A stretch of DNA of 40,536 nucleotides, from the NCBI GenBank assembly GCA_022827025.1, contig JAJDTT010000088.1:1-40536 (forward strand), given 5' to 3'. Below are positions 1-40,536 of the stretch, piece by piece. Below the pieces are notes generated by a model. That model made no database searches. It saw only the letters and a program-made list of their open reading frames with translations, and had not been told where the DNA came from. A program made the translations under genes and the position numbers. This DNA is from Acidobacteriota bacterium. GTDB lineage: Bacteria > Acidobacteriota > UBA6911 > RPQK01 > JAJDTT01. Position 1 is the first letter of the stretch. Every line of letters begins with the position of its first letter.

Positions 1-2257
1 GGCGCCTCCTGGGGTCGATGTTGTTCTCGGCTCGAGCCGTTCGGAGCGCGCTGATCAACTCCTGGAGCCGGGTCATGCGGTCGATGTCATCCTGGTCGAT
101 CCATTCCGGCCGGGCCTCGGGAAACGGGGCCAGCATGATGGTCTCGCCCGCATGCGGAAGCCGCTGCCAAAGCTCCTCCGTCAGGAAGGGTACGAAGGGA
201 TGAAGCAGGCGGAGGGAGCGTTCCAGGACATGGGCGGCAACCCGGGCGGCAACGGTGTCGCCGCCGCTGATTCGCCCTTTGATCAGCTCCACGTACCAGT
301 CGCAGAACTCATGCCAGAAGAAGTGGTAGAGGTCGTTGCTGGCGCTGTGAATGAAGAACCGCTCCAGGTTCCTTTCCGTGTCCCGGTTGATCTGCTGGAG
401 CCGGCCCAGAATCCACCGGTCCTCCAGCCGCAAGGAGCCCTGCTCCCAGAGCCTGCCGATCTCCTCCTCATCGGCGCTCAGGCCCTGATCCAGGTTCAAC
501 AGCAGGTAGCGGGCGCCGTTCCAGATCTTGTTGCAGAAGGCCCGGTAGCCGGCCATGCGGCGGATGGAGAAGGGGATGTCGGCTCCGGGCGCGGCCGAAA
601 CCGCCAATGTGAAGCGGACGGCATCACATCCGTACTCTTCGATGACCTCCAGAGGGTCGATGATGTTGCCCTTGGACTTGGACATCTTCTGTCCATGCCG
701 GTCGCGGACCAGTCCGGTGATGAACACTGTCCGGAACGGCACGTCACCGCGGAAGCGCAAGCCCAGCATCATCATGCGGGCGACCCAGAAGAAGATGATG
801 TCGAATCCCGTGACCAGAGCGCTGGTGGGATAGAAGGTCTCCAGGTCCCGCGTCCGGTCCGGCCATCCCAGGGTCGAGAAGGGCCAGAGGCCGGAACTGA
901 ACCAGGTGTCCAGGACATCCGATTCCTGGACCTGCCGGGCGCTGCCGCAGGCGGAACAGGACTCGGGCCCGGTTCGGGCCACGGTCGAGTGGCCGCAGTC
1001 CTCGCAGGTCCAGGCGGGGATGCGGTGTCCCCACCACAGTTGCCGGCTGATGCACCAGTCGTGGATGTTGGTCATCCAATCGGAATAGATTTTCTTGTAG
1101 TTGCCGGGGATGAAAACGGTCGAACCGTCCTCCACTGCCCGGAGAGCGGTCTGGGCCAGAGGCTTCACCCGGAGGAACCACTGCGTCGAAACCAGAGGCT
1201 CCACCACCGTCGGGCATCTCTGGCACCGTCCCACGTTGTGGTCATGTTTCTCGACCTTCTCCAGCAAGCCCAGGCGTTCCAACTCGGCGGCAACCTGCCG
1301 CCGGGCCTGGTAGCGGTCCAGTCCGGCGAATGCTCCCGCGTCGGCGGTCATCCGGCCGTCCTCGTCGATCACCTTCACGATGGGCAGTTGGTGGCGCCGG
1401 CCCGCTTCGAAATCGTTGGGGTCGTGCCCCGGGGTGACCTTCACGGCTCCGGTTCCGAATTCGCGGTCCACGAAGCTGTCCTCGATGATGGGGATTTCCC
1501 GGTCCATCAAGGGCAGAACCACGGTTTGGCCCCGAAGGTGGTGGTAGCGTCCGTCATCGGGATGAACCGCGACGGCGGTGTCCCCCAGCATGGTCTCGGG
1601 ACGGGTGGTGGCCACCACCAGAAACTCATCCGAAGACTTGACCGGATAACGGATATGCCACAGGTGGCCCCGCGTGGGAGCGAACTCCACCTCGAGGTCC
1701 GAAATGGCGGTCCGGCAACGGGGGCACCAGTTGACCAGGTACTCCCCCTTGTAGATGAGGCCCTCTTCGTAGAGGCGCACGAAGACCTCTCTCACGGCTC
1801 GCGACAGGCCCTCGTCCAAGGTGAACCTCTGGCGGCTCCAGTCGCAGGAGCATCCCAGCTTGCGGATCTGGGAGAGAATGTTGTCTTCCGCGATCTTCTT
1901 CCACTCCCAGACCCGTTTTTCGAAGGCGGTCCGGCCCAGGTCCGAACGGGTTTTCCCCTCTTCCGCCAATTGGCGTTCCACCACGTTCTGGGTGGCGATT
2001 CCCGCATGGTCCGTGCCCGGCAGCCACAAGGTGTTGAAGCCCTTCATCCGTTTCCACCGGGTCAATATGTCCTGGAGGGTGCAGTTGAGGGCATGCCCCA
2101 TGTGCAGGGAGCCGGTGACGTTGGGGGGAGGGATCACGATGCTGTAGGACGGCTTGCCGGAATCGGTCCGTCCCTTGAAGTAGCCCCTCTCTTCCCAGAG
2201 GGTGTACCACTTCCGTTCGACTCGCTTCGGCTCGTAGGTCTTGGGCAGGTTGATCAA
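1..2257 (-). CDS. valS: Valine--tRNA ligase, 3' end cut by the window edge
   Basis: This cytoplasmic enzyme charges tRNA-Val with valine. The reading frame is open from 2257 to base 1, giving about 752 residues of a family that is usually about 880 long, so only the C-terminal part is missing. The class I HIGH-type motif ([12 protein letters not shown]) lies near residues 44-55, the editing-domain motif GHDPNDFE is present, and KMSKS is at residues 524-528 in the same frame, so no frameshift is seen. The chosen start is TTG at 2257, giving [14 protein letters not shown], which matches typical ValS N-termini; an in-frame stop lies about 45 bases upstream. It follows bamD after a 149-base gap and has its own candidate promoter. 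Confidence 0.96.
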
Positions 2258-2304
2258 TCCGAACGCCCCGGTCGTAATGATGGATCGGGCTTGAAGAAGC
2301 AGGG

Positions 2305-2335
2305 ATTATAACAGAGTTACGGAGGGGCTCCTCCG
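2305..2335 (-). promoter_or_regulatory. Candidate valS promoter (-10 box) with overlapping hairpin
   Basis: Read on the minus strand, 2310-2305 is a perfect TATAAT, about 48 bases upstream of the TTG start of valS. The -35 position is poor and falls inside a short perfect hairpin (CGGAGG, loop GGCT, CCTCCG at 2320-2335). The hairpin could also act as a weak terminator or attenuator for transcription arriving from bamD. The -10 box is seen directly; promoter function is inferred. Confidence 0.4.
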
Positions 2336-2406
2336 GGGTGGGACCGGGATTTCAATCCCACGGGAACGGCAGTTTTCGGGCTGGTTGGCGCGATTCCGGG
2401 ACCCGG

Positions 2407-3381
2407 TCAACGAAGCGATTCGTCGCCGCCGGACTCCTCCATCTGGCGTTGTTCCGCTCGGCGGCGCGCCACCTCGTAGGGATCCTCGCGCCCGGTGAAG
2501 ATCCCCAAGACGCCCCGGACGGGGGAGAGGAAGGAGAATCCTTCCTTCTCGTACCGCTTCATGCGCGCCAGGTTCCGGGCGGCCTTTTCCTTGTCCAACT
2601 GCGGAACCGGCCTTTCCAGAAGGACCAGCTTTTCCCTGGCGTTGTCGAAATAGGGGCTGAACTCATACTCTCGCGCCACGCGGGAGTAGTAGACCGTCGC
2701 TTCCTCGACCCGGCCCAGATTCTCCAGAGAATCAGCCAGGTGGAACAGGCTCTCGTCGAGCCGGCTGAACTCGGGGTATTCCTCCACCACCTCCTCGAAT
2801 CGGTTGGCCGCGGCGGAATATCGCTTCCTCTCGTGGTAGAAGACGCCGACCCCGTGGACCCCTCTGGACAGCTCCTCGCGCACCTGCCTGAGAAACTCTT
2901 CCGCCGTCGGCGCCAACTCGCTGTCCGGGAAGTCATCCAGGAACTTCTTCAGTTCGATCTCCGCCTTGCGGGTGTAGGTGGGGTCCCGGTCATGAGGCTT
3001 CATGAGCCGGTAGTTGATGGCGGCGATCCTCATCTGGGCATTGTCGGCGCTCTCGTGGGTGGGGTAGAAAATGATGAAGTCCTTGTACTGGGCCTCCGCC
3101 TGAAGCAGGTTCTCCTTGCCGCCTTCCTCGTAATACGAGTCGGCGATGGAGAGGAACGACGTCGGTGTGTACTCGCTCTCGGGATAAGTGCTGATGAGCG
3201 TCTGGAAGGAGAGGCGCGACTTGATGAAATGCTTCTTGCCCAGAAACTTCATCCCGTTTTCGAAAAGGGTCTTGTCGGGAGCCACGGCCCCCTCCTGAAG
3301 ATCCGCGCCCTTGCGGCCGCCGCAGGAAGCCAGAACGATCAGGGCGCTTGCCACCAAGGTCAGCCTGACAATGTTTCTCAT
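2407..3381 (-). CDS. bamD: Outer-membrane assembly lipoprotein BamD
   Basis: BamD is a periplasmic lipoprotein of the BAM complex, which folds beta-barrel proteins into the outer membrane. The start at 3381 (MRNIVRLT) gives a short signal peptide ending in the lipobox LASC with the lipidated cysteine at residue 20, and has a GGGGA sequence about 8 bases upstream; another ATG at 3396 has no ribosome site. The body is a run of TPR-like helices typical of YfiO/BamD (for example FENGMKFLGKKHFIKSRLSF near the N-terminus), about 324 residues long. This is longer than the roughly 245 of E. coli, with an extra charged C-terminal part. It lies 20 bases after rpe, probably in the same operon. Confidence 0.88.
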   Translation of the reverse strand: MRNIVRLTLVASALIVLASCGGRKGADLQEGAVAPDKTLFENGMKFLGKKHFIKSRLSFQTLISTYPESEYTPTSFLSIADSYYEEGGKENLLQAEAQYKDFIIFYPTHESADNAQMRIAAINYRLMKPHDRDPTYTRKAEIELKKFLDDFPDSELAPTAEEFLRQVREELSRGVHGVGVFYHERKRYSAAANRFEEVVEEYPEFSRLDESLFHLADSLENLGRVEEATVYYSRVAREYEFSPYFDNAREKLVLLERPVPQLDKEKAARNLARMKRYEKEGFSFLSPVRGVLGIFTGREDPYEVARRRAEQRQMEESGGDESLR

Positions 3382-3401
3382 TTTCACTGTCCCCATTCGG
3401 A

Positions 3402-4067
3402 TTACGGCGACGCCTCGTCGGCGAGAGTCTGCATTCGCCGAAACGTCTCACTCGGAGAAGGCGTTCCGAAGATGGCCGAACCGGCTACCAGGATCTCTGC
3501 CCCGGCCCGAACCGCATCTTGCGTATTGGCGGGTTTGATGCCGCCGTCGATCTCGATCTTGACCCGGAGATTGTTTCGGGCCGCCATCTCCTTCAATTTT
3601 CTCATTTTGTCGAAGCTGGTGGCAATGAAGCGCTGTCCCGAGAATCCTGGATTCACCGACATGATCATGACGTGGTGGCACTTGGGGAGGATCTCTTCCA
3701 GGACTCCGACCGGAGTGTGAGGATTCAGGGCCACGCCCGGTTTGGCCCCCTTTTCCCGGATCCTGTCCATTAGACGGTCCAAATGCAGGACTGTTTCATA
3801 TTGGACGCTCAAATAGTCCGCTCCGGCGTCGATGAACGCATCGGCCATGTCTTCCGGGTTGGAGATCATGAGGTGGACGTCCAGGACCAGGCCGGTCCGT
3901 TTGCGCACCGCCTCGATCACCGGCAGGCCGAAGCTCAGGTTGGGAACGAAATGCCCATCCATGACGTCCAGATGCAGGACTCGGCATCCGGCCTGCTCCA
4001 TTTCCCTGACGGCGCCTCCCAGGTCGAGAAAGTCGGCCGAGAGTAGAGACGGGGCGATCCAAGGCAT
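3402..4067 (-). CDS. rpe: Ribulose-phosphate 3-epimerase
   Basis: This enzyme interconverts D-ribulose 5-phosphate and D-xylulose 5-phosphate in the pentose phosphate pathway. The 221-residue protein has normal family length. It shows the TIM-barrel signatures APSLLSADF at the N-terminus, LHLDVMDGHFVPN (metal-binding His and catalytic Asp), DVHLMISNPE, MSVNPGFSGQ and IEIDGGI, and a C-terminal phosphate-binding VAGSAIFG. Its ATG overlaps the stop of the upstream PASTA gene by one base (TGATG), which suggests translational coupling. Confidence 0.96.
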   Translation of the reverse strand: MPWIAPSLLSADFLDLGGAVREMEQAGCRVLHLDVMDGHFVPNLSFGLPVIEAVRKRTGLVLDVHLMISNPEDMADAFIDAGADYLSVQYETVLHLDRLMDRIREKGAKPGVALNPHTPVGVLEEILPKCHHVMIMSVNPGFSGQRFIATSFDKMRKLKEMAARNNLRVKIEIDGGIKPANTQDAVRAGAEILVAGSAIFGTPSPSETFRRMQTLADEASP

Positions 4068-4825
4068 CAGCTGGCGACCTCCAGAATGATGGTATCGTTT
4101 TCCTTGAACATGTTTCCCGGCTCGGGGTATTGCCGGACCACCTTGCCCCGGGTCGTCCCGGCCCCTCTGGTGTAATTGACCTTCGGCGACTCGAAGCCGT
4201 TCTTCCGAATCAGGGACCGCACCCGGTTCAGTTCCAGGTCCCTGAAATCGGGCATGATGTAGCTCTGGACCCGCTTCTTGCCCACCAGGACGTCGACCCG
4301 GGCCGTGAGGACTTCCGTGGAGCCCGGATTGGGGACTTGACGGATGATCTGGTCCGATCCCACGCCGGCGAGGAAGATCTCGCTGGTGTGTCCGATCTCG
4401 TAGCCCGACTGTTGCGACATCAGGCGGGCGACCCGCTGTGTGGAACCGATGAGATCGGGGACGGGGTTGTGCTGCCCTCCCAGGCTCACCATCACCCGCA
4501 CACGGCCGTTGGCCTTGATCCGGACGCCGGGAGTGGGAATTTGAGAGACGACGGCGCCGCTGGGAATCGACGCGTCGTAGACTTCACCCGCCACGGTCAT
4601 CCCCAGTCCGATCGCCTGCAGACGATCCCTGGCCTGCTCCATGTCGACCCGGATGAGCCTGGGGACCACGACCTCCGTCGCCCGGGTCGCCACGCGCATG
4701 CTGATGATCAGGCTGAAGAGAAAGACGACCATCATGACGCCGGCCAGCAGGCACAGCTGGATCATGGTCACGAACGGATTGCGCCGTTTTCCCGACCCCT
4801 TCTTCTTTCGTCTCCTGGAAGCCAT
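4067..4825 (-). CDS. Membrane-anchored PASTA-domain protein without a kinase domain
   Basis: PASTA domains bind muropeptides or other cell-wall and lipid ligands and are best known from Ser/Thr kinases and penicillin-binding proteins. This 252-residue protein (ATG at 4825; an upstream in-frame TTG at 4849 is also possible) starts with a very basic cytoplasmic stretch (RRRKKKGSGKRRN). A single transmembrane helix follows at about residues 20-44, then three tandem PASTA repeats of about 65 residues, each with the pattern VPDLIG...A...L...G and ending in a VxVxVSxG-type strand. No kinase or transpeptidase domain is attached. It lies between rsmB and rpe. A cell-wall sensing or scaffolding role is inference. 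Confidence 0.85.
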   Translation of the reverse strand: MASRRRKKKGSGKRRNPFVTMIQLCLLAGVMMVVFLFSLIISMRVATRATEVVVPRLIRVDMEQARDRLQAIGLGMTVAGEVYDASIPSGAVVSQIPTPGVRIKANGRVRVMVSLGGQHNPVPDLIGSTQRVARLMSQQSGYEIGHTSEIFLAGVGSDQIIRQVPNPGSTEVLTARVDVLVGKKRVQSYIMPDFRDLELNRVRSLIRKNGFESPKVNYTRGAGTTRGKVVRQYPEPGNMFKENDTIILEVAS

Positions 4826-4883
4826 GCCCGGTCTTTGCCTGTGGACCAATCACGCTACCATACCGTCAGGGGTGACTCCAAGC

Positions 4884-6212
4884 TCAAGGAGCCGGGGTTT
4901 TCCTACCCCCGCTCCCGGCGGCCGCGGGGGGCCTGAGAGTCCTCCCTCTTTTGCGCACCAGGCACGCGGCGAAGAAAGACTCACGCTTCGGAAAGTCCCC
5001 TCCCGGCCGCCGCAGCAATTCGGCCTCCGGTTCCCGGTTCAACAGGTGCTCGACCACCCCGAGGTTTTCCTCGGGCTCGGTGGCGCAGGTGGCGTAGACC
5101 AACTGCCCCCCGGGACGCAGCATTCGAAAACTGCTCCGCAAGAGAGAACGCTGAATCCGGGACATGCGTTGCACGTCTTCCTCGGCAAGCCGCCACCGAA
5201 TGTCCGGATTGGCCCTCAAGGTGGCGGTCCCGGTGCAGGGGACGTCCAGCAGGATGAAGTCGAAGAGGCGCCGGAAAGGGGGATGGACCAGGTCGGCCTG
5301 CACGGCCCGGAGTTGTGGGGTCCGGTAGAGGCCGGCTCTCGCCCTCATCTGGCGGAGACGGGACAAGCTGAGATCGCAGGAGATCAGGCGGGCGCCGGAT
5401 CGTTTGCGGGCCTGAAGAATGAAGGATTTCCCCCCGGGGGCCGCGCAGAAATCGCCCAGAACCCGGCACCGGCTGAGGTCTCCGAGTTGAGCGACCTCCT
5501 GACTGGCCGGACTCATCAGGAAGCAGTGGCCTCGGCGATAGAGGGGGTGCCGGACGAATGACCTGGATTTCACCCTGACGCAATGGGGAAGGCGGGGATG
5601 AAGTCGGAAGGGGACGCCTTCCCGGTCCAGCCGCCGGCAGAGTTTCTCCCGTGTCGTCCGGAATGGATTGACCCAGAGATGCAGCGGCGGCGGGCGGTTG
5701 TTTCTCTCCAGAATCGTCCGCGTGCCCTCGGGGCCGTATCTCGAGAGGTACCGGCGCACGAGCCACTCGGGGTGACTGTAGCGGACGGACAGGCTCCGGG
5801 TGCCGCCTGGATCCGGAAGAGGGGGCCGGTCCCGCAGAAAGCGGCGGAGGACGGCGTTGACGAGAGGTGCGGCGGACGCCTTGCGGAATTCCCTGCAGAG
5901 CCGGACCGACTCGTGGACCGCGGCCCGCTCCGGAATCTTCAGATAATTGAGCTGAAACAGTCCCGCACGCAGAATCTGGAGCACTTCCGGATCCAGGCCG
6001 GCGCGGGGGCGCTCCAGCAACGCATCCAGTTGATGGTCCAGGAGGGAGCGGTTTCGCAGGACGCCGTAGACCAGTTCCGTCGCCAGCCGCCGATCGCGGT
6101 CCCGCAGAGAGCCGAAATCAGAGGATTCGAAACGGGTTGCCAGGGAGACCCGCCGGCCGTTTTCACTGTCCAGGAGCACCCGCAGGGCCACGGACCTGGC
6201 CGTGCGCTTCAC
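4884..6212 (-). CDS. rsmB: 16S rRNA (cytosine-C5) methyltransferase RsmB
   Basis: RsmB methylates C967 of 16S rRNA using S-adenosylmethionine. The N-terminal third is the NusB-like RNA-binding domain (ALRVLLDSENG, DRRLATELVYGVLRN). The C-terminal part is the SAM-dependent catalytic domain with FCAAPGGKS (SAM-binding loop), LDVPCTGTATLR (conserved Pro-Cys motif) and LVYATCATEPEEN (catalytic cysteine). The chosen start is GTG at 6212, which overlaps the fmt stop as GTGA and gives VKRTARSVAL, 442 residues, the usual length. A longer reading to 6335 only adds fmt-overlapping sequence. fmt-rsmB is a common conserved gene pair. Confidence 0.93.
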   Translation of the reverse strand: MKRTARSVALRVLLDSENGRRVSLATRFESSDFGSLRDRDRRLATELVYGVLRNRSLLDHQLDALLERPRAGLDPEVLQILRAGLFQLNYLKIPERAAVHESVRLCREFRKASAAPLVNAVLRRFLRDRPPLPDPGGTRSLSVRYSHPEWLVRRYLSRYGPEGTRTILERNNRPPPLHLWVNPFRTTREKLCRRLDREGVPFRLHPRLPHCVRVKSRSFVRHPLYRRGHCFLMSPASQEVAQLGDLSRCRVLGDFCAAPGGKSFILQARKRSGARLISCDLSLSRLRQMRARAGLYRTPQLRAVQADLVHPPFRRLFDFILLDVPCTGTATLRANPDIRWRLAEEDVQRMSRIQRSLLRSSFRMLRPGGQLVYATCATEPEENLGVVEHLLNREPEAELLRRPGGDFPKRESFFAACLVRKRGRTLRPPAAAGSGGRKTPAP

Positions 6213-7171
6213 CCGCCATCCCCCAGCCGTTCTCCCGACCTCAGTTTCATTCCGTTGGTGAAGTCCCGGGCCCGCAGGCGGCCACGGTTGGCCGACTGGA
6301 GTTCCACGAGTTCGAGCGAGCTGCCTTCGCCGCATCCCACCAGAATGGCGCCCTTTGGGGTGGTGCGAATCTGGCCGGCCGAGACCGGGGAAGGGGAGGA
6401 TCGAGGATTCCGGCTGCGCCAGACCTTCAGGCGCTCCCCGCGAAAACTGGTGAAGGCGCCGGGCCGCGGGTTGAAGGCGCGGACCTGGTCATGGATCCGG
6501 CCGGCCGCCCGGGTCCAGTCGATACGCGCGTCCTCTTTGCGGATGAGAGGGGCGAGAGTCGCCTGCTCATGGTCTTGGGGGCGGCCCCGGAGTGCGCCCG
6601 AGAGGTAGGGGGGCAGAGTCTGGAGCAGGAGTTCGACACCCTGCCCGGAGAGTTGCCGTTCGAGTTCCCCCGAGGTGACGCCGGGTCCGATGGGGGTCGC
6701 GGCTTGAGCCAGCACGTCACCGGTATCCATGCCCTCGTCCAACTTCATGATGGTCACCCCGGTCTCCTTCTCCCCGTTCAGGATGGCGTGGACCACGGGG
6801 GCGGCGCCGCGGTATCGGGGCAGGAGGGAGGTGTGGACGTTGAGGCTGCCGAAGGGGGGCCAGGCGAAGAACTCGCGCGGAAGAATCTGTCCGAAGGCGA
6901 CGACCACCATGACGTCGGGCCGAACTTGCCGGAGGAATTCCAACGCCTCGGCGTTTCCCCGGATCCTGGCGCACTGGAAAATCGGCAGCTCGAGCCGCCG
7001 GGCCGCGACCTTGACGGGCGGCGGCGACAACTTGCGTCCCCTGCCGCTTCTTCGGTCGGGCTGAGTGACGACACCGGCCAACTGCAGGCCGAGGCGGGTT
7101 TGATTCCGGGCCAACGCCTCGAGAAACGTCCGTGCGAAATCGGGCGTGCCCAGAAAAATGGCCCGCATCAC
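6209..7171 (-). CDS. fmt: Methionyl-tRNA formyltransferase
   Basis: Fmt transfers a formyl group from 10-formyltetrahydrofolate to Met-tRNA(fMet), enabling normal bacterial translation initiation. The 320-residue protein has FLGTPDFA at the N-terminus and the signature LNVHTSLLPRYRGAAP with catalytic Asn and His. MKLDEGMDTGD, containing the catalytic Asp, comes next, followed by the C-terminal tRNA-binding domain. Its start overlaps the def stop by four bases (ATGA) and its stop overlaps the rsmB start, so the three are translationally coupled. def and fmt act at the two ends of the same formyl-methionine cycle. Confidence 0.97.
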   Translation of the reverse strand: MMRAIFLGTPDFARTFLEALARNQTRLGLQLAGVVTQPDRRSGRGRKLSPPPVKVAARRLELPIFQCARIRGNAEALEFLRQVRPDVMVVVAFGQILPREFFAWPPFGSLNVHTSLLPRYRGAAPVVHAILNGEKETGVTIMKLDEGMDTGDVLAQAATPIGPGVTSGELERQLSGQGVELLLQTLPPYLSGALRGRPQDHEQATLAPLIRKEDARIDWTRAAGRIHDQVRAFNPRPGAFTSFRGERLKVWRSRNPRSSPSPVSAGQIRTTPKGAILVGCGEGSSLELVELQSANRGRLRARDFTNGMKLRSGERLGDGG

Positions 7172-7677
7172 CAGTCTCCGGAGCGGATCAGCTTGCGGAT
7201 CTTGCGCTTGATCAGGTCTCGCTTGAAGAATGAAATCCGGTCCAGGTAGAGAATGCCGTCCAGGTGGTCCACCTCATGGCAGAGGGCCCGGGCCAGAAGG
7301 TCCTCGGCCTCCAGTTCGATCCGGTTGCCCCGGGTGTCCCGCCCGGCGATTCGAATCCGTTTCGGCCGATCCACCATGGCGGTGAAGCCGGGGATGCTGA
7401 GGCACCCCTCCTCCCCCTTCTGCTCCCCCTCTGCTTCGAGAATCTCCGGATTGACCAGAATGATCTGGTTCCCTTTCTCTTCCCCGGCGCTGATATCCAC
7501 GACCAGCAGCCGGAGGTTGACTCCCACCTGCGGAGCCGCCAGGCCGATTCCGGGGGCGGCGTACATGGTCTCCAGCATGTCCCGGGCCAGGTCCCGCAAC
7601 TTCCCGTCGAAGGTCTCGACCGGTTCACTCTCGCGCTGAAGTTCGGCAGCGCCGAACTTGAGGATTGGTCTGATCAT
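7168..7677 (-). CDS. def: Peptide deformylase
   Basis: This metalloenzyme removes the N-formyl group from nascent proteins. At 169 residues it has the standard length, and all three family motifs are intact: GIGLAAPQVG, EGCLSIPG (metal-binding Cys) and HEVDHLDG (two metal-binding His and the catalytic Glu). The C-terminus is a basic helix (FFKRDLIKRKIRKLIRSGDW), as often found in ribosome-associated deformylases. It starts 21 bases after aroC and overlaps fmt by four bases. Confidence 0.97.
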   Translation of the reverse strand: MIRPILKFGAAELQRESEPVETFDGKLRDLARDMLETMYAAPGIGLAAPQVGVNLRLLVVDISAGEEKGNQIILVNPEILEAEGEQKGEEGCLSIPGFTAMVDRPKRIRIAGRDTRGNRIELEAEDLLARALCHEVDHLDGILYLDRISFFKRDLIKRKIRKLIRSGDW

Positions 7678-7698
7678 TCCGGGTTCCAGGAACGCGGG

Positions 7699-8868
7699 TC
7701 ACATTGCCCGCACCCGCTCACGGAAGCTCTCCAGGTTGTTCTGGAGTTCGGACAGGTTGTCTCCGCCGAACTTTTCCTGAATCGCCTGGACCAGCACGAT
7801 GGCCACCATGGCTTCGCCGATGACTCCGGCCGCTGGAACCACGCAGGTGTCCGACCGCTCGTACTGGGCCTTGAAGGGTTCCTTGGTATGCAGGTTCACC
7901 GACATCAGCGGCCGCTTCAGGGTGGCGATGGGTTTGACCACGGCGCGAACGATGACCTCCTGGCCGTTGGAGGTCCCGCCCTCGATGCCGCCCGCTCGGT
8001 TGGTCTTCCTGTAGAACTCTCTCTTCTCATCGTCGTAGAAGATCTCGTCGTGGAATTTGCTGCCCATGGGAGCCTGATCCAGGCCGCTGCCGGTTTCCAC
8101 CGCCTTGATGGCGTTGATGGACATGAGGGCCTGGGCGAGCCGTCCGTCCAGCTTCCGGTCCCAGTGGACATGGCTGCCCAGTCCCGGGGGAACTCCGGCG
8201 GCGCGGACTTCGAAGGTGCCGCCTATGGTGTCTCCCCGGTCGATGGCGTCGTCCACGGTGGCCTTCATGGATTCGTCCAGTGCCGGGTCGCAGCAGCGCA
8301 GCTCCGAGGACTCGATCTGGGGAATCAGGTCGACGGAGACCGTGTCCAGAAGTTCGTCGGAGATGCGGACTTTCCGAATCGAAATGACGTGGCTGTAGAC
8401 CTGGATTCCGAGTTCCCGGAGCAGCAGCTTGCAGAAGGCCCCGACCGCCACCCGGGAGGCGGTTTCGCGCGCGCTGGAGCGTTCCAGGACGTTGCGCATG
8501 TCCTTGAACTGGTATTTCAGAGCCCCCACGAGATCGGCGTGTCCCGGACGCGGCCGCGTGACCTGCCGCTTGCGGACACCCTCGGGATTGGGCTCCACGC
8601 TCATGACCTCGGTCCAATTGACCCAGTCCCGGTTGTGGATGATGAAGGCGATGGGCGATCCCAGCGTCTCGCCGTTGCGGACACCCGCGAAAATGTCCAC
8701 CTGGTCGCTCTCGATCTTCATGCGGAGGCCCCGCCCGTATCCGCCCATGCGCCGCCGCAGATCGGCGTTGATGAAATCCACGTCGACGGGAACCTGGGCC
8801 GGAAAACCCTCTATGGTGGAGATGAGCCCCTTGCCGTGAGACTCGCCGGAAGTCAGGAATCGCAACAT
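7699..8868 (-). CDS. aroC: Chorismate synthase
   Basis: AroC performs the last step of the shikimate pathway, converting 5-enolpyruvylshikimate 3-phosphate to chorismate with reduced FMN. The protein is 389 residues, within the family range. It begins MLRFLTSGESHGKGL, carrying the conserved GESHG loop, and also shows RRMGGYGRGLRM, TRPRPGHADL, SARETASRVA and the C-terminal RSDTCVVPAAGVIGEAM. It is the first gene of the minus-strand housekeeping run and is divergent from mlaE across 193 bases. Confidence 0.97.
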   Translation of the reverse strand: MLRFLTSGESHGKGLISTIEGFPAQVPVDVDFINADLRRRMGGYGRGLRMKIESDQVDIFAGVRNGETLGSPIAFIIHNRDWVNWTEVMSVEPNPEGVRKRQVTRPRPGHADLVGALKYQFKDMRNVLERSSARETASRVAVGAFCKLLLRELGIQVYSHVISIRKVRISDELLDTVSVDLIPQIESSELRCCDPALDESMKATVDDAIDRGDTIGGTFEVRAAGVPPGLGSHVHWDRKLDGRLAQALMSINAIKAVETGSGLDQAPMGSKFHDEIFYDDEKREFYRKTNRAGGIEGGTSNGQEVIVRAVVKPIATLKRPLMSVNLHTKEPFKAQYERSDTCVVPAAGVIGEAMVAIVLVQAIQEKFGGDNLSELQNNLESFRERVRAM

Positions 8869-9061
8869 GGTGTATTATCCGGAACCTGCTGTTACTAAAG
8901 ACGTTGCTTGGAAGCGGGACGTCGGCTTTGGTAGACTCTCCGGGCTTCTTCGGCCCGCTTCCGGCTGCCGCTGATGGCAGCGGTCTCCGCATTGTGGAGG
9001 CCTCATAGTCTAACATTAATCCGCATGCCGCCGGCGGGAGCGGCAGGGGCCGAGGGTGACC
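8869..9061. other. Divergent intergenic region between aroC and mlaE
   Basis: This 193-base region must hold the promoters for aroC (leftwards) and mlaE (rightwards). A -10-like GATAAT on the minus strand at 8879-8874 is only five bases from the aroC ATG and has no good -35. A short hairpin with arms CCGCTG and CAGCGG lies near 8968-8983. A GAGGG ribosome site is at 9052-9056. No convincing promoter pair was found. Confidence 0.35.
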
Positions 9062-9820
9062 ATGGATTTCCTCTACAAGATCCTCTACGAGGTCGAGGAG
9101 TTCGTCACCCTCACGATCCGAAGCGTCACCAACATCTTCCGCCGTCCACGCTACATTCAGGATACGTTCCAGCAGATGGAGACGATCGGGGTCCGGTCGG
9201 TTTTGATTGTGGTCCTGGTTGGATTTTTCACCGGCGGCGTCCTGGCCCTGCAGACTTCGAAATCGCTCAAGGCGTTCGGCGCCGTGAATCTGATGGGACA
9301 ATTGATCTCCCTGTCGTTGATCCGGGAAATGGGCCCCGTGCTGACGGCCTTGATGCTGGCCGGCCGGGCCGGTTCAGGCATCGCCTCGGAATTGGGATCG
9401 ATGGTGGTGACGGAGCAGATCAGCGCCATGCGGGCCCTCGGAACGGATCCCGTGAAAAAGCTGGCGACTCCACGCGTGATCGCCTGCACCACCATGGTGC
9501 CTCTCTTGACCGTGATCGCAGACCTGTTCGGACTGATCGGAGGGTGGATCGTATCGTTCTACAATCTCCGCTTGAATACGGCCCTCTACTGGAATACGGC
9601 TTTTCGAGCCATCGACTACAATGTCGTACTGGAAGGCCTGATGAAGCCGGTCGTGTTCGGCTTCATCGTCGGGTCGGTGGGCTGCTACTACGGCTTGGGG
9701 ACCCGGGGCGGAACCCGGGGCGTTGGCCGCAATACCACGCAGGCCGTGGTGACGGCCTCGATCATGGTCATCGTGGCCGATTTTTTCCTGGGCAAGCTCA
9801 TCTTGGAGTTGTGGCATTGA
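9062..9820 (+). CDS. mlaE: MlaE-type phospholipid ABC transporter permease
   Basis: MlaE is the inner-membrane permease of the MCE/Mla system, which moves phospholipids between inner and outer membranes. The 252-residue protein has the usual MlaE length. It shows the elbow helix near the N-terminus, several hydrophobic helices and the conserved segments LIREMGPVLTALMLAGRAGS and SELGSMVVTEQISAMRALGT, followed by DPVKKLATPRVIA. The ATG at 9062 has GAGGG five bases upstream; a GTG at 9056 would overlap that site. Its stop overlaps the mlaF start. Confidence 0.94.
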   Translation: MDFLYKILYEVEEFVTLTIRSVTNIFRRPRYIQDTFQQMETIGVRSVLIVVLVGFFTGGVLALQTSKSLKAFGAVNLMGQLISLSLIREMGPVLTALMLAGRAGSGIASELGSMVVTEQISAMRALGTDPVKKLATPRVIACTTMVPLLTVIADLFGLIGGWIVSFYNLRLNTALYWNTAFRAIDYNVVLEGLMKPVVFGFIVGSVGCYYGLGTRGGTRGVGRNTTQAVVTASIMVIVADFFLGKLILELWH

Positions 9821-10611
9821 GTGTGATCCGCTTCGAGAACGTCACCAAGAAATACGAGGATCACACCGTGCTCCAGGATTTCGACCTGGAGGTGCGCCGG
9901 GGCGAAACCATGGTCCTGCTGGGAGGATCGGGGTCGGGGAAGTCGACCATCCTCAAAATGGTGGTGGGACTGGTGAGTCCCGATTCCGGGGCCGTGTTCG
10001 TGGACGGCCAGGAGATCACGCGGCTTCGAGAGGAGGATTTGATGCCGATTCGCCGGAAGATCGGCATCGTGTTCCAGGAAGGCGCTCTCTTCGATTCCCT
10101 GACGGTCAGGGAGAATGTGGCCTATCGGATCCTCGAGTCGGACGGATATACGATGGAGGAGGTCGACGACTGGGTGTTCCGGCTCCTGGGATTCGTGGGA
10201 ATGCAGGACGCCATCGACAAGATGCCCTCCGAATTGTCGGGGGGAATGAAGAGGCGCGTGGCCATCGCCCGGGCATTGATGGGCAGCCCGAGGATCATGC
10301 TCTACGATGAGCCGACCGCGGGGCTTGATCCCATTACCAGCAGAATCACCTGCGAGCTGATCATGAGGCTGCGGGACCTGGAAGGCGTGACCGGGATTCT
10401 GGTCACCAACGACCTGCAGGCGGTTCGCGCGCTTTCGGGAGAAGTGTCCGCGAAGGCCCCGGATGGTACCGTCGGCTTCAAGCCGGTGCCCCCGGAGACG
10501 ACATTGCGGAACACTCGCTTCGTCATGCTCAAGGATGGCCGAGTCCATTACGAGGGGGGAGATCCCTCCCGGGAGGGGGGCGACGAATACGTCCGTGAGT
10601 TCCTGGCCTGA
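9817..10611 (+). CDS. mlaF: MlaF-type phospholipid ABC transporter ATPase
   Basis: MlaF is the cytoplasmic ATPase that powers the MlaE permease. The domain is complete: Walker A GGSGSGKST, Q-loop IVFQEGALFDSLTV, signature LSGGMKRRVAIARAL and Walker B IMLYDEPTAGLD. The H-loop position reads LVTNDL, with Asn where most ABC ATPases have His, so the switch residue is atypical. The chosen start is TTG at 9817, overlapping the mlaE stop as TTGA with GGAG eight bases upstream; GTG at 9823 is an alternative. The 264-residue length is normal. Confidence 0.93.
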   Translation: MSVIRFENVTKKYEDHTVLQDFDLEVRRGETMVLLGGSGSGKSTILKMVVGLVSPDSGAVFVDGQEITRLREEDLMPIRRKIGIVFQEGALFDSLTVRENVAYRILESDGYTMEEVDDWVFRLLGFVGMQDAIDKMPSELSGGMKRRVAIARALMGSPRIMLYDEPTAGLDPITSRITCELIMRLRDLEGVTGILVTNDLQAVRALSGEVSAKAPDGTVGFKPVPPETTLRNTRFVMLKDGRVHYEGGDPSREGGDEYVREFLA

Positions 10612-10623
10612 CTATACGCTTTC

Positions 10624-10657
10624 GCAGCAGATCAATTTCTGCCGCGCAGGCTCCTAG
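10624..10657 (+). repeat. 34-bp dispersed repeat, copy 1
   Basis: A 34-base sequence beginning GCAGCAGATCAATTTC and ending CAGGCTCCTAG lies between mlaF and mlaD. A perfect reverse-complement copy is at 18639-18672, upstream of dnaK. It has a small internal inverted repeat (GCAGA/TCTGC around an AT-rich loop). Unlike copy 2, this copy lacks the second arm that would form a long hairpin. Confidence 0.9.
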
Positions 10658-10702
10658 AGAAGTCCTGGCGCGACGGGGGTCAAGGAGCCGTAGGGAAATA
10701 GC

Positions 10703-11989
10703 ATGAACAGAGGCAGAGGGAGACCGGCCCGTCTCGCCGAGCTCAAAGTCGGAATATTCGCCATTGTCACCATGGCGATTCTGGCTTTGGCCGTCTTCAA
10801 CATCGGCACTCGAGTCGGGCTCCTGGAGGACACGTTTCGAGCCAAGACGTACCTCAACGACACCTCGGGATTGAAACCTTCGGACATCGTCCTCATCGGC
10901 GGCGTCGAAGCCGGAAACGTCACGCGGATCAAGATCTCCAAGCCGGGCGAGATGCCTCCGACCGAGACGAACCGGATGAACCTGGCACAGATCCGCGAAC
11001 TGGAGGCACTGGCGGAAGAGGAGCGGAAGAAACAGCCCCTTGAAGAGAATCGTCTCAAGGAGATCCAGTCCGGGATCGACAGGATCAGGCGGCGGCTCCA
11101 GAACGTGGAGGTCTACCTGGACATCAAGCAGGAATACCGGGTCTGGATCCAGCGGGACAGCAACATCTCCCTGGGGTCCATCGGCCTGCTGGGCGACAAG
11201 TACGTGGAGGTCTCCCTGGGGCGGTCCGACGAGCCTCCACTGGTGGTCGAAGAGGAGTTCGAGACCTGGTTCGGCGTGGAGACTGAAGAGGTGGTGGTGA
11301 TCACCGGTTCCACGGAGGCCGGCTTCAGGGAACTGATTCTCGGAGCCAACGACGTTCTGGTCAACGTCGAGGCTCTGTCCGGCCGGTTGCAGGAAATCAT
11401 GAAGGGTCTGGGCGAAGGACAAGGCACCGTCGGCCAGTTTCTGACCAATCCCGAATTCTTCAACAAGGTCAACAGCATCATGGCTTCGACCCAGCAGACC
11501 AGTGAAAGAGTGGCCACGCTGGTCGAACGCCTCCTGGAAGGGTCCGGGACCGTTCCCAGCCTCATTCGCGAGGATGACATCTACCAGAGCGTCCGGGGCA
11601 TCTCCGCCCGGATGGACGAGATCATCAAGCGAATCGAGCAGGGGGAGGGCACTCTCGGAAAGCTCTCCAAGGATCCCTCGCTCTACGACAGGATCGAACA
11701 CACGACTGCCAGCCTCGAGTCCATTACGAAGCGCATGGAAGCGGGAGAGGGCACCCTGGGACGACTGTCCACGGATGACCAGCTCTATGTGGACCTGCGC
11801 CGAACCATGGACCAGATGGCCGAATTCCTGAAGGCCATTCAGGACGGGGAGGGGACCCTGGGCCGGTTGGCCAAGGACGAGGCGCTGTACGAGAATCTGA
11901 ATCATCTGACCTCGGAAATGGTGAAGTTGATCCATGACTTCCGCCAGGATCCCAGGAAGTTCCTGACCATCCGATTCAAGCTGTTCTGA
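10703..11989 (+). CDS. mlaD: MlaD-type MCE-domain protein with C-terminal repeats
   Basis: MlaD proteins are inner-membrane-anchored periplasmic lipid-binding subunits of the MCE transporter. This one has 428 residues; E. coli MlaD has about 180. It has an N-terminal transmembrane helix (about 14-36) and an MCE domain (about 45-185) with DTSGLKPSDIVLIGGVEAG and the LGSIGLLGDKYVEVSLG strand. A charged helical insertion at about 80-135 splits the domain. After it comes a long helical tail with five related G[EQS]GT[LV] repeats starting at residues 239, 280, 314, 348 and 382, the last four spaced exactly 34 apart. The tail is predicted helical and probably spans the periplasm. Confidence 0.9.
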   Translation: MNRGRGRPARLAELKVGIFAIVTMAILALAVFNIGTRVGLLEDTFRAKTYLNDTSGLKPSDIVLIGGVEAGNVTRIKISKPGEMPPTETNRMNLAQIRELEALAEEERKKQPLEENRLKEIQSGIDRIRRRLQNVEVYLDIKQEYRVWIQRDSNISLGSIGLLGDKYVEVSLGRSDEPPLVVEEEFETWFGVETEEVVVITGSTEAGFRELILGANDVLVNVEALSGRLQEIMKGLGEGQGTVGQFLTNPEFFNKVNSIMASTQQTSERVATLVERLLEGSGTVPSLIREDDIYQSVRGISARMDEIIKRIEQGEGTLGKLSKDPSLYDRIEHTTASLESITKRMEAGEGTLGRLSTDDQLYVDLRRTMDQMAEFLKAIQDGEGTLGRLAKDEALYENLNHLTSEMVKLIHDFRQDPRKFLTIRFKLF

Positions 11990-12005
11990 GTCGGGGAGAG
12001 AATCC

Positions 12006-12851
12006 ATGATTTCGCAAACCATCGGCCAGGGAGCCCAGGTCATCCTGAGGGGAATCGTACGGGGATTGATGGCGTTGCACGTCAAGCCCAATCACCTCAC
12101 CGTTCTGGGGTTCATCACCAGCATCTGGGCCGCGTTCGTTTTTGCCAGCGGCCACTTCGTGACCGCCGGCCTGGTGCTGATCCTGGCCGGCCTGTTCGAC
12201 ATGGTGGACGGCATGGTGGCCCGGACCGCCAACACCGCGACTCCCTTCGGGGCCTTCTTCGACTCGGTGATGGACCGCTACTCGGACTTGATCATCTACC
12301 TGGGCCTGATCATTTATTACGGCCAGCAGGACAGGTCCACCTACGTCGTCCTGGTGAGCGTGGCCATGATGGGGTCGGTTCTGATCAGCTACACCAGGGC
12401 ACGGGCCGAATGCCTGATCCCCAGTTGCAAGGTCGGTTTCCTGGAACGTCCCGAACGCCTGGTCCTGCTCATCATCGGCTCCTTCTACTTCATGGAGCCC
12501 GTCCTCTGGGCCATCGCCGTCATCGGAAACTGGACGGTGATTCACCGGATTCTCCACACCCGCTCCCAGATGAGGCTGTCCGGGCAAGAGGCGGGTCAGG
12601 GGCGCTCCGGCCGGCAGCCGCAGGGATCGATGCGGTACGTGCGCGGAACCTGGCGCTACGACGTTGTCTGCGTGATGATCCTGGGCTTTATTTTTCTGAC
12701 TCCGGGCTCGGTCTTCGACGGTTCCCTCTTCTCCAAGAGGCAGGAGCCTGAAAACCAGCAGGAGATCGTTCCGGATCCGAAGAAAACCCAGGTCCGGACC
12801 TTCAACAGAGGGATCTTTCCGCCCTCCCGGCAGGAGATCTCACCACCTTGA
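12006..12851 (+). CDS. CDP-alcohol phosphatidyltransferase with C-terminal extension
   Basis: This family transfers a phosphatidyl group from CDP-diacylglycerol to an alcohol to make phospholipid headgroups. The catalytic motif D-x2-D-G-x2-A-R-x8-G-x3-D-x3-D is complete, with D65, D68, G69, A72, R73, G82, D86 and D90, amid about six transmembrane helices. VKPNHLTVLGF near the N-terminus is also typical. The acceptor alcohol cannot be read from sequence; inositol phosphate or glycerol phosphate are both possible. After about residue 195 the protein carries an extra 85 residues with one more transmembrane helix (VVCVMILGFIFL) and a polar tail. It follows mlaD by 16 bases and overlaps the next gene as TTGA. 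Confidence 0.87.
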   Translation: MISQTIGQGAQVILRGIVRGLMALHVKPNHLTVLGFITSIWAAFVFASGHFVTAGLVLILAGLFDMVDGMVARTANTATPFGAFFDSVMDRYSDLIIYLGLIIYYGQQDRSTYVVLVSVAMMGSVLISYTRARAECLIPSCKVGFLERPERLVLLIIGSFYFMEPVLWAIAVIGNWTVIHRILHTRSQMRLSGQEAGQGRSGRQPQGSMRYVRGTWRYDVVCVMILGFIFLTPGSVFDGSLFSKRQEPENQQEIVPDPKKTQVRTFNRGIFPPSRQEISPP

Positions 12852-13555
12852 AACGAATGGATCCAGTGCGGATCTCCCTCCTCTTTCTGCTTCTCGGTCT
12901 CCTCATGGATCTCCCGGCGGCCGTGGAGACGGTTCCGGCGGCGCCCGGTCTGGAGTCGGTTCTGGAAAACATGGGCCGGAGAGGCGGAAATCTCCGATCC
13001 ATGAGCGCGAGGATCATCCAGCAGAAATGGACCGACATCCTGGAGGAGTTCGACGAGGAAGAGCGGGGCGAATTTCATTTCCTCAAGGAGAACGAGGCGA
13101 TCCGTCTGCGGAGAGACATCACGGAGCCGGGCCTGAGCACGCTCCTGATCAATGACGGGGAAGGGATCTTCTATCAGCCGCTTCTCAAGCAGGCCAACCG
13201 GTACGATCTGGGGGCGAGAAAGGATCGGGCGGAATTCCTGCTGCTGGGCTTCACCTCCAGGAAGGAGGCTCTCCGCGAGGCCTACGCCATACGATGGCTG
13301 GGTCCGGAGATGGTCGGCGGACGGGAGACCTACGCGCTCGAATTGACTCCCCGGTCCGAAAAAGTCTCCGCCTTTTTCTCCCGGATCGTGCTCTGGGTCG
13401 ACGGCCGTCTATGGGTCCCCATTCAGCAGAAGCTGATGGAGCCCACGCGCGACTATCTGTTGATCCGGTTCGAAGACGTCCGGTTGAACCTGGACCTGCC
13501 GGCTTCCAGGTTCGAGCTGGAGTTGCCATCCGACGTCAACGTCATTCAGTTCTGA
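12848..13555 (+). CDS. LolA-like outer-membrane lipoprotein carrier
   Basis: LolA-fold proteins carry lipoproteins or lipids across the periplasm. The protein has 235 residues and an N-terminal hydrophobic signal segment (ISLLFLLLGLLMDLPAAV). The mature part resembles LolA: a helix with LRSMSARIIQQKW, the strand pair GEFHFLKENEAIRLRRD, and LINDGEGIFYQPLLKQANRYDL. The start is TTG at 12848, with AGGAG 11 bases upstream and overlapping the previous stop; ATG at 12857 is an alternative. It ends the mla/lipid-synthesis operon. Assignment to true LolA or to a LolA-like paralogue is uncertain. Confidence 0.75.
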   Translation: MKRMDPVRISLLFLLLGLLMDLPAAVETVPAAPGLESVLENMGRRGGNLRSMSARIIQQKWTDILEEFDEEERGEFHFLKENEAIRLRRDITEPGLSTLLINDGEGIFYQPLLKQANRYDLGARKDRAEFLLLGFTSRKEALREAYAIRWLGPEMVGGRETYALELTPRSEKVSAFFSRIVLWVDGRLWVPIQQKLMEPTRDYLLIRFEDVRLNLDLPASRFELELPSDVNVIQF

Positions 13556-13607
13556 GCGGCGATCGGTAAATGGGGCTGGGTGGTCTGTCAGCCGCAAGGG
13601 GCGGAGT

Positions 13608-14318
13608 TTACTCGGAACCCGAGCTCGCCAAGCGGCCGTCTTTCATCCGGATGACACGGCTGGCGGCCGCGGCGGCATCCGGATTGTGGGTGATCATCAG
13701 GATCGTCTGGTTATAACGCTGATTCAGCTCTTTCAAGATGGAGAGCACGTTGTCGGAGTTCTGGGAATCCAGGTTCCCCGTGGGTTCATCTGCCAGGAGC
13801 AGGGCGGGTCGATTGATCACGGCGCGGGCAACGGAGATCCGTTGCTGTTCGCCCCCGGAAAGCTCGGAGGGCTTGTGATCCATCTTGCCCTCCAGTCCCA
13901 ACAGTTTGAAGATCTCCCGAGTCCGGGCCTCATTCTGATTGCCGTTGCCATGAATGCGGCACGCCAGCTCGATGTTGTGCCGGGCCGTCAGTGTCGGCAG
14001 GAGATTGAACCGCTGAAAGACGAACCCGATCTTCATCTTCCGGATCTCGGTCCTTTCCGCATCGCTGACCAGGCTCATCTCCACGCCGTCGATCCAGATC
14101 CGGCCTGAAGAAGGGGTCAGGAGTCCGCCCAGGAGATGGAGCAGGGTGGATTTGCCGCAACCGCTGGGCCCCATGATAGCCAGGAACTCGCCGGTCCGGA
14201 CCTTCAGGTTGATGCCGCGGAGAGCGGGGACCTCCATCTTCCCGATGCGAAAGACCATCTGGAGGTCCTCGGCTACCACCAGATTCTTGACTCGTTCCAT
14301 TTCCAGAGTGCGCCTCAT
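13608..14318 (-). CDS. LolD/MacB-type ABC transporter ATPase, no adjacent permease
   Basis: This 236-residue ATPase belongs to the family that energises lipoprotein release (LolCDE), macrolide efflux (MacB) or FtsX-type permeases. Walker [10 protein letters not shown], the Q-loop [17 protein letters not shown] typical of this subfamily, signature [14 protein letters not shown], Walker [13 protein letters not shown] and the switch ITHNP are all intact. The start at 14318 could also be the ATG at 14300. No FtsX-like permease lies beside it, so its partner must be encoded elsewhere. The neighbouring LolA-like and lipoprotein genes make a lipoprotein-export role attractive but unproven. Confidence 0.9.
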
Positions 14319-14405
14319 TCAGGAGAGCCCCCAATCGGATTTCGAAAGACGGGAGCCCTCTTGGCCGCGAGCCGTGATCGGACAAAACAGGTAGCCGCAG
14401 CCGTC

Positions 14406-14435
14406 ATTGTATACCGGTTCGGAATCGGGCTTCAA
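14406..14435 (-). promoter_or_regulatory. Candidate promoter for the LolD/MacB-type ATPase
   Basis: On the minus strand TTGAAG (14435-14430) and TACAAT (14411-14406) are separated by 18 bases, a fair match to the housekeeping sigma-factor consensus. They lie about 90 bases upstream of the ATPase start. A perfect CCGGCCGCC/GGCGGCCGG palindrome at 14441-14458 sits just upstream, between this promoter and the end of the preceding gene. Confidence 0.4.
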
Positions 14436-14489
14436 CGTCTCCGGCCGCCGGCGGCCGGGGGATCGCCGGTCTGCGCCGTCCGGGAGAAC

Positions 14490-15368
14490 CTAGCGGAGCT
14501 CGATCAATTCCGCTCCCGGAGGGACCGGCAGGTCGAAGTGCCGTTCCTCCAATCGGCGCCCGGTCTTCAGGCTTTTCGGGTCCAACTGGAGCCGGAGCGT
14601 GTATCGATCCCGAGGCCGCTCCAGCACGATTCCGGTGTTGACGGCCGCCTGACCCACAGCGACGGGCGCAGTGTAACGAATCGAGCCGGCGACCGCGCCG
14701 TCGGCGTCGTAGTAATCCTGGCGCACCAACTCCAGCTTGCCGCGTTCGATCCAGAGTCTTCTCTTTAGACGTGCCTTGTCGCTGTCCAGTTCAAGGAGGA
14801 CGTAGTACCTGGCTCCAGCGGCCGTCTCCTCGATCAGCAGGACCCCTGCCGACGGTCCCACCGGTAGCGGCTCAATCAGAATGGCCGGGAGTACGTGCTC
14901 CGGGCGAACGTTGTAGATGGGGTTGTCGTGGCTGCGCTCGAGATCGGTGCTGCCCGTCACGAACTTGTTCCTGGTAGGAGCCCAGATCTGGAACCGCGCC
15001 CGGCTGCTGGCCATGGCGACGACGGTGGTTCGAGTCAACGGATTCTGCACGTTGATGCGGATGGAATCGGGACGCCGGGCGATGATTTGGGCGGGTGTTT
15101 CCCGATATCGCTCGTAGTAGTTTTCGTCCGGCAGGTCCCCCTGCAACTCCAAGCTCATCTTGGCGACCAGGCTTTCCACACCGGCGTAGGACGAATTCAC
15201 CAGTTGGACCAGGTCCGGGAGTGTGGAGTGCAGAACCTGTCGTTGGACCGGCGCCTCCTCGACCCGGACCTTCGTCTTGATGATCTTTCTGCAGCCGGCC
15301 GGAAACAGCGCCAGCATCAGGAGCGCGAGCAGCGCGCGCCCTGCCGGACCGGAGGCCGGCGGGATCAC
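14490..15368 (-). CDS. Lipoprotein with LolA/LppX-like features
   Basis: This is a 292-residue predicted lipoprotein: a hydrophobic signal (ALLALLMLALFPAGC) ends in a lipobox with cysteine 26. The mature part has a helix-plus-strands pattern (VESLVAKMSLELQG, ITARRPDSIRI-like strand, FQIWAPTRNKFVTGS) that recalls the LolA/LolB/LppX and DUF4292 superfamily. That resemblance is by eye only. It overlaps the upstream DedA-family gene by four bases, so the two are probably co-transcribed. A role in lipoprotein or lipid handling is inference from fold resemblance and context. Confidence 0.65.
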   Translation of the reverse strand: MIPPASGPAGRALLALLMLALFPAGCRKIIKTKVRVEEAPVQRQVLHSTLPDLVQLVNSSYAGVESLVAKMSLELQGDLPDENYYERYRETPAQIIARRPDSIRINVQNPLTRTTVVAMASSRARFQIWAPTRNKFVTGSTDLERSHDNPIYNVRPEHVLPAILIEPLPVGPSAGVLLIEETAAGARYYVLLELDSDKARLKRRLWIERGKLELVRQDYYDADGAVAGSIRYTAPVAVGQAAVNTGIVLERPRDRYTLRLQLDPKSLKTGRRLEERHFDLPVPPGAELIELR

Positions 15369-16033
15369 GTGGCCTCCCCGGAGAAAGCCTTATTTCGGTT
15401 TCTTCTCCGGATCAGGACAATACCCGTCAAGATGGCGGCCAGGGAGACGAAAAGGATCACGCCCACGGTCTTCATTTCCTCCTGGAGGAGCTGCTTGGCC
15501 GCCTCGCCATAGAGAACTGCCAGAATTCCCCACATGAAGTACCGGATGCTCCTACCCAGGGAGATCAGGACAATGAATCGAGACAGAGGGATCCGGAAGA
15601 GTCCGGCGGAAAGGACGAAGATCTTGAAGGGGGTTGGAGGGGGGAGGACGGCCGGCACCAGGAGAGTCCAAATCCCCCAGCGTTCGTACAGTCGCCGCAT
15701 CTCGGTTCGTCTCTCCTCGGACAACCTCTTCTTGACGAAGTTCCCGCCTCTGCGGCCGACACTGTAAAGGAGCGTGCATCCCATCACGGATCCGGTGATG
15801 GTCATGGCCACGTAGTAGGACATGAGGTCCCAGGACTGTCCGGTGGACAAGGCAATGATCAGAATGTCGTTTCCTTCGGGAATGGAAAGGAAGGAGGAAT
15901 CGGCCAGCGCCACCAACAGCAGGGCGGGCCCTCCATACTCCACGATCATCTCGTAGAGGCCACTGAACGTCTCCTGGATCTGCTGCCAGAAGCTCAAGCC
16001 GCAGACTGTGAACAACGCCATTTCGATAAACAT
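15365..16033 (-). CDS. DedA/YqaA-family (VTT domain) membrane protein
   Basis: The 222-residue integral membrane protein belongs to the DedA/SNARE-associated superfamily, several members of which flip undecaprenyl phosphate or phospholipids. Visible features are a re-entrant-loop-like segment around ADSSFLSIPEGNDILIIALS and GSVMGCTLLYSVGRRGG. The pore motif region LLVPAVLPPPTPFKIFVLSA and the conserved arginine stretch LGRSIRYFMWG follow, with a final membrane helix and a basic tail. The substrate cannot be deduced. It is divergent from the gene at 16138. Confidence 0.83.
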   Translation of the reverse strand: MFIEMALFTVCGLSFWQQIQETFSGLYEMIVEYGGPALLLVALADSSFLSIPEGNDILIIALSTGQSWDLMSYYVAMTITGSVMGCTLLYSVGRRGGNFVKKRLSEERRTEMRRLYERWGIWTLLVPAVLPPPTPFKIFVLSAGLFRIPLSRFIVLISLGRSIRYFMWGILAVLYGEAAKQLLQEEMKTVGVILFVSLAAILTGIVLIRRRNRNKAFSGEAT

Positions 16034-16137
16034 GTTACCAAAGCCTTGTTCGGGTTCCGATTCGGCTCACCCATTCGTTGAAACCGCCGAAGCGATAGAA
16101 TCTATTAGAATTTGCCTTGGTTGAGCCGGTTCAACGC

Positions 16138-16566
16138 ATGGATAAGGAAGGCATCGAACTCGAGATGGGCTGCATCGAGGCCCTCTACAGAGAACGTGTT
16201 CTGGACGGCCGCGTTCGCTTCGTCAGCCTGCCGGGAAGAATGTGCAGCCCCCGGATCATGGACACCTTTCTGGGTTTTGAGATCCGCGCCGGATCCAGAA
16301 AAGTCGTCTGTCCCGACATCACCAGCGCTCGCTACCTGGTGATTTTCACCGAGTTGGGATTGGACCGGGTCTACATCCCCTACGACCCCACCCGGACCGC
16401 CAGGATCCTTCCTGACCTGGAGCACTCCTTCCGCCGGGTCAAGGAGTTGTCGTCGGGAGACTCTGGTTCACAGAAGGCGCGGCGCCGAACGGGACGGACG
16501 TTTGCCAAGCTCAGGGACCGTCTCAGGAAGGCCGAGCGGAGCGTGGCCGAGATCGATTCCTGTTGA
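16138..16566 (+). CDS. Conserved-looking small protein of unknown function
   Basis: I do not recognise this protein. Starting at ATG 16138 it has 142 residues; a TTG at 16117 would add seven. The first two thirds look like a compact alpha/beta domain with two cysteines (CIEALY, GRMCSPRIMDTFLGFEIRAG, a third Cys at KVVCPDITSARYLVIF). A basic, probably helical tail follows (KARRRTGRTFAKLRDRLRKA). There is no signal peptide or membrane segment. The strong amino-acid patterning and the absence of a better gene on the other strand argue that it is real. It stands alone between divergent dedA-like and convergent dnaK genes. Confidence 0.6.
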   Translation: MDKEGIELEMGCIEALYRERVLDGRVRFVSLPGRMCSPRIMDTFLGFEIRAGSRKVVCPDITSARYLVIFTELGLDRVYIPYDPTRTARILPDLEHSFRRVKELSSGDSGSQKARRRTGRTFAKLRDRLRKAERSVAEIDSC

Positions 16567-16573
16567 CTTGACG

Positions 16574-16603
16574 GCCGGCGGGTTCCGTTCCCGACCCGGC
16601 CGG
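16574..16603. terminator. Hairpin between convergent genes
   Basis: In the 48-base gap between the unknown gene (plus) and dnaK (minus), GCCGGCGGGT-like and ACCCGGCCGG arms pair over nine base pairs with one bulged G and a ten-base loop. There is no clear T-run on either side. It may serve as a shared terminator. Confidence 0.4.
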
Positions 16604-16614
16604 GGACAACCGGG

Positions 16615-18558
<1,944 letters not shown>

Positions 18559-18593
18559 TTCGGTCTTCCTCCTGCGTGTCTCTGCGCTAATGA

Positions 18594-18622
18594 CTAGTAA
18601 GATTCGATATCGGGGCTGTCAA
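18594..18622 (-). promoter_or_regulatory. Candidate dnaK promoter
   Basis: On the minus strand a perfect TTGACA (18622-18617) is followed after 17 bases by TACTAG (18599-18594), a weak -10. It lies 36 bases upstream of the dnaK ATG. No CIRCE element and no clear sigma-32 consensus were seen, so heat regulation is not evident from this stretch. Confidence 0.5.
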
Positions 18623-18638
18623 GGGCGGATGTCCCGAC

Positions 18639-18692
18639 CTAGGAGCCTGCGCGGCAGAAATTGATCTGCTGCTCTACCGCGCAGACTCCTGG
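18639..18692. repeat. 34-bp dispersed repeat copy 2, within a 54-base hairpin
   Basis: Bases 18639-18672 are the exact reverse complement of the 34-bp repeat at 10624-10657. Here the element is extended: arms 18641-18654 and 18677-18690 pair over 14 bases with one mismatch, and two further outer positions (one a G-T pair) extend the stem. The 22-base loop contains a smaller CAGA/TCTG hairpin. It lies between the end of ccmD (18695) and the dnaK promoter and has no T-run. Confidence 0.88.
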
Positions 18693-18694
18693 AG

Positions 18695-18856
18695 TCAGGA
18701 CTCGGAGCCGCCGGAAGTGCCGCCGCGGTCCTGGATCTCCCGGGACAGCGAATCCAGCCGCCGCCCCAGCCGGCGCTGGGACCGGGCGATATGGAAAAGG
18801 TAGGCAAACAGCAGGGTCCAGATGACCATGTAGGCGGCGAAAAGATAGCCGATCAT
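18695..18856 (-). CDS. ccmD: CcmD-like small membrane protein of cytochrome c maturation
   Basis: This 53-residue gene was found by reading the minus strand downstream of ccmC. It begins MIGYLFAAYMVIWTLLFAYL, a single transmembrane helix with the aromatic pattern of CcmD. A basic cytoplasmic part follows (HIARSQRRLGRRLDSLSREI), typical of the family. The ATG at 18856 has GGAG about eight bases upstream and lies 13 bases after the ccmC stop. CcmD stabilises the CcmABC-CcmE complex and assists release of heme-loaded CcmE. Identification rests on size, topology and position. Confidence 0.8.
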   Translation of the reverse strand: MIGYLFAAYMVIWTLLFAYLFHIARSQRRLGRRLDSLSREIQDRGGTSGGSES

Positions 18857-18869
18857 GATCCGTTCTCCA

Positions 18870-19592
18870 TCATTTGGCCAGGACCTCCACTTCCATTTCC
18901 CGGGTCAGGCGCTCCTGAAGGCGCATGGATGTTCTCAAGCAGAGAAGGACCGCATAGAGGGCCGCGAAAGCGAATACCGAGATCATCAGCGTGTGCACCA
19001 TCTTCGTCTCCAGGTTCATGCCACTGGTCGTGACGACCACCGGATGGTGGGTTCTCCACCAGCGGATGGACATCCAGACGATGGGAACGTTGATGAAGCC
19101 GATGATTCCCAGCACGGCACAGAACTTGTATTTCTGATCCCCTTCGGGAAGGCTGCTCCGCAGGATGAGGTACGAGACGTACATCAGCCAAAGTACCAGC
19201 GTGGTTGTGACCCGGGGATCGCCCCAGGGCCACCAGGTGTACCAGATCGGCTTGGCCCAGATCGATCCGGTGACCAGAGTGATGGTCGTGAACACCACGC
19301 CCACCTCGGTTGAGGCCACGGCCAACTGGTCCCACTTGACGCGCCGAGTCCTGAGGTAGGCGATGCTGGCCAGAAAGACCACGAAAAAAGCAACAAAGGC
19401 GTTCCAGGCGGACCCCACGTGGAAGTAGAAAATCCGCTGGACGTCGCCCATGACCTTTTCGGTGGGCGCGTACAGGAAGGTGGCGTAGAGGGCCAACGCT
19501 CCTAGCAGGAAAGCAGGCGCCAGGAGCCGGACGGCCCACGCCGTGTAACGGCGATTCGCCTGCAGGTCCGCGTCAAGATTCTTCGACCACAT
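18870..19592 (-). CDS. ccmC: Heme handling protein CcmC
   Basis: CcmC is an inner-membrane protein that presents heme to CcmE. The 240-residue protein has six predicted transmembrane helices and the periplasmic tryptophan-rich WWPWGDPR motif of the heme-handling family. A conserved histidine lies before it (YFHVGSAW) and another after it (RTHHPVV). Its start overlaps the end of ccmB by 20 bases. It is followed by ccmD. Confidence 0.96.
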   Translation of the reverse strand: MWSKNLDADLQANRRYTAWAVRLLAPAFLLGALALYATFLYAPTEKVMGDVQRIFYFHVGSAWNAFVAFFVVFLASIAYLRTRRVKWDQLAVASTEVGVVFTTITLVTGSIWAKPIWYTWWPWGDPRVTTTLVLWLMYVSYLILRSSLPEGDQKYKFCAVLGIIGFINVPIVWMSIRWWRTHHPVVVTTSGMNLETKMVHTLMISVFAFAALYAVLLCLRTSMRLQERLTREMEVEVLAK

Positions 19593-20286
19593 ACTCGAAT
19601 ACCAGATAGGAGGCCGCCAGGAAGATCACGTCAAAGGCGACCAATATCTTAATCCATTGGAAGAGGAAGCGGAAATTTTCCGCCAGCAGTACCTCCGTGC
19701 TGCCGTTGACCGCCGCCAGGATCACCGGGATGACGATGGGGAACAGCAGTATGGGAAGCAGGACTTCCCGGGTCCGGATGCTGGAGACCATGGCTCCGAA
19801 CAACGTCCCTACGGCCGAGAAACCCAGACTCGCAAGGAGGATCAGGAGCAGCATCCAGGGTGTGGACGAGGTCAGGGGAAAATTGTAGACGGCCATGAAG
19901 ATGGCCAGGGTCACCAGATTCACGGCAACCAGGAAGATCCAGTTGGCCAGGAACTTGCCGAGAAAGATCAGCCCCCGGTCCATGGGGGAGAGCAGGATCC
20001 CGAGCAGCGTTCCATCTTCCCGCTCCGATTGGAACGAGCGATTGAGTTGAATCACTCCGGGAAAGATCAGGGCCACCCAGAGAATGCCCGGGAGGATGCC
20101 GGGAGCCGCCTTTCTCATGTCCTGATTCGCCGCGTCGAATGCGAAATTGAAGACCATCAGAATCAGAAAAGAGAAGAACAGGGTGGTGTAAAAGGCCTGA
20201 CGGGATCTGAGCTCGATCCGAAGATCCTTTTCGGCCAGCGTCCAGATCAGGCCCAGACCGTCCAACAGCCTTCGGGTGGGACTCAA
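19573..20286 (-). CDS. ccmB: Heme ABC transporter permease CcmB
   Basis: CcmB is the permease partner of the CcmA ATPase. The protein begins near GLIWTLAEKDLRIELRSRQ, then shows TTLFFSFLILMVFNFAF, QLNRSFQSEREDGTLLGILLSP (the coupling region) and several helices, ending VFEYVVEES. The start is not certain: TTG at 20286 overlaps the stop of the preceding transporter as TTGA and has GGAAGGG about 11 bases upstream (237 residues), while TTG at 20265 gives 230. Family length is about 220. A longer open frame to 20712 overlaps the transporter and is not real. Confidence 0.9.
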   Translation of the reverse strand: MSPTRRLLDGLGLIWTLAEKDLRIELRSRQAFYTTLFFSFLILMVFNFAFDAANQDMRKAAPGILPGILWVALIFPGVIQLNRSFQSEREDGTLLGILLSPMDRGLIFLGKFLANWIFLVAVNLVTLAIFMAVYNFPLTSSTPWMLLLILLASLGFSAVGTLFGAMVSSIRTREVLLPILLFPIVIPVILAAVNGSTEVLLAENFRFLFQWIKILVAFDVIFLAASYLVFEYVVEES

Positions 20287-21581
20287 AGCCCCATCAACCC
20301 TTCCTGACCGTGAAAAAAGACTCCCGCCGCCGCTCCGGTCATGAGCGTGGCCAGGGTGGCCGCCCAGAAGGCGGGCCAACTGAGGCGGGCCAGGTCGTTC
20401 CTGCGAGAAGGAACCAGCACCGAGAGTCCTCCCGCGAAGATGGCGACGGAGGCCACGTGAGTGAAGCCGCAGAGCGCGTAGCTCAAGATCATGACGCCAC
20501 GGGGAGAGAGGCTGCCGGCCGCGACCATGGCGGCCAGGTCCTGATAGGCCACCACCTCGGTCAGGATCCAGCGCTCCCCGATCAGCCGGGCGGCGGCCGG
20601 CCACTCGTCGGGAGTCAGTCCCAGACAGAGGACGAGGGGATAGGCGATCCACCCCAGAAGCATTCTGAGCGTCGGACGGAACTCCTCTTGGAGCGCCAGG
20701 CTCGAGATCCAACCTGCCGTTGCCCCCAGAATCAGGTCCAGCAACGCGACCAGGCCCAGGATTCCGATCAGGAGCGCGCCGACCCCCACCGACAGGCGGA
20801 CGCCGTCGTTGGCGCCCTGGATGATGCTTCCCATCCAGTGCCGCGACTTGCCCACGTCCCCCAAGGGAGGCACGGAACCCCGGGTCTGCGGCTCATCTCC
20901 TTCAGGAACGACGATCTTGGCCATCAGGACGGCGGCGGGGATGGACAGAACGGACGCGGAGATCAGGTGACCCGCGATGTAGGGGAAGATGGGCGCCAGA
21001 AGACCAGCATAGACGGCCAGCACCGAGCTGGCGATGGTGGAGAGGCCCGACGTCAGGAGCATCATCAGCTCGGAGCGGGTCATGCGCTCCAGAAAGGGCC
21101 GGACCGTCAGTGTCGATTCGACGCCGAAGAACAGGTTGCTGCTGGTCGCCAGGGCTTCGGCGCCACTGAGACCGAAGCCGCGGTGGACCCATCGGGCGAT
21201 GGTTCTCACCACGAAGGGAAGGACTCCGAAGTGATAAAGAAGAGAGATGATCACCGAGAAGAAAACGATGGCGGGAAAGACCTGGAAGGCCAGGATGAAG
21301 CCCAGGGTTTCTTCCTGGCCGGGACCGGCGGCGAGAGGGCCGAAGAGGAATCGCGCACCGGCGCCGGAGGCGGTCAGAAGTGTGGCGACGGCGCCGTTGA
21401 GGGCCACCAGGACGACCCGGAAAAAGGGCCACCAGAAGACCACGACCCCCATCACCGCCAGGGTGGCGGCGGCCGCCGCCGCGGTTCTCCAGGAGACGCC
21501 GCGCCGGTTGGTGGAAGTGAGCCAGGCCAGCAGGACCAGCATGCAGCATCCAAACGCCGAGTAAAGGTTCCACCAACTCAC
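20283..21581 (-). CDS. Concentrative nucleoside transporter family protein
   Basis: This 432-residue integral membrane protein resembles the CNT/NupC family, which imports nucleosides with protons or sodium. It has an N-terminal set of helices, then FQVFPAIVFFSVIISLLYHFGV and LSGAEALATSSNLFFGVEST, matching the conserved G-x-E-A...N-x-F-x-G-x-x-E substrate region. LMTSGLSTIAS-type and SYALCGFTHVASVAIFAGGL segments follow, also conserved. It sits between ccmA and ccmB and overlaps the ccmB start, an unexpected place for a nucleoside importer. The substrate is inferred only from the family. Confidence 0.85.
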   Translation of the reverse strand: MSWWNLYSAFGCCMLVLLAWLTSTNRRGVSWRTAAAAAATLAVMGVVVFWWPFFRVVLVALNGAVATLLTASGAGARFLFGPLAAGPGQEETLGFILAFQVFPAIVFFSVIISLLYHFGVLPFVVRTIARWVHRGFGLSGAEALATSSNLFFGVESTLTVRPFLERMTRSELMMLLTSGLSTIASSVLAVYAGLLAPIFPYIAGHLISASVLSIPAAVLMAKIVVPEGDEPQTRGSVPPLGDVGKSRHWMGSIIQGANDGVRLSVGVGALLIGILGLVALLDLILGATAGWISSLALQEEFRPTLRMLLGWIAYPLVLCLGLTPDEWPAAARLIGERWILTEVVAYQDLAAMVAAGSLSPRGVMILSYALCGFTHVASVAIFAGGLSVLVPSRRNDLARLSWPAFWAATLATLMTGAAAGVFFHGQEGLMGL

Positions 21582-21633
21582 GGTTCAAGGCCCCGCCGGC
21601 ACAAGATGAACAGCTTCCCCGGCATCACTCCCG

Positions 21634-22347
21634 TTACTCGGAACGGGATTCCGTTCCGTCCTCCTCCACGGCTCCCAGGTACGCCGCCTCAACCTCGCGC
21701 CGGCCCAAACCGCCGGAGGAGCGGTCGTACACCAGGGAACCCCGGTGCTGAATCAGGACTCGGTCGCAAAGTTCCAGGCCCTCCGCCAGGTTATGGGTCA
21801 CGAGAAGCACGGTGTGGGTCCCATCCTTGAGACTTCGGAGAATTCTCGTCAGGAGCCGGTTCCCCTGCTGGTCCAGACCCACGTAGGGCTCGTCCAGCAG
21901 CAGCAGGCGGGGTTCGTGCAGCAGGGCCCGGCCCAGCGTGAGCCGCTGTTTCATGCCGCGGGAGTACTCCCGGACCAATTGCTCTCCGGCTCCCGACAGC
22001 CCCATTCTCTCCAGCATCCGCCCGGACCGCTCCCGCGGGTGGGCAACGCCGTAGAGGCGCGAGTAGAAAAACAGGTTCTCGTAACCGGTCATCTCCGGAT
22101 AGAGCAGGCTTTGGTGGGACACGTAGCCGACATGTCGCCGTTCCGGTCCCGATCCGTTGAACCGGAGGGAGATGGTTCCGCTCGTCGGCTTGAGCAGACC
22201 GGCAACGAGTTTCAGCAGGGTGGTCTTCCCGGCGCCGTTGGGCCCGAACAGACTGACGAACTGGCCCTCTTCGATTCGGAGGGTCAGGCCGGAGATTGCC
22301 CGGAAGATCCCGAACCGCTTGGTGAGGTGGCTGATCCGCAGCGCCAT
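21634..22347 (-). CDS. ccmA: Heme exporter ATPase CcmA
   Basis: CcmA hydrolyses ATP to release heme-bound CcmE from CcmC. The 237-residue ATPase shows Walker A GPNGAGKTT, the Q-loop GYVSHQSLLYPEMTGYENL, signature YSRGMKQRLTLGRAL (the SRGMKQR variant typical of CcmA), Walker B LLLLDEPYVGLD and switch VTHNL. It is separated from ccmB by the nucleoside transporter gene and follows the ccmI-like gene by nine bases. Confidence 0.9.
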   Translation of the reverse strand: MALRISHLTKRFGIFRAISGLTLRIEEGQFVSLFGPNGAGKTTLLKLVAGLLKPTSGTISLRFNGSGPERRHVGYVSHQSLLYPEMTGYENLFFYSRLYGVAHPRERSGRMLERMGLSGAGEQLVREYSRGMKQRLTLGRALLHEPRLLLLDEPYVGLDQQGNRLLTRILRSLKDGTHTVLLVTHNLAEGLELCDRVLIQHRGSLVYDRSSGGLGRREVEAAYLGAVEEDGTESRSE

Positions 22348-22356
22348 CGGGATGAG

Positions 22357-22662
22357 TCAGGCCCTGCTCTTCCGGGTCTTCTTCCGCTCCAGCGCCTCGA
22401 CCCGGTGGAAGACATCAGCGGCCCGTTCCTCGTACTCGGATTTCAGATCTTCGTAGTCCCGGGACGAGAGCTTGCCCATTCGGAAATCCATCTCGATGTC
22501 CTTCAGGTCGGCGACGACGTCCTCCTTCTCCCGCAGGACCGCCTGGCGGTCGGTCGGAGGCGCTTCCGGGGGAGGTTCCGCTTTGGTCTCCCCCCAGAGG
22601 AGGGGATAGGCCACGTAAAGGACCATTCCGATGAAAAGAAGGGGAGCGATGATCAGCTCCAT
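22357..22662 (-). CDS. Short CcmI-like membrane protein
   Basis: A 101-residue protein lies between ccmF and ccmA. It has one N-terminal transmembrane helix (LIIAPLLFIGMVLYVAYPLL) and a cytoplasmic helical segment (KEDVVADLKDIEMDFRMGKL followed by SRDYEDLKSEYEERA). That is the pattern of the N-terminal part of CcmI/CycH, in which the helix pair KDLEFDYRLGKISEED-like precedes the TPR domain. The periplasmic TPR domain that binds apocytochrome is absent. Assignment is by motif resemblance and operon position. Confidence 0.6.
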   Translation of the reverse strand: MELIIAPLLFIGMVLYVAYPLLWGETKAEPPPEAPPTDRQAVLREKEDVVADLKDIEMDFRMGKLSSRDYEDLKSEYEERAADVFHRVEALERKKTRKSRA

Positions 22663-22701
22663 GACGAGTCCTCGATAAAGGCGAAATCCGCCGTCTCCGG
22701 A

Positions 22702-24702
22702 TCAGGCGGCTTCGGTCCGAATTCTCTCCCTCCGGCGTCGAACGCGAGTTCGCGCGGCCGGCTTCTTGTCCGGAAAAAAGAGGAAGACCCCGGCCAGGAC
22801 CATGATGCCGATGCCGATCCAGACCCACTGGACCATGGGGTTCACGAAGACGTGGAACGTCGCCTGGGTCAGGTCGTCGTTGTAACCGGACAGAACGATG
22901 TAGACATCGTCCATGAGGGCGCTGCGAATCGCCACTTCGCTCATGGGCTGCTCGCCCTTGTGGTGAAAATGTTTCTGCGGAAAGAAGTTGCCGATGGGCT
23001 CCTGGTTCTTGTATCCGCTGATTCGAGCGTAGACCACGTCCTTTTCCGGGTCCGCTCTCTGGACCAGTTCATGGAACTTGAGGGTGTACCGGCCCACCCC
23101 GAACTCCTCGCCCCGGTTCACGGTGACCAGTTCCTCAAGGGAGAAGAAGGAGCTGGAAATGATGCCGATGAAGGCCACGACGACCCCCATGTGGATGATG
23201 AAGCCGCCGTAGCGGCGCTTGTTCATGAGGGTCAGGTCCTTCAGGGCCACCAGGAACGACGAGGATCGGATGCCCTGGCGGGCCCGGGCGCCCTTGTAGA
23301 ACTCGAAGAAGATGCAGAAGGCCACGAAACCGGAGGCGGAATAGAAGAGCAGAGGAATCATGCTCCGGACGCCCAGGAACAAGGCCACCCCTCCAAAGAG
23401 CAGTCCGCCGGCCAGGGGGATCAGGAAATTCCGCCGGAAATTCTTGAAGGAGGCCTTTCTCCAGGCGATCAGGGGGCAGATGCCGGTGAGCGCCAGGAGG
23501 GTCAGGGCCAGGGGCCAGGTGACCTGGTTGAAGAAGGGCGCCGACACCGTGATCTTCTCCCCTTGGACCCACTCGGAGATGATGGGGAAGACGGTGCCCC
23601 AGAAGATGGCGAAGCAGATGGAGACGAACAACAGGTTGTTCAGCAGGAAGGTCGCTTCCCGCGAGAGAAAGGACTTCATCCGCTGCTCGCTCCGGAGCTG
23701 ATCCGATCTACGGACGATCCAGAAGACCCCGAACAGGGTCGAGACCAGCAGGAACCCCGCGAACATGGGTCCCAGGTTGGAGAGGGCGAAGGAGTGGACC
23801 GACGAGATGACGCCGCTTCGGGTCACGAAGGTGCCGAAGATGGAGAGCTCGAAGGCGACCAGGACCAGGATGAAGTTCCAGAGCTTCAGCATCCCCTTCT
23901 TCTCGGTGATCATGATGGAGTGCAGGAAGGCGGTGGCGAAGAGCCACGGCATGAAGGACGAATTCTCCACCGGGTCCCAAGCCCAGTATCCGCCCCATCC
24001 CAGTTCCTCGTAGGCCCAGACCCCGCCCAGCGTGAAGCCCATGGTCAGGAAGATCCAGGCCACCAGGGTCCAGCGCCGGGTCACGCGGATCCAGGAGGTG
24101 TCCAGCGTGCGGGACATGAGAGCGGCCATGGCGAAGGCGAACGGGATGGTCAGGCCGATGTAGCCCAGGTAGAGAATCGGCGGGTGGATCACCATGTAGG
24201 AGTTCTGGAGCAGAGGATTGAGACCGTTGCCGTCGGCGGGCGCCGCTCCGGCGGGGAAGGTGTCGAAGGGATTGGTGGCAAAGGCCAACAGGAGCATGAA
24301 AAAGCCCAGGGTCCCGGCCATCACGGCGACGGCATAGGGCATCAACTTCCGGTTGCGGTTCCGGTTCTGGACCACCGCAACCAGGCAGAAAAAGGCCAGG
24401 ACCAGGGCCCACATGAGCAGGCTCCCCGCCTGTCCTCCCCAGAACGCCGTGAACTTGTAGATCGTGGGGATGTTGCTGGCGCTGTAGCCGGCGACGTATT
24501 GCACTCGGAAATCGTCCGTCAGGAGGAGGTTGATGAGGCAGGCGGAGGCCGCCACCACAACCACGAAGGCGGCCACCAGGCTGTTTTCGGCGCTCCGGGC
24601 CAGGGCCAGGTTCTTCCGGCGTCCCGCGATGGCCGCTGCCACGGCGCCGTAGGCGGACAGACTTAGGCCGCCAAGCAGACAATATCGACCCAGTTCAATC
24701 AT
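22702..24702 (-). CDS. ccmF: Heme lyase CcmF
   Basis: CcmF attaches heme to apocytochrome c at CxxCH sites. The 666-residue multi-spanning protein has normal length. The WGGYWAWDPVENSSFMPWL region is the tryptophan-rich heme-handling signature; FWGGQAGSLLMWALVLAFFC, VIHPPILYLGYIG and the C-terminal helix WIGIGIMVLAGVFLFFPD also match. A conserved histidine follows in IIHMGVVVAFIG. It lies six bases after ccmE and precedes the ccmI-like gene. Confidence 0.97.
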   Translation of the reverse strand: MIELGRYCLLGGLSLSAYGAVAAAIAGRRKNLALARSAENSLVAAFVVVVAASACLINLLLTDDFRVQYVAGYSASNIPTIYKFTAFWGGQAGSLLMWALVLAFFCLVAVVQNRNRNRKLMPYAVAVMAGTLGFFMLLLAFATNPFDTFPAGAAPADGNGLNPLLQNSYMVIHPPILYLGYIGLTIPFAFAMAALMSRTLDTSWIRVTRRWTLVAWIFLTMGFTLGGVWAYEELGWGGYWAWDPVENSSFMPWLFATAFLHSIMITEKKGMLKLWNFILVLVAFELSIFGTFVTRSGVISSVHSFALSNLGPMFAGFLLVSTLFGVFWIVRRSDQLRSEQRMKSFLSREATFLLNNLLFVSICFAIFWGTVFPIISEWVQGEKITVSAPFFNQVTWPLALTLLALTGICPLIAWRKASFKNFRRNFLIPLAGGLLFGGVALFLGVRSMIPLLFYSASGFVAFCIFFEFYKGARARQGIRSSSFLVALKDLTLMNKRRYGGFIIHMGVVVAFIGIISSSFFSLEELVTVNRGEEFGVGRYTLKFHELVQRADPEKDVVYARISGYKNQEPIGNFFPQKHFHHKGEQPMSEVAIRSALMDDVYIVLSGYNDDLTQATFHVFVNPMVQWVWIGIGIMVLAGVFLFFPDKKPAARTRVRRRRERIRTEAA

Positions 24703-24708
24703 GTTCCC

Positions 24709-25173
24709 TCAATAGGGCTGGTCGGGAGTCTGGGGTTTTTCGGAGGAAGCCGCCTGCGCTTCCTCATATTTGGAGGGACATTTGGCCATCAGGATCGTGG
24801 CCTGGAAATGGTGCCGGTCGGCCTGGTAGGTGCCTTCCACCACGACCTCGGCCCCATCCTTGAAGGTGTCGGGGATGATCCCCTGATAGGTGACCGGAAG
24901 AGTGTTCGTGGTCTTCTTTTCCATTACCAGGAAATCGACCTGTGACAGCTCCCGATCGATCCGGATCGTGCCGGAAGAGACGTGTCCATGGATGCGCAGC
25001 CCCACGCCGGCGAGGTCCGTCTTTTTTTCCGCCAACTCCGACAGGGTGTAGTAGTAGACCATGGTGTCGTTGATGCCGCTGAACATCAGGTAGGCCACGG
25101 ATCCCAGGATCAACAGGCCGGCCACGATGAATTTGGGTGCGGGCAATCCGGATACGGCCATGGTGCCGGTCAT
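24709..25173 (-). CDS. ccmE: Heme chaperone CcmE, cysteine (CxxxY) type
   Basis: CcmE is a membrane-tethered periplasmic chaperone that binds heme covalently and passes it to CcmF. The 154-residue protein has an N-terminal transmembrane helix (about 14-32) and the OB-fold pattern (VGLRIHGHVSSGTIRID, DFLVMEKKTTNTLPVTYQGI, VVVEGTY, FQATILMAKCPSKYEE). The usual heme ligand site HxxxY is replaced by C132-P-S-K-Y136. This variant is known from Desulfovibrio and archaea, where the cysteine binds heme and CcmH is absent. It is the first gene of the ccm operon. ATG at 25161 is an alternative start. Confidence 0.93.
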   Translation of the reverse strand: MTGTMAVSGLPAPKFIVAGLLILGSVAYLMFSGINDTMVYYYTLSELAEKKTDLAGVGLRIHGHVSSGTIRIDRELSQVDFLVMEKKTTNTLPVTYQGIIPDTFKDGAEVVVEGTYQADRHHFQATILMAKCPSKYEEAQAASSEKPQTPDQPY

Positions 25174-25314
25174 TGTAGCAATTTCTCAGCATTGAGAGAA
25201 GCGATGAAAATAGAGGCAAGGAAGGTGCCGGGACAATCCTTGAGGTTGTTCTGGGTCACTTGCGGGATGTGGCCGGAGAAGAGGATGGAAAGCCCGAGGA
25301 ATGGCGGACATGGT
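25174..25314. other. Intergenic region between ccmE and brnTA
   Basis: This 141-base stretch lies between the divergent ccmE and brnT genes and should hold the ccm promoter. I see no convincing -35/-10 pair for the minus strand; TACAAT overlaps the ccmE ATG and is too close to serve. Confidence 0.4.
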
Positions 25315-25343
25315 TTGAGGTATATACAGATTGTATATATAAA
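25315..25343 (+). promoter_or_regulatory. brnTA promoter with palindromic operator
   Basis: TTGAGG (25315-25320) and TATAAA (25338-25343) are 17 bases apart, forming a plausible promoter about 37 bases upstream of brnT. The spacer and -10 contain a perfect inverted repeat, TATATACA-GAT-TGTATATA (25321-25339). BrnA is a ribbon-helix-helix DNA-binding antitoxin and Brucella BrnTA is known to repress itself, so this palindrome is the likely operator. The base pattern is observed; repression is inferred. Confidence 0.65.
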
Positions 25344-25379
25344 GAAAAAGGAAGACCGCCACATGGCGACAAAGAAGCG

Positions 25380-25679
25380 ATGCCATTGCAGTTCGAATGG
25401 GATAATGAGAAGGATCGGGCGAACCGTGAAAAACACGGCATTGGTTTTGAGGAAGCCAAGATCATTTTCACTCGCCCCGTGGTTACCGCCCAGGATGATC
25501 GTCGTGACTACGGAGAGGAACGGTTTATCAGTTTTGGGCGGATTGGCAAGTCAATCGTTGTAGCCGTGGTACACACGAGACGACTTGGACGAATCCGTCT
25601 GATATCCGCCCGTAAGGCCAACCGCAAAGAAAGGAGAACTTATTATGAGTATCTCACCAAAGCGGCTCCAGGAAATTGA
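25380..25679 (+). CDS. brnT: BrnT-family toxin
   Basis: BrnT toxins are RelE-fold ribonucleases of type II toxin-antitoxin systems. The 99-residue protein beginning MPLQFEWDNEKDRANREKHG has the family hallmarks: F.WD..K...N..KHG.sFEEA at the N-terminus, then the strands FISFGRIGKSIVVAVVHTRR and the basic RIRLISARKANRKERRTYYE motif with the catalytic Arg/Tyr region. A longer in-frame start at 25260 would run through the promoter and is rejected. GC content is visibly lower than in the neighbours, consistent with acquisition. It overlaps brnA by 35 bases. Confidence 0.92.
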   Translation: MPLQFEWDNEKDRANREKHGIGFEEAKIIFTRPVVTAQDDRRDYGEERFISFGRIGKSIVVAVVHTRRLGRIRLISARKANRKERRTYYEYLTKAAPGN

Positions 25680-25899
25680 AGCTATTCGCGATGCAGAAAT
25701 CGACTATTCGGACATCCCGGAAGCCGACGAAAGCTTTTGGAAGCGTGCCGAACTGCAGATGCCGCAGCCCAAGAAGGGGATCTATGTCCGCTTGGATGCC
25801 GATGTCATTGACTGGCTCAAATCAGGTGGCAGGGGTTACCAGACTCGCATGAACGCCATGCTGAGAGCGCTCATGGAAAGCGATCGGTCTACACACTGA
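25645..25899 (+). CDS. brnA: BrnA-family antitoxin
   Basis: BrnA neutralises BrnT and represses the operon. The 84-residue protein has an N-terminal toxin-binding helical part (MSISPKRLQEIEAIRDAEID, then YSDIPEADESFWKRA). The C-terminal ribbon-helix-helix domain reads KGIYVRLDADVIDWLKSGGR followed by GYQTRMNAMLRALME. AAGGAGAAC before the ATG at 25645 is a strong ribosome site, suggesting that antitoxin is made efficiently from within brnT. Confidence 0.93.
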   Translation: MSISPKRLQEIEAIRDAEIDYSDIPEADESFWKRAELQMPQPKKGIYVRLDADVIDWLKSGGRGYQTRMNAMLRALMESDRSTH

Positions 25900-26033
25900 G
25901 GATAGCGTCGTCGTCACCCGGCAAATCGACATGACATAGTACAACTCGCTCACCGGCTGCGGGAGAATGGAATTTCTCGAAAGGTGGGCAACCGGCGTTT
26001 TCCGGTTGGGCAAGCCTTCGCCACCGGCAAGAA

Positions 26034-26068
26034 ACACGACCCCCGTTGGAGTTCCCAGGGGGTCGTGT
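26034..26068. terminator. Bidirectional terminator between brnA and atpE
   Basis: ACACGACCCCC (26034-26044) and GGGGGTCGTGT (26058-26068) form a perfect 11-bp stem with a 13-base loop. It is followed by CTCTTTT on the plus strand and TTTCTT on the minus strand, so it can end both brnTA and the nuo-atp operon. A second smaller hairpin (CAACCGG/CCGGTTG, 25989-26008) precedes it on the brnA side. Confidence 0.8.
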
Positions 26069-26107
26069 CTCTTTTCCGGAGCCGCCGTACTCTACTCGAG
26101 GGGACTT

Positions 26108-26422
26108 CTACCCGCTCACCAGGAGAACGACGACGAAGGTCAGAAGGGCCAGGAACTCGATGAAGGCGAGTCCCAGGATGAAGAAGAAGCGGATCGTGTC
26201 GGAGGCTCCGGGGTTTCTGGAGACGCCTTCGCAGGCGGCGGTCAGAACCCGGCTCTGACCGTAGCCGCAGCCGGCCGCGGCGATGGCCATGGCGACGGCA
26301 AGCCAATGAATTTCAAGAGTTGTGGCGGCGCCGCCTTCCTCCGACTGTGCCTGCACGGAGACCACCGGCAGCAGGAGGGCAACGACCAGGGCAATGGCCA
26401 GAAGGCCGAACTTTCGGTTCAT
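26108..26422 (-). CDS. atpE: ATP synthase Fo subunit c
   Basis: Subunit c forms the rotating ring that carries ions through Fo. With the ATG at 26422 (AGGAG seven bases upstream) the protein has 104 residues, longer than the usual 75-90. It has an N-terminal signal-like segment (residues 1-26, ending VSVQAQ), then the two ring helices. The ion-binding glutamate is E89 in LGLAFIEFLALLTF. Q56 aligns with the sodium-ligand glutamine of Na-type rings, but the residue after E89 is Phe instead of Ser/Thr, which argues for protons. It is the last gene of the operon; subunit b and the F1 genes are not present. Confidence 0.94.
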   Translation of the reverse strand: MNRKFGLLAIALVVALLLPVVSVQAQSEEGGAATTLEIHWLAVAMAIAAAGCGYGQSRVLTAACEGVSRNPGASDTIRFFFILGLAFIEFLALLTFVVVLLVSG

Positions 26423-26476
26423 GTCATGACTCCTTCCAAGGTTTGAGTTGTAAGCCCGTCGCATGGAGCGCCCGAA

Positions 26477-27214
26477 TCAATGTTCTTCGTCGTGTGCATG
26501 CTCCACGGAACCAGCGATGTAGACGATGGTCAAGACGGAGAAAATGAAGGCCTGTAGCGTGCCGGCAAAGAGGCCCAGCGCCATCACCGGCATCGAGACC
26601 ACAAAGGGGAACAGTTGGTTCAGGTTGGTGACGATCAGCTCCTCGGCGTAGATGTTGCCCATGAGCCGGACGGAGAGGGAAAAAGGCCGCGCCAGGTGGC
26701 TGATGATCTCGATCACGAAAAGGACCGGGGCGATGGCCAGCGACGGACCCGCGAAATGGGCCATGTACTTGACGAAGCCGTGTACCCGGAACCCATGGTA
26801 GTTGTAATAGAGGAAGACGATGATCCCGCATGCCGCGGTGATGTTGATGTTGCTGGTGGGCGGCATGAACCCGGGAAAGAGCCCCAGCAGGTTGCCCGCC
26901 AGGATGTAGAGGAAAAGAGTCCCGATCAGGGGGAAGAAGCGGCGTGCGCCGGATCCGATGATCTCCTTCATCAACCCCAGAAGACCTTCGAACAAGACCT
27001 CCAGCATCTGTTGGACCGCGCCCGGATTGTCCACGCTCAGGCGCCTTCTCACCAAAAAGGCGACCGTGGTGAGGATGATGCAGACAAAGATGACCATGAC
27101 CAGGTGGGCCGGAAGGATGTCGTGGTCCACCTGGAATCCCAGGGCCTCGGCCAGCGGGTTTGCGATGTAGCGGTTGAAGAGAGTCGCCGACAGGAACTCG
27201 TGGTGTTGATCCAT
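26477..27214 (-). CDS. atpB: ATP synthase Fo subunit a
   Basis: Subunit a provides the half-channels through which ions reach the c ring. The 245-residue membrane protein contains the essential arginine in RPFSLSVRLMGNI. The preceding ALAPVLFVIEIISHLARP-like helix, LYILAGNLLGLFPGF and the C-terminal LQAFIFSVLTIVYI helix are also characteristic. The end is histidine- and acid-rich (EHAHDEEH). It follows atpI by 69 bases and precedes atpE. Confidence 0.97.
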   Translation of the reverse strand: MDQHHEFLSATLFNRYIANPLAEALGFQVDHDILPAHLVMVIFVCIILTTVAFLVRRRLSVDNPGAVQQMLEVLFEGLLGLMKEIIGSGARRFFPLIGTLFLYILAGNLLGLFPGFMPPTSNINITAACGIIVFLYYNYHGFRVHGFVKYMAHFAGPSLAIAPVLFVIEIISHLARPFSLSVRLMGNIYAEELIVTNLNQLFPFVVSMPVMALGLFAGTLQAFIFSVLTIVYIAGSVEHAHDEEH

Positions 27215-27283
27215 TTGCGGTCCTGTGTCAGAAGTTCGTCCGTCCCGAGGGTGTCACGCCGGATCAGGCATGAACTGTGCGGG

Positions 27284-27622
27284 TCAGGATTTGTACAACG
27301 CCTCCAACATTGCTGAAAGGATGGGTACGGAAAGTCCCAGGACCGCCCCCGGCACACTCAAAAAAGGAATTTGCATCATAGCAAAGAGACCTCCCAGCAT
27401 CAATACCATGCGACCTCCGTTCAGGGCCAGAAACCGCAGGGCCGAAGGCTTCCCGTCCGGCGCCAGGAGCCGTCCGGCCAGCCGGTCCAGCACCTTGAGA
27501 TTGATGAGGGCGGCCACTGCGCCGGCCAGGATCGACACGCCCGTCCAAAATCCGTAAACCGATCCCCCGATGAGAGAGATGGCCGCCAGGAGGATGGCGG
27601 CATTGCGTGAGATCCGCTCCAA
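27284..27622 (-). CDS. atpI: ATP synthase subunit I-like membrane protein
   Basis: AtpI-type proteins are small membrane proteins encoded ahead of the Fo genes, thought to assist c-ring assembly or ion supply. The 112-residue protein has four predicted membrane helices (ILLAAISLIGGSVYGF, VSILAGAVAALINLKVLDRL, MVLMLGGLFAMMQIPFL, VLGLSVPILSAMLEALY). It lies between atpZ and atpB, the expected position. Sequence conservation in this family is low, so context carries much of the weight. Confidence 0.78.
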   Translation of the reverse strand: MERISRNAAILLAAISLIGGSVYGFWTGVSILAGAVAALINLKVLDRLAGRLLAPDGKPSALRFLALNGGRMVLMLGGLFAMMQIPFLSVPGAVLGLSVPILSAMLEALYKS

Positions 27623-27625
27623 GAC

Positions 27626-27886
27626 TTACCTGCCGAACATCCGAACGACCCGGACCAGGCCGGCGACTCCTCCCAGCAGCAGTCCGGCCAGGGAGATCCA
27701 GGGATCGGACTCCAGGCGCCGGTCCAGGAAGCGTCCGATCAGGTAGCCGGCCAGGAGACACGAAGGGAGCAGAAAAATGATGGAGCTGTATCGAGCCGCC
27801 TGGGCGTAGACGCCTCCCTTCTGCCGCTTGCCGTTTCGCAACTCTTTCCGCATCCCGATCCGTGTCCCAGCTACCGGACGAGCCAC
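27626..27886 (-). CDS. atpZ: AtpZ-like Fo accessory protein
   Basis: AtpZ proteins are two-helix membrane proteins found at the head of atp operons. The 86-residue product begins with a basic segment, then has two hydrophobic helices: FLLPSCLLAGYLIGRFLDRR and WISLAGLLLGGVAGLVRVVR. The GYLIGRFLD..L...PW...G...G pattern matches the AtpZ/AtpI family. The start is GTG at 27886; an internal ATG at 27853 would shorten it by 11 residues. It follows nuoN by 42 bases with no terminator between. Confidence 0.75.
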   Translation of the reverse strand: MARPVAGTRIGMRKELRNGKRQKGGVYAQAARYSSIIFLLPSCLLAGYLIGRFLDRRLESDPWISLAGLLLGGVAGLVRVVRMFGR

Positions 27887-27928
27887 GCCATTTTCCCCGG
27901 CGGGTCTGCAAGGAACCGTCCGGGACCG

Positions 27929-29458
27929 TCAGAAAACCAGCGGGAGACTGGCGATTCGGGCCAGATCGAAGAAAGGATCCGGGTAGATCCCTATGAAAAT
28001 CGTAAAGAACCCCGTGACTAGGAGGACGAACCAGACCCCTACGGAGAAGCTCAACGGGACCGGGAGCGACTCCCTCTCGATGAACATGGCCACCACGATC
28101 CGCAAGTAGTAGAAGAGGGAGACCACGGCATTGAGGGCGGCCACCACGGCCAGCCACATCAGCAGTTGTCCGTGGGCCTGTCCGGCCGCCAGGGCCGATT
28201 CGATCACCGCCGCGAACACCGCGTATTTAGCGATGAATCCGGCCAGAGGCGGAATGCCCGCCAGCGAGAGGAAGAAAATGAGATTCAGTATCGCCAGGCC
28301 GGGATGCTTGAAGTAGAGGCCGTTGAAATCCTCGATCGACTCCCCGATCACGTCGCGGCGCCGCAGCAGAATGACGATGGCCCAGGCGCCGAGGTTCATG
28401 AAGGTGTAGGCGAACAGGTAGACCACCGATGCGGAGATCCCTGGCTGGGTACCCACCACGAGTCCCATCAGAACGAACCCGGCATGCGAGATGCTGGAAT
28501 AGGCGAGCAGCCGCTTGACGTTCTGCTGCGTGACCGCCGCCACGTTGCCCCAGGTCATGGTCGCCATGGCAATGATGGCCAGGACCCCCATGTACAGGTC
28601 GTGGAAGTCATGGAAGGTCACGTAGAAGATGCGCAGGAAAACGGCGAAAGCGGCGGCTTTGACCGCCACCGACATGAAGGCGGTGATGCCCGTCGGCGCG
28701 CCCTCGTAGGCATCGGGCGCCCACATGTGGAAGGGGACGGCCGCGATCTTGAAGCAGAGGCCGGCCAGCATCAGGAAGAGGGCCAGGATCAACAGGGTGT
28801 TGTCCTCCCGCCTGGCCGCCTCCTGGGCGATCACGTTCAAGTTGGTGCTGCCGCTGATCCCGTAGAGCAGGGACATTCCGTAAAGGATGATGGCAGTGGA
28901 GAAGGCTCCCATGAGGAAGTATTTCATGGAAGCTTCGTTGGAGCGGCGCTGACGGCGCAGAAAGCCCACCAGGATGTAGGTGGATACGGACATCAGCTCC
29001 AGGCCCACGAAGATGGTGACCAGGTCGACGGCCCCGGCCATGAACATCATGCCGGCCGTGGCGAAGAGGAGGATGGAGTAGTATTCGCTGTGTTGGGCGT
29101 CTTCGATGTCCAGGTGCCGGTAGGAAAGGGCGATGGCCAGAATGGCGGAGACCAGGAAGAGGATTCCGAAGACCTCGGAGAAGGCATCCTGGGTCACCAT
29201 GTTGTAGAAGGCATCACCGTTTCCCGTGCCCCAAAGGAGCCAGAGCTGAATCGAGGCCGCAATTAGACCGAGCAGTGCCAAAGCCACCGAAAAAGACTTT
29301 CCATAGAATCCCAGGAACCGGATTCCCCGTCCGGGCAGAATGAAGTCGAGGCACAGAAGTCCCAGCCCCCAGACGATCAGGTGCAATTGAGGTGCGATAG
29401 CACGGGCGTTCAGGGAGAGAAAACCGAATAGTTCCCCGGCCGCCGGTATTTCGGGCAT
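27929..29458 (-). CDS. nuoN: NADH-quinone oxidoreductase subunit N
   Basis: NuoN is one of three antiporter-like proton-pumping subunits of complex I. The 509-residue protein has about 14 membrane helices and the key residues of the Mrp-type fold. These include the helix-5 glutamate in FVGLELMSVSTYILVGF, LCFKIAAVPFHMWAPDAYEG with its conserved lysine and histidine, and QQNVKRLLAYSSISHAGF. It starts directly after the nuoM stop. It is the last nuo gene before atpZ. Confidence 0.97.
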   Translation of the reverse strand: MPEIPAAGELFGFLSLNARAIAPQLHLIVWGLGLLCLDFILPGRGIRFLGFYGKSFSVALALLGLIAASIQLWLLWGTGNGDAFYNMVTQDAFSEVFGILFLVSAILAIALSYRHLDIEDAQHSEYYSILLFATAGMMFMAGAVDLVTIFVGLELMSVSTYILVGFLRRQRRSNEASMKYFLMGAFSTAIILYGMSLLYGISGSTNLNVIAQEAARREDNTLLILALFLMLAGLCFKIAAVPFHMWAPDAYEGAPTGITAFMSVAVKAAAFAVFLRIFYVTFHDFHDLYMGVLAIIAMATMTWGNVAAVTQQNVKRLLAYSSISHAGFVLMGLVVGTQPGISASVVYLFAYTFMNLGAWAIVILLRRRDVIGESIEDFNGLYFKHPGLAILNLIFFLSLAGIPPLAGFIAKYAVFAAVIESALAAGQAHGQLLMWLAVVAALNAVVSLFYYLRIVVAMFIERESLPVPLSFSVGVWFVLLVTGFFTIFIGIYPDPFFDLARIASLPLVF

Positions 29459-31018
29459 CTATCGGTCTCCGATCTGGGCCTGCATGGAGCGAGGCTGGAA
29501 TTCCCCGGGCCTCACCTTCTCCACGATCTGATTGACGGGCTCGTGCAGGTAGGACAGAAACGGGCTCGGGTAGAGACCGATCCAGAAGGCCAGAATGATG
29601 AGGGGAACGAAGGTCGCCAGCTCCCGGGGGGTCAGGTCCGGAAGCTTGCGGTTCTCTTCCTGCTTGATGGTTCCGAACATCACCCGCTGGTACAGCCAGA
29701 GCATGTAGGCTGCCCCCAGCACGATGCCGGCGGCGCCGAAAACGGCCCAGAGCTTGTAGTCGGGATCGGCGAAGACCCCCTGCAGCACCATGAACTCTCC
29801 GATGAATCCATTGAGCGTGGGCATGCCGATGGAGGAAAGGGTCATGATCAGAAAGACGACGGCGTACACCGGCATGACGTGGGACAGGCCGCTGTAGTCG
29901 CTGATCATGCGGGTGTGCCGGCGCTCGTAGATGATGCCCACGATCAGGAAGAGGGCTCCCGTGGAGATCCCGTGGTTGATCATCTGGAGGATGCCTCCCT
30001 CCAGCGCCACCGGCGTCACGATGAAGACGCCCAGCATGCAGAATCCCAGGTGGCTGACGGAGGAGTAGGCCACCAGTTTCTTGATGTCCTTCTGCATCAT
30101 CGCCACCAGCGCCCCGTAGATGATTCCGATCACGGAAATGGCCATCATCCAGGGCAGGAACTCCATGGTGGCGTCGGGCAGGATGGGCAGGCTGAAACGG
30201 ACGAAACCGTAGGTGCCCATCTTGAGGAGCACGCCGGCCAGGATGACCGAGCCGGCCGTCGGAGCCTCGACGTGGGCGTCCGGGAGCCAGGTGTGGAAGG
30301 GAAACAAGGGAACCTTGATGGCGAACCCGACGAACATGGCCAGGAAGATCCAGTACTGGAGATCGGGCGGGATGCCCAGTTCCTGGAAGGCCAGGACGTC
30401 GAAGGACCAGACGCCCTTGACGGCGTACTGGTGAAAGTAGAGGGCCAGGATTCCCAGCAGGAGCAGGACCGATCCCAGCAGCGTGTAGAGGAAGAACTTG
30501 ATGGCGGCGTAAAGTTTCCTGGGACCGCCCCAGATGCCGATGATGAAGTACATCGGCACCAGCATGACTTCCCAGAAGACGTAGAAGAGGAAGAAGTCAA
30601 GCGCCATGAAGACGCCCAGCATCCCCGTCTGCAGGATCAGGAAGTAGCAGTAGTATTCCCGGACCCGGGTGGTGATGGCGTTCCACGACGAGAGAATGGA
30701 GATGGATCCGAGCAGTGTGGTCAGCAGGATCAGCAGCAGGCTGATGCCGTCGATTCCGAAGTAGTACTGGACGCCGAGCGACTCGATCCACGGGGCCTTG
30801 AAAACGTATCTCATCCCGCTCGAATCGATGTACTCCGGCCGGTTGAAATGGGTGATCAGGGGAATTGAGACCACGAACCCCAGGAAGGCGACGATGTTGG
30901 CGATCCACTTGACCTCGGTCTCATGCTCCTTCCCCTTGGGCCAGAGCAGAATGATCAGCACGCCCAGAAGCGGGAAGAAGCAGACGATGGTCAGGATATT
31001 GGTCATGAAAAAGCCCAT
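29459..31018 (-). CDS. nuoM: NADH-quinone oxidoreductase subunit M
   Basis: NuoM is the middle antiporter-like proton pump of the complex I membrane arm. The 519-residue protein shows FYVFWEVMLVPMYFIIGIWG with the conserved glutamate, FAIKVPLFPFHTWLPDAHVE with lysine, and QKDIKKLVAYSSVSHLGFC. The end is polar. The first start is ATG at 31018, with GGAG in the nuoL tail as ribosome site; ATG four codons later is possible. It is five bases from nuoL. Confidence 0.97.
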   Translation of the reverse strand: MGFFMTNILTIVCFFPLLGVLIILLWPKGKEHETEVKWIANIVAFLGFVVSIPLITHFNRPEYIDSSGMRYVFKAPWIESLGVQYYFGIDGISLLLILLTTLLGSISILSSWNAITTRVREYYCYFLILQTGMLGVFMALDFFLFYVFWEVMLVPMYFIIGIWGGPRKLYAAIKFFLYTLLGSVLLLLGILALYFHQYAVKGVWSFDVLAFQELGIPPDLQYWIFLAMFVGFAIKVPLFPFHTWLPDAHVEAPTAGSVILAGVLLKMGTYGFVRFSLPILPDATMEFLPWMMAISVIGIIYGALVAMMQKDIKKLVAYSSVSHLGFCMLGVFIVTPVALEGGILQMINHGISTGALFLIVGIIYERRHTRMISDYSGLSHVMPVYAVVFLIMTLSSIGMPTLNGFIGEFMVLQGVFADPDYKLWAVFGAAGIVLGAAYMLWLYQRVMFGTIKQEENRKLPDLTPRELATFVPLIILAFWIGLYPSPFLSYLHEPVNQIVEKVRPGEFQPRSMQAQIGDR

Positions 31019-31022
31019 AGGA

Positions 31023-33086
31023 CTATGCTCCGAGGTAGAGATAGCAGCCGATGATGAGCACCAGCCCCAAGACGAAGAAGGCGATGTAGCGTTGAACCAG
31101 ACCGGTCTGCAGCCGCCGGAAGACTGAACTGAAGAACTCCACGATCTCCGCCGTCAGGTTCACCAGCCGGTCCACGATGTGGATGTCCGCCTGACCCGAG
31201 ATCCAGGCGGAGATGCGGGTGGCGGCGGCGCTTCCGTTCACCAGTCCGTCCACCACCTTGAGGTCGAAGGTGCTGAGCCAGGTGCCCAGGCCCTTGCAGC
31301 GGTTCACGAAGAGGGCGTCGTAGGCCTCATCCACGTAGAACTTGTTGTAGACGACCCGGTAGAGGCCGTGGAACCGTTCCCGCAACTGCCCCGCCTTCTC
31401 GGGCCGGGCGAGGAAGAAGTGGTAGGCCAGGAACACGCCGCATCCGGCCACCGCCACCGAAACCGCCGCCAGGAGAATCTCCTCCAGGTGGGAATGGTGG
31501 GCCCCCGCCTCGGGCTGCCAGGCGGTGGCCAGGACCGGCTCCAGGAAGTGCTCGAATACGTTGGGGCCCAGCCAGGGCGGAAGCCCCACATAGCCCGCCA
31601 CCACCGACCCCGCGGCCAGCACCATGAGCGGAACGGTCATGATCCGGGGCGATTCGTGCGGTGCGTGCCCCGAATGGCGGTCATAGCGTTCCTTCCCGTG
31701 GAAGGTGAGGAACATCATGCGGAACATGTAGAAGGCGGTCATGCCCGCTACCAGGACGCCGACTCCCCAGATGACGGGGCTGCCTCCCGGCAGGCTGTAG
31801 GCGCGCCACAGGATCTCGTCCTTGGAGAAGAAGCCGGACAGTAAGGGTGTGCCGGCGATGGCCAGGGTTCCCACCCCCATGGTCCACCAGGTGGTGGGCA
31901 TGTACTTCCTCAGGCCGCCCATCTTCATCATGTCCTGTTCGTGGTGCATGCCCAGGATGACGCTGCCCGAACCCAGGAAGAGGAGGGCCTTGAAGAAGGC
32001 GTGGGTCATCAGGTGGAAGATGCCGGCGGTGACGGCGCCCACGCCCAGGGCGGTCACCATGTAACCGAGCTGGCTCACCGTGGAATAGGCCAGAACCCGC
32101 TTGATGTCCCGCTGAAACAGGGCGATGCAGGCGGCCAGTACGGCGGTCACGATTCCCACCACCGCCACCAGCAGCATCACCTCGGGGGCCCGGCTGTAGA
32201 TGGCCGCCGACCGGGCCACCATGTAGACGCCGGCGGTGACCATGGTTGCGGCGTGGATCAGGGCGCTGACGGGAGTCGGACCCTCCATGGCGTCGGGGAG
32301 CCAGGTGTAGAGGGGAATCTGGGCGCTCTTTCCGGTGGCGCCGATGAAGAGCAGCAGCGCCGCCCAGCTCAACGGGCCCCAGGCGGTCTCGGGCTCCGGA
32401 ACCAGGGTGGCGATCCGGGAAAAGAGATCGGTGAAGTCCAGGGATCCGAAATAGGCGAAGAGCAGCAGCATCCCCAGGATGAAGCCGTAGTCGCCGATTC
32501 GGTTGACCACGAAGGCCTTCTTGGCGGCGTCCCCGGCGCTCCTCTTCTCCATGTAGTAGCCGATGAGCAGATAGGAGCAGAGGCCCACTCCTTCCCAGCC
32601 CACGAACATGAGGAGGAAGTTGTTGGCCAGGACCAGGGTGAGCATCATGAACATGAACAGGTTCATGTAGGCGAAGAAGCGGTAGAAGCCCTCTTCTTCG
32701 GACATGTACCCGATGGAGTAGAGGTGGATCAGGAATCCGATTCCCGTGACCACCAGGATCATGACGGCCGAAAGCGGATCCAACTGGAAGCCCCAGTTGA
32801 TCTGGAACTGGGCGAGCTCGCCGGAGACGGTCCGGACCATCAGGCCCGGGATCCAGTTGAAGAGATTCACTTCGTGGATCCGGTTCTCCGGTTCCAGCTC
32901 CAGCAGGCCGGCGAACGAACCCAGCGAGATCAGGAACGCCAGCAGCACCGCGCCGCAGGCGACCACGGCCACGAAACTCTTCCGGGGCCGGCGTCCGGTC
33001 CGGCGGACGCACCAGAGGCCCCACAGGCCGTTGATCAGGAATCCCGCCAGGGGACAAAGGGGAATGAGCCAAATGTAGTTCAGCAT
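31023..33086 (-). CDS. nuoL: NADH-quinone oxidoreductase subunit L
   Basis: NuoL is the distal antiporter-like subunit, with a long lateral helix that runs along the membrane arm. The 687-residue protein has LLMFVGWEGVGLCSYLLIGY, GKSAQIPLYTWLPDAMEGPTP and FQRDIKRVLAYSTVSQLGYM, all with the expected charged residues. The C-terminal region after about residue 550 contains the amphipathic lateral helix and a final membrane anchor. Its length is somewhat above the roughly 610 of E. coli. Confidence 0.97.
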   Translation of the reverse strand: MLNYIWLIPLCPLAGFLINGLWGLWCVRRTGRRPRKSFVAVVACGAVLLAFLISLGSFAGLLELEPENRIHEVNLFNWIPGLMVRTVSGELAQFQINWGFQLDPLSAVMILVVTGIGFLIHLYSIGYMSEEEGFYRFFAYMNLFMFMMLTLVLANNFLLMFVGWEGVGLCSYLLIGYYMEKRSAGDAAKKAFVVNRIGDYGFILGMLLLFAYFGSLDFTDLFSRIATLVPEPETAWGPLSWAALLLFIGATGKSAQIPLYTWLPDAMEGPTPVSALIHAATMVTAGVYMVARSAAIYSRAPEVMLLVAVVGIVTAVLAACIALFQRDIKRVLAYSTVSQLGYMVTALGVGAVTAGIFHLMTHAFFKALLFLGSGSVILGMHHEQDMMKMGGLRKYMPTTWWTMGVGTLAIAGTPLLSGFFSKDEILWRAYSLPGGSPVIWGVGVLVAGMTAFYMFRMMFLTFHGKERYDRHSGHAPHESPRIMTVPLMVLAAGSVVAGYVGLPPWLGPNVFEHFLEPVLATAWQPEAGAHHSHLEEILLAAVSVAVAGCGVFLAYHFFLARPEKAGQLRERFHGLYRVVYNKFYVDEAYDALFVNRCKGLGTWLSTFDLKVVDGLVNGSAAATRISAWISGQADIHIVDRLVNLTAEIVEFFSSVFRRLQTGLVQRYIAFFVLGLVLIIGCYLYLGA

Positions 33087-33101
33087 GCCATGGACTCCGG
33101 C

Positions 33102-33404
33102 TCAGCCTCTCATGAGGTCGATCTCATCCATGTTGATGGTTTCCCGGTTGCGGAACAGGGCGATCACGATGCCCAGTCCCACGGCCGCCTCGGCCGCGGC
33201 GACGGTGATGACGAAGACCACGAAAACCTGGCCCGCCAGATCCTGCAGGTGAGCCGAGAAGGCGATCAGGTTCAGGTTCACGGCATTGAGCATGAGCTCG
33301 ATGGACATGAAGATGATGATGACGTTGCGCCGCGTCAGCACCCCGACGGCGCCGATGGTGAAGACGATTGCGCTCAGGAAGAGGTAGTGGTTGGGTCCGA
33401 TCAT
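33102..33404 (-). CDS. nuoK: NADH-quinone oxidoreductase subunit K
   Basis: NuoK is a three-helix subunit carrying the two membrane glutamates of the proton path. The 100-residue protein includes [20 protein letters not shown] (first glutamate in helix 2) and [20 protein letters not shown] (second glutamate in helix 3). It matches the normal length exactly. It is 15 bases from nuoL and 18 from nuoJ. Confidence 0.97.
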
Positions 33405-33422
33405 CCTGGTCTCCGCGCCGGG

Positions 33423-33935
33423 TCAGATCTCCTTCTTGGCCAATACCACGGCGCCGACGATGGCGACCAGAAGCAGGACCGAGGCAATCTCGAAGGGAAG
33501 GAGGTAGGTGCTGTAGAGAACCGTCCCTACGGCTTCCGTGTTCATGGTCTCGGTGGTGGTGATGATCCCGGGTTCGGCCAGCCCCTCCTCCAGGGAAACG
33601 GTTCCCCGGAAGATGAGGAGGCTCAATTCCAGGCAGAGGACCACGGCCAGGACCACGCCGGTCCTCCACTGGCGGCTGACTTTCGGCTGCCGGTCCAGGG
33701 CCTCGATGCTGACCAGCATGATGACGAAGAGAAAGAGCACCATGATGCCGCCCACGTAGACCAGCACCTGGACGGCGCCCACGAACTCCGCCTCCAGGAG
33801 GAAGAAGAATCCCGCCACCGCCAGCAGCGCCGAAACCAGGTAGACGGCGCTCCGCACCGGGTTCCTCGCGGTGACCGTGAGGATGGAGAAGGTCACCAGA
33901 ATCAGCGCCAGCGCGTAGAAGAGATAGGTTTCCAT
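33423..33935 (-). CDS. nuoJ: NADH-quinone oxidoreductase subunit J
   Basis: NuoJ is a five-helix membrane subunit next to the quinone site, containing the pi-bulge helix that moves during turnover. The 170-residue protein shows NPVRSAVYLVSALLAVAGFF and FVGAVQVLVYVGGIMVLFLF, the latter with the conserved glycine-tyrosine helix. ASVLLLVAIVGAVVLAKKEI closes the protein. It is eight bases from nuoI. Confidence 0.96.
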   Translation of the reverse strand: METYLFYALALILVTFSILTVTARNPVRSAVYLVSALLAVAGFFFLLEAEFVGAVQVLVYVGGIMVLFLFVIMLVSIEALDRQPKVSRQWRTGVVLAVVLCLELSLLIFRGTVSLEEGLAEPGIITTTETMNTEAVGTVLYSTYLLPFEIASVLLLVAIVGAVVLAKKEI

Positions 33936-33942
33936 GCTCTAA

Positions 33943-34404
33943 TCAGTTGTAGTCTTTCCCGAAATCGATGCGGTCCCAACACTTCTCCAGCCGCTCCCGA
34001 TTCCACACCATGTCCCTGCGGTCGTATGCCGCCAACTCGAAGTCCTGGGTCAACTCGATGGCGTTGGTGGGGCATACCTCCTGGCAGAGCCCGCAGAACA
34101 GGCAGCGGGAGGTGTCGAACGTGTAATGCGTCAGCACCTTCTTGCGGCTCTCCGGATCCCTGGTGGAGCCGACCACGATCAGGTCTTCCGGACAGATCAG
34201 GGCGCACAGGTCACAGGCGATGCAGAGGGTCTCGCCCGTCTCCGGGTCGTTGTTCAGGCGGGGAGCTCCCTTGTAGCGCTCCGCCAGCTTGGGCGTTTCG
34301 GTCGGGTACTGTTCCGTGTACACCTTGGTGTAGGTGTAGCGAAAGGTGACGGCCAGACCCTTCACGATGTCCCAGAAGAGCATGCGGCGTAGAAATTCAA
34401 TCAT
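33943..34404 (-). CDS. nuoI: NADH-quinone oxidoreductase subunit I
   Basis: NuoI carries two 4Fe-4S clusters (N6a and N6b) that pass electrons to NuoB. The 153-residue protein has both ferredoxin motifs: CIACDLCALICP at residues 61-72 and CLFCGLCQEVCP at 101-112, each with all four cysteines. The N-terminus contains the amphipathic helices that anchor it to the membrane arm. It lies 85 bases after nuoH, the largest gap within the distal nuo genes. Confidence 0.97.
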   Translation of the reverse strand: MIEFLRRMLFWDIVKGLAVTFRYTYTKVYTEQYPTETPKLAERYKGAPRLNNDPETGETLCIACDLCALICPEDLIVVGSTRDPESRKKVLTHYTFDTSRCLFCGLCQEVCPTNAIELTQDFELAAYDRRDMVWNRERLEKCWDRIDFGKDYN

Positions 34405-34489
34405 TGTTGATCCGCCCGATTCCTGGAGCCGGACACGAACGAGGCGGCCCGGCTCGATCCGTCAATTTACAAACCCCTCTTGGCGTTGT

Positions 34490-35590
34490 CTACATCAACG
34501 CCAGCACCACTCCCGCCGTGACGATCACGTTGGCCAGGGCCAGCGGGAGAAAGAGCTTCCAGCCGTAACCCATCAACTGGTCGAAACGGTACCGGGGAAG
34601 CGTGCCCCGGATCCAGATGAAGACGTACAGCAGCAGGAACACCTTGATCACGAACCACAACAGCGGAGGGATCAGGTCCAGAAACGAGAGCCACTCCACG
34701 TTGGGAAACGGCCTCAGCCAACCTCCCAGGAACAGGGTCACCGCCACCGCGCTGACCGTGACCATGGCGGCGTATTCGGCGATGAAGAAGAGGGAGAAGC
34801 GGAAGCCGCTGTACTCGGTATGGAAACCGCCCACCAGCTCGGTTTCGGCCTCGGGCAGGTCGAAGGGCAGCCGGTTGGTCTCGGCCATGCCGCAGATGAA
34901 GAATAAAATGAAGGCCAGGGGCTGGTAGAAGATGTACCAGACCTCGGCTTCCCGCTGATTCTCCACGATCTGGACCAGGCTCAGCGACTGGGTCACCAGC
35001 AGGACTCCGATCACGGAGAAGCCCAGGGCCACCTCGTAGCTGATCATCTGGGCGCTGGACCGAAGCGCGCCCAGCAGCGGATATTTGCTGTTGGAGGCCC
35101 ACCCTCCCAGGATGATCCCCAGGATTCCCACGGAAGAAATCGAGAGCACGAACAGCAGCGCGATGTTGATGTCGGTGACGAATCCTCCCGAAGCGGCCGA
35201 GTGGGTCGCGATGGACTCCACGGCTGCCGCGTCCAGAAAGGGACTCAGCACCCAGCGCAGGAGGTCCTCCATCATTCCGGGAGGACCGAAGGGGATGACG
35301 GCGAACACCACGAAGGCGGGGACCAGGCTGATGGCGGGAGCCAGAGTGAAGAGCAGCTTGTCCGCCCGGGCCGGGACGATGTCCTCCTTGAGGATGAACT
35401 TCAGTCCGTCGGCGATGGGCTGAAGCAAACCGTGCCAACCGACGCGCATGGGTCCCAGGCGCACCTGGATATGGGCGATGACCTTGCGCTCCAGCAGCGT
35501 CATGTAGGCGACGGCGCCGGAAAGCACGAGCACGATCACCGCGATCTTGGCGAACGGGATGATTCCGTAGACGATGATCCACTCGGCCAT
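34490..35590 (-). CDS. nuoH: NADH-quinone oxidoreductase subunit H
   Basis: NuoH forms much of the quinone chamber and links it to the membrane arm. The 366-residue protein shows AYMTLLERKVIAHIQVRLGP near the start and GLKFILKEDIVPARADKLLF. Conserved membrane glutamates follow in MAETNRLPFDLPEAETELVGGF and the charged loop before FRFSLFFIAEYAAM. Its ATG shares one base with the nuoD stop, so nuoD and nuoH are directly joined; in many bacteria nuoE, nuoF and nuoG lie between them. Confidence 0.97.
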   Translation of the reverse strand: MAEWIIVYGIIPFAKIAVIVLVLSGAVAYMTLLERKVIAHIQVRLGPMRVGWHGLLQPIADGLKFILKEDIVPARADKLLFTLAPAISLVPAFVVFAVIPFGPPGMMEDLLRWVLSPFLDAAAVESIATHSAASGGFVTDINIALLFVLSISSVGILGIILGGWASNSKYPLLGALRSSAQMISYEVALGFSVIGVLLVTQSLSLVQIVENQREAEVWYIFYQPLAFILFFICGMAETNRLPFDLPEAETELVGGFHTEYSGFRFSLFFIAEYAAMVTVSAVAVTLFLGGWLRPFPNVEWLSFLDLIPPLLWFVIKVFLLLYVFIWIRGTLPRYRFDQLMGYGWKLFLPLALANVIVTAGVVLALM

Positions 35591-36702
35591 CAGCGGTCGA
35601 TCTCCCCCAGCACGATATCCAGCGTTCCGATGATGGCCACCACGTCCGCCACTAGGTGTCCGCGCACCAGCCTCCGCAAGGCCTGGAGGCTGATGAACGT
35701 GGGTGGCCGGATGCGGAGCCGGAAGGGTTGCGGCGATCCGTCACTGACGATGTAGTAACCCAATTCTCCCCTCGGGCTCTCGATGGCCGAGTAGTACTCG
35801 CCGACGGGCGGCTTGGGAATCTTGGGGGCCCGGCCGCGAACGGGTCCGTCCGGCAGGTCGTCCAGAATCTGGGCGATGATGCGGCGGCTCTGCCGCATCT
35901 CTTCGAGCCGGATCAGGTAGCGGTCGTAGGTGTCGCCGTTCTTCCCCATGGGCACGTCGAACTGGAACTGCTCGTACCCGCCATAGGGCCGGAGCTTTCG
36001 GATGTCGTGGTCGACCCCGGAGCCCCGGAGCGGCGGACCGCTCAGCCCCCAGTCGATGGCCTCCTCGGCCGAGATGACGCCGACTCCCTGGGTTCGCTCC
36101 AGCCAGATCCGATTCCGGGTGAGAAGCTGCTCGTACTCGTCGACGCGCGCCGGAAACTCGTCGATGAACTTTCGGCACGCCGCATCGAAGCCTGGAGGCA
36201 TGTCCAGCCACAACCCTCCCAGCCGGAAGGCGTGGGTGGTCAGGCGCGCGCCGAAGATGGCCTCGAACAGCTTCAGGACCTCTTCCCGCTCCCGGAAGCA
36301 GTAGAGGAAAACGGTCATGGCCCCGATGTCGATGGCATGGGTGGCCAACCAGAGCAGGTGGCTGGCGATCCGGTTGAACTCGGTCATCATGATCCGAATG
36401 CGGCGGGCCCGCTCCGGAACCTCGATGCCCAGCATCTTCTCCACTCCCAGCACGTAGCCGTAGACGTTGGATACCGCGGCGATGTAGTCCGTCCGGTCGA
36501 AGTAGGGAACGCACTTGATGTAGTTGCGGTTCTCGGCAATCTTCTCCACCCCCCGGTGGAGGTAGCCGATGATGCTCTCGGCATCGACCACCCGTTCTCC
36601 GTCCAGCTTGAGCCGGACCCGCAGCACGCCGTGGGTGGACGGGTGCTGGGGACCCATGTTGATCTCGAGTTCCTTGGTGTCGAGTATGGTCTGCCGGTCC
36701 AT
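35590..36702 (-). CDS. nuoD: NADH-quinone oxidoreductase subunit D
   Basis: NuoD (49 kDa) forms the quinone-binding pocket together with NuoB. The 370-residue protein has MGPQHPSTHGVLRVRLKLDG, with the histidine of the pocket, GYLHRGVEKIAENR, YVLGVEKMLGIEVPERA and the C-terminal SPRGELGYYIVSDG and ADVVAIIGTLDIVLGEIDR. It is about 20-40 residues shorter at the N-terminus than the stand-alone NuoD of some bacteria but complete in motifs. It follows nuoC by three bases. Confidence 0.97.
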   Translation of the reverse strand: MDRQTILDTKELEINMGPQHPSTHGVLRVRLKLDGERVVDAESIIGYLHRGVEKIAENRNYIKCVPYFDRTDYIAAVSNVYGYVLGVEKMLGIEVPERARRIRIMMTEFNRIASHLLWLATHAIDIGAMTVFLYCFREREEVLKLFEAIFGARLTTHAFRLGGLWLDMPPGFDAACRKFIDEFPARVDEYEQLLTRNRIWLERTQGVGVISAEEAIDWGLSGPPLRGSGVDHDIRKLRPYGGYEQFQFDVPMGKNGDTYDRYLIRLEEMRQSRRIIAQILDDLPDGPVRGRAPKIPKPPVGEYYSAIESPRGELGYYIVSDGSPQPFRLRIRPPTFISLQALRRLVRGHLVADVVAIIGTLDIVLGEIDR

Positions 36703-36705
36703 GGG

Positions 36706-37836
36706 CTAATCGGGTGTCTTTCTGATCTTCAGGTGATTGCGGATCCAGCTCTGATCCTGCAGTTTGATGTCGTAGTCCTTCCGCAGCGGAAATCCGTGCC
36801 AGTCGTGGGGAAGGAGAATGCGTTTCAGATCGGGATGGCCGGAGAACAGAATCCCGAACATGTCGTAGACTTCCCGTTCCAGCCAGTCGGCGGTCTTCCA
36901 GATCGAGGTCATGGAGGGGACCGGGTCGCCTTCCCCGAACCGGCTCTTGACGCGAAGCAGCCTCTTGGTGGCGTACGAATACAGTTGGTAGACCATCAGG
37001 AACCGCTCCTGGTCCCCCAGGTAGTCCAGGGCCGAGACGTCGATCAGGTAGTCGAAAGGCGTTTCGGAATGGTCCCGCAGGGCCAGCATGACGTCGTAGA
37101 GGACGCCCGGGGCCACGGTGTAGATGCTCTGTTTCAGGAAAGACTGTCCCGAGAGGATCTCACCCGGAAACTGCGCTTTCAGGCCTTCCAGCAGGGCGTC
37201 GTCCTTCAAGTCCTCGTAGCTCGGCCCCTTCTTTCTCTTCCGGGTCCGCCGTTTGCGGAGCGGCCGCTTGCGAAGCAGTCTCTTGCGGGCCGGTCTCTTG
37301 CGGAGCGGTTTCTTGCGCGCCGGACGGGTCGCCCGAGTCCCTTTCGCGGGACCGTCAGCGGGGGCCTCCCCTTCGGTGCGGGCCCGAATCTTCGGCTTGG
37401 GGCGAGCAGGCCGGGGCCTGCGCGCGGGACGGTCAGCCGGAGTCTTTTTCTCGGCGGGGACAGCCGGCGTTTCTTCCTTGGCGCGGGTCCGGATCTTTGG
37501 CTTCGGACGGGCGCCCCGGAGCCTTGGCCTGGGTCGGGCGGGCCGGGGCCTTCGGCTCGGGCGGGCAGCCCGGGTTTCCTTCTCAGGAGGGGCAGCCGGG
37601 ACCTCTTTTTCGGGAGGGGCGGCAGGAGTCTTTCGCTCGGGAGGGGCGGCCAGGTCCTTTTTCTCAGGGGGGGCGGCCCGGGTTTCCTTCTCAGCAGAAG
37701 CGGCAGGAGTCTCTCCCTCGGGGCCCGTCTTCCGGATCTTCGGCTTGGGGCGGTAACCCGCAATCCTCGACCGTCGAGCCCGCTTGGGCTTCGCGCCGTC
37801 TGAGTTACGCTTCTTCGCCCTGGTCTCGTCGTCCAT
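36706..37836 (-). CDS. nuoC: NADH-quinone oxidoreductase subunit C with long basic repeat extension
   Basis: The C-terminal part (about residues 205-376) is a standard NuoC (30 kDa) subunit: [44 protein letters not shown] and [17 protein letters not shown]. The first 203 residues are unlike any NuoC I know. They are rich in Arg, Lys, Pro and Ala, with four exact-period 9-residue AAPPE[KR] repeats (residues 54-89), three RPKPKIR motifs (29, 110, 145) and a final block of RKRP-type repeats. The start is ATG at 37836. A TTG at residue 208 could initiate the core alone, but its ribosome site is only one base away. The frame is open throughout. Confidence 0.9.
37570..37677 (-). repeat. Four 27-bp tandem repeats in the nuoC extension
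   Basis: Four consecutive 27-base units encode [27 protein letters not shown] and AAPPEKETR. The units are similar but not identical in DNA. The period is a multiple of three, so slippage would keep the frame. Confidence 0.85.
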
Positions 37837-37868
37837 TTTCTATGAAGGATTGGGAGGGGCTTCCTGAG

Positions 37869-38357
37869 CTAGCTGGCCCGCGGCTCCGGCTTGTCGGTGA
37901 TACTCATCAGATCGATCTTGTCCTGAAGACGCATGAGCCCGTACAGGAGCGCCTCGGGCCGCGGCGGGCACCCTGGAATGTACACGTCCACCGGAATGAC
38001 TTTATCCACGCCCTGCAAGGTCGAATAGGTGTCGAACGGGCCGCCGGCGCTGGAGCAGGCCCCCATGGAGATGACCCACTTGGGATCCGGCATCTGCTCG
38101 TAGAGCCGCTGGATCACCTCGGCCATCTTCAGGGTCACGGTCCCTGCCACGATGATCAGGTCGGACTGGCGCGGCGAGGGCCGGAAGATGCCGGCTCCGA
38201 ACCGGTCCATGTCGAATCGGGAGGCGCCGGTCGCCATCATCTCGATGGCGCAGCAGGCCAGGCCGAACGTCATGGGCCAGAGGGAGGATTTCCGCGCCCA
38301 GTTGAAGACCGAGTCGGCCGTCGTGGTAACGATGTTCTTCTCTATGCTCCGGTCCAT
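37869..38357 (-). CDS. nuoB: NADH-quinone oxidoreductase subunit B
   Basis: NuoB holds the terminal 4Fe-4S cluster N2, which reduces quinone. The 162-residue protein has the four ligands: the adjacent pair C35-C36 in [10 protein letters not shown]101 in GACSSAGG and C130 in [10 protein letters not shown]. The quinone-site arginine segment [10 protein letters not shown] is also present. It follows nuoA by 100 bases and precedes the extended nuoC by 32 bases. Confidence 0.98.
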
Positions 38358-38457
38358 GTTTCGACCTCGGTCGGATTGATCGGAAACGGTTCGGAAGTCC
38401 GTGGTGAAAGTCCCGCTCCGCCCCGGTCGGGTTCAGCGGGATTTGTACCACGGCCCC

Positions 38458-38814
38458 CTATGCCCATTCCAGTGCGCCCTTCTTCCAGACGTAGAAATAC
38501 CCCACGATCAGGATCCCCAGGAAGATGACCATTTCGATGAACCCGAAGAGGGCCAGCTTGTCGTAGATGACCGCCCAGGGAAAGAGGAAGATCGTCTCCA
38601 CGTCGAAGATGACGAAGAGGATGGCGATGATGTAGAAGCGCACCGAAAATCGGCCTCTGGCGTCGTCGACGGGATCGACTCCGCATTCGTAGGGCATCAA
38701 CTTGTCGGCGGTGGGCAGATGGGGCCGAAGGAGCCTCCCCACCAGCAGTCCCACCACGGGGAGGGTGATGGCCACGAGGATGAAGATCAGTATGGGAATG
38801 TAGGATCCAAGCAC
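38458..38814 (-). CDS. nuoA: NADH-quinone oxidoreductase subunit A
   Basis: NuoA is a three-helix membrane subunit beside NuoH and NuoJ. The 118-residue protein has the conserved YECGVDPVDDARGRFSVRFY loop (the cysteine loop near the quinone site) and IIAILFVIFDVETIFLFPWA with the membrane acidic residues. The start is GTG at 38814 with AAGGAG six bases upstream. It is the first gene of the nuo-atp operon. Confidence 0.97.
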   Translation of the reverse strand: MLGSYIPILIFILVAITLPVVGLLVGRLLRPHLPTADKLMPYECGVDPVDDARGRFSVRFYIIAILFVIFDVETIFLFPWAVIYDKLALFGFIEMVIFLGILIVGYFYVWKKGALEWA

Positions 38815-38868
38815 CGCTAACTCCTTGGGGAAAGTCCCAACCGGGACCCGTTCGCCGTACGGGTGCCT

Positions 38869-38874
38869 ATTCTA
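38869..38874 (-). promoter_or_regulatory. Candidate nuo operon promoter (extended -10)
   Basis: Read on the minus strand, TGCTAGAAT forms an extended -10 box (TG-n-TAGAAT) about 55 bases upstream of the nuoA start. The -35 position (TCGAAC at a 17-base spacing) is weak, as is common with extended -10 promoters. The terminator at 38902-38927 lies just upstream. Confidence 0.4.
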
Positions 38875-38901
38875 GCAGACCGTATCCCGGCGTTCGATCA
38901 G

Positions 38902-38927
38902 GAGGGGGGACTTTCCTGTCCCCCCTC
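38902..38927 (-). terminator. Terminator-like hairpin after the decarboxylase gene
   Basis: GAGGGGGGAC and GTCCCCCCTC form a perfect 10-bp stem around a TTTCCT loop. It lies about 145 bases downstream of the sugar-nucleotide gene at 39071 and just upstream of the nuo promoter. There is no T-run, so Rho-independent termination is not assured. Confidence 0.5.
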
Positions 38928-39018
38928 ACTCCCCTTCTTCGCTAACCGGCGACGACTCTGACGGTGGTGGCGACTCGCGCACCTGCGACGTGGACGATGT
39001 CTCCGGGGAAGCGACGGA

Positions 39019-39072
39019 CGGCGAGTAGGAATCGCCGCTCCAGTTCGGCGGTTGAAAATCGCCGCTCCCGTC
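39019..39072. repeat. Two 27-bp tandem units
   Basis: Two 27-base units each contain the shared core AATCGCCGCTCC (39030-39041 and 39057-39068) preceded by CGGCG. The second unit reaches into the stop codon of the gene at 39071. The region 38928-39018 is otherwise without recognisable features. Confidence 0.6.
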
Positions 39073-40024
39073 ACCCGGGCCGGTTGCGGGCCAGGATTTC
39101 TTCGTAGTACTGGATGGTCCGCTGGAGTCCTTCCCTCAGGTCCACGAACGGTTCCCATTCGAGATGCTTTATTGCCCGGCCGATGTCGGGGCGCCGCCGG
39201 ACCGGATCGTCCACCGGAATGACTCCGAACCGGATCTCGGATTTCGAGCCGGTGAGTTCCAGGATCAACTTCGCCAACGACAGGATGGAACACTCGCGGG
39301 GACTGCCCAGGTTGACCGGTCCGGGGACCCAATCGGCGTCCATGAGTTGCTCCAGCCCGTCCACCATGTCGGAGACGAAACAGAAGGAGCGGGTCTGGGA
39401 GCCGTCTCCGTAGACGGTCAGGGGCTTTCCCCGCAGCGCCTGGACCACGAAGTTGCTGACGACGCGCCCGTCCACCTCCGACATGCGCGGCCCGTAGGTG
39501 TTGAAGATGCGGGCGATCCTCACGTCGACGCCGTTCTGGCGCCGGTAGTTGATCATCAGGGACTCGGCCACCCGTTTCCCCTCGTCGTAGCAGCTTCGAG
39601 GGCCGATGGGGTTCACGTTGCCCCAGTAGTCCTCCCGCTGGGGATGGACCAGGGGGTCTCCGTAGACCTCGGAGGTGCTGGCCTGGAGGATCCGGGCCCC
39701 GACCCGCTTGGCCAGGCCCAGAAGGTTGAGGGTGCCCATGACGTTGGTCTTCACCGTCTTGACCGGGTTGTACTGGTAGTGCACCGGCGCCGCCGGCGAG
39801 GCCAGGTTGTAGATCCGGTCCACCTCCAGCAGGATCGGCTGGGTCACGTCGTGGCGGATGAACTCGAAGTAAGGGTGTTCCGTGAGCGGGAGGATGTTGC
39901 GCCGGCTGCCCGAGAACAGGTTGTCCAGGCAGAGCACGTCCGCGCCCTGCCGGAGCAGCGATTCGCAGAGGTGGCTGCCGATGAATCCGGCGCCTCCCGC
40001 TACCAGTATCCGTTCCCGGATCAT
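39071..40024 (-). CDS. UDP-glucuronate decarboxylase-like sugar-nucleotide enzyme
   Basis: This 317-residue extended short-chain dehydrogenase most resembles UDP-xylose synthase, which decarboxylates UDP-glucuronate to UDP-xylose for envelope polysaccharides. It shows the NAD-binding [46 protein letters not shown] with the catalytic Ser/Thr and glutamate, and [14 protein letters not shown] with Y146 and K150. [11 protein letters not shown] and a C-terminal [21 protein letters not shown] follow. Those motifs separate it from UDP-galactose epimerases and dTDP-glucose dehydratases, though a related activity cannot be excluded. It stands alone. Confidence 0.9.
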
Positions 40025-40222
40025 CCTGTGCCCCCGGTCGCATAGGTATGGACGGGTCCGCCATCCGCAGACCCAGGGGAAAATCGTAGGGGCGCCCCTT
40101 GTGGGCGCCCATCGGCTTCACGCCGGACTCAGTATGGCACTGGAGACCGCCGGAGTCAGCAATGGGGCGCTCCGTTTCTGATGCCACAGGAGAAATAAAT
40201 GCGGCGTCCTCCTGCGGCTTTT

Positions 40223-40259
40223 GTGGGCGGCAAGGAGGGGCGGCATCCTTGTCGCCCAC
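40223..40259. repeat. 14-bp inverted repeat (hairpin)
   Basis: GTGGGCGGCAAGGA (40223-40236) pairs with TCCTTGTCGCCCAC (40246-40259) with a single G-T pair and a nine-base loop, GGGGCGGCA. Confidence 0.8.
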
Positions 40260-40330
40260 TGGGAAGGGCGTGTTTTGGGCGCGCCGTGGTCTTTCGTTGT
40301 GTTGTTACTCCGGAGAGCGGCGCCCGGAAG

Positions 40331-40447
40331 GACGCCGTTCCCAGTCGGCGCGTAAAACACGCCGCCCCGGACGCCGTTCCCAGTCGGCGCCTGAAAGACG
40401 CCGCCCCGGACGCCGGTCCCGGTCGGTGCCCGGAGGGACGCCGGTGC
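40331..40447. repeat. 39-bp tandem repeat, three units
   Basis: Units start at 40331, 40370 and 40409. The first two are nearly identical (GACGCCGTTCCCAGTCGGCG start, then GACGCCGCCCCG-type end) and the third is more diverged. A partial inverted copy of the central segment lies near 40266-40285. Confidence 0.8.
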
Positions 40448-40536
40448 TCGTTTGGAGGGGCGTCATTCTTGGCGCCCTCTTTCGAGCGTTGGGTGTGCTC
40501 GAAGCTCGGCGGCTGGACGTCTTGGGGCTTTTCTTC

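Follow-up and report, generated by a model that had tools for sequence, protein, structure and literature searches.

A long MlaD-like protein of an Acidobacteriota bacterium with a predicted helical hairpin in its MCE domain and a tail of GxGT rungs spaced in heptad steps

How phospholipids cross the periplasm without shuttle proteins is an open question. Long forms of MlaD reportedly account for 85% of MlaD homologues. For the one from Veillonella parvula, a hexamer model gives a tunnel of about 23.5 nm, and parts of the protein were localised to both membranes (PMC10665443). The same paper describes barrel-less long MlaD proteins as common and predicts a six-stranded mini-barrel for two of them. 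In Mce1 of Mycobacterium smegmatis, each subunit has eight helical repeats parted by kinks or short linkers; repeats from all six subunits come together in six-helix bundles, which are stacked and enclose a hydrophobic tunnel, and the portal is a six-stranded barrel to which each C-terminus gives one strand (PMC9882608). The idea of a tube or needle is already published for both long MlaD (PMC10665443) and Mce1 (PMC9882608). Finally, Acinetobacter baumannii MlaD carries a 47-residue helical insert between strands 4 and 5, whose function was called unclear (PMC7677376).

Here we describe an MCE protein of 428 residues encoded in a 40,536-nucleotide stretch of contig JAJDTT010000088.1 from an Acidobacteriota bacterium (the whole stretch is referred to as the window). 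The protein has the features by which long MlaD is recognised and which V. parvula MlaD shares, namely an N-terminal membrane helix, a single MCE domain and an extended helical region, with mlaE and mlaF alongside (PMC10665443). The NCBIfam matches of the MlaF-like ATPase include PRK11831 (MlaF), with 151 bits against a cut-off of 441. The adjacency of mlaE and mlaF to the PF02470 gene counts for a trans-envelope role, and we consider it likely that the protein is a long, trans-envelope type of MlaD. Unlike V. parvula MlaD, the window chain does not have a ten-stranded barrel: its model contains no strand past residue 200, and about 12 residues follow the last long helix, which places it outside the barrel subtype of long MlaD. 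Its helical tail is also the longer of the two (209 versus about 150 residues; PMC10665443). Furthermore, the MCE domain of the window protein contains a helical hairpin, a feature that the accessible part of PMC10665443 does not mention for V. parvula MlaD.

Table 1. Features of the locus, in coordinates of the window; residue numbers refer to the 428-residue protein
Feature	Coordinates	Strand	Evidence
mlaE-like permease	9056..9820	+	PF02405 MlaE, E 7.9e-77
mlaF-like ATPase	9820..10611 (start approximate)	+	PF00005, E 7.6e-37
Long MlaD-like MCE protein, 428 aa	10703..11989	+	PF02470, 37.6 bits; 3′ of mlaE-mlaF
N-terminal membrane helix, residues 10-37	10730..10813	+	AlphaFold2 model
MCE strands 1-3, residues 44-78 (E44-51, E62-65, E68-78)	10832..10936	+	AlphaFold2, block pLDDT 93-96
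Helical hairpin between MCE strands 3 and 4, residues 80-133	10940..11101	+	AlphaFold2; homologue comparison
MCE strands 4-8 and pore-lining loop IGLLGDK, residues 134-200	11102..11302	+	AlphaFold2, E135-142 to E191-200
Helical tail, six long helices parted at five GxGT motifs, residues 208-416	11324..11950	+	AlphaFold2, period and consensus
Rung motif 1, GQGTV, residues 239-253	11417..11461	+	motif scan
Rung motif 2, GSGTV, residues 280-294	11540..11584	+	motif scan
Rung motif 3, GEGTL, residues 314-328	11642..11686	+	motif scan
Rung motif 4, GEGTL, residues 348-362	11744..11788	+	motif scan
Rung motif 5, GEGTL, residues 382-396	11846..11890	+	motif scan
C-terminal stretch PRKFLTIRFKLF, residues 417-428, possible portal strand	11951..11986	+	end-residue conservation
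CDP-alcohol phosphatidyltransferase, adjoining gene 3′ of mlaD	12006..12851	+	PF01066, E 4.8e-19

The protein belongs to the MCE/MlaD family by its PF02470 score of 37.6 bits (cut-off 25.1), and the match falls into two stretches because the insertion splits the MCE domain. Narrower families do not claim it: it scores 51.8 bits against 135 with TIGR04430, the equivalog of proteobacterial short MlaD, and 34.2 bits against 140.5 with TIGR00996, the paralog family of Mce1-type actinobacterial MCE proteins, and with one MCE domain per chain it lies outside the PqiB/LetB type, which has at least three. When its own genome was searched with the Pfam MlaD profile, no match was returned and the known mlaD at 10703-11989 was missed, probably owing to the interruption of the domain by the insertion; surveys resting on PF02470 may undercount the insertion clade.

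An AlphaFold2 single-chain model of the protein was built with 63 sequences and gives block pLDDT values of 89-98 over the MCE domain and the insertion, but 47-82 for the tail. Structural comparison matches 96 residues of the MCE core to E. coli MlaD (5uw8_B; Z 15.7, 1.6 Å); the name of the core's pore-lining loop is taken from the MCE-protein literature (PMC9882608). By sequence, the nearest solved chains are those of A. baumannii MlaD (E about 1e-6). Residues 11-428 also align with Mce1B (8fed_B; 302 residues, Z 15.1), although the rmsd of 64 Å means that this alignment holds piecewise only.

A sequence-only reading of this DNA had noted an interruption of the MCE domain at about residues 80-135 by a charged, predicted helical segment, and its bounds proved right. 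The insertion covers 54 residues, 43% of them charged, and is modelled as two confident helices (88-109 and 115-130; block pLDDT 92-98). Like the window protein, A. baumannii MlaD (6z5u, 7d06; PMC7677376) has an MCE domain enlarged by a helical segment; the site differs, lying between strands 4 and 5 there and between strands 3 and 4 (E68-78 and E135-142) here, and the A. baumannii chains of 222-226 residues are without the long tail. A literature search of titles and abstracts, with supplementary files outside its reach, returned no description of a strand 3-4 insertion or of a GxGT rung. What we have not found described before is hence the strand 3-4 hairpin together with the heptad-stepped rungs; the long MlaD needle itself is already known. 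A sequencing or assembly artefact can be dismissed, as both the insertion and the tail recur in L003 and L051, which come from two further assemblies of the genus.

Homologues were compared in 92 deduplicated rows, made up of L051-L130 without L086, L120 and L121 (77 rows) and of 15 of the rows L001-L038 not already present; L004 ends at a contig end. Two peptide patterns served to retrieve 80 loci, one of them taken from close to the C-terminus (the YDFRQNPKKY region). Alignment A2 holds 62 of the 80 loci, and alignment A3 holds 41 loci and P0001. The insertion is present in 35 of the 92 rows, while the other 57 have 2-14 residues at the site. From the genus to the class of the window's organism, 34 of 38 genomes gave a match to the protein, and with one match at a contig end (G027) left out, all 33 rows examined carry the insertion. 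The same alignment includes eight rows from other classes: seven of them are without the insertion (3-9 residues) and one, L032, has 88 residues. On a quick tree of MlaD itself, built without the insertion columns and with SH-aLRT support only, presence of the insertion needs one change (SH-aLRT 96) and no loss occurs among the 35 rows. On this tree the insertion thus has one origin, and the question whether it is lineage-specific is answered in the affirmative.

In length, the insertion comes mainly in forms of 51-54 and 95-96 residues: 51 (n=13), 54 (n=4), 91 (n=2) and 96 (n=11), with 80, 86, 88, 90 and 95 found once each. Its three length classes need three changes on the tree, and the window's genus, with its 54 residues, is nested within a clade of 86-96-residue forms. 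Since short and long forms occur inside one order, the insertion amounts to a natural experiment. The AlphaFold2 model of a 96-residue form (L058) has two longer helices, 86-130 and 135-170 (block pLDDT 89-98), which exceed those of the window protein by 23 and 20 residues. The 42-residue gap between the 54- and 96-residue insertions is close to three heptads per helix, but this is not strict: the lengths 51, 80, 86, 88, 90, 91 and 95 are not all whole heptads off 54 or 96.

The insertion evolves fast. Among the eleven 95-96-residue forms used for this comparison, pairwise identity is 32% in the insertion and 77% in MCE strands 1-3. The dN/dS is 0.42-0.48 in the insertion as against 0.08-0.10 in the MCE core (the identity and dN/dS calculations label the insertion 79-132, its true span being 80-133). 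These figures, together with the 57 homologues that manage without an insertion, would suit a tolerated loop, grown at a permissive β turn and with no function of its own; such a reading concerns the insertion alone and is compatible with a needle. Nevertheless, the dN/dS of the insertion is still below 1, a length of 95-96 is kept in 12 of 18 long rows though the letters diverge, the hairpin helices are confident in both models, and the insertion arose by one change on the tree and was not lost in any of the 35 rows; we regard the tolerated loop as a real possibility, while leaning against it. The retention of a charged coiled-coil hairpin in one clade could also point to a docking arm for a partner, be it another envelope protein, the cell wall or MlaE, and the neighbouring genes for a CDP-alcohol transferase, a LolA-like protein and LolD are conserved across much of the clade. 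The low sequence conservation of the insertion argues against one conserved interface, however, and the same neighbours occur in loci without the insertion (e.g. L068, L070 and L075), which makes a docking arm, in our estimate, rather unlikely. Most likely, the hairpins would act as spacers or braces: the strand 3-4 insertions of a hexamer would give six coiled-coil hairpins projecting off the ring. The sequence-only reading had put forward a possible extra collar on the hexamer.

We turn to the tail. The motif G[EQS]GT[LV] had been read from the sequence at residues 239, 280, 314, 348 and 382, and these positions are right, with gaps of 41, 34, 34 and 34. When the tail is compared with itself, lag 34 is the best (mean BLOSUM62 score 0.78); in 1000 shuffles, no lag scored above -0.12. 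In the AlphaFold2 model, long helices span residues 208-237, 250-279, 291-312, 326-346, 359-380 and 393-415, and a short helix follows every GxGT motif. The proposal that the 34-residue repeat marks a helical rung is retained, as is the persistence of its period in close homologues. A consensus of 262 distinct 34-residue rungs reads roughly GEGTLGKLINDPxLYxxLxxTLxxLxxIxxxI and is hydrophobic at positions 5, 8, 9, 14, 18, 22, 25, 28, 29 and 32, a heptad-like pattern.

Motifs were scored in all rows with a rung matrix whose source proteins were the very ones scanned (threshold 6.0, shuffle maximum 4.8). A varying number of repeats had been held possible beforehand, but the number hardly varies: 78 of the 92 rows have five motifs, and the remaining 14 have four and, 34 residues before the first of these, a degenerate stretch that in some of them (e.g. 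L077 and L081) is without GxG. What varies is the spacing, which does so by sevens. Across species, tails extend from 245 to 270 residues beyond the pore loop. The 354 spacings, which are not independent events since many are shared by descent, comprise 262 of 34 residues, 82 of 41, five of 48, one of 55 and four of 38; hence 350 follow the rule 34+7n, while the four of 38 count against a reading in heptad steps. Tandem copy variation as the origin of tail length was rejected, the motif number being five or four plus a degenerate one in 92 of 92 rows. Twelve more distantly related rows of the phylum (L039-L050, two of which, L043 and L050, are fragments) have one to four motifs with other spacings and were kept outside the 92 as too distant.

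A Pfam family covering the tail was sought and rejected, every other Pfam match of the protein lying below its cut-off. The NCBIfam model NF047463 (Leptospira-type Mce) matches three stretches, the best of them in the tail (E 1.2e-16), with 61 bits against a cut-off of 400; from these matches, related rungs probably exist in other phyla. A search of the window's own genome with NF047463 returned no match, although hmmscan of the protein itself does; among the controls, Bacteroides ihuae was positive.

The tail might instead be a flexible, mostly disordered tether. At several GxGT motifs of the model pLDDT falls below 50, as it does over much of the L058 tail. The low to middling confidence of the tail, with block pLDDT of 37-62 beyond residue 240 in L058, counts against a needle. 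A tether, however, would sit poorly with the regular heptad-like consensus, with a tail dN/dS of 0.15-0.17, with spacing in sevens and with helices in both models, and we consider it very improbable. The disordered tail that would have spoken against a rung was not seen: the model shows helices there, albeit with pLDDT of 47-82. The tail of the model fits the plan of Mce1 and V. parvula MlaD, with six helices and five junctions. Like Mce1 (PMC9882608; 8fed), the protein would combine an MCE ring with helical repeats and kinks; unlike Mce1 with its eight repeats and six different subunits, it has six helices and five junctions, and a homohexamer is expected from the single gene in the window.

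At the C-terminus, every one of the 92 homologues has F or W as its last residue, and the distance from the last motif to the end is 47 residues in 81 rows, 54 in six, 45 in four and 44 in one, which lies on a cut contig. Conservation is among the highest in the last 12 residues (pairwise identity of 75-78% in the 96-residue and the 51-residue groups); just before the C-terminus it partly reflects how the loci were picked, since one fetch pattern was the YDFRQNPKKY region itself, rows L001-L038 having been chosen otherwise. Residues 424-428 have pLDDT below 50 and a C-terminal strand is absent from both monomer models (window and L058), so that the portal strand is put forward by analogy with Mce1, from which a single C-terminal strand per chain would be expected (PMC9882608).

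The missing barrel domain would also be compatible with a needle that falls short of the outer membrane on its own and whose tip, closed as in PqiB, depends on a lipoprotein of the outer membrane, an arrangement proposed for Brucella MpcD and its PqiC-like MpcA (PMC12436622). Conservation of the last 12 residues weighs against this, as does the PqiC-type domain, which was not found in the window's own genome and appeared in 2 of its 38 relatives, one of these below the cut-off; we take a closed tip to be unlikely. As for a needle that reaches the outer membrane without shuttles, MlaA was found in none of the 38 genomes from own genus to same class and MlaC in one, the E. coli and Caulobacter controls being positive for both, and the window's own genome gave no match to either, as is the tendency, not a strict rule, of long MlaD. 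This scarcity agrees with the published trend of long MlaD lacking both, seen also in the MlaEFD-only system of V. parvula (PMC10665443). The negatives for MlaA, MlaC and PqiC amount to moderate evidence, since the whole-genome PF02470 search missed the known mlaD. In one genome of the same order (G005), a strong MlaC-type match was observed besides a long MlaD (C676:3551-4033, E 4.5e-45); it may represent a second system or contamination and, like the two PqiC-type matches, weighs against the needle reading.

From these comparisons we infer a hexamer, a tube, a portal and a flow of lipid, and likewise any role of the hairpins. By analogy with homologues, six copies would assemble into an MCE ring seated on the ABC transporter MlaE-MlaF, each anchored by its N-terminal membrane helix. 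Every tail would be a series of helices of about 20-30 residues, which six abreast would make six-helix bundles, with the GxGT motifs as junctions joining successive bundles. Six modules and five junctions would stack into a hollow needle long enough for the outer membrane, the 209 residues of the tail spanning at most about 31 nm if fully helical (1.5 Å per residue). Because the hydrophobic core must keep its register, a module could be lengthened by whole heptads only. At the tip, each chain would contribute roughly its last ten residues as one strand of a six-stranded barrel, the portal, and phospholipid would pass through the tube, powered by MlaF and without an MlaC shuttle. A more ambitious version is that the tail is a molecular ruler, in which five junctions and six six-helix modules are constant in number and the overall length is matched to the local periplasm only through whole heptads gained by single modules, and that the hairpins are six arms of the ring, tuned by about whole heptads, which set the distance to a neighbouring envelope layer; as a combined claim we hold this to be quite doubtful. 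The countable, heptad-spaced rungs offer a handle, as a rung or a heptad could be added or removed and function read against the width of the periplasm.

The gene that adjoins mlaD on its 3′ side may hint at the lipid carried. A CDP-alcohol phosphatidyltransferase lies 3′ of or near mlaD in 31 of the 80 fetched loci. In the window, its product (12006-12851, + strand) is nearest to inositol-phosphate lipid synthases (NF040950, 157.8 bits; NF045883, 128.2 bits; both below cut-off), and a LolA-like gene follows on the 3′ side, on the same strand as mlaD and closely spaced. Adjoining lolD, a gene at 14490-15368 (- strand) encodes a 292-residue protein with a lipoprotein-like start (..LFPAGC..) and a weak LolA_like match (E 0.11); this protein could be a LolB-like outer-membrane receptor, and a match to it lies near lolD in several loci of the insertion clade. 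A collection of plasmids gave no match. The closest named relative is an Acidobacteriota MAG (L051, 89% identity). From 18870 to 40024 the window holds ordinary chromosomal genes, among them those for cytochrome c assembly, a nucleoside transporter, ATP synthase subunit a, complex I subunits and a sugar epimerase.
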